A DNA stretch of 64,000 nt from Acinetobacter sp. ANC 4173. GTDB lineage: Bacteria > Pseudomonadota > Gammaproteobacteria > Pseudomonadales > Moraxellaceae. Positions within the stretch are counted from its first letter, which is position 1; each line of letters begins with the position of its first letter. Positions 1 to 64,000 of the stretch are shown piece by piece. Under the pieces are notes generated by a model. It was given only the letters and a program-made list of their open reading frames with translations, searched no databases and was not told the origin of the DNA. Location: contig NZ_SJOF01000002.1 in assembly GCF_004331255.1 (NCBI RefSeq), positions 124,001 through 188,000 on the forward strand. The letters are read 5' to 3'. A program made the position numbers and the translations under genes.

Positions 1-525
1 GTAAAAGCTGTTGTCACAAGCACGATGTACGATATGACCCGAGTAATGTCTAAAGGGTATAATGATAGTGTTACACCAGAACAGCGTAACAAAACGCTGG
101 AACAGCTCAGTGCTCAACGTTGGATCGATGCAAAAAATGGAAAGCCTGCCTATCAACCAGCTTACAATAAATTAAGTGGCGGTGAAGCACAGTTCTTAGT
201 TGACTATCATGACTACTACATGACGCCTCGTGGCTATCATCCTCGTGCAGTCAACTCAGGCAATGCTTGGTCAATGACGACACCAATTTCATTTATGAAT
301 ATGCCAATTTTGACGTACATTAAAGAAATTTCACCTCGCCCTATTCTTTTTATTCATGGTGAAAAAGCACATTCACGCTATTTTAGTGAAACAGCTTATG
401 AGGCGGCAGCCCAACCAAAAGAACTCTATATTGTTCCTAATGCCAATCATGTTGATCTGTATGACCGTGTTGACATCATTCCGTTTGATAAGATGACCAA
501 CTTCTTTAATCAATACTTAAAGTAA
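1..525 (+). CDS. Alpha/beta hydrolase, C-terminal part (cut by window edge)
   Basis: The reading frame is open from base 1, so this is the C-terminal ~174 residues of a longer protein; an internal ATG at 25 is not convincing as the true start. The C-terminal part has the alpha/beta hydrolase layout: a strand PILFIHGEKA followed about 30 residues later by IVPNANHVDLYD, which would supply the catalytic histidine. The insert with YHDYYMTPRGYHPRAVN resembles YcjY/dienelactone-hydrolase-type proteins. The nucleophile serine lies outside the window. A strong hairpin terminator follows directly. Substrate unknown; the family call is good, the subfamily is inference. Confidence 0.7.
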   Translation, partial: VKAVVTSTMYDMTRVMSKGYNDSVTPEQRNKTLEQLSAQRWIDAKNGKPAYQPAYNKLSGGEAQFLVDYHDYYMTPRGYHPRAVNSGNAWSMTTPISFMNMPILTYIKEISPRPILFIHGEKAHSRYFSETAYEAAAQPKELYIVPNANHVDLYDRVDIIPFDKMTNFFNQYLK

Positions 526-539
526 AGCTTATTTTAACT

Positions 540-571
540 AAGTTGAGCGAACTCACTCAACTTGGTTTTTT
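540..571 (+). terminator. Rho-independent terminator after the hydrolase
   Basis: Stem AAGTTGAG (540-547) pairs with CTCAACTT (556-563) around an 8-base loop and is followed by a run of six T (566-571). It sits 15 bases after the hydrolase stop codon. Confidence 0.8.
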
Positions 572-599
572 AGCAATGTATTTAGGTGATTCCCTAGTC

Positions 600-709
600 A
601 TGATGAAAACACGATATAAAGTTATCCTTATTCTGATTGTAGTAGGTATAACCACATTGAAGAACATAAAGATTTGATGGCTGACTGGGCGCAGTTGTGT
701 CATGAATGA
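600..709 (+). pseudogene. Possible deletion scar of a small membrane or secreted protein gene
   Basis: An ATG at 600 (second ATG at 603) opens a short frame with a hydrophobic start (MMKTRYKVILILIVVGI) that stops after about 26 codons. In another frame the following bases read EEHKDLMADWAQLCHE and a stop at about 709, which looks like a natural protein end. The simplest reading is the N-terminal signal/anchor and the C-terminal tail of one gene left after an internal deletion. No homolog was recognised. The rest of 572-728 shows nothing else. Confidence 0.3.
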
Positions 710-728
710 AGTATTTTATAATTTAAAA

Positions 729-1216
729 GGGCTTTGTTGCACAAACCTATCTCTAAAGGCTTATTCAGCAATATAATTTTCAAATGAATAAGCCTTCCCA
801 TAAAATTTATCGTACTCTCAATTGGTCTTCATACAACCGAGCTCTCATTAATCGTGGAAATATTGCCATTTGGTTTGACCCTAAAACACAGTGGTATGCT
901 CAACCAAAAGGCAGACAAGGTCGAAATCAAACTTACTCAGACATAGCAATCCAATGTTGCTTAATGATTAAATCTCTATTTCGACTTTCTTTACGCATGG
1001 TTTGAATAGTTACCAATTTTATAGACACCTTTAAGTTAGATAATATGGCTAATAAACTCAGTGCGCGAAACTTTCACAGCCAAGTCAATCAGATTGATGC
1101 ACGTGTGGCCGTATTAAATAAATTTATGGATTTAGGCAGACCTCATACCCGAGTTGTATCTTAAATTTAGATAACTTAGGTGAACTTTAATTTTAAATCT
1201 TTGTGCAACAAAGCCC
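729..1216 (+). mobile_element. Internally deleted IS5-type insertion sequence
   Basis: The element is 488 bp and bounded by perfect 17-bp inverted repeats, GGGCTTTGTTGCACAAA at 729-745 and its reverse complement at 1200-1216. Inside are the N-terminal ~70 residues of an IS5-family DDE transposase (from 784; motif NWSSYNRALINRGNIAIWFD) and its C-terminal tail (1045-1164; KLSARNFHSQVNQIDARVAV, ending GRPHTRVVS). The whole catalytic core between them is missing, so the copy cannot move itself but keeps the ends a related transposase could use in trans. No convincing target duplication: the nine flanking bases on each side differ. Confidence 0.85.
784..1164 (+). pseudogene. IS5-family transposase, core deleted
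   Basis: ATG at 784 reads about 73 residues to a TGA at 1003-1005. The same frame reopens and carries the C-terminal tail from 1045 to the TAA at 1162-1164. IS5-family transposases of this type are roughly 300 residues; here about two thirds, including the DDE residues, are gone. The N-terminal part (IAIWFDPKTQWYAQPKGRQG, then SLFRLSLRMV) is typical of Acinetobacter IS5-group elements. Non-functional. Confidence 0.8.
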
Positions 1217-1265
1217 ATCTTAAATATTATCTTAATAAAACTCTCCTGCTTGATAAGCATATTAG

Positions 1266-1727
1266 CTATTCAGTTTCGATTTGAGTCGTTTTACTACTCG
1301 AATAGATAAAATAAAGTGCAATCGCTAAACAGATGAGTGCGCCTAATCGATATGTTGAAAAAGGCAGAATTTCATTGCCAAACCAACCAAAATTATCAAT
1401 CAACATACTCATTAAGAGTTGCCCAAAAATCACCGCAACCGTAGCAACAGCTGCCCCTATTCTTTGTACAGCTAAGACCATAATCACAATATAGGGAACG
1501 CCACACATTGCTCCAAGCAGTTGCCATTTAGGTACATCTAGCAGGGTTAATGTTTGTTTTGGTTCAAAATAAAAAATAAGCAATGCCGTAATTAAAGCGC
1601 CTACCGAAAACGTTAAAAATGCACTACGGAATACGCCAACTTTACTGCCAAGCTGTCCATTAATAGCGGCTTGAACACTTAAAAGAGCACCGCCGATGAC
1701 AGCCAATAAAATCATGAATATTGTCAT
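1266..1727 (-). CDS. YdcZ-family (DUF606) membrane protein, DMT superfamily
   Basis: This 153-residue protein has about five hydrophobic segments and the family's N-terminal glycine/alanine-rich helix (GGALLSVQAAINGQLGS). YdcZ/DUF606 proteins are small inner-membrane members of the drug/metabolite transporter superfamily, often encoded in pairs, and the substrate is generally unknown. The start is well set: AGGAGG lies 6 bases upstream, and the stop codon (TAG) of the preceding gene overlaps this ribosome site, so translation is probably coupled. With its partner it likely forms a two-subunit transporter; that is inference. Confidence 0.8.
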   Translation of the reverse strand: MTIFMILLAVIGGALLSVQAAINGQLGSKVGVFRSAFLTFSVGALITALLIFYFEPKQTLTLLDVPKWQLLGAMCGVPYIVIMVLAVQRIGAAVATVAVIFGQLLMSMLIDNFGWFGNEILPFSTYRLGALICLAIALYFIYSSSKTTQIETE

Positions 1728-1736
1728 ATTACCCTC

Positions 1737-2186
1737 CTATGCTTTTGCAACTAATGAAAGTGCAACCACAATAAAAACAAGCGCAAGCACACGTTTACGA
1801 TCTACTTTTCTATGCGGAGTTCCGAGTAGTCCATAGTGATCAATAATAAGACTTTTAAAAACTTGACCCGCCAAAATCCCAATCATGGTCATGGCAATAC
1901 CAATAATCGGCGCGGTAATGGTGAGAATAATAACGTAGATCGGACCAATAACGCCTCCCAACAACTGCCAAGATGGAAGGGTAAAAAATGAAGGGCTGTT
2001 CCGTGGGCTAAAGAACAACATTAATAAAAAAGTAAGGGCTGCCCCTACGCCAAAAATACTAAAAGTAGCCCACAACTCCCCAACTTCTGTACCTAATGGG
2101 CCTAAAAGCCCTGCTTCTACGGATAACCCCATTCCACCCAAAATGGTGAGGAGCAGTAATAGAATTTGCATAAAAAATTGCCTCAT
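1737..2186 (-). CDS. YdcZ-family (DUF606) membrane protein, second of the pair
   Basis: 149 residues with about five membrane segments. The start GGMGLSVEAGLLGPLGTEVG matches the same family motif as the downstream partner (GGALLSVQAAINGQLG), so the two are diverged paralogs in one operon with a 9-base gap. An alternative ATG lies five codons in. The gene is divergent from the LysR gene at 2272, with only 85 bases between them; LysR proteins commonly control the divergent neighbour, so this pair is the likely target. Substrate unknown. Confidence 0.78.
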   Translation of the reverse strand: MRQFFMQILLLLLTILGGMGLSVEAGLLGPLGTEVGELWATFSIFGVGAALTFLLMLFFSPRNSPSFFTLPSWQLLGGVIGPIYVIILTITAPIIGIAMTMIGILAGQVFKSLIIDHYGLLGTPHRKVDRKRVLALVFIVVALSLVAKA

Positions 2187-2271
2187 CTGTATCTAGGCAA
2201 CGAATACTAAAGTAGCTAATTCATCAGAAAAACAGCATAATTCATGAATCACTTTTGCATAAATTTCACAG

Positions 2272-3204
2272 ATGAATTTAACTAATTCGATTGATATTCG
2301 TACTCTTCGTTTTTTTATCAGTGTATATAATGCTCAAAACTTCTCTGTGGTGGCGAGAAAAGAAGATGTGTCGGCATCGATGATTTCTCGGACCATTCAA
2401 CAGTTAGAAAATGCGTTGGGGCAACAACTTTTCTATCGAAATACACGAGCCATCACTCCGACCGAATCGGGCAAATTATTTTTTGAATATGCCAAAAGAA
2501 TTACAGAGCAATTTGATGAAGCTCAAAAGGCATTGCAAGATAAAACAATAGAACCCTCTGGACTGGTCCGAATTAATGCACCCGTATTTTTTGGTCAACG
2601 GCATATTGCGCCTTGGTTAGCGGGTTTATCAGAACGTTATCCAAGGCTTTTAATAGAGCTCATTCAGACAGACGAATTTATAGATCCGCTTAGGGATAGT
2701 ACCGATTTAATTTTTCGTATTGGAACCCTGACAGATTCATCGTTTCATGCACGTATTTTCGGCACACAAAAATATCATTTAGCAGCCTCGCCTAGCTACA
2801 TTGCTAAATACGGTGCGCTTGATCACCCCAAAGAACTTAATGACCATAAATGCTTAGTCTATAAAGGATTTGAAGGTCCTAATCGTTGGTTGGTTAGAAA
2901 ACCCAATGAGGAATGGATACATTATCCAATTGTGCCGCTACTTGCTTCAAATAATGCTGAGAGCTTAATGACGGCTGCACTCCATGGGATGGGAATTGTT
3001 TTGTTCCCTGACTGGTTAATTGGTGAGGCTTTAAAGGTTGGCAAATTAATAAAACTTTTACCGCAATATCAAGCCTCAATTAAATCGCAGCCTCAGCACA
3101 TCGCCGCAATTTATCCGAATGTGCGTCATCCGCCTTTAAATATTCGGGTAATTATTGATTATTTTGCTGAAGTCTACGGTGAAACGCCTTACTGGCAGAA
3201 TTAA
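2272..3204 (+). CDS. LysR-family transcriptional regulator
   Basis: 310 residues, the usual LTTR length. The N-terminal winged helix-turn-helix (about residues 9-66) contains TLRFFISVYNAQNFSVVARK and ISRTIQQLENALGQQLFYRN. The rest is the periplasmic-binding-protein-like effector domain. The CrgA/DmlR-like pattern (TPTESGKLFFEYA, RINAPVFFGQRHIAPWL) places it in the large group regulating small-molecule metabolism or export. It is divergent from the YdcZ pair and probably controls it. Effector unknown. Confidence 0.88.
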   Translation: MNLTNSIDIRTLRFFISVYNAQNFSVVARKEDVSASMISRTIQQLENALGQQLFYRNTRAITPTESGKLFFEYAKRITEQFDEAQKALQDKTIEPSGLVRINAPVFFGQRHIAPWLAGLSERYPRLLIELIQTDEFIDPLRDSTDLIFRIGTLTDSSFHARIFGTQKYHLAASPSYIAKYGALDHPKELNDHKCLVYKGFEGPNRWLVRKPNEEWIHYPIVPLLASNNAESLMTAALHGMGIVLFPDWLIGEALKVGKLIKLLPQYQASIKSQPQHIAAIYPNVRHPPLNIRVIIDYFAEVYGETPYWQN

Positions 3205-3280
3205 ATCTATATTGAAGTACACAGTTTTTTTAACTAAAACCTATCCATCGGCATTACGAGTGTAATAGCTTATTTAGTGG

Positions 3281-3316
3281 AATTGTGTTAGTATTTTTTT
3301 AGTAGTTACTATTGGG
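3281..3316 (+). promoter_or_regulatory. Candidate HxlR operator upstream of the HxlR gene
   Basis: The bases TTTTTAGTAGTTACTATT (about 3296-3313) just upstream of the HxlR gene recur almost exactly at 7573-7590 between the two redox operons. TAGTTACTA and TAGTAACTA are reverse complements of each other, and a TAGTAT half-site lies just before. Such TACTA/TAGTA dyads resemble sites known for HxlR-family regulators such as YodB. Autoregulation is inferred. Confidence 0.5.
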
Positions 3317-3330
3317 TTTATTAATTCGAT

Positions 3331-3771
3331 ATGAGTAAAAATAGCAATCTTGAAGTCTGCCCAATCGCTAGAAGTCTTTCTGTTCTCGGTGATGCGTGGA
3401 GTATGTTGATTTTACGTGATGCTCATGCGGGTTTTACACGTTTTGATCAGTTCCGTAAAAGTTTGGGTATTGCACCAACCATGCTAACTAAACGTTTGTC
3501 TGTTTTAGTAGAGGAAGGCTTACTCGAAAAAAGACAATATTCTGAACATCCGCCACGTGAAGAGTACCTATTAACTGAAGCGGGTAAAGATTTTTTACCA
3601 GCTTTATTTGTGATTGGTGCATGGGGTAGAAAACATAAACCCTTTGAACAACCCGAAAAAATGGTGACTTTTCTTGATGCAGAACAAGGCACTGAAATTA
3701 AGCCAATTGTGATTGATCAAATCACTGGTGCCGAAATTGGTACTCGCCCTATTCGCCAAAAAACCGAATAA
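3331..3771 (+). CDS. HxlR-family winged-helix regulator
   Basis: 146 residues. The HxlR signature runs from about residue 9: CPIARSLSVLGDAWSMLILR, then FDQFRKSLGIAPTMLTKRL and PPREEYLLTEAGKDFLP. The single cysteine at the N-terminal end of the domain (residue 9) is the position that senses electrophiles or quinones in regulators such as YodB and HypR. There is no good ribosome site before the ATG. The shared upstream element and the adjacent reductase/hydrolase operons suggest it responds to a reactive carbonyl or quinone; this is inference. Confidence 0.88.
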   Translation: MSKNSNLEVCPIARSLSVLGDAWSMLILRDAHAGFTRFDQFRKSLGIAPTMLTKRLSVLVEEGLLEKRQYSEHPPREEYLLTEAGKDFLPALFVIGAWGRKHKPFEQPEKMVTFLDAEQGTEIKPIVIDQITGAEIGTRPIRQKTE

Positions 3772-3781
3772 GATTTTAATT

Positions 3782-3808
3782 AAAAAGCACTCAATTGGAG
3801 TGCTTTTT
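3782..3808. terminator. Bidirectional terminator between convergent genes
   Basis: Stem AAAAAGCACTC (3782-3792) and GAGTGCTTTTT (3798-3808) with loop AATTG. The A/T tails on each side let it serve both the HxlR gene (+) and the Old Yellow Enzyme gene (-). Confidence 0.85.
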
Positions 3809-3833
3809 ATTGGGCTCATATAAATTAAATCGG

Positions 3834-5084
3834 TTATTTTGCCCGTACTCGTTGGGTGGCATACGTTCCCCAACCACTGCTTAAAACCAATTTAATAAAT
3901 GCCCATAAACCACTTTCATGAGGTTTTGGCTCTTGACCTTTACCTATGCGTTTTAATTGTTGGGTGTACCAAAATACTTCCATAATACCTAGACTATCGA
4001 CCTTCTTAATGCCTGTTTTAATTGGATGCACTGACTGAAGACCATTTTTTCCAGCTAGTAAAAGTTTGGGTACATCAGGTTCAATCGCCATAATTCTCGC
4101 AATCCCAATAACATCACACGCTTGAGACTGCAAAGCTTGATTCATGCCTTCTACGGTCCGAAAACCACCTGTAACCATGAGTGGAGTTTTTACAAGTTTT
4201 CTTACCTTTTCTGCGAAATCAATAAAGAAAGCTTCACGTGCAATGGTCGATGCTTTTTGTGGTGCTTTGGCTACGCCAGATTCATAAGTACCGCCTGATA
4301 TTTCTATAAGGTCAATGCCCGCATTGGCTAAAGCCTGAATAGTTTCTAACGAGTCTTGTTCGGTAAAGCCGCCTTTTTGAAAGTCTGCCGAGTTAAGCTT
4401 AATCGCAATAGGAAACTCTTTACCGACCTGTTTACGGATCTCTGCATAAACTTCCATTAAAAAACGACGGCGTTTTTCAGGTGTACCGCCCCACTCATCA
4501 TTTCTTAAATTATGCAAAGGCGATAAGAACTGATTAATCAGATAACCATGTGCAGCATGAATCTCAACGCCACTAAATCCTGCTTTTTTACAAATTGCTG
4601 CGCTACGACCAAAACGCTGAATAATATCGATAATCTCTGCATGTGTGGCTTCATCAGGCGTCGCAAATAAAGATTGCATTTCTGGCCTAAACGGCACTGC
4701 CGATGCAGAAATATTACGTACATTTAGTCCTTTCGGTGATTGTTTCCCAGGATGATTCAACTGTGCCCACAATTGAGAACCTTGTTCAGTCACGGATTTT
4801 GCCCATTTCTGTAAAATTGTAAAATCACGTTCATCCTCAACTACTACATTACCCGCCTCACCCAAGGCACGTCGGTCAATCATGATGTTGCCAGTTATGA
4901 TCATTCCAATACCTGAGGCAGCCCAGCGCTCATATAGCCGAACATGCTTTTCGTTTGGGTTATTTGAATAGGTGGCTAAGGTTTCACTGGTTGAAGCCTT
5001 TGCTAAACGGTTTGGAACGATAATGCCATTCGGCAAAGTTAAAGGCTGATTCAAAAGATTGGTTTTTAATTGCAAATGAGTCAT
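3834..5084 (-). CDS. Old Yellow Enzyme-family NADH:flavin oxidoreductase
   Basis: 416 residues forming an FMN-binding TIM barrel. The active-site histidine pair is in HAAHGYL (about residues 176-182), followed by NQFLSPLHNLRNDEWGGTPE, the usual OYE barrel signature; the phosphate-binding glycine stretch is VTGGFRTVEGM. The family reduces activated C=C bonds of enones, quinones or nitro compounds with NAD(P)H. The HAAHGYL form resembles the 2,4-dienoyl-CoA-reductase/YqjM side, in contrast to the HAANGYL enzyme at 11205. It is the last gene of the minus-strand operon, 9 bases after the SCP2-like gene. Confidence 0.88.
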   Translation of the reverse strand: MTHLQLKTNLLNQPLTLPNGIIVPNRLAKASTSETLATYSNNPNEKHVRLYERWAASGIGMIITGNIMIDRRALGEAGNVVVEDERDFTILQKWAKSVTEQGSQLWAQLNHPGKQSPKGLNVRNISASAVPFRPEMQSLFATPDEATHAEIIDIIQRFGRSAAICKKAGFSGVEIHAAHGYLINQFLSPLHNLRNDEWGGTPEKRRRFLMEVYAEIRKQVGKEFPIAIKLNSADFQKGGFTEQDSLETIQALANAGIDLIEISGGTYESGVAKAPQKASTIAREAFFIDFAEKVRKLVKTPLMVTGGFRTVEGMNQALQSQACDVIGIARIMAIEPDVPKLLLAGKNGLQSVHPIKTGIKKVDSLGIMEVFWYTQQLKRIGKGQEPKPHESGLWAFIKLVLSSGWGTYATQRVRAK

Positions 5085-5093
5085 GGCCTTATC

Positions 5094-5480
5094 TCACACA
5101 GTTAAAGTGGGTTTTGAATGAGGTTGAATAAAGTCCACTAAACTTTGAAACCACATCACATCTACAAAATTTCCGCTAATGACAAGGTCTTGTGTTTTAA
5201 GCGCAGTTAAAAAAGTATTCACACTGTCTTTAGCAGACAATACAGCGAATCCTTTACTCGCAGTCTTAAATGTAAAGATAAAACTAGGTGACTTGGTTAG
5301 CCCAGAGTAAGAGTTAATCTTGCCATTCTTGACTTCAAAATAGCGCCCTTCACCACTTGCCGTCTGAATCTGAAAGGTGACATTTTTGTCATTCACATAG
5401 GCCGCACATTTCGGATTCTTTTTTACCGCACGCTGCATGAGCTTGGTGAGCATCCACAGCAATAATTTAAATTTCATCAT
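5094..5480 (-). CDS. Small SCP2-like / hypothetical protein
   Basis: 128 residues with an initial hydrophobic and basic helix (KFKLLLWMLTKLMQRAVKKN), then a beta-rich part (VTFQIQTASGEGRYFEVKNG, SFIFTFKTASKGFAVL) and a final FVDVMWFQSLVDFIQP. The layout resembles SCP2-type lipid-binding proteins, in which a hydrophobic cavity binds acyl chains or sterols. It lies between a hydrolase and an OYE gene, which suggests a hydrophobic-substrate role. The family call is tentative; no catalytic motif is visible. The start may be either of two adjacent ATGs. Confidence 0.55.
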   Translation of the reverse strand: MMKFKLLLWMLTKLMQRAVKKNPKCAAYVNDKNVTFQIQTASGEGRYFEVKNGKINSYSGLTKSPSFIFTFKTASKGFAVLSAKDSVNTFLTALKTQDLVISGNFVDVMWFQSLVDFIQPHSKPTLTV

Positions 5481-5529
5481 TTTTTGTCTTCTTGATTCAT
5501 CAAATTAACTGGACAGAACTCACAAGCAT

Positions 5530-6399
5530 TTATTCATCTAAAAACTGTATTGCATGTTTTACAAAGCGTTCAGGGTATTGAAATTGGGCGCCATGTCCTG
5601 CATCTGGATAGATAAATAACTGAGCGTTTGGAATGTTAAGTGCCATGTGATATGCGTTGATAGTCGGAATCATCACATCATCAACACCATTTAAAATGAA
5701 AGTAGGTTGTTTAATCTCACGTAAATGTGCAAATGGATCTTGTTCATCAAGTTTAGGTAAGAAATGCATATTGGCTTCTATCTGTGCCTGCATTGCCTCA
5801 ACTGAGCTTGGTGTATCTTGATTTTTACGCTCATGTCGACGTTGCCAAAATTCACGGCCCGCTTGAATAGCAGCTTCAGATCGGCCAAAAAATAAAAAGA
5901 GAAAGTCTTCTTCAGATGGCACAGCAGTTGTTGCATGTTTCAATACCAACGTAGCTACTTCTGGGTCATCACCGCGTGGTTTACCGCCTCTTGATCCTGT
6001 ACCTAAAAGCATCAGCTTTCTTACAAGTTCCGAATGACGGCGTACTAAATCTTGTGCCTGAAAGCCGCCGAGTGAAAAGCCTAATACATCAACTTGTTTT
6101 AAGCCCAATGTACGAATGACTGCGGCTGCATCATCTGCCATATCTTCAATACGGGTACGAGGCTGACCTGTAGATGAAGCAATGCCTCGACCATTAAATA
6201 AAATGACTTCACGCCCTTGTGCCAAACCATTGGTAATGATTGGGTCCCAGTTGTCTAAACCGCCTCGAAAGTGTTGAAGAAAAAATAGCGGTGGTTGCCC
6301 TGTGTTTGAGTTACCCCATCGACGATAGGCAAATTTTGCTCCATCTACTTCAATGAATTGAGTCTCGGCTGTTTGGTGTATAATTGTTGTCATCGTCAT
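5530..6399 (-). CDS. Alpha/beta hydrolase, cytoplasmic paralog
   Basis: 289 residues. The nucleophile elbow is GFSLGG (VDVLGFSLGGFQAQDLV), the likely acid is in NGVDDVMIPT and the histidine in YPDAGHGAQFQYPERF. No signal peptide is present. It is closely related to the next gene upstream (GFSMGG, YPDAGHGGIFQF), so the two arose by duplication but act in different compartments. A second ATG two codons in has the better spacing to AGGA. The FNGRGIASSTGQP loop is typical of haloperoxidase/epoxide-hydrolase-like enzymes. Substrate not deducible. Confidence 0.88.
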   Translation of the reverse strand: MTMTTIIHQTAETQFIEVDGAKFAYRRWGNSNTGQPPLFFLQHFRGGLDNWDPIITNGLAQGREVILFNGRGIASSTGQPRTRIEDMADDAAAVIRTLGLKQVDVLGFSLGGFQAQDLVRRHSELVRKLMLLGTGSRGGKPRGDDPEVATLVLKHATTAVPSEEDFLFLFFGRSEAAIQAGREFWQRRHERKNQDTPSSVEAMQAQIEANMHFLPKLDEQDPFAHLREIKQPTFILNGVDDVMIPTINAYHMALNIPNAQLFIYPDAGHGAQFQYPERFVKHAIQFLDE

Positions 6400-6417
6400 T
6401 GTCCTAAATTTAAGTTC

Positions 6418-7431
6418 TTATTTCGCTAAGAATGTAAGTGATTGTTTTACAAAATCTTCATGAAACTGAAAAATTCCGCCATGGCCAGCATCGGGGTAAA
6501 TAACAACAGAGCTATTCGGCAAACGTTTTGCCAAATCATAGGTGTTCACGGTTGGGACCATTCGGTCATGATCACCATTAGCAACTAAGACAGGTTGTTG
6601 AATCACAGAAAGGTCGGAAGGTTTCTTACTGCCCCATTTTTTGAGTGCTTTAAGCTGAGCACGATAGGCAGAAATGGTGATTTCTTTATCGCGGTTTTTG
6701 GTACGTTCGTTAATACGTTGAATAAACTGTTTTGCAGCAGCTTTACCATTTTCTGTACGTGTGAAGAAAAGATAAACCTTAGGATCTTGACCGGTAGCCA
6801 TTCCACGGACTAAATCCCAATTAGAAATTCGCCCTACGGTACTAATGCCTGTACCTCCCGCAGGGCCAGTTCCCGACAAAATCATTTTTCGAACTAAATT
6901 CGGCTGCTTCAAAGCAATCTCTTGTGAAATCATGCCGCCCATCGAGAAGCCAAATAAATCAACTTGCTTAAAGCCTTTTGCTTGAATGAAAGCAATCGCA
7001 TCGCCTGCCATTTGCTCAATTGACTGGGCTGGTTTACCTGTAGAAGCACCGACCCCACGATTATCAAACACCACCACATGATGTTTAGCGGCAATTCCAT
7101 CAATAATTCGTGGGTCCCAATTATCTAGAACAGCCGCCAAGTGATTTAAGAAAATGACAGGCGTTCCACCATTTTGTTGACCATATTCTCGGTAAGCGAA
7201 GTTAACGCCGCCTGCACGAATAAATTGAGTGGGTACATTCTTCCAATTTGTATCTTGCTCGGCGTGTTGCCCTGCTTGCAGATTGCTAACGGCACTTGAT
7301 AACACTTTATGTGCCTGAATTGATGGTTCATTAAAAGAAACCGATGGCACAACCTCTGCCTGAGTTAAAGGAACACTAAAAATAGATATCGCCGTCAAAC
7401 TCATAGCCACTGTATTTAATAAAAACTTCAT
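6418..7431 (-). CDS. Alpha/beta hydrolase with signal peptide
   Basis: I place the start at the ATG at 7431, giving 337 residues, because it opens a clean signal peptide (MKFLLNTVAMSLTAISIFSV, then PLTQA before the likely cleavage). An in-frame ATG 13 codons upstream would bury the signal. The hydrolase domain begins about residue 65 (FIRAGGVNFAYREYG), with VGASTGKP, nucleophile GFSMGG, acid in NGDHDRMVPT and histidine in YPDAGHGGIF. It is the first gene of the minus-strand operon and the exported twin of the gene at 5530. The substrate is probably a small ester, lactone or halide; this is inference. Confidence 0.87.
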   Translation of the reverse strand: MKFLLNTVAMSLTAISIFSVPLTQAEVVPSVSFNEPSIQAHKVLSSAVSNLQAGQHAEQDTNWKNVPTQFIRAGGVNFAYREYGQQNGGTPVIFLNHLAAVLDNWDPRIIDGIAAKHHVVVFDNRGVGASTGKPAQSIEQMAGDAIAFIQAKGFKQVDLFGFSMGGMISQEIALKQPNLVRKMILSGTGPAGGTGISTVGRISNWDLVRGMATGQDPKVYLFFTRTENGKAAAKQFIQRINERTKNRDKEITISAYRAQLKALKKWGSKKPSDLSVIQQPVLVANGDHDRMVPTVNTYDLAKRLPNSSVVIYPDAGHGGIFQFHEDFVKQSLTFLAK

Positions 7432-7561
7432 TTCTCTGATCCTAAAATTTAATTCATTGATCTGATTCATCTGTTTTTTATGAGTGATCTTTCAAAAGGA
7501 GAAAAGATAAAAAACAGAGTAAGTATCGATTTAATACCAACTATACACAGGCAAAAACATA

Positions 7562-7592
7562 TTGTAACTATCTTTTTAGTAGTAACTATTTT
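7562..7592. promoter_or_regulatory. Candidate HxlR operator in the divergent intergenic region
   Basis: TTTTTAGTAGTAACTATT at 7573-7590 differs from the element upstream of the HxlR gene at one base. A further GTAACTAT at 7564-7571 makes a direct repeat with the GTAACTAT inside it. The site lies between the divergent operons starting at 7431 (-) and 7668 (+), where it could control both. Confidence 0.5.
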
Positions 7593-7667
7593 ATTTTTAG
7601 ATTATGATGAAAAAATCAAGCCGGAATTGATTGGTTCAGGCGACAAAGTTTAAGTAAGGAACATGAT

Positions 7668-8471
7668 ATGACCAGCAAAGTAGTTCTCATTACAGGTGCA
7701 TCTTCGGGTATTGGGTTAGCAACCGCAGACCTTTTACATGAGGCTGGATTTATTGTTTATGGCACAAGCAGACAAGCAAAAAATTCATCAAACTATAAAT
7801 TTCATCTGATTGAGTTAGATGTAAATCAAGATGACTCGGCCACTCAAGCTATTGAAAAAGTAATAGCAAATGAAGGCCGAATTGATGTCTTAATTAACAA
7901 TGCTGGATTTGCAATATCACCCGCTGGTGCTGAAGAAAGCTCAATGCAGCAAGCACAGGCTATTTTTGATACTAACTTTTTCGGTGCCGTTCGAATGACT
8001 CGTGCAGTTATTCCGCACATGCGTCAGAAAAACTCAGGACTTATTTTAAATATCAGTTCAATTCTTGGACTTGTGCCGATGCCTTTTGGCGCTCTTTATT
8101 CTGCGTCTAAACATGCACTTGAAGGTTATTCTGAATCTTTAGATCACGAGTTAAGATCACAAGGCATTCGTGTGTCTTTGATTGAACCTGCTTATACCAA
8201 TACTTCTTTAGGATTAAACTTACTTGAAGCAGACAATAAAGTTTCTTTTTACGATCAAATGCGTAAAAAGTTACATCGACAAATGATTAGCTCTATAAAC
8301 AAGTCAGATGACCCAAGTGTGGTTGCCCATACCATTTTAAATGTCATTGAGAGTCAAAACATATTGCCCCGCTATACCTCAGGCAAGGCAGCAAAACATT
8401 TGAAGAATTTACGAAAATTTACCCCAGTGAAGATCTTCGATAAATTAATTCAACGCAGCTTGAAAGTTTAA
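7668..8471 (+). CDS. Short-chain dehydrogenase/reductase
   Basis: 267 residues. The Rossmann motif TGASSGIG is at residues 9-16, NNAG follows at about residue 81, the catalytic serine is in NISSILG and the Y-x3-K pair is YSASKHALEG, so the active site is complete. The ESLDHELRSQGIRVSLIEPAY stretch is shared with the SDR at 12748, so the two are paralogs. It is the first gene of the plus-strand operon. The likely reaction is NAD(P)-dependent reduction or oxidation of a carbonyl/alcohol; substrate unknown. Confidence 0.9.
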   Translation: MTSKVVLITGASSGIGLATADLLHEAGFIVYGTSRQAKNSSNYKFHLIELDVNQDDSATQAIEKVIANEGRIDVLINNAGFAISPAGAEESSMQQAQAIFDTNFFGAVRMTRAVIPHMRQKNSGLILNISSILGLVPMPFGALYSASKHALEGYSESLDHELRSQGIRVSLIEPAYTNTSLGLNLLEADNKVSFYDQMRKKLHRQMISSINKSDDPSVVAHTILNVIESQNILPRYTSGKAAKHLKNLRKFTPVKIFDKLIQRSLKV

Positions 8472-8520
8472 TGATGCTTATAAAACGTTAAAACAAAATT
8501 CAAAAAATAGAGGTCTTAAT

Positions 8521-9519
8521 ATGAAAGCAGCCTACATTAACCGCTACGGCAATATCAATGATGTACTACTGGATGAACAATCCACACCAGTTCTAACAGA
8601 AAATGATGTACTCATTAAAGTTCATGCAGCAAGTATTAACCCACTCGACTTAAGAGTTTTAGAAGGTGAATTCAAGGCAATTCTGCCCGTTCAATTTCCT
8701 TTTATTTTAGGCAATGATTTCGCTGGTACAGTTGTTCAAATTGGATCAAATGTTACTCAGTTCAAAATTGATGATGAAGTGTATGCCAAGACAGATTCGA
8801 ATGGTGCCTTTGCAGAATATACAGTGGCTCAGCAATCTTCACTTGCACTAAAACCTCAAAATATCTCTATGGAACTGGCTGCGTCTCTACCGCTTGTATC
8901 CTTAACTGCATGGCAAGCCTTAGTCGAAATTGCGAAAGTTCAAGCAGGACAAAAAGTATTGATTCATGCCGGTTCAGGCGGTGTTGGATCAATTGCTATT
9001 CAGCTTGCCAAACATTTAGGCGCAACCGTCGCGACCACGACAAGTGGAAAAAATATTCTCTGGGTCAAAGAGTTAGGTGCAGACACGATCATTGACTACA
9101 AAACGACAGATTTTGGGCAAGTGCTTAAAGACTATGACGTGGTTTTAGATACACAAGGTGGAAAAACTTTAGAGAAGTCTATGAATATTCTTAAACGTGG
9201 TGGTCGTATTATCAGTATTTCTGGTCCGCCTGATCGTGCTTTTGCTGAGGCAATCAAAGCCAACTGGTTATTGAGAGGTATTATCCCTCTTTTAAGTTGG
9301 TCGATTCGTCATAAAGCAAAAAAACGGGACATTACATATTCATTTTTGTTTATGCAGCCGAATGGTCAACAGTTATCTGAAATTTCCAAATTAGTCGAGT
9401 CCGGGAAAATAAATCCAGTAGTCGATAAGACTTATGAGTTTAGTGAGATTAAAAATGCTTTCCAATATGTAAATACTGGACGAGCAAAAGGTAAAGTCGT
9501 CTTAAAAGTTTCTGAATAA
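8521..9519 (+). CDS. NADP-dependent MDR oxidoreductase (quinone oxidoreductase type)
   Basis: 332 residues. The N-terminal GroES-like domain (VLIKVHAASINPLDLRVLEG; FPFILGNDFAGTVV) is followed by an NADPH-binding Rossmann fold with HAGSGGVGSIAIQLAKHLGA at about residues 143-162. The cysteine/histidine zinc ligands of alcohol dehydrogenases are absent, which fits the zinc-independent quinone oxidoreductase/enoyl reductase branch. The family reduces quinones or alkenals with NADPH. It lies 49 bases after the SDR gene and 14 before the aldo/keto reductase gene, in one operon. Confidence 0.88.
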   Translation: MKAAYINRYGNINDVLLDEQSTPVLTENDVLIKVHAASINPLDLRVLEGEFKAILPVQFPFILGNDFAGTVVQIGSNVTQFKIDDEVYAKTDSNGAFAEYTVAQQSSLALKPQNISMELAASLPLVSLTAWQALVEIAKVQAGQKVLIHAGSGGVGSIAIQLAKHLGATVATTTSGKNILWVKELGADTIIDYKTTDFGQVLKDYDVVLDTQGGKTLEKSMNILKRGGRIISISGPPDRAFAEAIKANWLLRGIIPLLSWSIRHKAKKRDITYSFLFMQPNGQQLSEISKLVESGKINPVVDKTYEFSEIKNAFQYVNTGRAKGKVVLKVSE

Positions 9520-9533
9520 GATCGGAGATAAAT

Positions 9534-10541
9534 ATGAATTATCAATTGTTTGGTCAAACAGGTTTAAATGTTTCACAAATTGCTTTAGGTACTGGCAACT
9601 TCGGTACAGGCTGGGGTTATGGTTCCTCACCTGAAGAAGCTAAATTAATACTGGATGCATATCTGAATGCAGGTGGCAATTTCATAGACACAGCCGATGT
9701 TTATCAATTTGGACAATCTGAGCAAATTCTTGGTGACTTATTACAAGGCATTCGTAATGAGGTTATCTTAGCCACTAAATTTTCTAATGGTGCTTCACCT
9801 GATGCAAACCAACTACATAAAGGAAATAGTCGCAAAGCAATGCTTTATTCTATTGAGCAAAGTTTGCGCAGATTAAAAACGGATTATATTGATCTTTACT
9901 GGGTTCACCATCCTGACGATGTTACTCCAAGTGAAGAGCTCTTAAGAGGTTTAGAAGATTTGGCACGTGCAGGAAAAATTCTCTATGCAGGACTATCAAA
10001 CTTTCCAGCATGGCGACTATCTCGTGCAGCAACTATCGCAGAACTTAAAAATACAGTCCCTATTGCAGCAGCGCAATTCCAGCATAGTTTGGTCAATCGG
10101 GAACCTGAAGCAGATTTAATTCCCGCTTCTCAAGCACTAGGGTTAGGGATGGTGACATGGTCACCTTTAGGTGGTGGAATGCTCACAGGTAAATATCGTA
10201 AGGGTGAAAAAGGACGTGAAGAGGGTTTTGGCGGTAAGGTTTTTCAGCAAGAAAACTCGATTCAACGTACAGCAATTTTAGATGCGGTGCTTTCAATTGC
10301 TAGTGAATTAAGTGTATCTGCTGATCAGGTGGCAATTGCTTGGGCAGGTACACATGGACCTATTCCTATTATCGGACCAAAATCTTTACAGCAAGCAGAA
10401 AGTAATCTACATGCAATCGATGTTGTTTTGTCACCTGATCAAATCCAACTGTTAGATTCTGTTAGTCGAATTACAACTTCAGATCAAAACCGAATACCGA
10501 TATTAAGCAGTGGTGTAAAGCATCAAACCATTATTGCTTAG
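9534..10541 (+). CDS. Aldo/keto reductase
   Basis: 335 residues. The AKR tetrad is visible: Asp and Tyr in NFIDTADVYQFGQSE, Lys in VILATKFSNG and His in IDLYWVHHPDD. The C-terminal cofactor pocket motif is PIPIIGPKSLQQAESNL. The length and the TGNFGTGWGYG start resemble the YajO/AKR11-13 type that reduces aldehydes with NADPH. Its place directly behind an MDR reductase and ahead of a thioesterase and an OYE gene supports a concerted carbonyl-detoxification or catabolic role; this is inference. Confidence 0.9.
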   Translation: MNYQLFGQTGLNVSQIALGTGNFGTGWGYGSSPEEAKLILDAYLNAGGNFIDTADVYQFGQSEQILGDLLQGIRNEVILATKFSNGASPDANQLHKGNSRKAMLYSIEQSLRRLKTDYIDLYWVHHPDDVTPSEELLRGLEDLARAGKILYAGLSNFPAWRLSRAATIAELKNTVPIAAAQFQHSLVNREPEADLIPASQALGLGMVTWSPLGGGMLTGKYRKGEKGREEGFGGKVFQQENSIQRTAILDAVLSIASELSVSADQVAIAWAGTHGPIPIIGPKSLQQAESNLHAIDVVLSPDQIQLLDSVSRITTSDQNRIPILSSGVKHQTIIA

Positions 10542-10605
10542 ATCACAAATAGTTAACATTCTCAGACAAACTCAGATTTAAGTAATTAAAAATAGGATCT
10601 TAGAC

Positions 10606-11145
10606 ATGGACATAACGGATGTTATCAAGCAATGGGAAGAAACTGAACAAGAAATTCGTCTGCGCTTAGGTGTACCTGATGCTGTACATTTATCTGAGTT
10701 AACAAAACGCTCAGGATTAGAGGTTTTTGATGCTATTTTTTCTGGTGAGCTTCCTTCACCTCCAATCGGAGAAACGCTCGACTATATTCCTGTGCATATG
10801 GAGTATGGAGTTGCTGTCTTTCAAGGCCGACCTCAACGCAAACATTACAATCCGTTAGGGAGTGTGCATGGGGGCTGGTTTTGTACTTTACTTGATTCTG
10901 CTGTTGCTTGCGCTATTCATACCACGCTCCCTGCTGGGAAGGCTTATACCACTCTCGAACTCAAAGTGAATATAGTACGGGCACTGACAGATGCAACACC
11001 TCTTGTACGAGCAGAGGGGAAAATCGTCCATGTCGGACGCCAAACAGCGACTGCTGAAGGACGAATAATAGGCCCTGATGGAAAATTATATGCACATGCG
11101 ACAACGACATGCCTTATTTTCGATGCTCCTGAAAAAACATCATAG
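10606..11145 (+). CDS. PaaI-family hotdog thioesterase
   Basis: 179 residues. The hotdog core starts around residue 80: NPLGSVHGGWFCTLLDSAVACA, then AYTTLELKVNIVRAL and ATAEGRIIGPDGKLYAHATT. The HGG motif and the Asp five residues after it are the usual active-site features of PaaI/YbgC-like acyl-CoA thioesterases. An N-terminal extension of about 55 residues (IKQWEETEQEIRLRLGVPDA) is helical. Presence in the operon implies a CoA ester somewhere in the pathway, or release of an acyl group. Substrate unknown. Confidence 0.85.
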   Translation: MDITDVIKQWEETEQEIRLRLGVPDAVHLSELTKRSGLEVFDAIFSGELPSPPIGETLDYIPVHMEYGVAVFQGRPQRKHYNPLGSVHGGWFCTLLDSAVACAIHTTLPAGKAYTTLELKVNIVRALTDATPLVRAEGKIVHVGRQTATAEGRIIGPDGKLYAHATTTCLIFDAPEKTS

Positions 11146-11204
11146 CAAATTTTAAAAATGTAGATTTTTTGATTCAACATCATTATTAAATTTAGAGGTG
11201 TAAC

Positions 11205-12287
11205 ATGACAAGTAAAACTCTTTTTAGTTCTTATCAATTAGGCAACATTGAACTCAACAATCGTATTGTAATGGCTCCACTCACACGTAACCGCGCAGGG
11301 AAAGGACTTGTGCCAAGTGAGTTTGCTGCTGATTATTATGCTCAGCGTGCTAGCGCAGGTCTTATTATTACGGAAGCGACTCAAATTTCTCCACAGGCTC
11401 AAGGATATCAAGATACACCGGGGTTATATACGTCTGAACAAATTGACACTTGGCGAAAAGTAACAAATGCTATACATGCAAAGGGTGGAAAAATCTTTGT
11501 TCAATTATGGCATGTTGGCCGAATTTCTCATGTTGATTTGCAACCTAATGGGGCAAGTCCTGTCGCCCCTTCAGCGATTCGGGCAGATACAAAGACTTTT
11601 GTAAATAATACATTTACTGAAGTATCTGAACCCCGAGCATTAGAATTATATGAAATTCCCGCCATTATTTCAGATTTCCGCCAAGCGGCAGCAAATGCCA
11701 TTACTGCTGGATTTGATGGAGTTGAGATTCATGCTGCGAATGGATATTTACTAGAACAATTTATAAAAGATGGTGCCAACCAACGTACTGATATATATGG
11801 TGGATCTATCGAAAATCGAGCACGATTATTACTTGAAGTGGTTGAAGCTATAGTCAGTGAAATTGGTGCTAATCGAACAGGTGTTCGTATATCTCCTGTA
11901 TCTCCTGCCAATGGTATAAGCTGTAGTGACCCTCAACCTCAGTACAATTACATTACTGAACAACTCAATCAACTCGGTATCGTCTATTTGCATGTCGTTG
12001 AAGGTGCTACAGGCGGACCACGTAACATAGCACCTTTCGATTACTCTGCTATACGCAACCGTTTTGAGCAGACCTATTTAGCCAATAATGGTTATGATTT
12101 AGAACTTGCGAATGCTCACCTTGAATCTGACGAAGCTGACCTATTTGCTTTCGGAAAATTATTTATTAGTAATCCAGATTTAGTTGAACGTTTAAAACAC
12201 GGCCTTCCATTGGCTGAGTTAAATCCGGCAACATTGTACGGTGGAGGGGCTGAAGGTTATACCGACTATTCCAGCTATATAGGTTAA
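11205..12287 (+). CDS. Alkene reductase, Old Yellow Enzyme family (NemA-like)
   Basis: 360 residues, the size of NemA/OYE proteins. MAPLTRNR at about residues 23-30 is the FMN-binding start, HAANGYL at 176-182 supplies the His/Asn pair that binds the substrate carbonyl, and YGGSIENRARLLLEVV and YGGGAEGYTDY complete the family pattern. It reduces enones, maleimides, nitroesters or quinones with NADPH. NemA-type genes are often induced by electrophiles. It is the last gene of the plus-strand operon. A second OYE of a different branch lies in the divergent operon, so the locus holds two. Confidence 0.9.
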   Translation: MTSKTLFSSYQLGNIELNNRIVMAPLTRNRAGKGLVPSEFAADYYAQRASAGLIITEATQISPQAQGYQDTPGLYTSEQIDTWRKVTNAIHAKGGKIFVQLWHVGRISHVDLQPNGASPVAPSAIRADTKTFVNNTFTEVSEPRALELYEIPAIISDFRQAAANAITAGFDGVEIHAANGYLLEQFIKDGANQRTDIYGGSIENRARLLLEVVEAIVSEIGANRTGVRISPVSPANGISCSDPQPQYNYITEQLNQLGIVYLHVVEGATGGPRNIAPFDYSAIRNRFEQTYLANNGYDLELANAHLESDEADLFAFGKLFISNPDLVERLKHGLPLAELNPATLYGGGAEGYTDYSSYIG

Positions 12288-12407
12288 TGCATATAACGAC
12301 TAACAGTGAATATTGTCTCGATGTAGTTATTCATTATTAATAAATGACTTGTATTGAGGTTTTCTTAGCATTTGTATAAATAATTGATATGATCTTTGGC
12401 AAAAAAT

Positions 12408-12434
12408 AAAGGAGGTAAATTACCTCCTTTTGCT
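12408..12434 (+). terminator. Hairpin terminator after the OYE operon
   Basis: AAAGGAGGTA (12408-12417) and TACCTCCTTT (12421-12430) form a 10-bp stem with a 3-base loop, followed by a short T run. It is about 120 bases beyond the OYE stop. The T tail is short, so efficiency is uncertain. Confidence 0.6.
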
Positions 12435-12690
12435 AATTCAAAGCTTGAACCGACTGTTGCTAAATATCCTCAATAAAAACATTATATTGTTTAAATCCAT
12501 CGATTTTTAGCCTCTAACTGACTTAGAATTTAAATAAAAATCATCGACTGTATCCAATCCCTCCTCAGAGTTTAGCTCAAACCCCTGATTGCCATAACCC
12601 TGTAAGGCCACTTGATCTAAAGCAGATTGGTTAAAACCACACAGTTTACTCTTCTGATAGATCTGATTTATTGAAATAATAAATTAAAAT
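12433..12690 (-). pseudogene. Decayed ORF fragment, family not recognised
   Basis: Two minus-strand pieces look like coding sequence without a start codon. One reads SINQIYQKSKLCGFNQSALD and on to LNSEEGLDTVDDFYLNSK, stopping at 12507-12509. The other, in a different frame, reads KIDGFKQYNVFIEDI, an in-frame TAG, then QQSVQALN to a stop at 12433-12435. Together they could be the last ~80 residues of one lost gene with a frameshift and a stop. This holds most of the 460-base gap at 12288-12747. No function is assigned. Confidence 0.3.
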
Positions 12691-12747
12691 TTAACTCAAA
12701 CCAAAAGTCTTTCTAATGCTTTTATCAACTGGGCCACTCGGCATAAA

Positions 12748-13497
12748 TCAACGCAACTTACTTAACAAAGATGCTTGCCCAAATGGTGTACGGCGCATTT
12801 GCCAATCACTGAGTGCCGCGGTAACAATTGTATCAGCCACACTATCTGGCTGAGGTGCTTGATCAATCTGCTTTAATACGGCTTGAGTAGCGAGATCACG
12901 CTCATTGTCATATTCAGGAATTTTAGAACTTGCTACAGGTGCATTCTTATCTAAATTGGTTTTAGTAAATGAAGGTTGAACAATCGATACACGAATTCCA
13001 AATTGGCGAAGCTCATGATCTAAAGACTCAGACAACCCTTCAACCGCATGTTTAGTAGCCGAATATAACCCCATATACGGTGAAGGTAAGAAACCCAATA
13101 CTGAACTAACATTTATAATTCTTCCATAATGCTGTATTCGCATATAAGGCAATACTGCTTGTGTGGTACGAAGTATGCTAAACACATTGGTGTTAAATAA
13201 AAATTCTGCTTCTTTTATCGTGGTCTCCTCTACTGCACCAATTAAGCTTGCTCCAGCATTATTAACCAAAATATCAATATGCCCAGCTTTATCAATAATA
13301 GAATGAATCCCGAGCTGGACAGAATCTTCATCTGACACATCCATCTCAATAAGCTCAACACCTTCTATAGCTTGAGCTTTGACTTTATTTCTGACTGTAC
13401 CGAAAACTTTATGGCCGAGTTTAGCAAATTTTTCTGCCGTAACTTGCCCAATGCCGGATGAAACACCTGTAATTACAACCACTTTTGAGTTTAACAT
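12748..13497 (-). CDS. Short-chain dehydrogenase/reductase (efflux operon)
   Basis: The start is placed at 13497 (249 residues), where GGAG lies 5 bases before the ATG; an upstream in-frame ATG at 13536 overlaps the pump stop and adds only an atypical leader. Motifs: TGVSSGIG at about residues 8-15, NNAGASL, serine in NVSSVLG and YSATKHAVEG with the Y-x3-K pair. ESLDHELRQFGIRVSIVQPSF shows paralogy with the SDR at 7668. It lies directly downstream of the RND pump and is probably co-transcribed, hinting that it modifies a compound the pump also handles. Confidence 0.87.
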   Translation of the reverse strand: MLNSKVVVITGVSSGIGQVTAEKFAKLGHKVFGTVRNKVKAQAIEGVELIEMDVSDEDSVQLGIHSIIDKAGHIDILVNNAGASLIGAVEETTIKEAEFLFNTNVFSILRTTQAVLPYMRIQHYGRIINVSSVLGFLPSPYMGLYSATKHAVEGLSESLDHELRQFGIRVSIVQPSFTKTNLDKNAPVASSKIPEYDNERDLATQAVLKQIDQAPQPDSVADTIVTAALSDWQMRRTPFGQASLLSKLR

Positions 13498-13535
13498 ATG
13501 AACTCCAATAACTTTTAATTTTGAAAATTTGATCA

Positions 13536-16500
13536 TTAAACCGCTGGTTTAGTCCCGATCTTGAACCAGATCGAATACATTGCTGGCAGGAAAACCAAAG
13601 TCAAAATGGTTCCCGCAAGCGTTCCGCCAATGAGTGTGTAAGCAAGCGTTCCCCAAAACACAGAGTGAGTCAGAGGAATGAAAGCTAAAATAGCTGCTAA
13701 AGCTGTCAAAATTACAGGTCTGGCACGTTGTACTGTGGCCTCAACCACTGCATTCAACGGATCAAGCCCAGCTTCTTTGTTTTGCTGAATCTGTCCAATT
13801 AAGATGAGCGTGTTACGCATCAAGATTCCAGACAATGCAATCAACCCAACTAATGCATTAATACCAAAGGGCTGCTGAAATAACAGAAGCGTTGGTACCA
13901 CACCTATTAATCCCAACGGGCTGGTTAAAAACACCATAATCATTGCAGCAATAGACCTCACTTGAAGAATGATAATGAGTAGAGTCATGGCTAACATGAT
14001 CGGAAAAATAGGAAGCATGGCTTTAGTGGCTTTACCAGACTCTTCAATGGAACCCGCCTCTACAATCTGATAACCCTTTGGTAAATCTTTAATGACTGGT
14101 TGAAGCTGTTTGCTAATTGCAGTTGATACATCTGGTGGTTGTAATCCTTCAGCAATATCTCCACGAACGGTCATTGTTGGCACCCGATCTCGACGGCGGA
14201 TAACGGGTTCTTCCATCCGTACTTCAATTTTGCCAATTTGTGCTAAAGGAATACGTTGCCCATTTGCACCAGTCAGTGTGAAATCACCAATTTTTGCAGG
14301 GTCTAGTCTTATATCGCCTGCTGAACGAGCAATCACTTGTACGGTACGAATATCTTCACGTACAGATGTAATTGGAATACCCGTTAACAAAAACTGTAAT
14401 TGCTGTGCAACTGAACTTGATGTAAGACCAACTGCTTGTAGACGGTCTTGTTCCAATGTGAAATGTAGAGCTGGCACACGAGTTCCCCAGTCCGTATTTA
14501 CAGTTCTCATCATTGGGCTAGCGTTCATAACTTGCTGAACCTGAGCTGCAATCGCACGTAATTTTTCTGGATCTGGGCCTGAAACTCGGTAAGCTACTGG
14601 ATATGGCGAATAGGGTCCAAACACAAGTTGTGTTACACGTAGCTGTGCCTCCGTCGCAAGTCCATTTGAAATAGCTTGTCTTAAGCGGTGTTTTAACGCT
14701 TCACGTTCTTCTTGATTGTCAGTTCGTACCACAATCTTGGCAAAGGCTGGATCTGGTAACTCAGGCCCCATCGAAAAATAAAAACGAGGTGCGCCTTGAC
14801 CAATATACGATGTCACAATCTTTGCTTCATGTTGCTTAGATAACCAAGCTTCAACCTTTACTGTCGCGGCACTTGTTTGTGTAATCGATGTACCATAAGG
14901 CATCTGTACTTCAACAAGCACTTCAGGTCGGTCCGAGATTGGGAAAAATTGTTTTTTCACCAATGCCATTCCGCCTACGGCTAAAACAAATAACCCGATA
15001 ACACTGCCTGCAACAAGCCATTTACGTGCAATCACACGTTCAAGAATTTGACGGAAACGGTTATATCGTGGTGTGTCATAAATTGCAGTATGGCCGCCTT
15101 TGATCTTTTTAAAATCAGGCAACATTTTCACACCCAAGTAAGGAGTGAAAACTACAGCCACAATCCATGAAGCAATAAGCGCAATACCAACAATCCAAAA
15201 CATATTGCTGGTATATTCACCCGCTGAAGAGCGAGCAAAACCATTTGGCATAAACCCAACAGCGGTGACTAATGTTCCAGAAAGCATTGGTGCTGCTGTA
15301 TGACTCCATGCGTAGGCGGAGGCTGCAACACGACTAAATCCCTCTTCCATTTTTACGACCATCATTTCAATCGCAATAATGGCATCGTCAACTAAAAGAC
15401 CTAAAGCAAGAATAAGAGAGCCAAGTGTAATTCGGTCAAAGTTTTTACCCGTTGCTAACATCACTACAAAAACAATGGCTAATGTAAGCGGCACAGCCAT
15501 AGCAACCACAACACCAACGCGCCATCCCATACTAATAAAGCTTACAAACATAACCACAAGTAATGCTGCAAAGAACTTAATCATGAACTCATCTACCGAT
15601 GAGCTAATATTGACCGCTTGATCAGTTACTTTGTTTAAACTGATGCCCAAAGGTAAATCTTCGTTGATGGAACTGACTTCTTTCTCTAATGATTTACCTA
15701 GATCTAATCCATTCCATCCTTCGCGCATCACCACGCCCAACAGTAAGGTCGGCTCCCCACCATTACGAATCATGAATGTTGCAGGATCTTCAGTTCCACG
15801 TTTAACCGTCGCAATATCTGACAATTTCAAGGTGCGACCTTGAGCCGTTATCGGGGTGTCACGAATTTTTTGTAACTTGTCAAAAGCGCCATCTAATCTG
15901 ACAAAAACTTGAGGGCCTTTGGTTTCAATAGAACCCGCTGGAGTAAGCACATTCTGATTATTCAGTGCAGCAAATACATCTTGTGGATTTACACCTAATG
16001 TTGCCAAACGCTCATGCGAAAATTCAATATAGATACGTTCAGATTGCTCACCAATAATGTTGACTTTTTTTACGCCCGGCACATGAAGTAACTGCTGTCG
16101 AATTGTTTCTGCATCACGGACTAATAATCTTTGCGCTTCATTTTTTGCCTTTAATGAATATAAAGCAAAAGTTACATCTGCATATTCATCATTAACGAGT
16201 GGTCCAATTACACCAGCAGGTAAGTTACCCATCTCATCATTTACTTTTTTCCTCGCCTGATAAAATTCCTCCTGAACCTGTGATGGTGGCGTACTATCAA
16301 GCAAAGTCAGTGTCGTAAAAGCCAAGCCGGGTCTGGTATAGGTTTCTGTTCGATCGTACCAACGTAGCTCCTGCATCCGTTTTTCGATTTTTTCAGCAAC
16401 TTGATCTTGCATCTCTTGAGCAGTTGCCCCTGGCCAAGCCGTCACAATGGTCATCACCTTCACTGTAAAAGCTGGATCTTCGGCTCGACCTAATTTAAAA

Positions 16501-16601
16501 AAAGCAACGATGCCTGCAATTGAAATCAAAAAAATTAGAAATAGCGTGATACCGCGCTCCCGCACAGCAAGGGCCGATAAGTTAAAACCTTTCTCACTCA
16601 T
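13536..16601 (-). CDS. RND efflux pump inner-membrane permease (HAE1/AcrB superfamily)
   Basis: 1021 residues, the normal RND length, with a first membrane helix at residues ~15-35, a large periplasmic domain, a central helix bundle and a second half repeat. The proton-relay aspartate pair is present in LGLLVDDAIIAIEMMVVKMEEG (TM4). The stretch MQELRWYDRTETYTRPGLAF resembles the TriC-like branch rather than AdeB/AdeJ. The start overlaps the adaptor stop by 4 bases (ATGA), typical of coupled translation. It exports drugs or lipophilic compounds by proton antiport with the adaptor and the outer-membrane factor at 18551. The specific substrate is not predictable. Confidence 0.92.
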   Translation of the reverse strand: MSEKGFNLSALAVRERGITLFLIFLISIAGIVAFFKLGRAEDPAFTVKVMTIVTAWPGATAQEMQDQVAEKIEKRMQELRWYDRTETYTRPGLAFTTLTLLDSTPPSQVQEEFYQARKKVNDEMGNLPAGVIGPLVNDEYADVTFALYSLKAKNEAQRLLVRDAETIRQQLLHVPGVKKVNIIGEQSERIYIEFSHERLATLGVNPQDVFAALNNQNVLTPAGSIETKGPQVFVRLDGAFDKLQKIRDTPITAQGRTLKLSDIATVKRGTEDPATFMIRNGGEPTLLLGVVMREGWNGLDLGKSLEKEVSSINEDLPLGISLNKVTDQAVNISSSVDEFMIKFFAALLVVMFVSFISMGWRVGVVVAMAVPLTLAIVFVVMLATGKNFDRITLGSLILALGLLVDDAIIAIEMMVVKMEEGFSRVAASAYAWSHTAAPMLSGTLVTAVGFMPNGFARSSAGEYTSNMFWIVGIALIASWIVAVVFTPYLGVKMLPDFKKIKGGHTAIYDTPRYNRFRQILERVIARKWLVAGSVIGLFVLAVGGMALVKKQFFPISDRPEVLVEVQMPYGTSITQTSAATVKVEAWLSKQHEAKIVTSYIGQGAPRFYFSMGPELPDPAFAKIVVRTDNQEEREALKHRLRQAISNGLATEAQLRVTQLVFGPYSPYPVAYRVSGPDPEKLRAIAAQVQQVMNASPMMRTVNTDWGTRVPALHFTLEQDRLQAVGLTSSSVAQQLQFLLTGIPITSVREDIRTVQVIARSAGDIRLDPAKIGDFTLTGANGQRIPLAQIGKIEVRMEEPVIRRRDRVPTMTVRGDIAEGLQPPDVSTAISKQLQPVIKDLPKGYQIVEAGSIEESGKATKAMLPIFPIMLAMTLLIIILQVRSIAAMIMVFLTSPLGLIGVVPTLLLFQQPFGINALVGLIALSGILMRNTLILIGQIQQNKEAGLDPLNAVVEATVQRARPVILTALAAILAFIPLTHSVFWGTLAYTLIGGTLAGTILTLVFLPAMYSIWFKIGTKPAV

Positions 16602-17722
16602 GAATGGTCCCCTTCATTTCCAACTGAAGGATGACTTGCTTGTGATGCAATACGTACCAATTCACCCTCTCGAAGCAAATGCGCACCTAAAGCAACAATT
16701 CGATCTCCACTTTGAATATTGCCAGTGACATACGCATATTCATCATCAAGCTGTTTAACAACAACGGGACGCCACGTTACTTTCTGAGTTTTTCCATTAA
16801 TTACCCAGACTCCAGCGCCCTTACCCTTATCAAGTAAGGAACCAACTGGCACTTGTAAAAAATGTTGTGAACTCTCATTTTGATTGGCAATACGTACAGT
16901 AACCGTTGAACCTAAAGGAGCGTTTGCTAAATCGCCATCTAAGACGAAACGAGCCTCAAAAGTACGCGTGAGTTGATCTGCTGTATTAGATAACTGTCTA
17001 AGTTTAGCTGGGACACTTATATTTTCTTTACCAAAGAGTGTGGCTTGACCAATAGTCCCTATTGCGGGACGTAATGTCTCTGGAAGCTGAATGATTGCTT
17101 CTCTTTGACCAGAATGAGCTAAGCGAATGACTGTTTGACCCGCACTGACAACCTGACCTGGTTCGACCAGTGTTTCCATAATCGTACCATCACCATCCGC
17201 AATTAAATCGGCATAGTGACTCGCGTTTATTGCCACCCTAGCTTGAGCTTGAGTTGAATTTAGCTGCGCTCTTGCCGCATCCGCTGCCGCTTTAATTTGG
17301 TCATAGGCAGAAGCAGATATAGCCCCGCTTCCTCGTAAATCACGATATCGGGCTTCATCTTTCTCTGCTTGTTCTGCACGGGCTCTGGCTGCACCCACAG
17401 CTTCTTGTTGGGCTTTGGCTGCAAGTTCTAAATCGACCGGATCAATACGCATCAGTAACTGACCACGCTTTACTGCCTGGCCTGCTTCAACAAATCGTTT
17501 GATGACTTTGCCAGAGACACGAAAGCCAAGATCACTTTCTACCCGCGCCCCTATCGTGCCTGTGAATGCTCTTGAATCAGAAGTAATTTCATTTTGTACA
17601 GTTGCGACTCGTACTAACGGCGCCGAAGTACGGGGGTCAGATTGCGTATTTTCAGCACAACCGAGCAAGAAAAAAGGAAATATACATATTGCTGTAAACG
17701 GAATAAGGCGACGATAAAGCAT
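16598..17722 (-). CDS. RND periplasmic adaptor (membrane fusion lipoprotein)
   Basis: 374 residues. The signal peptide ends in the lipobox LLGC (Cys22), so the protein is lipid-anchored. Domain order: barrel-sandwich start DLGFRVSGKVIKRFVEAGQAVKRGQLLMRI, an alanine-rich alpha hairpin (QEAVGAARARAEQAEKDEAR to TQAQARV), the return lipoyl half DGTIMETLVEPGQVVSAGQ, then the beta barrel. It bridges the pump and an outer-membrane channel. It is the first gene of the efflux operon, preceded by a TetR-type operator at 17771. Confidence 0.92.
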   Translation of the reverse strand: MLYRRLIPFTAICIFPFFLLGCAENTQSDPRTSAPLVRVATVQNEITSDSRAFTGTIGARVESDLGFRVSGKVIKRFVEAGQAVKRGQLLMRIDPVDLELAAKAQQEAVGAARARAEQAEKDEARYRDLRGSGAISASAYDQIKAAADAARAQLNSTQAQARVAINASHYADLIADGDGTIMETLVEPGQVVSAGQTVIRLAHSGQREAIIQLPETLRPAIGTIGQATLFGKENISVPAKLRQLSNTADQLTRTFEARFVLDGDLANAPLGSTVTVRIANQNESSQHFLQVPVGSLLDKGKGAGVWVINGKTQKVTWRPVVVKQLDDEYAYVTGNIQSGDRIVALGAHLLREGELVRIASQASHPSVGNEGDHS

Positions 17723-17770
17723 ATTTGAGCCCCCCTTAAGAAATTAATCAGGAGACTCATTTTTAATCAA

Positions 17771-17794
17771 GTGACCAATTTAGTCAATAGTCAC
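17771..17794. promoter_or_regulatory. Candidate TetR operator before the efflux operon
   Basis: GTGAC (17771-17775) and GTCAC (17790-17794) form a dyad with a 14-base spacer that starts CAATTT. The same dyad with the same spacing and flanking bases occurs at 18489-18512 on the other side of the tetR gene. On the minus strand a TTGACT lies within this site, so binding would block the adaptor promoter. Confidence 0.65.
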
Positions 17795-17801
17795 AAATCT
17801 A

Positions 17802-18431
17802 TTATGGCGATAAACTTCTCAGTACAAGACTAGAAAGCAAGACTGGAGCATCCGTGTTATATGAAATACTATGTTGTAAAAGTAGTGGGTGTAGATAAGG
17901 TCTCATGACTAAATAAATAGCCTTAACTGCTTCATCAATTGGAGTTTTTCTTTCAAAATCACCTGATTGGCGACCTTCTTGAATAATGTTTTGTACTACT
18001 TTAAGAATTCGATTTTCATAAGCGATTGTAGCGTCCCATTTCTCAGAAGCAGCAGAAACAGCAATTTCATAAAGCTTACGTTCTTGAGAAAATAAACGAA
18101 GGCTTGCTTCAACAATTACTTTAAATAACACTCTTAATTTTTCAGCTGGATATTCAGCTTCATTAATAGCTGTATTAACTTCATCTTCGATTTCACGTAA
18201 ACAATTGGCACATATCATTTCGCCAATTGCCTGTTTAGATTCAAAAAATTTATAAATATAAGCTTTAGAGAAACCTATAGATTTTGCAAGATCAGAAACT
18301 GTAGTTTTCTCATAACCATAGCGGCTGAAATGCTCTGTAGCGGCACTCAGGATTTGATCTCTTACATCATGATCTTCTGGTCCTCGCTTCGAAACAGGAT
18401 AACTACTTTTTTCTTTACTCATATTTTTCAA
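17802..18431 (-). CDS. TetR-family repressor of the efflux locus
   Basis: 209 residues. The N-terminal HTH spans about residues 25-70: DQILSAATEHFSRYGYEKTT, then VSDLAKSIGFSKAYIYKFFESK, the standard TetR recognition helix. The C-terminal helical domain is the ligand pocket. A second ATG three codons in is possible. The gene sits between the adaptor gene and the divergent outer-membrane factor, with matching dyads on each side, so it probably represses both transcription units and releases on binding a pump substrate; this is inference from layout and repeated sites. Confidence 0.9.
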   Translation of the reverse strand: MKNMSKEKSSYPVSKRGPEDHDVRDQILSAATEHFSRYGYEKTTVSDLAKSIGFSKAYIYKFFESKQAIGEMICANCLREIEDEVNTAINEAEYPAEKLRVLFKVIVEASLRLFSQERKLYEIAVSAASEKWDATIAYENRILKVVQNIIQEGRQSGDFERKTPIDEAVKAIYLVMRPYLHPLLLQHSISYNTDAPVLLSSLVLRSLSP

Positions 18432-18478
18432 TTTAAACCTTTATCTGGAAGTGGCAGTTTAACTCTTGCGAAATGATA

Positions 18479-18512
18479 TTGACAACTAGTGACCAATTTG
18501 TATTATAGTCAC
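18479..18512 (+). promoter_or_regulatory. Promoter with overlapping TetR operator for the outer-membrane factor
   Basis: TTGACA (18479-18484) and TATTAT (18501-18506) are spaced 16 bases. The dyad GTGAC (18489-18493) with GTCAC (18508-18512) covers the spacer and the -10 element, so bound repressor would exclude RNA polymerase. Confidence 0.65.
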
Positions 18513-18550
18513 AATTAAATTATTGTTCAAAATCTCGTCTCGGGGGAAAT

Positions 18551-19987
18551 ATGTTATCTAGATCTATCGTTCTCCTACCCATCATCGTAAGTGCTCTTAC
18601 TGCGTGTACCGTAGGTCCTAATTATAAACGCCCGAATATATCTCTACCCGAGCAATACCTTGGCACACCCTTAAACTCATCAAATGACCATAGCAAAGCA
18701 GATATTGCCGTATGGTGGCAAAGTTTTAACGATCCTCAACTTACTCGATATGTCACATTAGCATTAAAACAAAATCTTGATCTGACCCAAGCATATACTC
18801 GAGTGACTCAAGCTCAGGCCGGATTATCGGCAGCTAATGCCTCTTTACGCCCAATAGGTACTGTTGGTGCACAAGCAGCAAAAGTTTACCAATCTGTTGA
18901 AACACCGTTGGGGCAAGTTTTAAATTCAATGCCAGATTTTGACCGACATGGTAATTCTTATGACGCAAATTTAAGTGCAACTTGGGAGTTAGATATTTTT
19001 GGAGGCCTTCGCAGAGATCGTGAAACTGCTCTTGCAAATTACCAATCTTCAAACGCAGGAGCCTCAGCCGTCCGTTTAATGGTCGCAGCTCAAACTGCCA
19101 ATATCTACATTAATATTCGCGGCTTGCAATCTCGATTAGACATTGCCCATCAACAATTACAAACCCAACAGCAACTCCTTTCAACGATTAATCTTTTATA
19201 CAGCAAAGGATTAGCTTCCGAATTTCAGGTCAAACAAGCTAAAGCGAATGTCGCCCAAGTTCAAGCTGTTGTTCCTGCTCTTGGAATGAATCTAGACATT
19301 GCCATGAATGCTCTCGATGTCATGCTTGGAACCGTACCAGGAACTCACCGAGCAGAACTAGCAGAAGTAAAACCAATTCCGGTTATTCCTCAGATTACAG
19401 AAACTGGAACACCTCGTGATCTTTTACGTAGACGACCAGATCTCATCATGGCTGAAAGACAACTGGTAGCTTCAAATGCACGCATTGGCAGTGCGATTGC
19501 AGAATATTACCCAAAGGTGTCTTTAGGCGGTTTGATAGGTAGTGCAACCACAGCAAGTGGAAACTTATTTTCAAGTGGTGCAAATCAGGCTGCTGGCTTA
19601 TTAGGCTTGCGTTGGCGCTTATTTGATTTTGGTCGAATTAATGCAGAAATTCGCTTAGCTAAGGGACAAGAAGCTGAAAAGCTCGCAGCCTACCAATTAG
19701 CCGTCTTACATGCAGCTGAAGATGTAGAAAACTCATTATCAACTTTGTCCAAACGACAAGAACAGTTAATGGCTCTCCAAGATGGAGAAAATGCATTAAA
19801 GCATGCACAGAAAATCGCTTTAATTGCCTACCAGAAAGGCATTAACAGTCGAATAGAAGTATTAGAAGCAGATTCAAGTGCTTTGCAATTTTCAGATAGA
19901 AAACTTCAAGCACAAACCGATTCAGCCCTTGCTGCTGTAGCAGTTTACAAATCACTAGGTGGCGGCTGGCAACCTCAAAAGTTTTAA
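18551..19987 (+). CDS. Outer-membrane efflux lipoprotein (NodT/OprM type)
   Basis: 478 residues. The signal peptide ends in LTAC (Cys19), followed by TVGPNYKRP, the typical NodT/OprM start. Two OEP repeats follow: DPQLTRYVTLALKQNLDLTQ and TPRDLLRRRPDLIMAERQLV; LRRRPDL is the conserved turn of the second half. It forms the trimeric outer-membrane channel for the RND pump encoded divergently. It starts after GGGGGAAAT. The MATE gene follows 51 bases later and could be co-transcribed. Confidence 0.92.
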   Translation: MLSRSIVLLPIIVSALTACTVGPNYKRPNISLPEQYLGTPLNSSNDHSKADIAVWWQSFNDPQLTRYVTLALKQNLDLTQAYTRVTQAQAGLSAANASLRPIGTVGAQAAKVYQSVETPLGQVLNSMPDFDRHGNSYDANLSATWELDIFGGLRRDRETALANYQSSNAGASAVRLMVAAQTANIYINIRGLQSRLDIAHQQLQTQQQLLSTINLLYSKGLASEFQVKQAKANVAQVQAVVPALGMNLDIAMNALDVMLGTVPGTHRAELAEVKPIPVIPQITETGTPRDLLRRRPDLIMAERQLVASNARIGSAIAEYYPKVSLGGLIGSATTASGNLFSSGANQAAGLLGLRWRLFDFGRINAEIRLAKGQEAEKLAAYQLAVLHAAEDVENSLSTLSKRQEQLMALQDGENALKHAQKIALIAYQKGINSRIEVLEADSSALQFSDRKLQAQTDSALAAVAVYKSLGGGWQPQKF

Positions 19988-20038
19988 GACAACCCTATTG
20001 CAGTGGTAGGCACGTAATTCATAAAACGAGAATCTGTT

Positions 20039-21400
20039 ATGCGAGAACAATCCGTACGCCAGTCATTAAGTACACGCGATTTAAATCATGCCATCTTAAA
20101 CGGCCCAATTACCCAAGTAATGCTGAAACTAGCGTTACCAACCATAGCTGTTCTACTCGTACAAACATTAATTGGATTACTAGAGACATATTTTGTCAGT
20201 TCTCTTGGAACTGATGTAATGGCGGGTGTAGCCGTTGTGTTCCCCATTCTTATGCTCATGCAAATGCTAGCAAATGGCGGGTTTGGTGGAGGTTTAGCCT
20301 CAGCAATTGCTCGAGCTTCTGGAGCAGGTCAATCAGAAGATGTCCACTCCCTTGTCTGGCATGGTGTCATTCTTGCTGGCCTTTTGGGAGGAATTTTTAG
20401 TATTGTTATGCTCAGCGCTGCACCCATGATCTACCACTTAATGGGGGTTACGGGCTTAGCTTTGAATGCTGCTCTAACATATTCCAATATTATTTTTATT
20501 GGTTCACCTCTCATATGGGCTGTAGCCTTACTCTCAGCAGCTTTACGCGGTGCAGGTGATACAAAAACCCCAGCTCGCATAACACTTCTAGGTGGCGTAC
20601 TACTTTTACCTCTATCACCTATTTTCATTTTTGGCTGGGGATTCATTCCTTCATTTGGCGTGGCTGGAGCTGGACTCGCTGTATTAAGTTATTATATTTT
20701 TGCCATCATATGCCTAATTAAGCACATGCGAACAACGCATAGTATTATCAAATTATCGATCAAACCCATCAATTTTAAGTTCTTCAAAGATATTCTTGGT
20801 ATTGGTTCACTATCCGCTATTGGAATAATTCAACTCAATTTAACTGTTGTCCTCATAACTACCTTAGTTGGTCAATTTGGGTCGGATGCAATTGCCGGGT
20901 ACGGTATTGCGTCCCGATTAGACTACATACAAGTTCCACTTATGTTCGGTATCGGTTCAGCAATTATGACCATGGTTGGTATTAATTATGGAGCTGGACA
21001 ATTTCAAAGAGCACGCCGCATAACATGGATCGGGGTTTTCATTACGTTTCTTATTACTGGTTCAATAGGACTTGTCTTTAGTATTTTTCCTTCCATTTGG
21101 CTTGGTTTTTTTAGTCATGATCCATCTGTTCTTCAGACTGGAACAAATTACTTGCAGCATGTTGCACCTTTTTATGGTGCGATAGGTATTGGTATGGCAC
21201 TTTATTTTGCAGGCCAAGGTTCAAAACGATTATTAGGTCCTCTTTTAGCAGGTACGATCAGAATGATCATTGCTGCTGTTATTGGAAGTATCTCTGTCTT
21301 ATATTTTAATGCAAGTTTATCAACCTTCTTTCAAATTATTGGAGTCAGTGCTTTGATATTTGGTTTAGTATCCTGCTTGGCAAATTTTATACCTAGATGA
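20039..21400 (+). CDS. MATE-family multidrug efflux transporter
   Basis: 453 residues with about twelve hydrophobic segments and two related halves. Family features include ITQVMLKLALPTIAVLLVQT at residues ~25-45, GAGDTKTPARI after the sixth helix and GYGIASRLDYIQVPLMFGIG in the second half. MATE proteins export cationic drugs using sodium or proton gradients. Its position 51 bases behind the outer-membrane factor suggests joint control by the TetR regulator, giving an RND and a MATE pump in one regulon. Which MATE subgroup it belongs to cannot be fixed by eye. Confidence 0.9.
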   Translation: MREQSVRQSLSTRDLNHAILNGPITQVMLKLALPTIAVLLVQTLIGLLETYFVSSLGTDVMAGVAVVFPILMLMQMLANGGFGGGLASAIARASGAGQSEDVHSLVWHGVILAGLLGGIFSIVMLSAAPMIYHLMGVTGLALNAALTYSNIIFIGSPLIWAVALLSAALRGAGDTKTPARITLLGGVLLLPLSPIFIFGWGFIPSFGVAGAGLAVLSYYIFAIICLIKHMRTTHSIIKLSIKPINFKFFKDILGIGSLSAIGIIQLNLTVVLITTLVGQFGSDAIAGYGIASRLDYIQVPLMFGIGSAIMTMVGINYGAGQFQRARRITWIGVFITFLITGSIGLVFSIFPSIWLGFFSHDPSVLQTGTNYLQHVAPFYGAIGIGMALYFAGQGSKRLLGPLLAGTIRMIIAAVIGSISVLYFNASLSTFFQIIGVSALIFGLVSCLANFIPR

Positions 21401-21526
21401 AGTCGCATTCAGTTTTAAAGAGGATTATTAGACCTTCTAAAGATTTTGCACAAATCTTCTAGAACTGTACTTAGCTCTTTTGTACCGTTCTAAGGGCTAA
21501 ACTTAAAAATTTCTGGTTGGATTCTT

Positions 21527-22360
21527 ATGGGTAATTGGGTGGATATTTCAAAAGATACCAACACAGGTATTGAAACTATCCGTGCCCATTTTACTGGCCA
21601 TGCCTATGACCCACACTGGCATTCAAGTTATTTAATTGGTGTAACCGAATCTGGCATTCAACAATTTCACTGTCGTAAAAAACAAATCAATAGTCATGCT
21701 GGGCAAGTGTTTATGCTTGAACCTGAAGAAATTCATGATGGACATGCTCCTGCATCTGATGGGTTTACCTATCAAATGCTATACCTACATCCAGACTGGT
21801 TAAAACAACGCATCCAAGGTTTATTTCATAATAGTCCTGATCACTACGAGTTAGTGATTGATGCACCATTAAAATCAGATGACCAGCTCGCTATTATTAC
21901 GTCTCAAGCGTTTCAACATTTGCACTATAAAGAAATGAATATTGTGAAAGATAATAGTCTAGACCTACTTATTCAGTATATCTCACAAGGAAAATGGTTA
22001 AAAAAAGCTCACCAATCATCTGTTGCTCATACGCCTCGAATTGCATATCAAATTCGAGATATTTTGCATGATCATCTATTTGAAGATATCGGACTCCAAG
22101 ATATCTCTCAGATGACTGGTTTAGACCGATACCATATTCATCGCATTTTTAAAGCAACATTTCATTTGGCCCCTCATCAATATCTGATTCAACTCAGACT
22201 TACTCGAGCACGTGATTTACTCGCCAGAAGCATTACTCCCGCACAAGTTGCTTCAGATTTATGTTTTGCAGACCAAAGTCATTTAAGTCGCTGGTTCAAA
22301 CGTTGCTATGGTTTAACACCCGCAGCCTATAGAAAAATCTGCACAAATCTTCAAGATTAA
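21527..22360 (+). CDS. AraC-family transcriptional regulator
   Basis: 277 residues. The N-terminal cupin-like effector domain contains YDPHWHSSYLIGVTESGIQQF and MLEPEEIHDGHAP. The C-terminal double HTH starts at about residue 180: DIGLQDISQMTGLDRYHIHR, and in the second HTH AQVASDLCFADQSHLSRWFK, followed by GLTPAAYRK. It is followed 51 bases later by a LysE-type exporter; AraC-LysE pairs of this kind are common, the regulator controlling export of an amino acid or related compound. Confidence 0.9.
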   Translation: MGNWVDISKDTNTGIETIRAHFTGHAYDPHWHSSYLIGVTESGIQQFHCRKKQINSHAGQVFMLEPEEIHDGHAPASDGFTYQMLYLHPDWLKQRIQGLFHNSPDHYELVIDAPLKSDDQLAIITSQAFQHLHYKEMNIVKDNSLDLLIQYISQGKWLKKAHQSSVAHTPRIAYQIRDILHDHLFEDIGLQDISQMTGLDRYHIHRIFKATFHLAPHQYLIQLRLTRARDLLARSITPAQVASDLCFADQSHLSRWFKRCYGLTPAAYRKICTNLQD

Positions 22361-22411
22361 AAATCTTAATTCTTTCATCTTGTATACCCCCAATTAACTC
22401 AAGTAGACAAG

Positions 22412-23005
22412 ATGGAAAACCTCACTGCATTTTCATTATTTGCTATTGTTGCCTCAATTACTCCCGGCCCAACCAATTTTATAATTTTAAGTTTAAACAG
22501 CCGTCATAAACTTTCTAAAACACTTCCTGTCATTTTAGGTTCTTGCATCGGAGCTGCCTTACTTGTGCTCATCATTGGCATTGGACTGGGTTCAACTCTT
22601 CTGGCTTACCCAATTATTCAAAAAATAATGACATTGATTGGTTTAATCTGGCTCACCTCGTTGGCTTGGAAATTATATAACTACAACCCTATAATCCCTT
22701 CCGAACAAGACAACAGAAAAGATCCGATTGGTTTCCTTGCTGGATTTTTTATGCAGGCAGTTAATCCTAAAACATGGATGATGGCTTTTGCTGTAATTAG
22801 TGTTTACACAAAGCAAGGGCAAGATATTTGGGTAAATGTCTCCATTTTATCCTTCATTTTTTTTATTATCGCTATTCCTTGTCTTTACATCTGGGCCTTA
22901 GCTGGCAGGTTAAGCAACCGATTATTTTCAAAACCAAAGCATATGAATATTTCTAATAAAATGATGTCCATACTTCTCCTAATTTCAGTATGGGGAAATA
23001 TTTAA
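22412..23005 (+). CDS. LysE/RhtB-family amino-acid exporter
   Basis: 197 residues with five to six membrane segments. The start FAIVASITPGPTNFIILSLN has the family's TPGP motif (residues ~17-20), followed by GSCIGAALLVLIIGIGLG; GFFMQAVNPKTWMMAFAVIS carries the conserved NPK. The family exports lysine, threonine, homoserine, cysteine or similar solutes. It is downstream of, and likely controlled by, the AraC gene. The substrate cannot be read from the sequence. Confidence 0.88.
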   Translation: MENLTAFSLFAIVASITPGPTNFIILSLNSRHKLSKTLPVILGSCIGAALLVLIIGIGLGSTLLAYPIIQKIMTLIGLIWLTSLAWKLYNYNPIIPSEQDNRKDPIGFLAGFFMQAVNPKTWMMAFAVISVYTKQGQDIWVNVSILSFIFFIIAIPCLYIWALAGRLSNRLFSKPKHMNISNKMMSILLLISVWGNI

Positions 23006-23079
23006 AACTCTTAAATTACATTATTGTATAAGGCTGTTTGAAAGTTATTATTCAGCTATGTAATTTACTGTTATTCAAA

Positions 23080-23922
23080 CTATTGGTCGTCTTGCTCATC
23101 TTCGGACAGCTCCATGGTCGAGAGTGAGATATGTTCTGGATTGAGTAATGGCAAAGCTTTAGTTTCGAATTCACTCAGCACACGCTGTCGCTTATTAGCG
23201 GTTAATTTAATTCTGGTTTGCTTCAAACTAGACTTTGCAAGTAAGCCAGGATTCGCAAAAGTATCTGGGAAATAATCCAAACCAATACAATACTCATAAG
23301 CAGCTGTGAGTTCAGATAGTACTTTTCCAGCTTGAACTTGGGCTCCACGATCAATAATTCCCTTAATCAGACTCACTACATCTTTACGTGTGATTTCTAC
23401 CGCAGCTTTTTCACCAATAGAACTTACCACATCAACATATAAGGTATGTCTAGCTTCAATTTGTCCTTTGATTGCTCTACTGCCTTTAACTATTTTCTTT
23501 TTCTTACTTTTTTCATCAAAAAGATGCTTATCTTCAATTACATTCTCTAAATATAAATCAACAACATTTTTGACAGACAACACCTCCGATGTAACCACTT
23601 GTCGTATCTTTTCTTTAACTTTAGAGTTTTTTCGTTGCGTAATTGGACATACACCCTGCGCACGCAATAATTTTAACTTTTGAAGCTCTACCCTAGCCTC
23701 AGCCAAAGATAGTGCTGGATAATGACCAAGAGTGATCGTTTTAAGCGAATTATCTATAGGGTACGATATTTATATTTAAAACTTTTAACCCCCTGTCTTA
23801 CCACAGCTTACCCTCAAACCTGAATGTTCACCCACATCGGTTTTATCTTTATCACCCACTTTCATGTTGTCAATTGCGCGCGCAGATAAAGCAACTTTTT
23901 TAGTTTCAACCTTTTCCAACAT
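23080..23922 (-). pseudogene. P4-type tyrosine integrase remnant (frameshifted, no catalytic domain)
   Basis: Read across three frames, the minus strand gives an integrase N-terminal domain. ATG at 23922 starts MLEKVETKKVALSARAIDNM and continues to GLRVSCGKTG. One extra base in a five-G tract (about 23800) shifts to VKSFKYKYR, and a second shift near 23750 leads to IDNSLKTITLGHYPALSLAE, the DUF4102 pattern of P4-like integrases. The core-binding domain follows to about residue 200, then the frame ends in an acidic tail (ELSEDEQDDQ) at 23080. The catalytic domain with R-H-R-Y is absent. It is the trace of a lost integrative element beside mutS. Confidence 0.8.
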
Positions 23923-24048
23923 TTCATTTATCTTTTGTTCATTGACCTGAATTTGCTACCATAGCCACTTGAGTCGGTAGAGAAATCACTCGCTCACTCC
24001 TCCAAGATCTTTTACATGTTTATAGATGGTCTTTTTTCTACTTATAAT

Positions 24049-24080
24049 AGAATCTACAAAGCATCATTTTTGTAGATTCT
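24049..24080. repeat. Perfect 12-bp inverted repeat upstream of mutS
   Basis: AGAATCTACAAA (24049-24060) and TTTGTAGATTCT (24069-24080) flank an 8-base loop, 50 bases before the mutS start. There is no T tail in the mutS direction beyond a few bases. It could be an operator, an mRNA hairpin in the mutS leader, or a scar of the neighbouring element. Confidence 0.6.
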
Positions 24081-24129
24081 AAAATTTAACCTATATTTTA
24101 TACTATTGAAACTTAAGGATTTCATATAC

Positions 24130-26766
24130 ATGAGCTTGCAAGACATCATAGCCAATATTGATTCACATACCCCTATGATGCAACAGTACTTAAAAGTCAA
24201 AATGCAGCATCCTCATGCCTTAATGTTTTATCGTATGGGCGATTTCTACGAACTTTTTTTTGATGATGCACATAAAGCAGCCAAACTGCTCGGCATTACG
24301 CTTACCCACCGTGGTAAAACCAATGGCAATCCAATCCCAATGGCTGGCGTGCCCTTTCATGCCGCAGAAGGTTATCTCGCACGTCTAGTCAAAAAAGGCG
24401 AAACTGTCGTAATTTGCGAGCAAATTGGTGAAGTTACAGGTAAAGCCCCTGTTGAACGTGGTGTTGTGCGTATTCTCACCCCTGGTACGCTTACAGATGA
24501 TGCCTTACTCAATAGTCATCAATCTTCTAATTTAGTCGCACTGTGCTTACAACAAAACCAAATTGGTATTGCCCTACTTGACTTAAGTGCAGGCATTTTC
24601 AAAGTTCAACAACAAGATTTCAAGCTAGAACAATTGAGCATCGAACTGGCACGTCTTATGCCAAGTGAAATTCTGGTCGATGAAGATATTGTGGACCCCA
24701 ATATTTTAGAACACGTTAAAAAACAACTCGACTGTCCTGTAACTAAGCGTCCCAATGTTGACTTTAATTTAAATAATGCACAAAAAACCTTATGTGATCA
24801 GCTTGGCGTTTCAACACTTTCTGGTTTTGGGATTGATCATCTACCTTTGGCAAAAGCTGCTGCTGCCGCGCTGATTCATTATGCCAAAGACACGCAAAAA
24901 ACCGCATTACCGCATATCCGCAGTATTCAGCTAGAACAAAGCAGCGACTTTATAGCGCTCGACCCTGTAACACGCCGCAACTTAGAAATTGTGGATCCGT
25001 TATTCGAACATGGGACGTCATTATTTCAACTCATCAATGACTGCCAGACCGCTATGGGAAGTCGGTTATTAAGCCGTACCCTCATGCAACCGCTGCGGGA
25101 TACTGCTCTACTTGATGCACGTCTTGACGCCATTCAGGCTTTTATTGATGGCTATCATGAATCTCCTATTCGCTTAGTCCTGAAAGAAATTGGTGATATT
25201 GAACGCGTGCTAAGCCGTGTGGCTCTTGGCAGTGCTCGTCCACGTGACCTAGTACAATTACGCCAAGCGAGCGCTCAACTTCCATTTTTACGCCATGCCT
25301 TAAACCCAATTGTTGTCAGCCAACAATCTAAACTGGTTCAACAATTAAATGAGGAATTAGGTGATTTTAATGGTTTATACCAGCGCCTCCTTGCCGCAAT
25401 CGTAGAAAATCCACCTGTACTGTTACGTGATGGCAATGTTATAGCGGAAGGTTTTGACAGTGAACTGGATGAATTACGCAAAATTCGTGACCATGCTGGG
25501 CAGTTCCTGATCGATCTAGAAATTAAAGAACGTGAACAATCTGGGATTCCTACCCTAAAAATTGGCTATAATCGTGTCAGTGGCTATTACATCGAACTGA
25601 CGCGTGCTCAGGCCGAACAGGCACCCGAACACTATATTCGTCGTCAAACCCTCAAAAATGCCGAACGCTATATCACACCAGAATTGAAAAGTTTTGAAGA
25701 TAAAGTGTTATCCAGTGAATCTCGTGCATTAGCACGCGAGAAAATGCTGTTCGAAATGCTATTGGAAGAGCTACGTCAAGATATTGCAAATTTACAAGTC
25801 ATGAGTGCCGCCATCGCTCAAATTGATTTACTCAGTAACTTTGCACATCAAGCCCGTTTAAGAAACTGGTCTCGACCCGAATTTAGCCCAGAAACTGGCA
25901 TCAAGATTATGGCAGGTCGTCATCCCGTGGTAGAGGCATTAAATAAAACTGCATTTACCCCAAATGACACACATTTGGATTATGCACATCGCATGGCGAT
26001 TATTACGGGTCCAAATATGGGCGGTAAATCGACCTTTATGCGTCAAACCGCGCTCATTAGTTTACTGGCTTATTGTGGTAGTTTTGTCCCTGCACAATCA
26101 GCCATATTAGGTCCAATTGACCGTATTTTTACCCGTATTGGTTCTGCCGATGATTTATCAACAGGCAAATCGACCTTTATGGTGGAGATGACCGAAACTT
26201 CGCAAATTCTGCATCATGCCACCAACCAATCCTTGGTGCTCATGGATGAAGTGGGTCGTGGAACCAGTACCTATGACGGTTTATCACTGGCTTGGGCTTG
26301 TGTTTTAGACCTGAGTAAACGCGTGAAATGTCTATGTCTGTTTGCCACCCATTATTTTGAACTGACTGAACTGAGTAAAGAATCGGGTATTTACAATTAT
26401 CATGTCAGTGCCAAAGAACTGAATGGCAATTTGATTTTGCTGCATAAAGTACAACAAGGTCCTGCCAGTCAGAGTCATGGTCTACAAGTCGCAAAATTAG
26501 CGGGTATTCCTGCCAATGTGATTAAAGAAGCACAAAACCGTTTAAAAATTTTAGAACGCCAACAGCAACAGCATGTCAATACGGCGGTGCAACGTGATTT
26601 ATTTGCACCTGCCGTGCAAGCGGAGCCTAATATTATTGAACGTGTGGTTGAAGTGGAAAAAGTATCTCCTGCTCTGGAAATTTTAAAAGCGTTAGATGTC
26701 GACAACCTAACCCCACGTGAAGCTTTACAGCATTTGTATCAACTGAAAGAACAATTAGAAAGTTAA
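24130..26766 (+). CDS. mutS: DNA mismatch repair protein MutS
   Basis: 878 residues from the ATG at 24130, which follows AAGGA by 10 bases; an upstream TTG in frame adds eight residues and is less likely. The mismatch-reading motif G-D-F-Y-E is at residues 37-41 ([12 protein letters not shown]). The ATPase has Walker [14 protein letters not shown] near residue 625, [15 protein letters not shown], Walker [17 protein letters not shown] and [11 protein letters not shown]. The C-terminal tail for dimer/tetramer contacts is present ([14 protein letters not shown]). MutS binds mispairs and recruits MutL. It looks intact despite the adjacent integrase relic. Confidence 0.98.
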
Positions 26767-26774
26767 GCTTTAAA

Positions 26775-26804
26775 AAAAGGTCGGTTGAATATCACCGACC
26801 TTTT
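26775..26804. terminator. Bidirectional terminator between mutS and the GNAT gene
   Basis: AAAAGGTCGGT (26775-26785) and ACCGACCTTTT (26794-26804) form an 11-bp stem with an 8-base loop. Runs of A and T on either side suit both the mutS end (+) and the convergent GNAT gene end (-). Confidence 0.85.
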
Positions 26805-26824
26805 CATTTTGAGCATCACTTCAC

Positions 26825-27418
26825 TCATCGAGATTGATCAAGTTTCCATGCTAAATTTTGCTGTACAGCGGGCCATTCATTTTTCAAAATACTGTATACA
26901 TAGGTATCACGTAAAATATCATCCTGTACTATTTGATGGCTTCTTAACACGCCATCTAATTTCGCCCCTAAGCGTTCAATTGCAGCACGACTTTTCAAAT
27001 TAAAGGACGATGTTCTAAACTCAACAGCAATACAGTTTAATACGTCAAATGCATGCGTAAGCAGTAATTGCTTCGCCTCTGTATTCACAGCACTCCGCTG
27101 CACAGACTGTCGATACCAAGTTGAACCAATTTCCACACGACGATGTTCAGCAACCACGTTCATATAACTGGTCATGCCAAGGATCTGACCACTAGACTGT
27201 TCAATCACCACAAAGGGCAACATACTTCCCTTGTACTGCAATTCAAGTCGTCTTTGTATTTCATTATGCATAAGTTCAGGCTGAGGAATAAAGGTATACC
27301 AAAGCTTCCAGAGTTCACCATCACACACAGCGTCTCTCAGTGCTAACTCATGCTCTAAACTTAAGGGTTCCAATTTAATGTTTTTACCCACTAGGGTGAC
27401 TGGCTTTAACCACGGCAT
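26825..27418 (-). CDS. GNAT acetyltransferase (RimJ/RimL-like)
   Basis: 197 residues. The order TLVGKNIKLEPLSLEHELAL, QRRLELQYKGSMLPFVVIEQ, EIGSTWYRQSVQRSAVNTEA and VEFRTSSFNLKSRAAIERLGAKLDGVLR is the Acetyltransf_3 pattern of RimJ/RimL-type enzymes, including the S-R-A-A-I-E-R-L-G-A motif. These enzymes acetylate protein N-termini, amino acids or polyamine-like compounds with acetyl-CoA. It overlaps the end of the PaiB-like gene by 13 bases. The pairing with a PaiB-type protein recalls the Bacillus paiAB operon, where PaiA is also an acetyltransferase. Confidence 0.87.
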   Translation of the reverse strand: MPWLKPVTLVGKNIKLEPLSLEHELALRDAVCDGELWKLWYTFIPQPELMHNEIQRRLELQYKGSMLPFVVIEQSSGQILGMTSYMNVVAEHRRVEIGSTWYRQSVQRSAVNTEAKQLLLTHAFDVLNCIAVEFRTSSFNLKSRAAIERLGAKLDGVLRSHQIVQDDILRDTYVYSILKNEWPAVQQNLAWKLDQSR

Positions 27419-28074
27419 GTTTCATCTACCTCTAAAGCTAATTTCTTAGATGCTGCCATCTTATGCATTGCTTCACTTATCTCCTGCTTGCCTGTATCAG
27501 ATAATGCATTTGCGACGCCAACTATATCTCGATGCTCTTTGTTCTGCCCCAATTTGGATTTGCCCTGAATTTTGGTAATTTCAATCTCTATCCCCACAAT
27601 GGCTTTTAACATTGGCTCGATATAACTTTTTGGCGCATCCGACATTTTCCATGGTTCAGCTTGCTTGGCTTCATGGGTACGGGTTAAACGTGCCACCACT
27701 CCACGTACATAACGCTCATCATCACGTATTTTGACCTTGCCATGCGCATGAATCACTCGATAATTCCAAGTCGGTACTTGCTGGTGATGCTCTTGTTTAC
27801 TCGGATACCATTGTGGCGAAATATAGGCATCACCTGCTCGAAACACCACCAACACTTCATCACCATCTTGAACATCTTGCCAAACTGGATTTTTCCTTGC
27901 TACATGTGCATGCAGTACACCCAATTCAGTCACCTCAGTATCAAGTTCAAAAGGCAGATGATTCGCATCTAAACCACATTGCCCATGCGTCAGCAAAATT
28001 CCTAAAGGATATTGTTGTATAAGTTCATGCATGATTTCTATGTCGGTTTCTTCAAATTCTGCGGGGACGTACAT
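27406..28074 (-). CDS. PaiB-family FMN-binding protein
   Basis: 222 residues. Start MYVPAEFEETDIEIMHELIQ, then AHVARKNPVW, AYISPQWYPSK and VPTWNYRVIHAHGKV: these are hallmark motifs of the FMN-binding split-barrel family called negative transcriptional regulator PaiB. The DNA-binding claim for the family rests on Bacillus genetics; the fold suggests a flavin or oxidoreductase role. It is first in a two-gene operon with the GNAT gene and divergent from a MocR regulator. Confidence 0.88.
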   Translation of the reverse strand: MYVPAEFEETDIEIMHELIQQYPLGILLTHGQCGLDANHLPFELDTEVTELGVLHAHVARKNPVWQDVQDGDEVLVVFRAGDAYISPQWYPSKQEHHQQVPTWNYRVIHAHGKVKIRDDERYVRGVVARLTRTHEAKQAEPWKMSDAPKSYIEPMLKAIVGIEIEITKIQGKSKLGQNKEHRDIVGVANALSDTGKQEISEAMHKMAASKKLALEVDETCRG

Positions 28075-28190
28075 GGTCGATGGCTCCTATTATGTTCCTA
28101 ATCTCAGTCTGTATTTCCTGTTGTAAATTGTCAGTTTTAATTGGATTATAAAAAAGAACCAGTTTATCTAAATTTTAGTAGACCAGAATT

Positions 28191-29681
28191 ATGGCAAGAA
28201 TGACAAAAGTCATAGACCTTCCCTCTATGACAAAACTAAACAAGGCCAATGGGCAAATCAGTACTCAACTCATTCATATTTTTAGAGCAGCCGTTCAACA
28301 GGGTGATTTACAATCTGGTGATGCTTTACCCTCTTCTCGTGAGCTAGCACAAACATTAAATGTTGCACGAGGTACCGTGATTGAAGCTTATGAGCAACTT
28401 ATCGCAGAAGGTGTATTTGAATCTCATGCCCGAAAAGGGACTTTTATTTCACAAACTTTAAATCATTCGACTACAGAGACGTTAAAAAGAGAAAAACAAG
28501 AAACCGACATCGCGCTTACATCAGCCGCACAAGCATTTGCAGAAATACTTAAAGAATTTAAACCTTTACCCCATCGACCTTTTGCCGTTTCTGTGCCCAC
28601 AGGTCGTACTCAACCGAATGACATGTGGCGAAAGTATGGCAATCAATACCGTGCTCGAGGCATTGCAGCACCCTCAGGTTATGATGATCCGCAAGGTATA
28701 TTGTCTTTACGCCTTGCTATTGCCGATTATGTTCGGCGCTCGCGTTCTGTGCATTGTGATCCTGAACAAGTTGTAATTACTAGCGGAATCCAACAAGCAC
28801 TTTATATTTGCAGTCAAATTTTATTCGATGCCAATGATACCGTTTGGGTTGAAGATCCTGCTTATCGCGGAACGACAGCCATACTTGAGCATTCATTACA
28901 TCATTTAAAAATCATACGTGTACCTGTAGATGAAGAAGGCATTCAGGTCAATACAGGTCGTACACTTGCGGAAAATGCCCGTGCTGCATTTGTCACTCCT
29001 TCGCATCAATACCCGATCGGTATGCCCATGAGCTTAGCGAGACGAACTGCATTACTCGCATGGGCAAAACAACAGAATGCTTGGATAATCGAAGATGATT
29101 ACGACAGCGAACTTCGCTACAGCGGTCTACCATTTCCTGCACTACAAGGCCTGGCATCGGATCAGGTTATATATTTAGGTACGTTCAGCAAAGTCCTGTT
29201 TCCATCATTACGTTTAGGTTATGCCATTCTGCCAAAAAAACTGGTTGCCCCGTTTTGTGGGCTAAGAGCATTGATTGACCGCCATCCACCTTCAGCCGAT
29301 CAACACGTATTGGCAGCCTTTATTCAAGAAGGTCATTTAGAGCAACATATTCGACGGATACGGAAAGTTTATGCTGAAAATCGTCTGCAATTAATCAATA
29401 TGGTAGAACACCACATTCCCAAACACCTTGGTTTTTTACAATCGGGCGATCAAGGTATGCATATGTTGCTATGGTTAGCGGATCATTTAGATGACCGCGC
29501 TATTGCCCAATCAGCACTTGAGGCAGGGATATCCATTAAAGCCGTTTCACCTACTTATTCAAATCAAACGAAACGTTCTGGACTTATTCTCGGATTGGGA
29601 GACTTTGATATTCAACAAATGGAGCAAGCCATAACTAAGCTTGCAAAAATCATTCACCACCATAACACCTTAAGAAACTGA
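28191..29681 (+). CDS. MocR/PdxR-type GntR-aminotransferase regulator
   Basis: 496 residues. The N-terminal GntR winged helix (about 15-85: LQSGDALPSSRELAQTLNVA, then RGTVIEAYEQLIAEGVF) is linked to a class I aminotransferase fold. The PLP lysine is in YLGTFSKVLFPSLRLGY and other PLP contacts are WIIEDDYDSELRY and TPSHQYPIGMPM. MocR proteins sense PLP, GABA or amino-compound adducts and usually control a divergent gene, here the PaiB-GNAT operon starting at 28074, 116 bases away. The target assignment is inference. Confidence 0.9.
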   Translation: MARMTKVIDLPSMTKLNKANGQISTQLIHIFRAAVQQGDLQSGDALPSSRELAQTLNVARGTVIEAYEQLIAEGVFESHARKGTFISQTLNHSTTETLKREKQETDIALTSAAQAFAEILKEFKPLPHRPFAVSVPTGRTQPNDMWRKYGNQYRARGIAAPSGYDDPQGILSLRLAIADYVRRSRSVHCDPEQVVITSGIQQALYICSQILFDANDTVWVEDPAYRGTTAILEHSLHHLKIIRVPVDEEGIQVNTGRTLAENARAAFVTPSHQYPIGMPMSLARRTALLAWAKQQNAWIIEDDYDSELRYSGLPFPALQGLASDQVIYLGTFSKVLFPSLRLGYAILPKKLVAPFCGLRALIDRHPPSADQHVLAAFIQEGHLEQHIRRIRKVYAENRLQLINMVEHHIPKHLGFLQSGDQGMHMLLWLADHLDDRAIAQSALEAGISIKAVSPTYSNQTKRSGLILGLGDFDIQQMEQAITKLAKIIHHHNTLRN

Positions 29682-29935
29682 AATTGACTCCATTAAATCA
29701 GATCACAGGTTGAGCACTATAGACATTCTTAAATTAAATAAGAGGTTTTATTAGAATGAATTACTATTTTTCATGACATATCGAGGCATTTCTAAACAAC
29801 AAATAAAAGATTCACTCATTCAGAAATGAAATCATGGCTCTATTTACACCTCGAAGATGTACTTAAATTTGACGAATCTTTTTATAGCGAACCATGTTAG
29901 TCAGTGGTTTTGGATACAATACAAAGTTGAAGCTC

Positions 29936-29979
29936 TACGGAGTATCTAGTGAAATACAATCATTCATAAATACTCCGTA
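29936..29979. repeat. 10-bp inverted repeat after the MocR gene
   Basis: TACGGAGTAT (29936-29945) and ATACTCCGTA (29970-29979) flank a 24-base loop, just before the end of the minus-strand gene at 29992. It may be a weak terminator for that gene. The rest of the 310-base gap at 29682-29991 shows only short broken frames such as MKSWLYLHLEDVLKFDESFY, which I cannot assign. Confidence 0.5.
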
Positions 29980-29991
29980 ACGCCATAATTA

Positions 29992-30527
29992 TTAGAAGTT
30001 ATAATTTCTATCATTACCTAGTTTTGAAAATTGTGCTTCCATATCGTTAAATGCATCAGTAAAGCCATCCAGTGAAATTTTATTCTCAATCAGTTGTTTT
30101 TTATTATTCTGGAATCGTGTGAAAGCATAATTCCCACCTTTAAATTGTTTAATCAGTTCGGAACCATTTCTAAATAATCCTTCACGCTCTTGGAGGATGT
30201 CTTGGTTATCTATATGAATAAAAGCTGGATTATCTTTTAAATGCTTTTCACCAATATTAACAATATATTGATGATTAACATGCAAAATAGAAATAGGTCC
30301 TTTACTCATAACACAGGCTTTCGTGTCTTCAAATACTTTGTATTGACATTTTATTTTCCAGCTAGCGCGGCCGAGCAATTTATTCTCTATTAAGTCAATG
30401 TCGGCATTATTGTTTAATTTAGCATTAACTTTTAAAATTAAAGAAGAAATTTGATCTTCAGATGCATAGGTATTGTTAGTAATAACTGAAGTTAGGATAA
30501 AAAAGGATAAAAAAAAAATTTACGCAT
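29992..30527 (-). pseudogene. Putative secreted protein, out of frame at a 10-base homopolymer
   Basis: An ATG at 30527 starts MRKFFF but runs out of frame in ten T (minus strand; 30509-30518). If the tract were one longer or two shorter the frame would give MRKFF, LSFFILTSVITNNTYA and then SEDQISSLILKVNAKLNNNA, i.e. a perfect signal peptide and a mature protein of about 157 residues ending GNDRNYNF. No other good start lies in the mature frame (only a TTG at 30378). The mature part (HVNHQYIVNIGEKHLKDN; LFRNGSELIKQFKGGNYAF) matches no family I know. It is either phase-variable by slippage, recently inactivated, or a sequencing error. Confidence 0.6.
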
Positions 30528-30690
30528 AATGAAATCCCCAATATTTTAAAAAAGCTATAATAATCAACATTTTTTTGATATCTATTGCTGAATGTATCAT
30601 TTTTATGAAATAAGTGTGTTTTTTTACAAATTAATTGAAATATGTTGGCTGTTACTCGTTTTTTTACTCAAACTGCCCTCAAGTTATAGA

Positions 30691-31075
30691 GGAATGAGAT
30701 TCTACTCACTCATCCGTATAGCCATGAAAATCTTAGTGGATACCGAATTACAAAAAATTTTAGACCAATACAAACATCATATTTTAAGTCGGTTCATGAT
30801 TCACCGAGCACCACAAAGTGAAGGACAAACTTTAACAATTAAGAAGCAACATTGAACCCAAATGGATAGTCAAAATTTATCACAGCAGTTTCTAACTGCT
30901 GTCAAAAAGTCGAATGCTGAGCCAGATTTAAAGAGCCTATAAATTCCTACTTTCCATGAGGTTCGAGCGCTTTCGATATTTATATAAAAGAAAGCTGGCA
31001 AGTCTGCATCGCAATTTAGGGGTCATACCACAGGAAAATGCCTGAAGTTTATGCATCTAGGCACAAAATTTCCTG
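30691..31075 (+). pseudogene. Tyrosine recombinase (phage integrase) C-terminal remnant
   Basis: One reading frame, broken by stops at 30853, 30940 and 30985, reads VDTELQKILDQYKHHILSRF, MIHRAPQ, LSQQFLTAVKKSNAEPDLKS, PTFHEVRALSIF and KKAGKSASQFRGHTT. H-E-V-R at 30955-30966 and G-H-T-T at 31021-31032 are the second catalytic arginine box and the histidine box of phage-type integrases. The frame slips just after GHTTGK, where the tyrosine would come. The N-terminal part is not visible. It is the dead tail of an integrase different from the one at 23080. The remaining bases of the 830-base gap show no gene. Confidence 0.7.
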
Positions 31076-31284
31076 AAATGATGTTCATATCGGAATTATA
31101 CTTCCGCTTACAGATGTGATGTAAGTTACACCTGCAAAATTCTATTTTAAATCATTGTCTTATATGATTTCTTAATGCTGTATTTTTTCTATAAATTGGG
31201 TGTAAAAATAGGGTTAAAAGTTAATAAATTTCATCAATATAGCCTTATGTCACGCATTTAAATAACAAATATCAATAAAAGCAA

Positions 31285-31314
31285 TTGTTAGTTATCCTCA
31301 TTTTTGCCTAAAAT
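31285..31314 (+). promoter_or_regulatory. Probable fdxA promoter
   Basis: TTGTTA (31285-31290) and TAAAAT (31309-31314) are spaced 18 bases and lie 44 bases ahead of the fdxA start. The match to sigma-70 consensus is good (4/6 and 5/6). Confidence 0.55.
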
Positions 31315-31357
31315 ACTGCATGAGTAATTAAAACCATATTTTTAGGTAGCTGTCGCC

Positions 31358-31681
31358 ATGACCTTTGTTGTCACTGAAAACTGTATTAAATGTAAATATC
31401 AAGACTGTGTAGAAGTTTGCCCTGTTGACTGTTTCTACGAAGGTCCTAACTTCTTGGTGATTAACCCAGACGAATGTATTGACTGTGCACTGTGCGAACC
31501 AGAATGCCCTGCAAATGCAATTTTCTCTGAGGATGAACTGCCAGAGGGTCAAGAAGTATTTATCGAACTGAATGCAGAACTTGCGCAAAAATGGCCAAAC
31601 ATTACTCAAATTGGTGACCAACCTGCTGACCGTGAAGAATGGAATGGTAAAGCAGACAAGTTACAATATCTTGAAAAATAA
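31358..31681 (+). CDS. fdxA: Ferredoxin FdxA (7Fe-8S type)
   Basis: 107 residues, the usual FdxA size. The first cluster motif is [20 protein letters not shown] (a [3Fe-4S]-type arrangement) and the second is [12 protein letters not shown] ([4Fe-4S]). The C-terminal extension ([14 protein letters not shown]) matches Azotobacter FdI-like proteins. It is a cytoplasmic electron carrier. It has its own promoter and a strong terminator, so it is monocistronic. Confidence 0.95.
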
Positions 31682-31687
31682 GCCATT

Positions 31688-31720
31688 AAAAAAAGATCAG
31701 CAGTTGCTGATCTTTTTTTT
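31688..31720 (+). terminator. fdxA terminator
   Basis: AAAAAGATCAGCA pairs with TGCTGATCTTTTT around a GT loop, ending in eight T. It starts 7 bases after the fdxA stop. Confidence 0.88.
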
Positions 31721-31818
31721 ATACCAAAAACACACATTTGATTGCAAAATTTCCAAATTTATATAACCCTTTTCGATTAAAATAAGCAGCTATATTTCTA
31801 AGCATTTGATTTTCATAC

Positions 31819-32535
31819 ATGAAGCATTTTTTCAAGGGTGTGCTCAGCTTGAGTATAATCCCTTTGGTTATGATCGGATGTAGTTCATCTCCTTATAAAT
31901 CCGGGCAAGGCACACCTCATGGAAAACGTATTTTTATTCCGCAAGAACGTGTAATTATTGAACGCCCAATTCCCCCTAAAATTATTCCGTATACCTACAA
32001 CAGTTGGGTCGCTGCCAGTGATAACTTACGACGCGTACGTGAATATGAAGTTTTCCTAGAAAAAAATAACGTTGGTAATATTATTCCAACTTTTGAGTTA
32101 TTACGTACTGCCCGCGACTGGCAAAAATGTGGACGCTCTCAATACATGATTCCGACACGTGAATTATGGGCCAATCAGGTGCCGACATTAAAAGTTTTTA
32201 AATATCTTGTAGCATCGAAAGTATTAACTGACTTTGAAGTCACGTCCGTTTACCGCGACTTAACGCTAAACCAATGTGCGGGTGGTGCAAGCTCTTCACG
32301 CCACTTGTTTAATTCAGCCATCGACTTTCGTATTGGCCCTGAATATCCACAACCAGAAGATTACGCTTTTATTGAAAATACCAAATTTAAGCTGTGTCAG
32401 TTCTGGGAACAATACGGTCAAAGTCTGAATATGGGCTTAGGCTTGTATGCTTCTGGACAAATTCATATTGATACTCAAGGCTACCGTACTTGGGGTCCAG
32501 ATTTAAGTCGTTCCTCATCTATGTGTAATTACTAA
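31819..32535 (+). CDS. Peptidase M15A-type lipoprotein
   Basis: 238 residues. The signal peptide ends MIGC, Cys21, so it is a lipoprotein. The catalytic part lies at about residues 125-225: TSVYRDLTLNQCAGG, then SSRHLFNSAIDFRIG (zinc His and Asp of the S-x-H-x6-D pattern) and GQIHIDTQGYRTWG (second His). M15A peptidases cleave D-Ala-D-Ala or peptidoglycan cross-bridge peptides in the periplasm. A clear terminator follows. A role in cell-wall turnover is inferred. Confidence 0.82.
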   Translation: MKHFFKGVLSLSIIPLVMIGCSSSPYKSGQGTPHGKRIFIPQERVIIERPIPPKIIPYTYNSWVAASDNLRRVREYEVFLEKNNVGNIIPTFELLRTARDWQKCGRSQYMIPTRELWANQVPTLKVFKYLVASKVLTDFEVTSVYRDLTLNQCAGGASSSRHLFNSAIDFRIGPEYPQPEDYAFIENTKFKLCQFWEQYGQSLNMGLGLYASGQIHIDTQGYRTWGPDLSRSSSMCNY

Positions 32536-32550
32536 CCCCCAATCCCACTA

Positions 32551-32577
32551 CAGAGGTCTACGTACCTCTGTTTTTTT
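32551..32577 (+). terminator. Terminator after the M15 lipoprotein gene
   Basis: CAGAGGT (32551-32557) and ACCTCTG (32564-32570) form a 7-bp stem, followed by seven T. Confidence 0.85.
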
Positions 32578-32663
32578 ATTTTCAGTGATTAATATTCAGA
32601 GAGAATTGAACTCTGTCTAGAAATGTTTAAAATGCACTGATTCGATATTTAGGCGCTAAGATT

Positions 32664-33329
32664 ATGCAAGAAATGTGGTCAGAGATTGATAATTTTATCG
32701 ATACACATTTAATTCCTGAAGACCCAATTCTGTTACAAACACTTGAAAATACGGCTCAAAAAGGTTTTCCGGATCATCTAGCTGTCGCTCCGAATCAAGG
32801 CATGCTGTTACAAATGCTCATTCAAATGAATCAATGTAAACGTGTCCTTGAACTCGGCACTTTTGCTGCATACAGCACCATGTGGTTAGCCCGCGCACTG
32901 CCTGAAGATGGTTATATTCTTACCATTGAAGGACGTGATACACATGCCGCACTGGGTCAAGAAAACATTGACTGCGCCAATTTACCACAAACCATTGAAC
33001 TGAAAGTCGGACGTGCAGCAGACGTACTTAAAGCCCTGCCCGCTGATTTTGAACCTTTTGATTTTATTTTTATTGATGCCGACAAACAAAGCTATCCAGA
33101 ATACTTGGAACTCAGTTTAGACTTGTCTCACTCAGGAACCATTATTGTGTTAGATAATGTGATTCGTGCTGGTGATATCGTGAATCCTGACAATCACAAG
33201 CCAAGTATTGAAGGTATTCGTGAAACTTTTGCACGCTTGCAAAACCACCCAAGATTATTATCTTGTACAGCACTACAGACGGTCGGTAGCAAAGGGCATG
33301 ATGGTTTTGCAATTGCGATTGTAAAATAG
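32664..33329 (+). CDS. O-methyltransferase (caffeoyl-CoA/COMT-like class)
   Basis: 221 residues. SAM-binding motif I is KRVLELGTFAAYSTMWLARA (about residues 59-78), followed by ILTIEGRDTHAALGQENID, and FDFIFIDADKQSYPEYLELS with the metal-binding aspartate, then IIVLDNVIRAGDIV. This is the Methyltransf_3 family (cation-dependent O-methyltransferases acting on catechols and similar hydroxyl groups). It stands alone between two terminator-like structures. Bacterial substrates are mostly unknown. Confidence 0.9.
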   Translation: MQEMWSEIDNFIDTHLIPEDPILLQTLENTAQKGFPDHLAVAPNQGMLLQMLIQMNQCKRVLELGTFAAYSTMWLARALPEDGYILTIEGRDTHAALGQENIDCANLPQTIELKVGRAADVLKALPADFEPFDFIFIDADKQSYPEYLELSLDLSHSGTIIVLDNVIRAGDIVNPDNHKPSIEGIRETFARLQNHPRLLSCTALQTVGSKGHDGFAIAIVK

Positions 33330-33400
33330 CGAACAAAGCACAAAAAACACTCTATTGCATTTTTATTTTAAAATACAAGTATTTATAAACATTGTCCATA

Positions 33401-33429
33401 TAGTTATCCACATATAATGCGGATAACTA
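33401..33429. repeat. Inverted repeat between the methyltransferase and stress protein genes
   Basis: TAGTTATCC (33401-33409) and GGATAACTA (33421-33429) with an 11-base loop, between convergent genes. It could act as a weak bidirectional terminator although no strong T run follows. Confidence 0.5.
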
Positions 33430-33457
33430 TAAATCTGCGTCATCCATTCTAAATTCT

Positions 33458-34300
33458 TTATTTTGCAACCAAGAGTGGAACTGTTGAATTTCTAAATATT
33501 GTGGTGGTAATACTTCCTAAAAAGAATTGGTGAATTTTACTGTGGCTAAATGCCCCCATGACCACTAATTTAATATCATGTTCTCGCTGATATTCCAAGA
33601 TGTTTTCGGAAACATCACCATAACGGTATTCGACCACGACATCTAAACCCGCATCTCTTAAGAACTGTGATGGTTCATTTAAAATTTCAGGATGATCTCC
33701 GACGTAAAGCAAATGACATTGCAATAGACGCAGTAAATCACTTTGCGCAATTCGGTGCATCATCTTGATACAGGTCGGTGAATATTCATAGGCAAAAATA
33801 AACCGTGTAGGTGGAACAAATTTTTCACCCACTGTCAGTACCGTACTGTTGACGCCACGAATAAAGTTTTCAACATTGCCACCAATCGGTTTGTTACGCT
33901 CAGCAGAGCGCTCACCCACCCGACCAATGACTGCAATATCATCTTCTTTGAGCACATGAAAACTTTGTTCTAGAAAGTCACCTTTCTCCTGAATATGCGT
34001 TGCATCTAGGCCATATTTTTCTTTCACCATCTCAGAAATATGATTGAGTAGGTTATTACTATAATCTAGTGCTAATTGACTTTGTTTTTGTTCAAGTTCT
34101 GCCAGCTCTTTCAGTAACATTGCATTACTTTCAAAACCGATTACCCCGCTAATTTCACCTAAATGGTAACTGGCGGGGTAGTAATCTAGCACTTGTAATA
34201 ACACGAGTTCGCGTTGTGTTTGCTTTGCAATCCAAGCCGCTGCTTCTGCGACAGCATTGATGCAGGGAGAAGAATCTATACACGCTATTACCCGTTTCAT
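33458..34300 (-). CDS. Universal stress protein, tandem UspA domains
   Basis: 280 residues made of two UspA folds, as in UspE-type proteins. The first begins KRVIACIDSSPCINAVAEAA and the second about residue 155 (FIFAYEYSPTCIKMMHRIAQ). The second ends with VVMGAFSHSKIHQFFLGSIT and STVPLLVAK, the G-x2-G-x9-G-S/T-like nucleotide-binding stretch. These cytoplasmic proteins support survival under starvation or oxidative stress. It is monocistronic; no partner gene is indicated. Confidence 0.9.
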   Translation of the reverse strand: MKRVIACIDSSPCINAVAEAAAWIAKQTQRELVLLQVLDYYPASYHLGEISGVIGFESNAMLLKELAELEQKQSQLALDYSNNLLNHISEMVKEKYGLDATHIQEKGDFLEQSFHVLKEDDIAVIGRVGERSAERNKPIGGNVENFIRGVNSTVLTVGEKFVPPTRFIFAYEYSPTCIKMMHRIAQSDLLRLLQCHLLYVGDHPEILNEPSQFLRDAGLDVVVEYRYGDVSENILEYQREHDIKLVVMGAFSHSKIHQFFLGSITTTIFRNSTVPLLVAK

Positions 34301-34422
34301 TGTTCGCCTCTCAATTAGTCTCTGGGGACTATAGGTCTAGTTGTTGTCTCTAAACTTAGCACATCTATTCATGAGTTGGCATCTTTTGTGTAACCGAGAG
34401 TGATGAAAAATATACAATTATT

Positions 34423-35040
34423 CTATTCACGGTAACGAATAAAGCGTGCTGGGTTACCTGCCACAATTTCTTTTTCACTCACATCTTTGGTGACCACACT
34501 TTGCATACCAACAATAGCATGATCTCCTATTTTCACCCCGTCCTTGACGCCCACATGTGCACCTAACCAGACATCACGCCCAATTTCAATTCCTTGTGAA
34601 CGCACAGGTTGCTGGTAAATAGGTTGGTCTAGCTGCATCCCATGATCAAAAGCATATAAATGACTATAAGCAGCTATGCGTACTTGATCATGTAATTTAA
34701 TCCCAACTCGCCCACCATCCAAAATACAATGGTGATTGATTGCGACTTCATTGCCAATGTCAAGTGGTCCATGCAAAGTACAATCCGCTGCAATAAAGCA
34801 ATTGTCTCCAATTTTGATGGTCCGTCCACGCTCCGCAAAAATATGCGCCAAGGGCGAAATAAAGCAGTTCTCTCCAATCTCAACCGTTTCCATTTCTCTT
34901 AAATATTGTTGATATTCATTTTGCCATTGCTCCGCCCATGCGCGATGCTTCGGCTTTAAAGTCCAGTAAAGCCAAGGCATATAATTGAGTCGGTGTTTAT
35001 GCTGTTCACGATATTTAAGTAAAGGATCTTGTTCAGTCAT
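34423..35040 (-). CDS. Left-handed beta-helix acetyltransferase (maltose/galactoside O-acetyltransferase-like)
   Basis: 205 residues. After a helical N-terminus (LYWTLKPKHRAWAEQWQNEY) come hexapeptide repeats: ISPLAHIFAERGRTIKIGDN, IAADCTLHGPLDIGNEVAIN and IEIGRDVWLGAHVGVKDGVK, ending VGMQSVVTKDVSEKEIVAGNPARFI. The final GNPA motif is typical of CoA-dependent O-acetyltransferases of sugars or polysaccharides. It overlaps the end of the YigZ gene by 8 bases, so the two are co-translated. The acceptor is unknown. Confidence 0.87.
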   Translation of the reverse strand: MTEQDPLLKYREQHKHRLNYMPWLYWTLKPKHRAWAEQWQNEYQQYLREMETVEIGENCFISPLAHIFAERGRTIKIGDNCFIAADCTLHGPLDIGNEVAINHHCILDGGRVGIKLHDQVRIAAYSHLYAFDHGMQLDQPIYQQPVRSQGIEIGRDVWLGAHVGVKDGVKIGDHAIVGMQSVVTKDVSEKEIVAGNPARFIRYRE

Positions 35041-35635
35041 GTTGCTCTTCCACTAACTTGAGTTGTTCACGACCACGTGTAACATCACGAATCTTATCGG
35101 CTAATTCTGGAATTTGATGGACTTGCAACTGTAACTCGACAACAACACCATCTGCTGTGTATTGCTCTTGAAAGTCAATTCCCTGATGTTGCATTTCATA
35201 TTGAAAGATCGACCACTCCGAAAACTGACAACTAAAATGTGCCATTTTCTTTTCAATTAATTCAATTTTCTCTGCTAAAAGTAAACATTGTCCTGCACTG
35301 CCACCATAAGCACGTACCAAACCGCCTGTACCCAACTTTACCCCGCCATACCAACGGTTCACGAGCACCAGTACATTAGTAAGCTCATTCCCTTCTATGG
35401 TTGCCAGTATAGGGCGCCCAGCCGTGCCAGAGGGCTCACCATCATCATTAAACCGAACCTGATGTCCAATCTTCCATGCCCAACATTGATGGGTCGTGGT
35501 GATATCTTTGTTTTCTTCGAGAAAACTTTTTACCGCAGCCTCATTTTCTACTGGAACTGCAATGGCTTGAAAACGACTTTTCTTTATTTCTTCTTCATAA
35601 CTGACTTGGGCTGCAATAGTGAAAGACATATTCAA
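35033..35635 (-). CDS. YigZ/IMPACT family protein
   Basis: 200 residues. The IMPACT signature is IKKSRFQAIAVPVENEAAVK near residue 14, then THQCWAWKIG, DDGEPSGTAGRPILATIEG and VLVNRWYGGVKLGTGGLVRAYG. A DUF1949 C-terminal domain (HFSCQFSEWSIFQYEMQHQG) follows. Structures of E. coli YigZ suggest nucleic-acid or factor binding; the function in bacteria is not established. It is the first gene of a pair with the acetyltransferase. Confidence 0.9.
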   Translation of the reverse strand: MNMSFTIAAQVSYEEEIKKSRFQAIAVPVENEAAVKSFLEENKDITTTHQCWAWKIGHQVRFNDDGEPSGTAGRPILATIEGNELTNVLVLVNRWYGGVKLGTGGLVRAYGGSAGQCLLLAEKIELIEKKMAHFSCQFSEWSIFQYEMQHQGIDFQEQYTADGVVVELQLQVHQIPELADKIRDVTRGREQLKLVEEQHD

Positions 35636-35699
35636 AAATAACTAACAGGAATAGAATAATTGTAACGTGTTTCCATCAGCAACTTAAACCAAAGGGAAT

Positions 35700-35727
35700 A
35701 AAAAACCCCCATAGTTCTGGAGGTTAG
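35700..35727 (-). terminator. Terminator of the kdsD-lpt operon
   Basis: On the minus strand AACCTCC, an 8-base loop and GGGGGTT form a stem (one G-T pair), followed by six T. It lies about 30 bases after the lptB stop. Confidence 0.75.
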
Positions 35728-35754
35728 TTTTGAAATACATCTATCTCTGGTATT

Positions 35755-36501
35755 TTAGACAGTAAAATCTTCGCCCAAATATACCTGACGCACTGTTTCA
35801 TTTTCTAAAATTTCTTGTGGTGTCCCTTCAGCGATGACTGCACCCTCACTGACAATATACGCACGCTCACAAATCGCCAATGTTTCACGCACGTTATGAT
35901 CCGTAATTAATACTCCAATGCCACGATCTTTGAGGGTACGGATAATGTCTTTAATGTCATTTACAGAAATTGGATCGACCCCTGCAAATGGTTCATCTAA
36001 CAACATAAATTTAGGATCTGCGGCTAAAGCACGTGCGATTTCAGCACGACGGCGCTCACCACCCGAAACGCTCATACCCAATGAATCTTTAATATGGGTA
36101 ATTTTAAAATCTGCCAATAGCTCAGTCAAACGCTGTTGACGCTGCTGTTTACTCAGATCTTTGCGAGTTTCTAAAATTGCCATAATATTTTCAGAAATCG
36201 TCAATTTTCTAAAAATAGAGGCTTCTTGTGGTAAATAACCAATTCCTTTACGCGCACGTTCATGCATAGCAAGGTCGGACATATCCAAATCATCCAGATG
36301 GATCTCGCCTTTGTCCATACGCACCAGTCCAACCACCATATAGAAACTGGTTGTTTTACCGGCGCCATTCGGACCTAGTAAACCGACAATCTGTCCACTG
36401 TGCATACTAAAGGAAACATCTTTTACCACCCAACGCTTACTATAGTTCTTTGCAAGATGTTTAATACAAAGTTTTTGTGTCGCAGTCTCAACCTGATCCA
36501 T
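35755..36501 (-). CDS. lptB: LPS export ABC transporter ATPase LptB
   Basis: 248 residues. Walker A GPNGAGKT, then [16 protein letters not shown]-loop [10 protein letters not shown], signature [20 protein letters not shown], Walker [14 protein letters not shown] and the switch histidine in [10 protein letters not shown]. LptB powers lipopolysaccharide or lipooligosaccharide extraction from the inner membrane with LptFG. The start overlaps the lptA stop by 1 base. It is the last gene of the conserved kdsD-kdsC-lptC-lptA-lptB block. Confidence 0.97.
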
Positions 36502-37067
36502 TAATCACGCGCTCCTGGGAAGGATTTAGCACTTGAAGGTGGAATAACAATTTGCACACGACCAGACGATGAACCCGTGCTGTTTGGTGTTCCCGTCGCT
36601 TCAATATCGCCTTTGTTCATACTATATTTTAAAGTATTACCACGGATACTTGCACCATTTTGCTCCAGCATTGCACCGCCTGACATGGTAATAATACCTG
36701 TGTCAGCGTTATAAACAATTTTCTGCGCTTGACCTTTTGCTAGGCCTTTATTGGCATCTAATTGCTGCTGAAAACGTGCAGGTCCACCGGTTGCTGTGAT
36801 TGTACTGATCTCTTTTTTCTGATTCAGATTGGCAACAATCGAGTTAGCCTGTAAACGCATGGTGCCTTGTTCAATGATGACATTACCAGAGTACGTTGTT
36901 ACCCCTGTTTTTTCATTAAAGGTCGCACGGTCTGCCACCAAAGAAATTGGCTGATTACGATCCGAAGGAATTGCAAAAGCAGAAGATGCTGCAATAATTC
37001 CGATACTGAGTACAACTGCTTTTTTAAGGAAAGCTTTATAAGCTTGAAACTTAAGATTTTGGTTCAT
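36501..37067 (-). CDS. lptA: LPS transport periplasmic protein LptA
   Basis: The start is set at 37067 (188 residues) because GAGGAAAGT directly precedes that ATG; an upstream frame extension has no ribosome site. The signal peptide ends SSAFA before IPSDRNQ. OstA-like beta-jellyroll repeats follow: [38 protein letters not shown] and [17 protein letters not shown]. LptA forms the periplasmic bridge for LPS/LOS. It overlaps lptC by 17 bases. Confidence 0.95.
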
Positions 37068-37605
37068 ACTTTCCTCGAATATTAAAAAATTCGTATTGAC
37101 CATCATTTAAATTGGCTTTCAATCCCTGACTAACAAACTCTGCTTGTGGAGATTGCACAGTCACTTGACGGTTTGTTTCTATTACACGGGTTTGCGGGAA
37201 TGCCGTAAGCTCATCAGTTAAAAACTGCATTTTCCCCTGCCCTCGATCTAACAACTTGATAGCAACAACCTGTTGAGACAAAACAACTTTTTTGTTGTCT
37301 TCATAACCGTTGGCTTGCTTAGCAAAAAAAGTCGCATTTACAGCGCCATCTTTATACATTGAAGCATTCAAGTTCTCGAGTTTAGTGGTTTGCTTTTGCA
37401 TATCCTGTTCAAGTCGATCAATTTGAGCACGAATATATAAATTCCCAGCATCATCGGTTTGGGTTAGATTAATTTTTTCTGCTGAATAGGTCATACTCCG
37501 TGCAGATTCAGTTTCTAATTTATTCCCTTTACCACTGTAATAGTAATAACCACCACTTACAGCAGCAATTGCAATCGCCGTGATATATAAAACTTTGGTA
37601 TCCAT
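37051..37605 (-). CDS. lptC: LPS export protein LptC
   Basis: 184 residues. A single N-terminal membrane helix (YITAIAIAAVSGGYYYYSG) anchors the protein, followed by the DUF1239/LptC jellyroll: LYIRAQIDRLEQDMQKQTTK, FLTDELTAFPQTRVIETNRQ and VTVQSPQAEFVSQGLKANLN. It hands lipopolysaccharide from LptBFG to LptA. Its place between kdsC and lptA is the conserved order and supports the call. Confidence 0.95.
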   Translation of the reverse strand: MDTKVLYITAIAIAAVSGGYYYYSGKGNKLETESARSMTYSAEKINLTQTDDAGNLYIRAQIDRLEQDMQKQTTKLENLNASMYKDGAVNATFFAKQANGYEDNKKVVLSQQVVAIKLLDRGQGKMQFLTDELTAFPQTRVIETNRQVTVQSPQAEFVSQGLKANLNDGQYEFFNIRGKYEPKS

Positions 37606-37649
37606 AAGTGTGGTTCTTCACTAAAAACAATTATGTACGTATATAAGCA

Positions 37650-38189
37650 TTAATGCGGGATTGTAATAAATTTTTCAAGTAGCTCTTGGTAAGTCCCTTT
37701 CGCCATCAGCAGCATGTCGCAAACTTCACGTACTGCACCACGACCACCCATCGCTTGTGTGACTAAATCAGCACGACGACGTACTTCAACATGACCATTC
37801 GGCACCGTCACTTTCATCCCTGCGATAGCAAAGGCTGAAAGATCAGGCCAGTCATCACCCATATATAAACAATCATCTGGTGAAAGATTAAGCTGAGCAC
37901 ACGCTTCACGCAAAGCTACGCCTTTATCTTCACGCCCTTGAAAAACCAAGTCGACGCCTAAATCTGACATGCGTTTTTCAACAATATTACTTTTACGACC
38001 TGTAATAATAATGACTTTAATACCTGATTTTTGCACCAGCTTCATGCCTAAACCATCACGAATATCAAAGGATTTAATTTCATCCCCTGTATTGGTTAAT
38101 GTCACAAAACCATCACTTAAAATACCATCGACATCTAATACGAGCGCTTGAATATGACGTGCTTGTTCTAATAAAACATAAGATGCCAT
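37650..38189 (-). CDS. kdsC: 3-deoxy-D-manno-octulosonate 8-phosphate phosphatase KdsC
   Basis: 179 residues, a capless HAD phosphatase. The nucleophile motif is LDVDGILSDG (about residues 19-28), motif II IIITGRKS, and motif III GDDWPDLSAFAIAG. The C-terminal loop GGRGAVREVCDML shapes the tetramer active site. It dephosphorylates Kdo-8-phosphate to Kdo in core LPS synthesis. Three bases separate it from kdsD. Confidence 0.96.
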   Translation of the reverse strand: MASYVLLEQARHIQALVLDVDGILSDGFVTLTNTGDEIKSFDIRDGLGMKLVQKSGIKVIIITGRKSNIVEKRMSDLGVDLVFQGREDKGVALREACAQLNLSPDDCLYMGDDWPDLSAFAIAGMKVTVPNGHVEVRRRADLVTQAMGGRGAVREVCDMLLMAKGTYQELLEKFITIPH

Positions 38190-38192
38190 GGA

Positions 38193-39170
38193 TTAATTTA
38201 CCCCTGCTTGAATTAAGTCATGCATGCTAATCACACCAATGACTTTATTGGCATCATCAACAACTACAAATTGATTGATTTTTTTGTCACGTAATTTTTC
38301 TAAAGCCTTTACCGCACGTGCTTCTTGAGAAATGGTTGCAGGGTTTTGAATCATCACTTCTGAAACTGGCAAGTTCACATCAAAACCTTGCTGCTTATCG
38401 ATTAAACGGCGCAAATCACCATCGGTGAAAATTCCCAATAAACGATCTTCGCTATCTACAACCGTGGTTAAACCCAAACGCTTATTTGAAATTTCATACA
38501 GAACTTTATTCATTGGGGTTTCAGGTGCAACTTTCGGCAGGTCTGCACCAGTATGCATTAGGTTTTTTACATGTAATAACAAACGCTTACCTAAAGCTCC
38601 AGCGGGGTGCGAACGTGCAAAATCATCCGCAGTAAAACCACGTGCATCTAATAAAGCCACTGCCAATGCATCACCCAAAGCCAATGTCGCAGTGGTACTT
38701 GAGGTTGGAGCAAGACCTAATGGGCAAGCCTCTTGAATATTGCCTAAAGTAAGGGCGACATCGGCATTTTGTGGCATTGGGCCTGTATCATCAGCACTGA
38801 TGGTAATTAAAGGGACTTCCAAGTGCTTAATTAACGGCATCAACATCATAATTTCATCACTCTTACCCGAGTTTGAAATTGCAATGAGTACATCACCACG
38901 AACTAACATGCCTAAATCGCCATGTCCTGCTTCGCCAGGATGCATGAAGAATGAAGGTGTGCCTGTAGAAGCAAATGTAGCCGCCATTTTACGACCAATA
39001 TGCCCTGATTTACCCATGCCTGTTACCACTAAGCGCCCTTTGCACTGCAAGATAATTTCGCAGGCATAACTGAAACGCTCATCTATTTGCGTTGCTAATA
39101 CACCTAAAGCTTGTTCTTCAATGCGCAAAGTTTCTAGTGCGGCTTTCTGAAAATCGATTGGATTCGGCAT
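38193..39170 (-). CDS. kdsD: D-arabinose 5-phosphate isomerase KdsD
   Basis: The start ATG at 39170 gives 325 residues (MPNPIDFQKAALETLRIEEQ); an in-frame TTG at 39194 would add eight. The SIS domain contains VVTGMGKSGHIGRKMAATFA and the phosphosugar loop AISNSGKSDEI; two CBS domains follow from about residue 205 (LMHTGADLPKVAPETPMNKV, and VMIQNPATISQEARAVKALE). It converts ribulose 5-phosphate to arabinose 5-phosphate, the first step towards Kdo. It heads the block. Confidence 0.96.
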   Translation of the reverse strand: MPNPIDFQKAALETLRIEEQALGVLATQIDERFSYACEIILQCKGRLVVTGMGKSGHIGRKMAATFASTGTPSFFMHPGEAGHGDLGMLVRGDVLIAISNSGKSDEIMMLMPLIKHLEVPLITISADDTGPMPQNADVALTLGNIQEACPLGLAPTSSTTATLALGDALAVALLDARGFTADDFARSHPAGALGKRLLLHVKNLMHTGADLPKVAPETPMNKVLYEISNKRLGLTTVVDSEDRLLGIFTDGDLRRLIDKQQGFDVNLPVSEVMIQNPATISQEARAVKALEKLRDKKINQFVVVDDANKVIGVISMHDLIQAGVN

Positions 39171-39425
39171 GGCTTGTAAATTCAACGTTGGCAACCTTAA
39201 ACTCGATAAGAGTTGATTTCAGGGCAATTCATCATTATTTAAATAATGATCAACCCCAGTCTCAAGTAAAAAATAATTTTCGCAATTTTATCATATCTAT
39301 GCAAATGCAACGTTTCTAAATGTATAACTTTTCACTTGCTTATAAAAATAACGTATAAAACTTTGTGAATCATGGACCTTACGTTATCATGAGAAATCTT
39401 TTTGTTATCGCAATATGTAAGCCCT

Positions 39426-40847
39426 ATGCAGCCTTTTGTTCTTTACAATTCAGAGCAACGTAAAAAAGTAGAATTTGTACCACGTAAAGAAGGTCATATC
39501 GATATGTATGTCTGCGGCATGACCGTGTACGACTACTGTCATATCGGACACGCACGTGTGATGGTTGCATTCGACTATATTATTCGTTTTTTACGTAGTC
39601 AGGGCTGGAACGTCAAATACGTTCGTAACATTACGGATATTGATGACAAAATTATTAAACGCGCCAATGAAAATGGCGAAACGATTACTGCACTCACCGA
39701 TCGCTTTATTCAAGCCATGAATGAAGATGCGGAAAATTTAGGCTGCTTACACCCTGATGAAGCACCACGCGCGACAGAATATATTGACCAAATGCAAAGC
39801 ATGATTGGCAATTTGGTCGACAAAGGTACTGCCTACCCTGCAAACAATGGCGATGTATATTTCCAAGTAGAAAAATTTGCCAAATATGGTCGCCTTTCAG
39901 GTCGTAAACTGGAAGATATGCAAGCAGGTGCATCGGACCGTGTTGATGTGGAAGTTGAGAAAAAACATCCTTTTGACTTCGTACTTTGGAAACATGCCAA
40001 AGAAAATGAGCCTGCTTGGGCTTCGCCTTGGGGCAATGGCCGTCCAGGTTGGCATATTGAATGTTCTGCGATGTCGACCTGCTGCCTAGGCAACCATTTT
40101 GACATTCATGGTGGTGGTTCAGACCTCATGTTCCCACATCATGAAAATGAAATTGCCCAAAGTGAAGCATCTACAGATGAACAATATGTGAATTATTGGA
40201 TGCATGTGGGCTTTATTAATGTTGATGGCGAAAAAATGTCTAAATCATTAGGCAATTTCTTTACCATTCGCGATGTAATGGACAAATTCCATCCTGAAGT
40301 GATTCGTTACTTTATTGTGTCTTCACATTATCGTAGCCCAGTGAACTTCTCGGATGTTGCGTTAAAAGAAGCCAAAACTACATTAAGCCGCTTCTATCAT
40401 TCATTTAAAGCCTATCAACAAGTCTATGGCACCAATGTGGTTGAACACTTAGATGACAACCTAGTTGAACGTTTTAATGCTGCAATGCGTGATGACTTTA
40501 ATACCGCCGAAGCAATTGCTGTGTTGTTTGAAATTAACAAAGAGCTCAATCGTTCGGTTAAAGAAGAAAATGCTGAACAAGCTGCTGTTTACTATTCCAC
40601 TTTACGCCATTTGACCAATATTCTTGGCATCGTACAGCATGATGTTGAAGACTTTTTAAAATCTGATATTGGACAAGAAGTTCTGGGTTTATCTGAAGCG
40701 GACATTGAAGACCTTATTCAACAACGTCAAGATGCAAAGAAAGCTAAGGACTTCGCAAAAGCCGATAGCATTCGTCAATCACTATTGGATCAGGGTGTGG
40801 TTTTAGAAGATACACGCCAAGGTACGGTTTGGCGACGTGCTGATTAA
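39426..40847 (+). CDS. cysS: Cysteinyl-tRNA synthetase
   Basis: 473 residues from the ATG at 39426 ([20 protein letters not shown]); a TTG eight codons upstream is unlikely. The class I motifs are HIGH within [15 protein letters not shown] and KMSKS within [13 protein letters not shown]. Zinc ligands include Cys in [10 protein letters not shown] and [13 protein letters not shown], and the [11 protein letters not shown] stretch is typical. It charges tRNA-Cys. The tRNA-Gly gene follows 64 bases later with its own promoter. Confidence 0.98.
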
Positions 40848-40857
40848 TTCAGCAATT

Positions 40858-40900
40858 GCATTATAGAGAGTTGACAGTCAAATTAAACTCTCTATAATGC
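40858..40900. promoter_or_regulatory. tRNA-Gly promoter inside a perfect 15-bp inverted repeat
   Basis: TTGACA (40871-40876) and TATAAT (40893-40898) are full consensus with a 16-base spacer, 14 bases before the tRNA 5' end. The arms GCATTATAGAGAGTT (40858-40872) and AACTCTCTATAATGC (40886-40900) are perfect reverse complements with a 13-base loop. The arm therefore holds the -10 hexamer and repeats it in mirror orientation. It may also end cysS transcription. Confidence 0.85.
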
Positions 40901-40911
40901 ACATCCATATT

Positions 40912-40987
<76 letters not shown>

Positions 40988-40993
40988 AAATTT

Positions 40994-41025
40994 AAAAGGC
41001 GCTTATCAAAAGATAAGCGCCTTTT
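40994..41025 (+). terminator. tRNA-Gly terminator
   Basis: AAAAGGCGCTTATC (40994-41007), loop AAAA, GATAAGCGCCTTTT (41012-41025): a 14-bp perfect stem with a T tail. Confidence 0.9.
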
Positions 41026-41156
41026 TCTATTGATTGTGTATAAGCTTATTTTTATAAAAATGTCTTAAACTTTAAATATAACATCACAAAGTACGAATAG
41101 TTGTAACGCACAACGCCCAAATCAAATGACCATTTCAAATTAAACGTTTTTAAGCA

Positions 41157-41534
41157 CTATTCAATCCCATTGACATCGCACCCTTTTCTCAACGGACAAG
41201 GTTTACCACCCAGCAAATTTTCAAGCATGTTTTGCATATGTTGCAATTGCATTATCTTCTCCTGAATCATCGCTAATTTTTCTTGCAAAATTAGCTGAAA
41301 TTGCTCAGCGGGAATCTCATTTTCCCCCACAATATTAATAATTTGTTTTATTTCAGCAAGTGTAAAACCAAGGTTTTTAGCGGTCAGGATTAGTTTTAAT
41401 TGTTGTAGTGTCTGTTCAGGATAATCCTTGTAGCCATTATTGCGTACCAAAGGCTGAATCAATGCCATCTTTTCATAGAAACGAATCGTATCGCGACTTA
41501 GATTCATCTGTTGTGATAGCTCTCCGATTAACAT
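41157..41534 (-). CDS. MerR-family regulator
   Basis: 125 residues. The HTH is MLIGELSQQMNLSRDTIRFY, followed by EKMALIQPLVRNNGYKDY and the long dimerisation helix. The C-terminus CPLRKGC has two cysteines that could bind a metal or sense thiol oxidation, as in ZntR/SoxR-type proteins, although the full SoxR 4-Cys or CueR pattern is not there. It is divergent from the SDR gene at 41628, whose promoter has the MerR hallmark of a long spacer. Confidence 0.88.
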   Translation of the reverse strand: MLIGELSQQMNLSRDTIRFYEKMALIQPLVRNNGYKDYPEQTLQQLKLILTAKNLGFTLAEIKQIINIVGENEIPAEQFQLILQEKLAMIQEKIMQLQHMQNMLENLLGGKPCPLRKGCDVNGIE

Positions 41535-41565
41535 ATAAAACTTCCTTTTATATTTTTAAAAATTC

Positions 41566-41596
41566 TTGACCATTGACTATACTCCACAGTTTAGCT
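41566..41596 (+). promoter_or_regulatory. MerR-type promoter with a 19-bp spacer
   Basis: TTGACC (41566-41571) and TTAGCT (41591-41596) are 19 bases apart. The near-dyad TATACT-CCAC-AGTTTA (41578-41593; five of six bases pair) lies in the spacer. MerR regulators activate such over-long promoters by twisting DNA. The direction points to the SDR gene at 41628. Confidence 0.6.
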
Positions 41597-41627
41597 TAAG
41601 CAATAACAATTAAACGAGTTTAATTTT

Positions 41628-42698
41628 ATGCTTACGCCATCTCAAACTGCACTTGTGGTCGGTGCAACCGGATTTATCGGAAAATTCCTTATCGCACAAT
41701 TACTTCGCGATAATACAAGAGTATTTGCTATCTGCCGCAATATCGATGAACAAGAACCTCAATTGCGTCGTTGGCTGACACAGCAAAACATCAATCATCA
41801 ACAGCTGCGTTTTATTCAGGGCGATATTACTCAGCCCGATTTAGGGTTATCGCCTGAAGATTGGAAAATGTTGAAAGAAGTGAATTACCTATACAATACG
41901 AGTGCATTATTCAAATGGCATCTGTCTATGCAGCAGGCTCAAGCTGTCAATGTCGATGGACTGACCAATCTGCTACACAGTGTGAATAAGCATTGTCATT
42001 TGCAACGTGCGGTACACTTGTCGGGCTATATGTTGACGCTAGATCAGCATTTACAGGCAGCAGGCATATACCGAGATCATATCGAACAAACTGACTGGTC
42101 CAAAATCTATGACACATTAGGCGCTTATGAAGCCTCAAAGATTGAAGGGCATTTTAACTGGATTAAACAAGCAGACCGATTAAATATACCATGGACAATC
42201 ATCCACCCAGCCACCGTGATTGGTGATGAAATAACCGGTGAAATTCCAGCATCTCAACCCATTACTGCTCTAATTCAGCAGCTTCAACAGAAAAAAATGA
42301 ATGCCCTTCCTGGCACATCACAGCATTCACTCCCTTTGGTATCGGTCACCATGTTAGTGAATGCTCTGGTACATGCAAGTAAAGACCCTCTCACACTTAA
42401 ACAAGAAATTCTAGTCGCCAATCCTCAGCAAATATCATTTCAGACGCTAGTCAAAATCATTGGTCAATCGTTACAGATTAATCCTCCGCGCCATTTTATT
42501 TCTATCTCTTTTCTAAAATGGCTTTTAAAATGGCGATGGTTAGCAAACAAGCTAGATATGTCCCCAGAAATGCTCAATTTTATCAGAACAGAGCAGCTTG
42601 ATCTGGGAGCATTCAATCGGCTAAATCAACAATGGAAAATCCCCCCAACAGAGCTGAAAAAAACCATGCAAAAGACTGTGGAATGGGTTACTCACTGA
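41628..42698 (+). CDS. Extended SDR / NAD(P)-dependent reductase-like protein
   Basis: 356 residues. The N-terminal Rossmann motif is VVGATGFIGKFLIAQLL (G-x2-G-x2-G at residues ~12-18), followed by FIQGDITQPDLGLSPEDWKM and NVDGLTNLLHSV. The active-site Tyr-x3-Lys is possibly YEASKIEGH. The FIQGDI and NYLYNTSALFKW parts resemble thioester-reductase/male-sterility-type SDRs (NAD_binding_4), as well as NmrA-like proteins. Substrate unknown; its regulator is probably the divergent MerR protein. Confidence 0.8.
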   Translation: MLTPSQTALVVGATGFIGKFLIAQLLRDNTRVFAICRNIDEQEPQLRRWLTQQNINHQQLRFIQGDITQPDLGLSPEDWKMLKEVNYLYNTSALFKWHLSMQQAQAVNVDGLTNLLHSVNKHCHLQRAVHLSGYMLTLDQHLQAAGIYRDHIEQTDWSKIYDTLGAYEASKIEGHFNWIKQADRLNIPWTIIHPATVIGDEITGEIPASQPITALIQQLQQKKMNALPGTSQHSLPLVSVTMLVNALVHASKDPLTLKQEILVANPQQISFQTLVKIIGQSLQINPPRHFISISFLKWLLKWRWLANKLDMSPEMLNFIRTEQLDLGAFNRLNQQWKIPPTELKKTMQKTVEWVTH

Positions 42699-42899
42699 AA
42701 TGCATGTTATCGTTTAACATTAAACACTCGCTATCTTTTAACTGTGGCATAACCTGTATAAAAATCTAATCCACCGTGCATTCTTAAAATAAAATGCACG
42801 GTAATAATCAGCTAAATATCCATTGGTACCATGTCGACCATTTGCCCTACTCATTCATGATCAACATCTGAGAAGAAATGAATAGACCTCTTTCATAAG

Positions 42900-43175
42900 T
42901 CATTTTTCACTCAGTTTTAAATTGTAAATTCCAGCGATTAGATTGAGCCTTAAACTGGATCTTTTACCTCGGTTTCGATAATGCTCTGCAAGAATTTTGA
43001 AGGTTTTAAAGCAACTGAATAGATGTGCAATGCCTATGCTTCTTTTGCTAATTTTAGCGCGGAATCTAATTTACACCGTCTTTTGGCTTTTAAAGGTAAT
43101 AAACTATTCGCATACACCTGATGAATCTATTGATAACCTTTATCTGCAAGGATAAAAGCCCTGCATGGAAAAGGT
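42900..43175 (-). pseudogene. Decayed IS5-group transposase C-terminal fragment
   Basis: On the minus strand two frames give LADKGYQ (stop) IHQVYANSLLPLKAK, RRCKLDSALKLAKEA, and then, shifted, FKTFKILAEHYRNRGKRSSL and RLNLIAGIYNLKLSEK with a TGA at 42900-42902. This is the end of an IS5-superfamily transposase (D-K-G-Y box and the R-F-N-L-I-A-G-I tail). There are internal stops, frameshifts and no N-terminal part. No terminal repeats were recognised. It occupies part of the 737-base gap at 42699-43435; the rest shows no gene. Confidence 0.65.
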
Positions 43176-43379
43176 TGACTTTGAGATGCAAGTGTAGCGT
43201 TTGGAGTGCGAATCAGAGAACTTTTATAAACCGATATATTTTATCCGTAGATTATGCACGAACAATAAAAACATGGAGTGCAAAGATTAACCAAAAACTC
43301 ATTTTTTGATTTATAAAAGAGATTTAATATCGTCAACCATATACCATTGATTTAAATATCAATTTAGTTAATTTTTGTA

Positions 43380-43413
43380 GAAAGTATCCTCAACCTTAAT
43401 TAAGGATACTTTC
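43380..43413 (-). terminator. Hairpin after the TonB receptor gene
   Basis: GAAAGTATCCT (43380-43390) and AGGATACTTTC (43403-43413) form an 11-bp stem 23 bases past the stop codon on the minus strand. There is no strong T run, so the mode of termination is unsure. Confidence 0.6.
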
Positions 43414-43435
43414 ATCAACATAATTAATAAGGAAC

Positions 43436-45625
43436 TTAATAATTAATGGTATAACTCAAGGCAAAAGTACGACCTTCCGCAGGAATTGCCAGAAGTGAAT
43501 TGGCATTTGTCACCGCAGCTTGTTGAGCAAATACGGTTTTATATTGCTTACCCCATACATTATAAACCCCAAAATCGACACGACCTTTTGCCATAGGGAA
43601 ATGCGCCAACACATCCATAGTGGTATAACCTTTAATCTCTGCTGCACTGTTACTATCCGTGATTCCCGCAGCTTTTAACTCAAGGTCATCTTTATAAGCT
43701 TTGTCTGTCCCTTTAATGGCTAACATTTGAGCGCGTACACCATAGCCATCGGCATTGCTCCATTCCGCAAATAAAGTGCCTTTCATAGGCGAAACAGCAA
43801 AGGCATTTAACTCGTGCCAATTATCCGCAGCATCTTTGTACTGGCCACGTGTATAACCCAAAGTGCCCCCCACTTTATAGTTGTCCATAAATGGATAACT
43901 CACAGTGGCTTCTGCACCATAAATGCGTTGATCGGTATCTACTATATTGACGGATCGGTCTGAGTTAAATTGAACAACTTTATCCGAGGTATTGTAAAAG
44001 CCTGTTAAACCTAAATTTAGACCTGAATCTTGGTTTAAACGCCAACCCAATTCATAGCTATTTACCGTAATTGGCTCAATACCCGAAGTCGTTAAGGTAT
44101 ATGCCGCGACATCACGTAAAACGCGTTGTACATCTGGATAGCTATAGCCTTGAGAGAAGTTGGCATAAAGTTGTTGTGCATCTGTAAGTTTGTAAACAGT
44201 GCCTAAGTTGAACAAGAATTTATCTGAATCAGTCGAATCTGCTGCCATTAAGGTATAAGGCTTACGTGCTGTTAAATAACTGTCGGTATCCGCCTGAACA
44301 TATTGATAACGTACACCTGCCTGAATATTGAGGCGATCAGTTAAAGCATAATCTCCTTGTAAAAAAGTCCCGATATTCTGAATTTGAGTATCTGGTCCTG
44401 AACCTTGTGTTTCGCCTGTTGGGGTATAAACCAAACCTGTGTTGCTAGGCAGATAAAAGTCAGCCCACTGATGATCTTTTTCCCAGTCATAGTCCAAACC
44501 ATAAGTTAGTTTTAACTCACGATCTGCCACTTTCAAATCGGATTGTAAGGTCGATCGAATCCCCGCATAGTCCACATTGGACTGACTTTGTTTAACACTT
44601 ACGCCATCTTTCGAGTAGCCATAAGGGACAAATCTAGATTTTTCATTTCGATAGTAGGCTTCTACATTCAGAATCTGCCCTAAAAAATCCTGATTTTGAT
44701 ATTGGGTATTAAAAGCATAGCGTTCTGTGAATGGCTGTTTGTCTAAGCTCCATCCTTTAATCGCTTTTAAAGAAGGTTCAGTATTTGTCAATAGATAAGA
44801 ATAATCGGGACCATATTCGGTATCTTGTTCATCTTTATAATATTGCGCACCAAAACTTAAACTTTGGCTATCCGTCAGCTTAAAATTCAGTCGTCCATTT
44901 ACATCAATAGTATCGGTATCCATCGTGCTGCCCTGCCACGGGCTTAATGAAATACGATCTCCATTGCCATCGAACTGTGAACCACGGCTGGTATAGTCTA
45001 CGCCCAGAAAACCATCTACTTTGTCATGGGCAAAAGAAGCCGTCTGCCCAACTTGATAAGCCAGACTATCACTGCGGAAATTATCGGCGCTGGTTACACC
45101 CAATTTGGTCTGAAAACTGACAGGTTCAGATTTGTCCGCGCGTTTAGTAATAATGTTAATAATCCCACCTGTTGCGCCAGAACCGTAAATGCTGGTTGCG
45201 CCCGAAACCACTTCAATATGATCAATCATATTCGGGCTAATACTGTTCAGTTGACGCGCGACATCACGTGATCCTGTTTGTGATACCCCATCAATCATCA
45301 CCAATACATTACGGCCACGCATGGTCTGACCATAGTTACTGCTGGTTCCGCTGCTTGGCGCAAGCGAAGGTACCAGTTGCGCTAAAATATCAGCAACTTT
45401 ACGACCTGTACCTGCCTGCTGTGCAATTTCATCTGCTGAAATGGTTTGAACCGTCCCCGCAATTTCTGCAATACTTTTTGGTGTTCGTGTTGCCGTCATC
45501 ACCAAAGTGGGAAGCTTCGCTTCGACATTTTGTGTTTCAGCCCCTATCGCAACGGAATCATTTGCATAAAGTTGGGTGCAAATTGCTGTTGTAAGCAAGC
45601 AAAGACTAAAGTGTGACAAGCGCAT
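43436..45625 (-). CDS. TonB-dependent siderophore receptor
   Basis: The start ATG at 45625 (729 residues) opens a signal peptide, MRLSHFSLCLLTTAICTQLY ending in AN-DS, with GGAA 8 bases upstream. The plug domain runs from about residue 45 (TLVMTATRTPKSIAEIAGTV; SGATSIYGSGATGGIINIIT), followed by a 22-strand barrel and the C-terminal GRTFALSYTINY. It has no N-terminal signalling domain. It sits next to the siderophore biosynthesis operon with its own Fur-box-like site, and likely takes up the ferric form of that siderophore; substrate inferred from context. Confidence 0.92.
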   Translation of the reverse strand: MRLSHFSLCLLTTAICTQLYANDSVAIGAETQNVEAKLPTLVMTATRTPKSIAEIAGTVQTISADEIAQQAGTGRKVADILAQLVPSLAPSSGTSSNYGQTMRGRNVLVMIDGVSQTGSRDVARQLNSISPNMIDHIEVVSGATSIYGSGATGGIINIITKRADKSEPVSFQTKLGVTSADNFRSDSLAYQVGQTASFAHDKVDGFLGVDYTSRGSQFDGNGDRISLSPWQGSTMDTDTIDVNGRLNFKLTDSQSLSFGAQYYKDEQDTEYGPDYSYLLTNTEPSLKAIKGWSLDKQPFTERYAFNTQYQNQDFLGQILNVEAYYRNEKSRFVPYGYSKDGVSVKQSQSNVDYAGIRSTLQSDLKVADRELKLTYGLDYDWEKDHQWADFYLPSNTGLVYTPTGETQGSGPDTQIQNIGTFLQGDYALTDRLNIQAGVRYQYVQADTDSYLTARKPYTLMAADSTDSDKFLFNLGTVYKLTDAQQLYANFSQGYSYPDVQRVLRDVAAYTLTTSGIEPITVNSYELGWRLNQDSGLNLGLTGFYNTSDKVVQFNSDRSVNIVDTDQRIYGAEATVSYPFMDNYKVGGTLGYTRGQYKDAADNWHELNAFAVSPMKGTLFAEWSNADGYGVRAQMLAIKGTDKAYKDDLELKAAGITDSNSAAEIKGYTTMDVLAHFPMAKGRVDFGVYNVWGKQYKTVFAQQAAVTNANSLLAIPAEGRTFALSYTINY

Positions 45626-45658
45626 TTTTATTTCCAAATAGTAAGTATTAATATTGGT

Positions 45659-45683
45659 GCAAATAGTAATCATTATTATTACG
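45659..45683 (-). promoter_or_regulatory. Fur box upstream of the TonB receptor
   Basis: The segment AATAGTAATCATTATTATTA within 45659-45683 resembles the 19-bp Fur consensus GATAATGATAATCATTATC, with TAATCATTAT matched exactly. It lies 34 bases ahead of the start codon. Iron repression is expected. Confidence 0.7.
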
Positions 45684-45836
45684 ATTGTAAAAACTTTTAT
45701 TTCAATTTTTTATTTGTGATGGATTTTAATCAGCTATTATTTATCAATAGAGTTGTAGGACTAAGTTTTGTTTAAAATATAAGCGAAACAATGTCTCCCT
45801 AATGGAAGACATTTCTAAAATTCCTATTATTTTTTT

Positions 45837-46427
45837 CTATGAACGAGCTAATGCTCCACACCTTTCATAAAATTTGTCTCTAAAACAATGATATAAAATG
45901 GCTGTTTTTTCTAACATATGAATCTTTTTCTGGGCTTCAAAAGCAATCTCATGGGCGACATATTCATAAGATTTCACACTCTCATCAGGCTCCCCTACAA
46001 TTTTCTCTGCTGGAGAATGCTCAAAAATAAAATAACTCATCATGCGCATTACAGCTTTAAAATGCCCTTTTCCCACCACACTTTCTTCGCCCAATAAAAT
46101 ATGCCAGCCCAAATCATGCTCTAATGCAGGATAATATAAGGATAACCGATCCCGTTGAGCCTCATAAATTTCTAAATAGCCCACATCCTGCCCTTCAATT
46201 TGAATAATATACAAACGTTGATGGTCATCAATCAGCATCTTCTCAAAATAGACAGCCAGCTCTAGTTCGGGTTTGTTCAGTTGCCACTGCGGTATGACGT
46301 GAGGTGTATGCATCCATTTATAAAGCAATGGAAAATCTTCAGGTAAAACCACTGCGCGCAGCGCATAGGAAATCCCTTTTTCTGCATAAGAAAAATAATG
46401 AGGAAGACTTGAGGATAATGTTTGCAT
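45837..46427 (-). CDS. IucB/RhbD-like siderophore N-acyltransferase (GNAT)
   Basis: 196 residues. The domain starts about residue 18 (ISYALRAVVLPEDFPLLYKW), then HVIPQWQLNKPELELAVYFE, YIIQIEGQDVGYLEIYEAQR and DLGWHILLGEESVVGKGHFK, followed by IVGEPDESVKSYEYVAHEIA and FEAQKKIHMLEKTA, the pattern of IucB, AlcB and RhbD. These enzymes transfer an acyl group from CoA to an N-hydroxylated diamine to form the hydroxamate. In acinetoferrin/baumannoferrin-type siderophores the acyl group is a medium-chain enoyl. It is the last gene of the operon. Confidence 0.85.
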   Translation of the reverse strand: MQTLSSSLPHYFSYAEKGISYALRAVVLPEDFPLLYKWMHTPHVIPQWQLNKPELELAVYFEKMLIDDHQRLYIIQIEGQDVGYLEIYEAQRDRLSLYYPALEHDLGWHILLGEESVVGKGHFKAVMRMMSYFIFEHSPAEKIVGEPDESVKSYEYVAHEIAFEAQKKIHMLEKTAILYHCFRDKFYERCGALARS

Positions 46428-46460
46428 GGAAGTCCTTTCTTTTTTGTCTTAGACCGATAT

Positions 46461-47078
46461 TTAAATGCTGTGATAATACTGTTCAGTTGGATGCTGGCTA
46501 AAAAACTGATCTCTTTTTTGTTGTTCCAAAAGTTCCATATGTTGGAATTTTTCTGAATAGAATGCAGCCACCTCAGGCTTTAAAATGAAAACGCCATCTG
46601 CATCGGCCACGATTAAATCGCCTGTAGAAATCATTGAATCAAGATATTGAATATCCTGATCAAAGTCGACCAGACTTTCTCCTTCTGCTCGGGTTGTTAA
46701 ACAACTCACCGCTTGAGCAAATACGGGAACTTTCATGGCACGTAAAGCACAAATATCAGTGACCGCACCAAGAACAATGATGGCGGCCAATTCATGGTAA
46801 ATCGCTGCACGATGACGTTGTTCCCCCCAACAAGCACGGTAACCCAGTTTCCGCGCATCAATCACCAATACGTCACCTGCTTTGCTTTCTAACAGTGCAT
46901 TGCGTAGCAGCATGGCATTTATGGAGTTTAAAGTGACCGTTCTCACCCGCCCTACAACATGTTGAACTGAATTAACTGCATAAATTTCAGGTAAATAACC
47001 CGTATCTAAAACATGCCCAATGGTTGAGCTAGCAATATTGGCATACTGTGTAAATAAACGATTTAATTGATCTGACAT
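46461..47078 (-). CDS. RraA/HMG-aldolase-like protein within the siderophore operon
   Basis: 205 residues with the RraA fold pattern: STIGHVLDTGYLPEI, GDVLVIDARKLGYRACWGEQ, HRAAIYHELAAIIVLGAVTD and MKVPVFAQAVSCLTTRAEG. In aldolases of the family the motif is G-A-V-R-D with Arg and Asp binding substrate and metal; here it reads GAVTD, so the arginine is a threonine. RraA proteins inhibit RNase E; relatives are HMG/CHA aldolases. A role in siderophore metabolism is implied by position only. It overlaps the FhuF-like gene by 16 bases. Confidence 0.8.
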   Translation of the reverse strand: MSDQLNRLFTQYANIASSTIGHVLDTGYLPEIYAVNSVQHVVGRVRTVTLNSINAMLLRNALLESKAGDVLVIDARKLGYRACWGEQRHRAAIYHELAAIIVLGAVTDICALRAMKVPVFAQAVSCLTTRAEGESLVDFDQDIQYLDSMISTGDLIVADADGVFILKPEVAAFYSEKFQHMELLEQQKRDQFFSQHPTEQYYHSI

Positions 47079-47884
47079 GGACTTTGATCTCTTTCTTGAT
47101 CCTTTTTAGCTAAAGGGCAACTGCTGCAATATTCACGTTTGGATTCAGGAAGTTGAAAATAAAAACAGCACTTTTTCCTTAAGTAAGTTCCACTGTTTAA
47201 CTTTCGCTTTTGTTCTAACAAAAGAAATGGATTTTGTTTTAAGCCAAAAGATTCAGCCGGTAAATCTGATAAAAATTGGCGTTGCTGCAAAATTTTTGTC
47301 AAAGTCTGTTGGGATGCATTTTGTTTCTGCATCAGGTCATAGAACTGTAAAATTCTGAGCGCTGTGTTTTCCCAAAGCAAAAACTTCTGCACCTTTGCAA
47401 CTTGACTGATGACCTCAAATACTTGACTTAAATCATCAAAAATCCTCAGCATGGTTGCTTTATAAGTTTGCTGTTGTGTCCACCACGTATCCCTTTTTAA
47501 AAAAGTGGGTTTAATATTTAAATGACGGTCCCAATACCATGTCGATGTTATTTGCACTGAAAGCGCAGACAATTCCCAAGGCAAACTCACCTCATCCGTT
47601 AATAATGCGTATAAATAAGGGAACAACAGTGGAACTGCCCAATATTTCATAAACATTGAACCTGAACAGGTTAAGTTAACGGCCTGTATACGAGTTGAAA
47701 ATTCAGTGAGCACCATTAAACACTGCTCAGGATCTAATAGATCGGCAAAACTACATGCATCGTGCATATACAAATTGATTTGAATATTGAGTCTTTCAGC
47801 CAAAATATGCTTGGCTTGAGAAAGACCCAATGATTCAAATTCAAGCTCTGAGACAACATTCACGACAGAGATATGGGAACGCAC
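47063..47884 (-). CDS. FhuF-like ferric-siderophore reductase
   Basis: 273 residues. The C-terminal metal motif is CCFYFQLPESKREYCSSC: Cys-Cys, twelve residues, Cys-x2-Cys. FhuF uses CC-x10-C-x2-C for a [2Fe-2S] cluster, so this spacing is two residues longer. The N-terminal portion (YMHDACSFADLLDPEQ; SGSMFMKYWAVPLLFPYLYA) matches IucA/FhuF-type ferric reductases. It probably releases iron from the imported siderophore in the cytoplasm. It lies in the operon between a synthetase and the RraA-like gene. Confidence 0.8.
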   Translation of the reverse strand: MRSHISVVNVVSELEFESLGLSQAKHILAERLNIQINLYMHDACSFADLLDPEQCLMVLTEFSTRIQAVNLTCSGSMFMKYWAVPLLFPYLYALLTDEVSLPWELSALSVQITSTWYWDRHLNIKPTFLKRDTWWTQQQTYKATMLRIFDDLSQVFEVISQVAKVQKFLLWENTALRILQFYDLMQKQNASQQTLTKILQQRQFLSDLPAESFGLKQNPFLLLEQKRKLNSGTYLRKKCCFYFQLPESKREYCSSCPLAKKDQERDQSPCQIN

Positions 47885-47899
47885 GTTATACTGACCTGT

Positions 47900-49828
47900 T
47901 CAATCATTCTTTTCAGAATTCTGCAACTTCTTGAAGAAATTACAGGTTTGACCCATACGGCTAGGCATGCTTCCAGTTCGATTATCTTGCTCGAGTAAAG
48001 GGCGAATAAGCTGTTTATATGGCCAGTGCTCTTTTTCAAATAAAATATGCTGTAAGGCTGAACGGGCTTCATCACTAAATGGCACAGTATTTAGAGCCTC
48101 CTGCAACGCTTGAGCCAAAATCTGCCATAACTCGAATGCATTGAGCTGATAATATTCAGCAACTGACTCCAATATGCTGGCTAAATTCACCTGTATCCCT
48201 AAGGTCTGTAGGTACAAAATAAGATCTTCTATCGAATCATGATAAAGCGTGATTCTGAAATCATGTGGGCTTAAATACTGCGGATCTTCCAGCCCCTGTT
48301 GTTGTAGCCAAGGTAAATAAATGCGTAATGAGTCATGATCACGCAACATAAACCCAGCAAACTGACCCTGTTTGAGAACAATACAAATATTCTGACCATG
48401 AATTTCCCCCATTAAACCCAGACGAAAGAGTCTTAAATTCACGTCAAAAAAATCTCGACACAACGTCTTGAAAGTCGCAACGATATTTTCTTTAGTCGAC
48501 TGAAGCTTTTGCGCCTTTAAAATAAACTCAAATGGATATATTTCTCCCGCTAAACATTGTCCTAAACTGGCCATCGGAATAATTTGGTAAGGCTGTTGTA
48601 AGAGTTCAGCAGGAATACGGCGCCGTTGTACCGCTAAATGCATGGGCTGCTCATCAAATAAGGTCAAATTATCTGGAGTTAAATTTTCAGGCTGATGGGG
48701 TAAATATGCCCACCACTGATTTTCATCACACAACAACAAACGCGTGTTTAAAACCTCATCCAGTTTCTTCGCATCTTGCAACAGCCTTTGGTTTTTTTGC
48801 CCATTGATCATTTTCACAATCGGCAAAAAACGCAGTGACCCCAAAGACTTCACGGCCAAAGGCAGCTTTAGACTGTCCTGTGGTTTTAAGACTGATAATA
48901 AACTTCTTAAAGACGAACTCGCATACATTTCGGTAGATTGAAATTCCAATGGAATCATCACGCCATCTAGCAATTCTTGAGCAAATTTTTCCGACAAAAT
49001 ATGCTTAAACTGCCAAATATGCATCGGTAAAACCAGAAACTCATCGCCGATTTCTTTTTGATTTAATTCCTGCTCTAAGGCAGCATATTGCTCATGATCT
49101 AAAAAAATTTTAGCGGGTTGCTGAGTTTCAATCTGCGTGACCGCCTGACCATAGACCAGTTTTGCTTTTTTAACTGCGACCCAACGCACAGGAACAGGCT
49201 GGGAAAACTCTGGGCTAAATTGCAGATACTCCTCTGCCGAAAAACCATCTTTTAATTTGGCCAGCGGGTGATATGGACGATCCCTGAGTCCTGCATATTG
49301 TTCAAGTTGAATAAACAATTCGGCAGGACAATCTAAACCCCACGTTTTGGTACGAATCTGATGATGTGCAGTGAGCTGACTTTGCATCATGCTCAGTTGC
49401 AGATCATCTCTAAATGTCTCTAATTTTGCAGTTTCACAATGAGAAAAGTAGCCAAAACGCTGCATCACATCAAAAAAATCTAATGCGCTTAATGCGCGTA
49501 ATTGATAATTCTGATCTGCTTGAATCCATACTTGGTAAGCAGGCATATGCGGTTGAATGACCCAATCCTGTTGAATTGCCTGCTGTAACGGGAGAACCAT
49601 AAATTCCGAAAAATCGGCGTGAAATAAAAGTGCGAAAGAGGTTTGATCTAGATACGTCTCGAACAAAGCATTGAAATTCTGCTCAAAACGATCTTTTAAC
49701 AGTGCCAATGCTTGTGTCTTAGTAAAAATGACATGTTCTGGAATATAACCTTCCACCAAAAAACTATTCACCAAATCCACCAAAATCATTTGGGTCGTTA
49801 CGGTTGGTGAAAACAACATCGTATTCAT
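47900..49828 (-). CDS. IucA/IucC-family NIS siderophore synthetase (third copy in operon)
   Basis: 642 residues. Family motifs include HHQIRTKTWGLDCPAELFIQ, YHPLAKLKDGFSAEEYLQFS and the ATP-binding EIHGQNICIVLKQGQF followed by GFMLRDHDSLRI. The C-terminal FhuF-like segment is helical. NIS synthetases adenylate a citrate-type carboxylate and join it to an amine or hydroxylamine. The start at 49828 is preceded by GAGGG, and the upstream stop codon lies inside this spacing, so translation is coupled. The acid/amine preference cannot be read. Confidence 0.9.
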   Translation of the reverse strand: MNTMLFSPTVTTQMILVDLVNSFLVEGYIPEHVIFTKTQALALLKDRFEQNFNALFETYLDQTSFALLFHADFSEFMVLPLQQAIQQDWVIQPHMPAYQVWIQADQNYQLRALSALDFFDVMQRFGYFSHCETAKLETFRDDLQLSMMQSQLTAHHQIRTKTWGLDCPAELFIQLEQYAGLRDRPYHPLAKLKDGFSAEEYLQFSPEFSQPVPVRWVAVKKAKLVYGQAVTQIETQQPAKIFLDHEQYAALEQELNQKEIGDEFLVLPMHIWQFKHILSEKFAQELLDGVMIPLEFQSTEMYASSSLRSLLSVLKPQDSLKLPLAVKSLGSLRFLPIVKMINGQKNQRLLQDAKKLDEVLNTRLLLCDENQWWAYLPHQPENLTPDNLTLFDEQPMHLAVQRRRIPAELLQQPYQIIPMASLGQCLAGEIYPFEFILKAQKLQSTKENIVATFKTLCRDFFDVNLRLFRLGLMGEIHGQNICIVLKQGQFAGFMLRDHDSLRIYLPWLQQQGLEDPQYLSPHDFRITLYHDSIEDLILYLQTLGIQVNLASILESVAEYYQLNAFELWQILAQALQEALNTVPFSDEARSALQHILFEKEHWPYKQLIRPLLEQDNRTGSMPSRMGQTCNFFKKLQNSEKND

Positions 49829-49830
49829 CT

Positions 49831-51681
49831 TTAACCCTCTTGAGCAGTTGGTTTGCGGAACTGATAAAGTGGATTGTTCACCAGACGAAGTTGTACCTCG
49901 CCATCTCCAAATAAACGTCTTTTGGTTAAAGATTCAATGCAGAACTGCGCAGCAAACACATCAAATTTTTCATATCTATTTTGATGTTCAGGATTTTGTT
50001 GTTGGAAATGATGAATAATGTTGGCCGCAATTTGCCAAAATTGTTGTTCAGGAAAATTGATTTTCTGCTGTAATGTCATCGCAATATCGCTTAGAGCAAC
50101 GAAAAATAAACAGGCACAACTAAAATCTCGTACGGCATTTAAATCATCGGTCAAAATAAATGACATGCGATTGGCTTTTGCATGTTCTGCGGGTAAGGCA
50201 TGTAATTGAGGGTATTCATGAGGATGGGTTAAATGTTCTGGACTAAAGCGAACACCATCATGAAAATCTTTTAAAATAATGCGCGTAGGCCAGCCATTTT
50301 TATGCACTAAAATAATATTTTGACCATGCGATTCCGAGCCAATACCTTCTGCATGTAATAGAAATAAAATCGGTTGAATCACCACAGAGAGGAATTGTGT
50401 CAGCCATGCTTCCGTACCATATTTTTCTAGCCATGGTTGAATCAGCAACTGCCCATCACGTTGAACATGACTGACGCCATTAAGCGGAATCGCATCTTCT
50501 TCTGGCTTTAAGTAAGCGTGAACACTTTCACGCCACAAACTCCCAATCGTGCCATAGGCTTGTTTGGCGTGTGATGCAGGTAATTTGCTAAAATCAACCG
50601 CAGTGGCATGCACTTCTCTTAAAATTGCAAAATCTAAAGACTTTGCCAGTTCACTATTTTCAATTAAACGCTGTAACCAATCCGTAATTAACGGACCATT
50701 CATTGCAGCATGTGCCGCTAAAATTCGTGAACTGGAAGTATTGGTTAAACTCATTGCAAGTTTAATGTAGGGCTTTTCTGGATGCTGTAAATTGGTCAAC
50801 GTTCTTAAGGACTGTTGCGCAATGTACGCATCACTGCCGTGACCTAAATAGACAATTTTTTGTTTCGCAATTTCTTCAAAGAATGTATGAACCAGCGTAT
50901 TTTCCCACTGCCAAGGATGTACGGGTAGCCAGGTATATTCGCTGGTATTTAAATCCTGAGCTTTCAAAGTTTGAGAAAACAGCGCTTGATCTTGCTCAGT
51001 CAATTGTTGCTGTAAAAACTGTTCCGCATGAATAGACTTCGAGGCATTTTCTGAGAGCAAGGAATGATGAATGGCTAACCATACCAAGTGGATCGGCTGT
51101 GCGTATTCCACCCCATATTTCAGGTTGTCCTGTAAGCTAAAGCCAACACGCGACTTGTAACAAGGATGATAAGGATGACCCTCCATTAAATACGTTTCTA
51201 GAACATCATAATTGTGCTGTGTCGCAGGAAGTTGAAATTGGTTCTGGCAGTGTTGTGATTGCACATCATGAATAAATGTTCGTTTTAATTCATAAATGAA
51301 ATCTTCCAATTTAGCTGCATTTGGAATCGCACGGACAATTTCCTCAATCACTTGATTTAATTGTGCCACTGACTGTTGTCCTGCATGGTCTTGACGAATC
51401 ACCTCTTGTTCATCCAAACGAACTAAACCAAAGCTCAGATAGTGCTTACCGGCTGCACGGTACTGAATTTCTTTTTGATTTTGATCTAATGCTTGGATGA
51501 TAAATACGTCATTTTCCAATTTTGCATCAATCACTTCTTCAAAAATTAAAGCCTGAAGCAATTGTTTGATGACACGTTGTTCTACTTTCTTCATTGCAGT
51601 TTGATCGGGTTGTTGCCAAGCTAAAGTTGCGACATAAGAGGCATTGTTTTTGTGCGTTAATGTGGGATGTAAATGACCCAT
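49831..51681 (-). CDS. IucA/IucC-family NIS siderophore synthetase (second copy in operon)
   Basis: I start at 51681 (MGHLHPTLTHKNNASYVATL; 616 residues), preceded by AAGGA at 7 bases; earlier in-frame starts overlap the MFS gene and lack a ribosome site. Motifs: YLMEGHPYHPCYKSRVGFSL, YTWLPVHPWQWENTLV, LAMSLTNTSSSRILAAHAAM, ESHGQNIILVHKNGW and ILKDFHDGVRFSPE. The GHP-Y-H-P and S-H-G-Q-N motifs are the hallmark of the superfamily. It is predicted to join citrate and an N-hydroxy-N-acyl diamine. Confidence 0.92.
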   Translation of the reverse strand: MGHLHPTLTHKNNASYVATLAWQQPDQTAMKKVEQRVIKQLLQALIFEEVIDAKLENDVFIIQALDQNQKEIQYRAAGKHYLSFGLVRLDEQEVIRQDHAGQQSVAQLNQVIEEIVRAIPNAAKLEDFIYELKRTFIHDVQSQHCQNQFQLPATQHNYDVLETYLMEGHPYHPCYKSRVGFSLQDNLKYGVEYAQPIHLVWLAIHHSLLSENASKSIHAEQFLQQQLTEQDQALFSQTLKAQDLNTSEYTWLPVHPWQWENTLVHTFFEEIAKQKIVYLGHGSDAYIAQQSLRTLTNLQHPEKPYIKLAMSLTNTSSSRILAAHAAMNGPLITDWLQRLIENSELAKSLDFAILREVHATAVDFSKLPASHAKQAYGTIGSLWRESVHAYLKPEEDAIPLNGVSHVQRDGQLLIQPWLEKYGTEAWLTQFLSVVIQPILFLLHAEGIGSESHGQNIILVHKNGWPTRIILKDFHDGVRFSPEHLTHPHEYPQLHALPAEHAKANRMSFILTDDLNAVRDFSCACLFFVALSDIAMTLQQKINFPEQQFWQIAANIIHHFQQQNPEHQNRYEKFDVFAAQFCIESLTKRRLFGDGEVQLRLVNNPLYQFRKPTAQEG

Positions 51682-51704
51682 AACCGATTCCTTCATATTA
51701 AATT

Positions 51705-53141
51705 TTAAATGTGTATATGTTGCTGTTTTTGATGTGGAAACTTCCATGCAAAAGGCAGTGCCAAGAGCGTTATGCAGGCGCAGAAGAAAAAAAGCTCTTG
51801 AATGACGTGCCTTTGTACGATGGCTAATTCATGACTTTCTAAGAAATTTTGCGTGTGTATTTGCAAATAAAGTGCGGCAATCACGACTGCAATTGCAGCG
51901 CAAAGCCTACGCAATAAGTTATTTACCGCCGCACCATGTGTCACAAGTTCTGGATTGGGTAAGTGATTCAGTCCTGCTGTGGTCGCAGGCATATAAGACA
52001 AGCCAAACCCCAAACCATGCACCACCATGCATAGCATTAATAAAACGATAGAGTGATTAGCTGCCAACCCTAAGCCGACAAAGGATATTGCGGTCAGCAC
52101 GATACCCACACTTAACAGCCGTTTTGCCCCATGCTGATCTAAATAGCGACCAGCACGTTTACTACACAAGCTGGTGGTTAAGGCACTACTCATGAGTAAC
52201 AGCCCTGACCAAAGTGGACTTAACTGCAAACTATTTTGAATGAGTAAAGGAATCAAAAATAAGCTCAAAAATAAGCCGATGGTATGCACAACCGATAACA
52301 TCAAACTGTAATTAAACTCACGACTTTGAAATAAAGACCAAGTAATAATGGCATCTGGCTTTTTTCGGCTAGCCCAAAAAAATCCAAACCCTGCCAAACC
52401 ACTCAGTCCCAATAACCACCAGAACGTAGGCTGATAGACATCCTGCAATTGTTGAATGAGACTTAAGGCCAACACGAAGCAAATAATGAAAATTGACAAT
52501 AATCCAAAACCAAGCCAATCAAATTTTAAATTTTGCATGGCGGGTTGCCGAGGCAGATAAAACCACCCCACAATTAAAGCAATGATTGCCAATGGCACAT
52601 TCAACAAAAATAAGGCATGCCAACTGGACACAGCGAGCATCAATGCACCTAACATTGGACCACAGGCTAAGGTCAGCATAATCATTGCTCCCCATAGCCC
52701 CGTTGCTGCACCCCTCTGTTCTTTTGGTGTAACTGAAAAAATAATTCCCAATGACAAAGGAATCATCAAGCCACTGGCAAATCCTTGTAAGGCTCGGACC
52801 GTTAACACGGTCTCAAATTGTGAAGCGAAAGCCCCAAAAACCGAGCTCAACATAAAAAGACTTAATGCGGCTAAATACACACGACGCTTACCCAAGCGCT
52901 GACTGAGAAAACCTGTCAGCAGCAAACTTAGACTCATGGTCAAAAGGAAAATTACCATGACCCAACTTACTGTTGCTTCAGCAATTTGGAAATCTTGCAT
53001 CAGTTGCGGAATAGCAGGATTAAAACTACTGTTATTAATACTTACTGTACCTGTACCCAGCATCACTGAGAGCATGACGCAACGTTGCGACACCAAAGCA
53101 TCAGAAGTTGCGTGAGAATCTAACTTTGACATTTCAGCCAT
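51705..53141 (-). CDS. MFS exporter, DHA2 (EmrB/QacA-like) family
   Basis: 478 residues with about fourteen membrane helices. Start SQRCVMLSVMLGTGTVSINN, motif A-like LTGFLSQRLGKRRVYLAALS, motif C-like WGAMIMLTLACGPMLGALML. It sits inside the siderophore operon, so export of the finished siderophore is the likely role, as for MFS genes in other NIS clusters; this is inference. It follows the N-hydroxylase gene by 14 bases. Confidence 0.9.
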   Translation of the reverse strand: MAEMSKLDSHATSDALVSQRCVMLSVMLGTGTVSINNSSFNPAIPQLMQDFQIAEATVSWVMVIFLLTMSLSLLLTGFLSQRLGKRRVYLAALSLFMLSSVFGAFASQFETVLTVRALQGFASGLMIPLSLGIIFSVTPKEQRGAATGLWGAMIMLTLACGPMLGALMLAVSSWHALFLLNVPLAIIALIVGWFYLPRQPAMQNLKFDWLGFGLLSIFIICFVLALSLIQQLQDVYQPTFWWLLGLSGLAGFGFFWASRKKPDAIITWSLFQSREFNYSLMLSVVHTIGLFLSLFLIPLLIQNSLQLSPLWSGLLLMSSALTTSLCSKRAGRYLDQHGAKRLLSVGIVLTAISFVGLGLAANHSIVLLMLCMVVHGLGFGLSYMPATTAGLNHLPNPELVTHGAAVNNLLRRLCAAIAVVIAALYLQIHTQNFLESHELAIVQRHVIQELFFFCACITLLALPFAWKFPHQKQQHIHI

Positions 53142-53155
53142 GCCTATTCCCAGCC

Positions 53156-54562
53156 CTACTTCATCAAATATTCAGGATAGTGATCCGCAGCTTTTCTTGA
53201 AATCTGCGATGACATCACATCCGTACGAATATTGGTTTTGGATATTGCACTCTTCATAAATGGACGTTCAGATTCTTGGTAGTGAAAATCCTGAAAACTT
53301 TGTCGTCCTTCAATATTGAAATAGGACTCACCCAAAATCTGATTGGCAATTTTTGCAGAACGAAAAGCCCCTAATCCGAGGTCAGGTGTACCCACGCCAT
53401 GATGTCGCAAATCAGTATTCTGAATATAAATCTTGCCCTCACCTTGATAGTTCAGTTGATGATGTTCATTGATCTCCCAATGATTTTGTCCATCTAAGGG
53501 AATATCACGACTCAACTTAGTTAAAAAGTCCAACGAAGGATATTGATAACCCGTTGCCGCAATCACCATGCTGGCCTGAAGGTTTAAAACTTGCTGTTTC
53601 TGGGTTTGAAAAAATTTCAGTTGAATATTTCTTTCATTGATTATTTCTGCATTTTCAAGCTGATGATGTCCTGCAATCGTGACATGTATCTCTGCATCTC
53701 CAATGCTACGCTGATATAAGCGCTCATAAATATCACGAATGGTTTTAGCACTAATGCCTTTATATAAATTTGCCTGTGTCACAGGTAAAGTATCTTTGAG
53801 TTTTTTAGGCAAGTGATAAAAATAAGACATATAGTCTGGACTAAAACTTTCCAAACCGAGCGGCGTATTTTCCATTGGGAAAAACCCAGCCGAACGCGTC
53901 AGCCAATATAAATGAAATTGTGATTTACCCGTTTCAGGATGTATTTGCTTGTCAAATAAATCTATGAATATTTCAGCGGCAGACTGACCTGAACCAATCA
54001 GAACTACATTTCCAGATAAATGATCCTTGCACTGATCAATATAATTGGATGAATGTATACACTGCGGTGTCTGCTCCGCCACCCTTTCTAGAGGCTGCGG
54101 TAACTTAGGTATGGTGCCTGTGCCTAAGACTAACTTTTGGGTTTGTTGAACCGACAAACGACCTTTATGCTCAGTAATCACCTGAAAACCACCTGAAATC
54201 GGTGCAATATCTGTTACTCGGCTTGCAAACTGTAAATTACGTAATTGTTTGACCACCCACTGGCAATAGTGATTATATTCTTGCCGTGGAATATACATAT
54301 TTTCCCGAAAATAAAACTTATATAAGCGCTGATGGGCTTTTAAATAATTCAGAAAACTATAGGGGCTGGTCGGTTCGACTAAACTGACCAAGTCCGCCAT
54401 GAAGGGAACTTGCATCATCGCATTCGGCAACTGTATGCCTGAATGCCAGTCAAACGCATGCCGCTTATCCACAAATTGATATTTCAGTGAAGCATGTTGA
54501 TTGAGCAATGCAGCCAAACTTAAATTAAATGGTCCTAAACCAATACCGATAAAATCAAGCAT
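53156..54562 (-). CDS. Lysine/ornithine N-monooxygenase-like flavoenzyme (IucD/RhbE type)
   Basis: 468 residues. FAD site DFIGIGLGPFNLSLAALLNQ, the WHSGIQLPNAMMQVPFMADL substrate/FAD contact, NADPH site VLIGSGQSAAEIFIDLF and the C-terminal ATGYQYPSLDF. These features match IucD, RhbE and AlcA. The enzyme N-hydroxylates a diamine, probably 1,3-diaminopropane if the product is acinetoferrin-like. It overlaps the end of the first synthetase gene by 8 bases. Confidence 0.93.
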   Translation of the reverse strand: MLDFIGIGLGPFNLSLAALLNQHASLKYQFVDKRHAFDWHSGIQLPNAMMQVPFMADLVSLVEPTSPYSFLNYLKAHQRLYKFYFRENMYIPRQEYNHYCQWVVKQLRNLQFASRVTDIAPISGGFQVITEHKGRLSVQQTQKLVLGTGTIPKLPQPLERVAEQTPQCIHSSNYIDQCKDHLSGNVVLIGSGQSAAEIFIDLFDKQIHPETGKSQFHLYWLTRSAGFFPMENTPLGLESFSPDYMSYFYHLPKKLKDTLPVTQANLYKGISAKTIRDIYERLYQRSIGDAEIHVTIAGHHQLENAEIINERNIQLKFFQTQKQQVLNLQASMVIAATGYQYPSLDFLTKLSRDIPLDGQNHWEINEHHQLNYQGEGKIYIQNTDLRHHGVGTPDLGLGAFRSAKIANQILGESYFNIEGRQSFQDFHYQESERPFMKSAISKTNIRTDVMSSQISRKAADHYPEYLMK

Positions 54563-56345
54563 GTTCAGCCTCCACTACAGTTTGCGCAACATACAGTGGG
54601 TTTTTTAAATTGACATAAATCGACTGTTGAGAAATATCAGCTTGTAGCTCGTCCAATTCATACAAACGCGTCATCAAATTTCCCTTATAAGGGAATGTCG
54701 TTTGATGTAACACTGTCTTTAACAGTTGGCTTTCCGGATATTTTTGATACGCTTGAATCAAATAAGATTGTAATTTTTCAATCAGTTGCTGTTCTTCAAC
54801 CACACCTGTTATGCCAATTGCATTAATCAAGCCAAACAAGGTATTCCCAATAAAGTAATATCGGAAACGCTCATCCACTAAAGCCTGCGGGCAAACTGCC
54901 TGACCATCTGTCGCCAAGGTCGGAAAACGTGCCAAAATTTCGTTGGCTAGCTCTTGAATATAATAAAAACCCTGATTGTCTCTAAACCAAACATTTTTTG
55001 GCATTCCATCTTCAAGTTCAATCAGTGTATTTTGCTGATGGGCTTCAAATGCCATACCAAATTCATGGTACAACTCCATAAGGGGTAAAATTGTAATTTT
55101 TAAAAAGCGCTCAAACCACTGTAAAGCCACATCTGTTTGACTCAGTCCTGTCTGCTTTGAAATATCAGCAAAAATTTGACTAAAACGATTTTTAGATTCA
55201 AACGGATGATCTTGGCACAATGCAGCAATACAGGTTACATCATCACTTTGCTTGAACGGATTTTCCCGTAGAATACAGATGGTTTCATCCAGAACTTGAC
55301 CATTCACTTTTAATGCAATCCAAGCAGGGTCACTGATGGTCTGTAATCGTGGATTACGCTGTCTAAAATCTAACAGACAGTCATCATTCCATAATTGGTA
55401 GCTCAATAAACCACGATGGCACTCTTTATAGAGATTTACACGAATCGAATTGGTCACAGCCACAGTCATTGAAGCCTTAAACATCCAAGGCGCTTGCTCA
55501 CTATATAAAGTCCGCACTGATGTCGTCGCCTTAACATCCCAACCCAAAGCACCAAAATCAATCAATGCTCCCTCATGTAACAACTGCTGATACCAGTCTT
55601 TGTCTTTTAAATATCTTGCCTGCCACGGATGCAAAGGTAGCAAAACATAATCAGGGTGCTGCGCCATTTTTTCATGATGATACGTATTAAAGTATGGCGC
55701 TAAATCTTGTTTTAATTGACTTGGAATCGATAAATTATGCGCATTATCATGAATGACATAATCTGGATGCACATATAAAAAATGCATTTTAAAAGCAGTC
55801 TGGGTTTCTGGAGAATAACGCTTCCAATCATCTTGCACGAAACCCTGACGGCTCTTTGGTGAAGGATGCATACTATGTCCAAGAACAAGCGCTTGCTCAC
55901 TTTGAACAAAGTTTTGCTTCGACGCAATGACGTCATCCATTTGATCTTTTCGATGAGTTAAAAACTGTTGTAATGCTCGACGGCTTTGAATCCAGCATTC
56001 CAGTAAAGATGAAGTATCTAACTGTTTTTCATTTTCTTTTATGGTTAGATTTTCCAATAAATTAGCGGCCAAATTTACCGCACTAATTTTTAGAATTTCA
56101 TCATCTTGCTCAACCCATGGTAAATCAGCCAAACGATGCCGACCCACTTTACTCATATATTCAAGCGGTGCATAAACATATCCAGCAATGCTATCCAAAG
56201 GAATACACACCAAAACCTTGCCCTGACCCTGCTCACGTAAATGTTGTGATTGCTCGGCCACAGGAATCAAATATCCATTTCCTGTTTCTTGTAGATATGA
56301 ATTCATTAAATGTTGTAAAGCGATCTTATCCGTAATTGATTTCAT
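54555..56345 (-). CDS. IucA/IucC-family NIS siderophore synthetase (first copy, operon head)
   Basis: 596 residues from the ATG at 56345; a GTG three codons upstream is possible. Motifs: LVLGHSMHPSPKSRQGFVQD, YVLLPLHPWQARYLKD, MKASMTVAVTNSIRVNLYK-like MFKASMTVAVTNSIRVNL and FEAHQQNTLIELEDGMPKNV with NVWFRDNQGFYYI. The motif is A-H-Q-Q-N here against S-H-G-Q-N in the second copy, so it belongs to a different NIS subtype. It begins the siderophore operon behind a Fur-like site. Confidence 0.92.
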   Translation of the reverse strand: MKSITDKIALQHLMNSYLQETGNGYLIPVAEQSQHLREQGQGKVLVCIPLDSIAGYVYAPLEYMSKVGRHRLADLPWVEQDDEILKISAVNLAANLLENLTIKENEKQLDTSSLLECWIQSRRALQQFLTHRKDQMDDVIASKQNFVQSEQALVLGHSMHPSPKSRQGFVQDDWKRYSPETQTAFKMHFLYVHPDYVIHDNAHNLSIPSQLKQDLAPYFNTYHHEKMAQHPDYVLLPLHPWQARYLKDKDWYQQLLHEGALIDFGALGWDVKATTSVRTLYSEQAPWMFKASMTVAVTNSIRVNLYKECHRGLLSYQLWNDDCLLDFRQRNPRLQTISDPAWIALKVNGQVLDETICILRENPFKQSDDVTCIAALCQDHPFESKNRFSQIFADISKQTGLSQTDVALQWFERFLKITILPLMELYHEFGMAFEAHQQNTLIELEDGMPKNVWFRDNQGFYYIQELANEILARFPTLATDGQAVCPQALVDERFRYYFIGNTLFGLINAIGITGVVEEQQLIEKLQSYLIQAYQKYPESQLLKTVLHQTTFPYKGNLMTRLYELDELQADISQQSIYVNLKNPLYVAQTVVEAEHA

Positions 56346-56411
56346 CGTTATCACTTCTATCTATTAAGTAAAAATAGTGTGATGCGTAAGATATACTAAT
56401 CAATTTAAAAT

Positions 56412-56446
56412 GCAAATGATAATTACTATTAATTACACTATCATTT
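56412..56446 (-). promoter_or_regulatory. Fur box upstream of the siderophore operon
   Basis: GCAAATGATAATTACTATT (56412-56430) fits the Fur consensus with GATAATTA against GATAATCA; a second TATCATTT-like half follows to 56446. It lies about 70 bases ahead of the first synthetase gene. Confidence 0.7.
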
Positions 56447-56517
56447 ACAACAGTGTCTATCCTGTCTCAGATATCATCAATAAGGTGTGTTTATCAATAC
56501 AAAATTGAGGATGACAA

Positions 56518-56808
56518 TGGAAAATGTTGTGCAATACTTGAATGCTGGGTTGTGTTTAACAAGACTTGCTAAGCCTATTGCCTCTACGATTTATGACACT
56601 GCTTGAGTGAGGGTTTCAATAAAGGTTTATTCAGTCGCGATCAAAGTTGGAGATTATGATGTAAACCTTGAAGCGATAAAGCATGAAAATTATTTAACTC
56701 AACCACGAACAATATTTTTTAATTGGGAGTAAATTTGCGTAAAAAAAGCTCAAATTTAACCTGATCATTAGCCCAATAACGGAGTAACAAACAAATCAAA
56801 TTTGAGCT
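56518..56808. other. Intergenic stretch with short frames and an inverted repeat
   Basis: The gap 56355-56857 holds the Fur site and two short plus-strand frames that may be remnants: MENVVQYLNAGLCLTRLAKP from 56518, and SVAIKVGDYDVNLEAIKHEN ending FFNWE. AGCTCAAATTT (56747-56757) and AAATTTGAGCT (56798-56808) form an 11-bp inverted repeat about 50 bases before the end of the NADH dehydrogenase gene on the other strand and may help end it. Nothing here is a confident gene. Confidence 0.35.
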
Positions 56809-56857
56809 GGCTCTTTATAAAAATTTATATCAATAGACTAAATTTCTCTTTGAAATA

Positions 56858-58174
56858 TCAATGCATTTTTAATTGCGGTCTAGCCGACTTAGATAAAACA
56901 TCCTTTAACATCAAAATGCTGGTTTTAAATAGTCCATGCAATGCAATTTGATGAAATCGGTACAGTGACATATACATTAAACGAGCAACAAAACCTTCAA
57001 TATTGATATTGCCCATGACATGCCCAACACTATTACGGTCGCTTAAAGATACGAGTGAGCCTTTATCCTTAAATACAAATTCTGGAAGCGGTTGACCTGC
57101 GATATAAGCCGCTAAGGCTTTTTCCAAAAAAATTGCCTGTTGATTGGCGACTTGTGCGCGCGGTGCTAAAGGACGCTCCTTGCCTTTTGGTATATAACTC
57201 GCGCAATCCCCCATTGCAAAAATAGAATCATCCCGTGTCGTTTGCAAGGTCGATTTGACGATGAGTTGATTAATACGATTGGTTTCTAATTCTGCAATGT
57301 TATTGAGAAAATCTGGCGCTTTAATTCCCGCAGACCAAACCTTTAAGTCAGCAGCTAATTGTGTTCCATCATCAAAATAAATGTATGTGTCATCAATCTT
57401 TTGCACTCGGCTTCTGGTTTTTACATGAATACCCATGTTGAGTAATTCTGCTTCAGCTAAACTTGATATTTTCGTGTTCAGTGCAGGTAATACGCGATCT
57501 GCCGCCTCAATTAGGGTAATACACACATTATCGGGTTGAATACTGTCTAAACCATATTTACAAAATTGATGTGCTGCAAAATGTAATTCCGCTGCCAATT
57601 CGACCCCAGTTGCACCCGCACCAATGATCGCGATATTGAGTAAACTGTGTTGCGTATCTTCAATTAAGGTATTGGCTTGTGCTTGGAGATACAGATTTAA
57701 AAACTCTTTCTGTAAATAATCTGCCTGTGCACGAGAATCTAGACATACACAATGTGCTTTTGCACCTTCAGTATTAAAGTCGTTTGAAGTCGATCCTACT
57801 GAAACCACTAAAATATCGTAAGCAATAGAACGACATGGCGCAATTTGATCACCTTGATGAGAACTTAATTCTGCAAGTTGAATCTTTTTTTCGGTACGAT
57901 CGATATTGATCATTTTTCCCAAAAAGAACTCAAAATGATTTTTATTGGCATGCGCAAAATAATTCAATTCATCATCATGTGAATTCAATGTTCCTGAAGC
58001 CACTTCATGTAAAAGTGGTTTCCAAATATGGGTTAAAGTTGCATCGACCAAGATAATTTCGGCTTTATTTTTTTTGCCTAAACGATTCCCTAAACGCGTA
58101 GCAAGTTCGAGCCCGCCTGCTCCACCACCGACAATCACGATGCGTGTCTTACAATTTTTGTTTTCCAGTTGCAT
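56858..58174 (-). CDS. Type II NADH dehydrogenase (NDH-2)
   Basis: The start ATG at 58174 (438 residues) follows GGAGA by 8 bases; the earlier in-frame start has no ribosome site. FAD site IVIVGGGAGGLELATRLGNR, second nucleotide site NIAIIGAGATGVELAAELHF, FAD contact IFAMGDCASYI, and the C-terminal amphipathic membrane helix (GFVARLMYMSLYRFHQIALH). NDH-2 passes electrons from NADH to quinone without pumping protons. It stands alone between the siderophore operon and the AT-rich spacer. Confidence 0.93.
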   Translation of the reverse strand: MQLENKNCKTRIVIVGGGAGGLELATRLGNRLGKKNKAEIILVDATLTHIWKPLLHEVASGTLNSHDDELNYFAHANKNHFEFFLGKMINIDRTEKKIQLAELSSHQGDQIAPCRSIAYDILVVSVGSTSNDFNTEGAKAHCVCLDSRAQADYLQKEFLNLYLQAQANTLIEDTQHSLLNIAIIGAGATGVELAAELHFAAHQFCKYGLDSIQPDNVCITLIEAADRVLPALNTKISSLAEAELLNMGIHVKTRSRVQKIDDTYIYFDDGTQLAADLKVWSAGIKAPDFLNNIAELETNRINQLIVKSTLQTTRDDSIFAMGDCASYIPKGKERPLAPRAQVANQQAIFLEKALAAYIAGQPLPEFVFKDKGSLVSLSDRNSVGHVMGNINIEGFVARLMYMSLYRFHQIALHGLFKTSILMLKDVLSKSARPQLKMH

Positions 58175-58757
58175 TGTTGTTTCTCCAATTGTTTGATGGT
58201 TAGGAAACGTTCGATTCATAATCATCAAATAATTGTCTAGCGTTCCGTTGCGCTTAGAGTTGTATCAAAATGTATCGTAAAATAATAAAATAGAAACAAA
58301 TGATAGTGAACATTTATTTAAAAAATAATGGTGAAATTTTATTTAAAATTAACAGCTTTATTGCGCAAATCCATCTTTTTATAACTTTAAATTAAATATT
58401 TAAAAAAATAATTTTTATATAAATTTCAATATTTTATTTATATTAAATTTTAAAAAGCACACAAGTTGCGTAAAAAATAAACGATATTAAATTCTAATTT
58501 TTTAATAGACAATTCAACTTTCAATTGTTCTTTTTTTAACCAAAAAGACAATACCGAAGAAAAAAAGAAAAGATTACACCCATCAGAGTTCACTCATCAG
58601 GAAGAATTCCCACACGAACCATTTAGAAAATCATGGTTTTTTAAAACTAAAAATAGCCCCAAATTTTGAATAATTTTTTATATGCTGTATTTAAAAGTCA
58701 GTCATGAATATACAAATCTTGCTACTTAAATAAGACCGTTTTTAATTATGATATCAA
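58175..58757. other. AT-rich intergenic region, no gene seen
   Basis: About 580 bases, very AT-rich with repeated TTAAA/ATTTA tracts and no frame of useful length. It should hold the promoter of the NADH dehydrogenase gene (minus strand); I could not fix a convincing -35/-10 pair. Base composition is clearly lower in GC than the neighbouring genes. Confidence 0.6.
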
Positions 58758-58796
58758 GAAAAAGTCATACCCCTTTTCCAAGAAGTATGACTAAAA
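58758..58796 (-). terminator. Terminator of the OsmC-YcaO gene
   Basis: AGTCATAC (58763-58770) pairs with GTATGACT (58785-58792) around a 14-base loop; on the minus strand the stem is followed by a T run. Confidence 0.7.
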
Positions 58797-58828
58797 TTAT
58801 TAGATTAACTGCAACCCAATTAAATCAA

Positions 58829-61048
58829 TTAGACCAACAATTCAGCTTTGGCAAGATTCGAATATTTGGCCCGTGCAGCATGTAGTTTTTGATAACTATC
58901 AAGTAAACGTTGATGACGATCTAATCCTTCAAGTTTCATACTGGTTGGCGTTAAACCATAGAATCGAACACTACCATCAACTGAACCTACGGCTGCATCC
59001 ATGTGTTCATCACCAAACATACGACGGAAATTCACTTCATAATCTTCAAGTTCCATTTCATCATCCAGTTCAACTTCTAACACGACATTTAAGCATTGAT
59101 AGAACAAGCCACGTTCAACCGTATTGGTGTTGTATTGCAGGAAGGTTTCAACCAGATCTTTGGCTTCTTCAAATTGCTGTAAAGCCAAATAAATCATCAG
59201 TTTAAGTTCTAGAATCGTGAGCTGCCCCCACACTGTGTTGTCATCAAACTCAATCCCGATCAGGGTTTTGATGTCGGTGTAGTCATCCAATTCACTTTCT
59301 TCTAGACGTTCAACCAAGGCTTCGAGTTGTTCATCATCTAGGCGATGCAAATTCAGCGTGTCTTCACGGAACCACAACGCCTTATTGGTATTATCCCAGA
59401 TTAAATCTTCGACCAAATATACTTCTGAATAGTCAGGCACTAAAATACGGCAAGCTGTAGCACCTAAATGCTCATAAACAGCCATATAAACTTCTTTGCC
59501 CATATCCTTAAGAATATCAAACAAGATTTTGGCTTCATCGATATTTTTCGCATGCCCTTCAGCACTAAAATCCCAATTGACAAAGTCATACTCAGATTTT
59601 GCACTAAAGAAACGCCAAGACACCAAGCCACTCGAATCGATAAAGTGTTCTACAAAGTTGTTCGGTTCAGTGACTGCCTGTGAACTAAAGGTTGGACGTG
59701 GTAAATCATTTAGCCCTTCAAAACTACGACCTTGCATTAACTCGGTTAAGCTACGTTCAATCGCCACTTGCATATTGGGATGAGCACCAAACGATGCAAA
59801 TACGCCACCAGTCCGCGGATTCATTAAGGTGACACACATCACTGGGTACTTTCCGCCTAATGATGCATCTTTCACCAAAATAGGGAAACCTTGCTCTTCT
59901 AAGCTTTTAATCCCTTCAATAATGCTTGGATATTGCGCCAGTACATCCGCAGGTACATCTGGGAGTGCAATTTCACCTTCAATGATTTCACGCTTCACCG
60001 CACGTTCAAAAATCTCGGATAAGCATTGGACTTGAGCTTCGGCAAGGGTATTACCCGCACTCATACCATTACTTAAATATAAGTTTTCAATCAAATTGGT
60101 TGGGAAATACACCACTTCACTATCGGACTGACGTACGTAAGGTAATGAGCAAATACCACGCTCGGTATTGCCTGAGTTGGTGTCATATAAATGCGTACCC
60201 AAAAGTTCATTTTCAGGGTCATAAATTGCTTTGCAATACTCATCCAGAATCTCTGGCGGCAATTCACCATTTGGACCAGGTTGGAACCATTTTTCATCTG
60301 GATAATGTACAAATTCGGCATTGGCAATTTCTTCGCCCCAGAATTGATCGTTGTAGAACAAATTACAGTTCAGACGTTCAATAAACTCGCCCAAGGCTGA
60401 AGCTAAAGCACTTTCTTTGGTTGCACCTTTACCATTCGAGAAACACATTGGAGAATGCGCATCACGAATATGTAACGACCACACATTAGGTACAATATTA
60501 CGCCAAGATGCAATTTCAATTTTCATGCCTAAGTTCGCCAATAACCCAGACATATTGGCAATGGTTTCCTCTAAAGGTAAGTCCTTGCCGGTGATGTGAG
60601 TCAGGTGTTCAGACGCCAGATTCGGCATTAAAAGCGCTTGTGCATCTGCATCAATACTTTCAACTTCTTCAATGACAAACTCAGGTCCTGTTTGAATGAC
60701 TTTCTTTACTGTACAGCGGTCAATCGAACGTAAAATCCCTTGGCGGTCTTTTTCTGAAATATCGGCTGGTAGCTCAACTTGGATTTTAAAAATCTGTTTA
60801 TATCGGTCTTCAGGATCAACAATATTATTTTGTGATAAGCGAATATTATCGGTTGGAATGTTACGCGCAAGGCAATAGACCTTAACAAAGTAAGCGGCAC
60901 ACATCGCTGAAGATGCTAAGAAATAGTCGAATGGTCCTGGGGCTGAACCATCGCCTTTGTAGCGAATAGGTTGGTCAGCAATTACAGTAAAGTCATCAAA
61001 TTTAGCTTCGAGTCGAAGGTTATCGAGATAATTGACTTTAATTTCCAT
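58829..61048 (-). CDS. OsmC-YcaO fusion protein
   Basis: 739 residues against about 586 for E. coli YcaO. The N-terminal ~140 residues form an OsmC-type domain (FDYFLASSAMCAAYFVKVYC and DRCTVKKVIQTGPEFVIEEV, with a likely peroxidatic cysteine pair). From ~165 a YcaO domain follows: HSPMCFSNGKGATKESALAS, GEFIERLNCNLFYNDQFWGE, NGMSAGNTLAEAQVQCLSEI and ERAVKREIIEGEIALPDVPA. The C-terminal ~150 residues are the helical, acidic YcaO tail. YcaO domains use ATP to activate peptide backbones; E. coli YcaO is linked to RimO-dependent S12 modification. OsmC domains reduce organic peroxides. The fusion is a known architecture whose function is unclear. Confidence 0.9.
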   Translation of the reverse strand: MEIKVNYLDNLRLEAKFDDFTVIADQPIRYKGDGSAPGPFDYFLASSAMCAAYFVKVYCLARNIPTDNIRLSQNNIVDPEDRYKQIFKIQVELPADISEKDRQGILRSIDRCTVKKVIQTGPEFVIEEVESIDADAQALLMPNLASEHLTHITGKDLPLEETIANMSGLLANLGMKIEIASWRNIVPNVWSLHIRDAHSPMCFSNGKGATKESALASALGEFIERLNCNLFYNDQFWGEEIANAEFVHYPDEKWFQPGPNGELPPEILDEYCKAIYDPENELLGTHLYDTNSGNTERGICSLPYVRQSDSEVVYFPTNLIENLYLSNGMSAGNTLAEAQVQCLSEIFERAVKREIIEGEIALPDVPADVLAQYPSIIEGIKSLEEQGFPILVKDASLGGKYPVMCVTLMNPRTGGVFASFGAHPNMQVAIERSLTELMQGRSFEGLNDLPRPTFSSQAVTEPNNFVEHFIDSSGLVSWRFFSAKSEYDFVNWDFSAEGHAKNIDEAKILFDILKDMGKEVYMAVYEHLGATACRILVPDYSEVYLVEDLIWDNTNKALWFREDTLNLHRLDDEQLEALVERLEESELDDYTDIKTLIGIEFDDNTVWGQLTILELKLMIYLALQQFEEAKDLVETFLQYNTNTVERGLFYQCLNVVLEVELDDEMELEDYEVNFRRMFGDEHMDAAVGSVDGSVRFYGLTPTSMKLEGLDRHQRLLDSYQKLHAARAKYSNLAKAELLV

Positions 61049-61084
61049 GTTGGCACCTAATGATGCTTATATGCCTACACAGAC

Positions 61085-61199
61085 AGATAAGCGTCGAAAA
61101 TATTGAATTAAAAGCAGAATGCAATGAAGAAATTGGTTTGCAAAAAGAATCAGCCAAAGGCTTGGCGCTGATTAAAAAACGGCTTAACGAATGCGCGTA
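61085..61199 (+). pseudogene. Possible coding remnant before the OsmC-YcaO gene
   Basis: One plus-strand frame reads VENIELKAECNEEIGLQKES and AKGLALIKKRLNECA to a TAG at about 61199, with protein-like composition but no proper start or ribosome site (only an ATG about 10 codons before it). It looks like the helical C-terminus of a lost gene. Unknown family. The rest of 61049-61479 holds a hairpin and no gene. Confidence 0.25.
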
Positions 61200-61384
61200 G
61201 ATTTTACAGATTTCTGGCTCAAAGTGGAAATGCTATCTTGAGATTTATGCAATTTTTCCAATAAGCCCGTGCATTTTAAATGTGCACTATATTCGATTGC
61301 TCGATTTTTCAAAACAAAAAACATATCCAAACAATACACATAGTATTCTTTGAGCAAATGAATCCTGTATTGATGAAACATCGT

Positions 61385-61414
61385 GATATTTCCCTGAATT
61401 CTCAGGGAAATATC
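61385..61414 (-). terminator. Perfect 13-bp hairpin after the lipoprotein gene
   Basis: GATATTTCCCTGA (61385-61397), loop ATTC, TCAGGGAAATATC (61402-61414). It lies 65 bases beyond the lipoprotein stop on the minus strand. No long T run follows, but the stem is very stable, so it is a probable terminator. Confidence 0.6.
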
Positions 61415-61479
61415 AAAAGTCTATTCTTGGGTCAATTCGACCCGTGCAAGCTTGGCATCACAATTTTGATGACAATATG

Positions 61480-61935
61480 CTAACTCAATTTCTCTAACTG
61501 AAAATCTTCAAATGCATCAAATGGTCGCCCCGAATTTGGGTCAATAACTTCCACATAATTTTGCCCCCATACGATGAGGTTACGTTCTTTCACACCATGA
61601 AGTTGAATCTGGAGCTTTCCATCATCATTAAACGCAAACTTCCCGTTAAAAGTTTCCGACTGCTTGTTGCCGCTATTGGCTGTCCGTACCAATTCAAAGC
61701 TTTGATCCTGATTTAATTTCATGTCAATTGTGGATCCTTCACAGCCATCACAGAACGTAGGACAAGTCACGCATGGTGTAATGCCTCGGTATTGCCCCAC
61801 CCACAGTTGCAATTGAGGATCTACAGCTTTTATGGATTTTTCAATTTCACTGCTTGAATGTTCAGCTTGTTTTGACTGGCTACAGCCCAAACATAAACTG
61901 GCAAAAACGAATGAACACAGTAATGTTTTTTTCAT
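61480..61935 (-). CDS. NlpE-like lipoprotein with an extra cysteine cluster
   Basis: 151 residues. The signal peptide ends in LCLGC (Cys18), so it is a lipoprotein. The core LWVGQYRGITPCVTCPTFCD, with GCEGSTIDMKLNQDQSFELV after it, matches the N-terminal barrel of NlpE (W-x-G-x-Y-x-G-x2-P-C-x2-C). NlpE normally has one CxxC pair; here CVTCPTFCDGC gives four cysteines in eleven residues. NlpE senses lipoprotein sorting and copper in E. coli. The ATG directly abuts the TonB receptor stop with no gap, so it is the receptor's operon partner. The metal-binding idea is inference. Confidence 0.75.
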   Translation of the reverse strand: MKKTLLCSFVFASLCLGCSQSKQAEHSSSEIEKSIKAVDPQLQLWVGQYRGITPCVTCPTFCDGCEGSTIDMKLNQDQSFELVRTANSGNKQSETFNGKFAFNDDGKLQIQLHGVKERNLIVWGQNYVEVIDPNSGRPFDAFEDFQLEKLS

Positions 61936-64000
61936 TTAGAAAGTCCAGTTCAAGGTTGCGGTTGCCTTACGTGGTTCACCAGGTTGAACCCAATTATTGG
62001 TATAGCTTGCAACGTAATAATCTTGATCAAACAGGTTATCGATATTCAGTTGCACGCGTAAATCAGGACGAAGTTGTGCATACGCCCCCACATTTACAAC
62101 CGTAAAATCAGGTAAGCTCGTACCATTATCAATATAATTGGCACTGCGCTTGCCATAATAATTCACATGACCAATCAAACCTGCATCATATCCCGCAAGG
62201 TTGAATTGGTAATTTGCACTCAAATTTGCCGTATGCTTCGGGATATTCTTTAATCTTGCCCCTTTTGCCTCAACCTCACTCTCAACGATAGATGCATCCG
62301 TAAACGTATAATTTACATTTAAACGCAGATGATCTGTGAGCTGGTGTTGTAATTCAAATTCAACCCCGTGGCTTTGCACGCGTCCACTATCGACGTAACT
62401 ATCTGTAATTCCTTCAGTTAAAAGATGTTGTTTATCGAGATCAAAATAAGTCAGTCCCAACCAACTTTTGGCTTGGAATTGATATTTTGCACCGACTTCC
62501 CAACTTTTGGTTTTCTCTGGCTGATAAAGCTGATTGTCCTTGTTCAAGCCTGTATTCAGTTCAAAAGCTTTGCCCCAATTCGTATAGAAAGACAGTTTTT
62601 CGGTAGGCTGATAATTGATTCCTGCACGCGGACTGAAAGGTGTAAATGCCTGTTCAGAAGATTTTCCACTACGATGGTCATCGATTTGCTGTTCTAAACG
62701 ATTTGCACGTCCCCCAATCAAAACGTTCCACTGATCATTCAAGAAAATCTGATCTTGTAGATTAAAGCCCAGCATTTGCTGCGTTTCTTTGGTGTTTTTG
62801 GTGGTTCGTGTTAATGGCAAAATATTCTGACCATATACAGGGTGATAAAGATTAATCTGACTCGATGCTCCCGCGGTACTACGGCGTTGTAACTGATCAA
62901 TCGTATAGTGACCTGCTTCTATGTTAGTGACCAGCTCATGTCGAATGGACCCCGTATTAAATTTACCCCGCAAAATCGACTGAAAGTTTGTGGTCTCGGT
63001 TTCAAATTGACGTGAACGACGGAAACGGTTTGCGCTCTGTCCATCTGCGGTGATGGAAGAAATTTCAGTCGACGTACCCGCTCGTTCACCATGACTATAG
63101 GTGATTGCCGTGGTGTTGTTCCAATCATCATTAAATGCATGATTCACACGCAGTTGAACCATTTGATCTTGAATTTCAATATCACCGTCGCTGGGTTCGC
63201 CCAAAAATGTTTTTTTGTTCAGGTTCAATTGCCCATTAACCATTGGAATACCTCGGTCGAATACCCCTTTCGATTGAGCAAACTCGGTATCCAAATTCAA
63301 CTGGGTTTGCGCTGAAAGCTTCCAAGCCAGTTGCGGTGCAATATAATAATGTTGATTATCCACCTGATCTCGGAAGCTCTGATTATTTTCATAAGCCAAA
63401 CCCAGTCGATAAGCCACATCCTGATTTATTGCCCCTGTGGTATCCAATGCAGCACGATATTCTTCAAGGGTACTACCACTTAAACTCAGGCTGTTTGTAG
63501 ATTCCCATTCGGGCTGTTTGGTAGTGATATTCATAATCCCGCCAATTGCGCCTTGCCCATACATCGCCATCGGACCTTTTAAGAAATCAATCGCTTGGAT
63601 ATTCACCATATCTCGTGGTGTATGAATACCACTCACCGAACTTAAACCATTACGCATGTAGATGGTGCCCATATTGGGGTCTGTGCTAAAGCCTCGAAAA
63701 GAATAATTATCCCAAAAACCACCGCCATAACTGTCTTGATAAACCACACCATTGACCAATGACAAGGCATCACTGATCCGCTGAACATGATGATTTTGAA
63801 TGTCCTCATTAGAAACATGGGACTTCGTAAATGGCACTTCTAATAAGTCATGATTAAACTGGGTAATCGCCTGAGATGAGGTATGTCGTTCATCCTGCTT
63901 TTCAGCGGTTAAAGTAATGGTGGATAATTGAGTTGCTTCTGTTTTTGCTTCACCCTCTGCTGCATGACTGGTTTGAGCATTTAACCCATACATCACACCA
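61936..64000 (-). CDS. TonB-dependent siderophore receptor (N-terminus outside window)
   Basis: The frame is open through the window end, so the signal peptide is incomplete; GVMYGLNAQTSHA before AEGEAK looks like its last part. The mature protein starts with a TonB box (LSTITLTAEKQDE), then the plug (VSNEDIQNHHVQRISDALSL; IDFLKGPMAMYGQGAIGGIM), a barrel and the terminal aromatic GEPRKATATLNWTF. It belongs to the ferrichrome/catecholate-type receptors (FhuA/FhuE/PiuA-like). Its immediate downstream partner is the NlpE-like lipoprotein gene. Ligand unknown. Confidence 0.9.
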   Translation of the reverse strand, partial: GVMYGLNAQTSHAAEGEAKTEATQLSTITLTAEKQDERHTSSQAITQFNHDLLEVPFTKSHVSNEDIQNHHVQRISDALSLVNGVVYQDSYGGGFWDNYSFRGFSTDPNMGTIYMRNGLSSVSGIHTPRDMVNIQAIDFLKGPMAMYGQGAIGGIMNITTKQPEWESTNSLSLSGSTLEEYRAALDTTGAINQDVAYRLGLAYENNQSFRDQVDNQHYYIAPQLAWKLSAQTQLNLDTEFAQSKGVFDRGIPMVNGQLNLNKKTFLGEPSDGDIEIQDQMVQLRVNHAFNDDWNNTTAITYSHGERAGTSTEISSITADGQSANRFRRSRQFETETTNFQSILRGKFNTGSIRHELVTNIEAGHYTIDQLQRRSTAGASSQINLYHPVYGQNILPLTRTTKNTKETQQMLGFNLQDQIFLNDQWNVLIGGRANRLEQQIDDHRSGKSSEQAFTPFSPRAGINYQPTEKLSFYTNWGKAFELNTGLNKDNQLYQPEKTKSWEVGAKYQFQAKSWLGLTYFDLDKQHLLTEGITDSYVDSGRVQSHGVEFELQHQLTDHLRLNVNYTFTDASIVESEVEAKGARLKNIPKHTANLSANYQFNLAGYDAGLIGHVNYYGKRSANYIDNGTSLPDFTVVNVGAYAQLRPDLRVQLNIDNLFDQDYYVASYTNNWVQPGEPRKATATLNWTF

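What the first reader, a model, noticed from the sequence alone, without database searches (positions are those of the whole stretch)
29992..30527. Ten-base homopolymer in a signal peptide: possible phase-variable secreted protein
The minus-strand gene starts at 30527 with MRKFF and goes out of frame inside ten T. With 8 or 11 T it would encode a clean signal peptide ending TYA and a mature protein of unknown family. This is the classic layout of ON/OFF switching by slipped-strand mispairing, here in the OFF state, in a segment next to integrase relics.
Basis: partly seen in the sequence, partly recalled or inferred. Interest (0 to 1): 0.55.

Follow-up and report, generated by a model that had tools for sequence, protein, structure and literature searches.

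The report
Conserved out-of-frame signal peptide gene
A gene for a small exported protein in Acinetobacter looks broken by a run of ten Ts, yet related species and a phage contig carry the same break while the protein stays under selection, which suggests that the cell reads across the break, probably by RNA polymerase slipping on the run, instead of switching the gene on and off.

Summary
In detail: the minus-strand ATG at 30527 runs into ten T (30509-30518) and stops after 11 codons; a signal peptide and a 156-residue mature protein follow in another frame. The ON/OFF reading is not what relatives show. The six closest sequences (window, four other Acinetobacter species, one IMG/VR phage contig) share the same out-of-frame state and the same 13-base A/T tract (A3T10 or A4T9); four slightly more distant relatives are in frame and lack the tract. 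In the six, the downstream frame is strongly conserved (172 codons, no stop, omega 0.094, 2dlnL 172.8; 0 of 2000 neutral simulations free of stops). The 17 signal-peptide codons after the tract, which precede every ATG/GTG/TTG of that frame, are selected too (omega 0.19, 2dlnL 13.5). So it is neither pseudogene nor sequencing error. The protein is probably made by a change of register at the tract, most likely RNA-polymerase slippage on nine to ten T, as in Shigella mxiE. Ribosomal -1 frameshifting, DNA-level switching and a non-canonical start are weaker rivals. The product is a periplasmic-type protein with an IalB/MotY-like fold. It is a new member of a known kind; no expression was measured.

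The parts
30528..30685 (-). leader with presumed promoter and ribosome-binding site (GGGGA at 30535-30539); 30685 is where similarity to A. tandoii and to the phage contig begins
   Evidence: blastn extents; last 60 nt before the ATG 93-100% identical among the five chromosomal broken-form sequences, 10 pairs. Promoter and ribosome-binding site are read by eye, not tested
30492..30527 (-). short ATG-started frame, 11 codons and stop (MRKFFFYPFLS)
   Evidence: 11 codons in all six broken-form sequences
30509..30518 (-). T10 tract, proposed slippage site (A3T10 here; A3T10 or A4T9 in the six)
29992..30519 (-). second frame, 175 codons and stop: rest of signal peptide plus mature protein
   Evidence: selection
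29995..30462 (-). mature protein (156 residues) after the presumed signal-peptidase site NNTYA-SEDQ
   Evidence: translation; cleavage site judged by eye and by in-frame relatives such as MRKKLFF...NNTHA-SEDR; fold
29936..29979 (-). inverted repeat, arms 29970-29979 and 29936-29945 (10 bp), at the end of the stretch shared with A. tandoii
   Evidence: read by eye; recognisable with changes in the aligned broken-form sequences; extent

Best explanation
This is an expressed gene for a small exported (periplasmic-type) protein whose start codon is fixed in the wrong frame and which is read by a change of register at a conserved run of nine to ten T inside the signal peptide. Most likely RNA polymerase slips on the run, so that a part of the transcripts joins the ATG to the second frame while the others give only an 11-residue peptide; the out-of-frame start would then act as a standing damper on the amount of protein. 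Shown here: the shared break, the shared tract length, purifying selection on the second frame including its signal-peptide part, and the lack of a usual start codon before that part. Inferred: that the register change happens, that it is transcriptional, and that reduced output is what is kept.
For: Same break and 13-nt tract in 6 of 6 sequences of the clade, in 4 species at the fdxA-side locus, at another place in A. tandoii and beside an integrase on a phage contig. Omega 0.094 with 2dlnL 172.8 against 1, no stop or gap in 172 codons, 0 of 2000 neutral simulations without a stop; the four in-frame relatives have omega 0.112. Seventeen signal-peptide codons that precede every ATG/GTG/TTG of their frame: omega 0.193, 2dlnL 13.5. 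Only 1 of 64 long A/T tracts of the genome has this layout. E. coli RNA polymerase needs at least 7 T and favours T over A (PMC6260861, abstract and one section). mxiE and spa13 of Shigella are expressed this way (passages).
Against: No RNA, protein or read data. Only six broken-form sequences, all from one clade and probably one event. U_UUU_UUU in the same place could serve the ribosome instead. Wobble positions within the tract are unchanged, but given 26 of 73 two-fold codons varying elsewhere this is not significant. A codon tree of nine sequences without support values did not separate in-frame from broken forms, unlike the nucleotide tree.
Confidence: 0.62

Rival explanations
1. DNA-level phase variation: replication slippage changes the tract length and turns the protein on in a minority of cells; sampled genomes happen to be OFF.
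For: T10 in the 5' part of a gene for an exported protein is the usual layout; a 5' poly(A) tract in inlA changed about 1000 times more often than point mutation (abstract of PMC2831843); selection on the protein would continue if the gene is sometimes ON.
Against: Identical tract length and state in 6 of 6 over 0.40 substitutions per site, one of them on an IMG/VR metagenome-type contig (name prefix recalled); the only difference within the tract is a substitution.
Confidence: 0.15
2. Programmed -1 ribosomal frameshifting on U_UUU_UUU within the run gives the same protein.
For: The heptamer is in frame in both A3T10 and A4T9; U_UU.U_UU.U is among motifs that shift above 0.10% in E. coli without stimulator (passage of PMC4066793).
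Against: No notable RNA fold after the site in the window sequence (z -1.09, 29 of 200 shuffles as good); the run is longer than the heptamer needs; the site is only a few codons from the start.
Confidence: 0.13
3. Translation starts in the second frame at a non-canonical codon (AUU or AUC) after the tract, without any frame change.
For: Would explain selection on the second frame; AUU or AUC codons are present there (read).
Against: No ATG/GTG/TTG before codon 31-48 of that frame in any of the six; such a product would lack the positively charged start of the signal peptide; the ATG and leader stay conserved.
Confidence: 0.07
4. Pseudogene or sequencing error.
For: The frame break, taken alone.
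Against: Separate records share it; omega 0.094, no stops, neutral simulations never match.
Confidence: 0.03

Closest known systems
Shigella mxiE and spa13 (transcriptional slippage on a T run joins two frames)
   Same: Two frames joined by a register change at a run of T; the long product needs the slip (passages of PMC1088944 and PMC5009743).
   Different: There the run lies deeper in the gene (58 codons into spa13); here it is at codons 4-7 inside a signal peptide and the unslipped product is an 11-residue peptide. Slippage is measured there, inferred here.
Citrobacter rodentium tssM1 (poly-A transcriptional frameshifting)
   Same: A gene that looks interrupted at a homopolymer is expressed by slippage (abstract).
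   Different: A11 near the end of a large gene, with both length forms needed; here T9-T10 near the start.
Phase-variable surface genes with 5' homopolymers (inlA; Bifidobacterium pilus G-tracts)
   Same: 5' tract and frame break in an exported-protein gene (abstract of PMC2831843; passages of PMC9187656).
   Different: Those vary in length between strains or cells; here the length is the same in 6 of 6 sequences.
IalB (Bartonella, 3dtd) and MotY (2zf8) folds
   Same: Predicted fold: Foldseek E 7.3e-5 for 3dtd; VIA Z 10.7 over 116 residues for 3dtd, 9.8 for 8z5n and 8.8 for 2zf8.
   Different: 16% and 12% identity; the window protein scores 20.0 against Pfam's cut-off of 22.1. No function follows from the fold.

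Membership tests
Genes expressed by programmed transcriptional slippage | A or T run of slippage-prone length between two frames of one gene | tested here: met
   T9 or T10 in 6 of 6; unique layout among 64 tracts of the genome
Genes expressed by programmed transcriptional slippage | Break conserved between species while the downstream frame is under purifying selection | tested here: met
Genes expressed by programmed transcriptional slippage | mRNA of mixed tract length and full-length protein | not testable with these tools
   needs RNA and protein
Phase-variable gene (slipped-strand mispairing) | Tract length differs between strains or lineages | tested here: not met
   13 nt in 6 of 6, one sequence per species plus one phage contig; variation within a species was not testable
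Phase-variable gene (slipped-strand mispairing) | Mixed tract lengths within one strain | not testable with these tools
   no reads
Programmed -1 ribosomal frameshifting | Slippery heptamer in the initial frame | tested here: met
   U_UUU_UUU follows from the sequences
Programmed -1 ribosomal frameshifting | Stimulating structure downstream | tested here: inconclusive
   z -1.09 for the window sequence only; not all known sites have one
IalB (PF06776) | Score at or above Pfam's gathering cut-off | tested here: not met
   20.0 against 22.1 bits for the window protein; 17 of 26 aligned relatives match at E 0.01 or better, best 6e-5, their scores against the cut-off not shown
IalB (PF06776) | Fold of the solved member 3dtd | tested here: met
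   model with mean pLDDT 83

The most novel reading that the evidence does not exclude
Selection actively keeps the start one register off: an exported protein found on phages carries a built-in polymerase-slippage damper in its signal peptide, which sets a low, possibly condition-dependent output and has been retained in the chromosomes of five species and on a phage contig. If tract length were neutral, many length changes would be expected over this divergence (inference from the roughly 1000-fold figure in the abstract of PMC2831843, and 0.40 substitutions per site), yet none is seen among the six.
Probability: 0.33. Interest if true: 0.65.

Novelty: new member of a known kind. Interest (0 to 1): 0.5.

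Why it matters
Gene finders are likely to call such a gene broken or to start it too late (inference; I read no annotation of these copies). If the reading is right, an apparently dead gene for an exported protein is alive; it offers a polarised case, with in-frame relatives that lack the tract, of how a slippage site arose and was kept; and it warns that a homopolymer in a signal peptide is not by itself evidence of phase variation.

Tried and rejected
Pseudogene and sequencing error: rejected. Start at a later TTG shared by 5 of the 6: rejected because codons before it are selected (17 signal-peptide codons, and the 44 codons before that TTG with omega 0.226, 2dlnL 25.1); note that three of the six have a start codon of their own within codons 18-44. 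Extra wobble conservation inside the tract: not informative. Integrase of phage contig L107: at E 0.01 no tblastn match in the window or in ten other loci tested, so nothing shows that this prophage left the integrase scraps. NCBIfam, PADLOC and two of the three Pfam families gave single-member hits only, taken as chance. Plasmids: two relatives, 41.2% and 28.5% identity. Phages collection: none at E 1e-3. Viral contigs: two with the protein, the same two with the alignment, one with the start-region pattern. Start-region pattern with one mismatch in 173 genomes of the genus: 42 genomes, 48 listed places, 8 of them exact and all at known loci; the mismatched ones were not followed. Codon tree of nine sequences (no support values) mixes in-frame and broken forms; the nucleotide tree of ten does not. 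In the viral fold library the best match is an uncharacterised protein of Vibrio phage VH7D (E 6.4e-6); it was not followed. Paper searches seen as listings only; in their listed titles none concerns this gene, and no wider claim of absence is made. Papers seen in passages or abstract are named where cited.

Mended here: number of loci (ten, not nine), the wording on codons 18-44, the description of L108, the fold search and the codon tree told more fully. Odds for the best explanation and the rivals are stated in full here; the odds of the novel case were set at 0.33 instead of 0.35 because the codon tree leaves the single origin less certain.

Full report
Observation. On the minus strand an ATG at 30527, preceded by GGGGA at 30535-30539, opens a frame that enters ten T at 30509-30518 and stops after 11 codons. 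A second frame is open from the TAA at 30520-30522 to the TAA at 29992-29994; it holds a hydrophobic stretch ending NNTYA-SEDQ and a 156-residue mature part. The tract is the only homopolymer of 9 or more in the window. The genome holds 64 distinct A/T tracts of 9 or more, four of length 10; eight were also read by eye. A scripted test for a short ATG frame, a tract and a long second frame without a nearby ATG/GTG/TTG found 1 of 64, this one.

Relatives. The second-frame protein was sought in 175 genomes of the genus, one per species; 38 have a match at E 1e-3. Nine of them, the window's own included, reach 80% identity. Five of these nine have the break: the window genome, an unnamed species (G011), Acinetobacter sp. 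ANC 4910, sp. ANC 4178 and A. tandoii (names through). Four (sp. A7.4, A. kanungonis, A. bouvetii, A. kyonggiensis) read in frame from the same ATG and have no run of 9 T. Relatives of lower identity were not classed one by one. Of two viral contigs with the gene, L107, with an integrase gene about 0.8 kb on, has the broken form. In L108 the match to the window begins only within the signal peptide; the DNA before it differs and an ATG at position 50 is in frame, so it was left out of the six. The tract is A3T10 in three of the six and A4T9 in three; the sum is 13 in all.

Genealogy and place. In a nucleotide tree of ten sequences the four in-frame ones form a group with support 99.2/95, and A. 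tandoii pairs with the phage contig (99.8/100). A codon tree of nine sequences, without support values, mixes the two kinds. A single origin of the break is therefore likely, not certain. Four species, the window's included, share the place between a ferredoxin gene (fdxA-like) and a MocR/PdxR-like regulator gene (both names recalled from the sequence); A. tandoii has the gene elsewhere. Similarity to A. tandoii and to the phage contig covers only 751 and 783 aligned bases, from 30685 to 29935 and 29904: leader, gene and a 10-bp inverted repeat. Between window and ANC 4910, dS is 0.25 for this gene and 0.15-0.23 for three neighbours; for ANC 4178 it is 0.52 against 0.21-0.54 for five neighbours. 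The gene has thus aged with its surroundings in those species.

Selection. In the six broken-form sequences the 172 codons from the end of the tract align without gap and without stop. Omega is 0.094; fixing it at 1 (kappa scanned over eight values) costs 2dlnL 172.8. In 2000 neutral simulations along the same tree (0.40 substitutions per site) none kept all six free of stops. The four in-frame relatives give omega 0.112. By region: 17 signal-peptide codons 0.193 (2dlnL 13.5), codons 18-44 0.224 (13.2), codons 45-172 0.055 (159.0). In the second frame the first ATG, GTG or TTG is codon 31 to 48 after its upstream stop and is not at one place in all six, so the 17 signal-peptide codons lie before any usual start, and they are under protein-level selection.

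How it works. These facts call for a change of register at the tract, or a rare start codon. RNA-polymerase slippage fits best. E. coli polymerase slips on 7 or more T and favours T over A (PMC6260861, abstract and the section on minimal length); the run is longer than a ribosomal heptamer needs; no notable fold follows it in the window sequence. In spa13 of Shigella such slippage gives 25 to 30% extended product, and mxiE works alike (passages). Ribosomal -1 frameshifting at U_UUU_UUU would give the same protein and is not excluded. Constant tract length in six sequences speaks against DNA-level switching, since a 5' poly(A) tract in inlA changed about 1000 times more often than point mutation (abstract of PMC2831843). 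That the constancy reflects selection for reduced output is inference.

The protein. Two cysteines (C52, C63) are invariant in 26 of 26 aligned sequences. All 26 match one PHROG family of unknown function, phrog_11231. The AlphaFold model has mean pLDDT 83. The closest solved folds are IalB of Bartonella (3dtd: Foldseek E 7.3e-5, VIA Z 10.7, 116 residues, 3.3 A), a chain of the LPHT ring (8z5n, Z 9.8) and MotY (2zf8, Z 8.8). The window protein misses the Pfam IalB cut-off. I take it for an envelope or periplasmic protein that occurs on phage contigs and is kept by hosts. Its activity is unknown, and the IalB fold implies no role in invasion here.

Verdict. The phase-variation reading is not what the relatives show. 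The likely reading is a conserved gene that depends on a register change at the tract, most probably transcriptional slippage: a new member of a known kind that awaits RNA and protein evidence.

Noticed in passing
window 23080-23706 (-): Fragment of a tyrosine integrase (Pfam Phage_int_M, 27.4 bits against a cut-off of 27), next to mutS and about 6 kb from the gene.
   Followed up: partly
window 30718-30852 (+): 45-aa stretch with one weak match (34.9%, E 3e-3) to a plasmid protein annotated as phage integrase Arm DNA-binding domain; none in the phage collection.
   Followed up: partly
window 29936-29979: 10-bp inverted repeat just after the gene, at the end of the stretch shared with A. tandoii; it could be a terminator or a cassette border.
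   Followed up: partly
L107 769-3111 and L108 50-1275: Both viral contigs hold the gene near the contig end held, L107 before an integrase gene, L108 beside phage-like genes; this would fit a lysogenic-conversion gene (gene roles other than the integrase judged by eye).
   Followed up: partly
L022 (G097), start of the homologue: A distant relative (42%) also has T9 inside its signal peptide, but in frame as read by eye; a second, separate long T run at this place.
   Followed up: no
window 24254-24261 (+): T8 run within the mutS reading frame (24106-26766), in frame; the mismatch-repair gene itself carries a slippage-prone run.
   Followed up: no
L002 (G000:C18:1626-1991): The same genome has a second, 33% identical relative on an 11.6 kb contig.
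   Followed up: no
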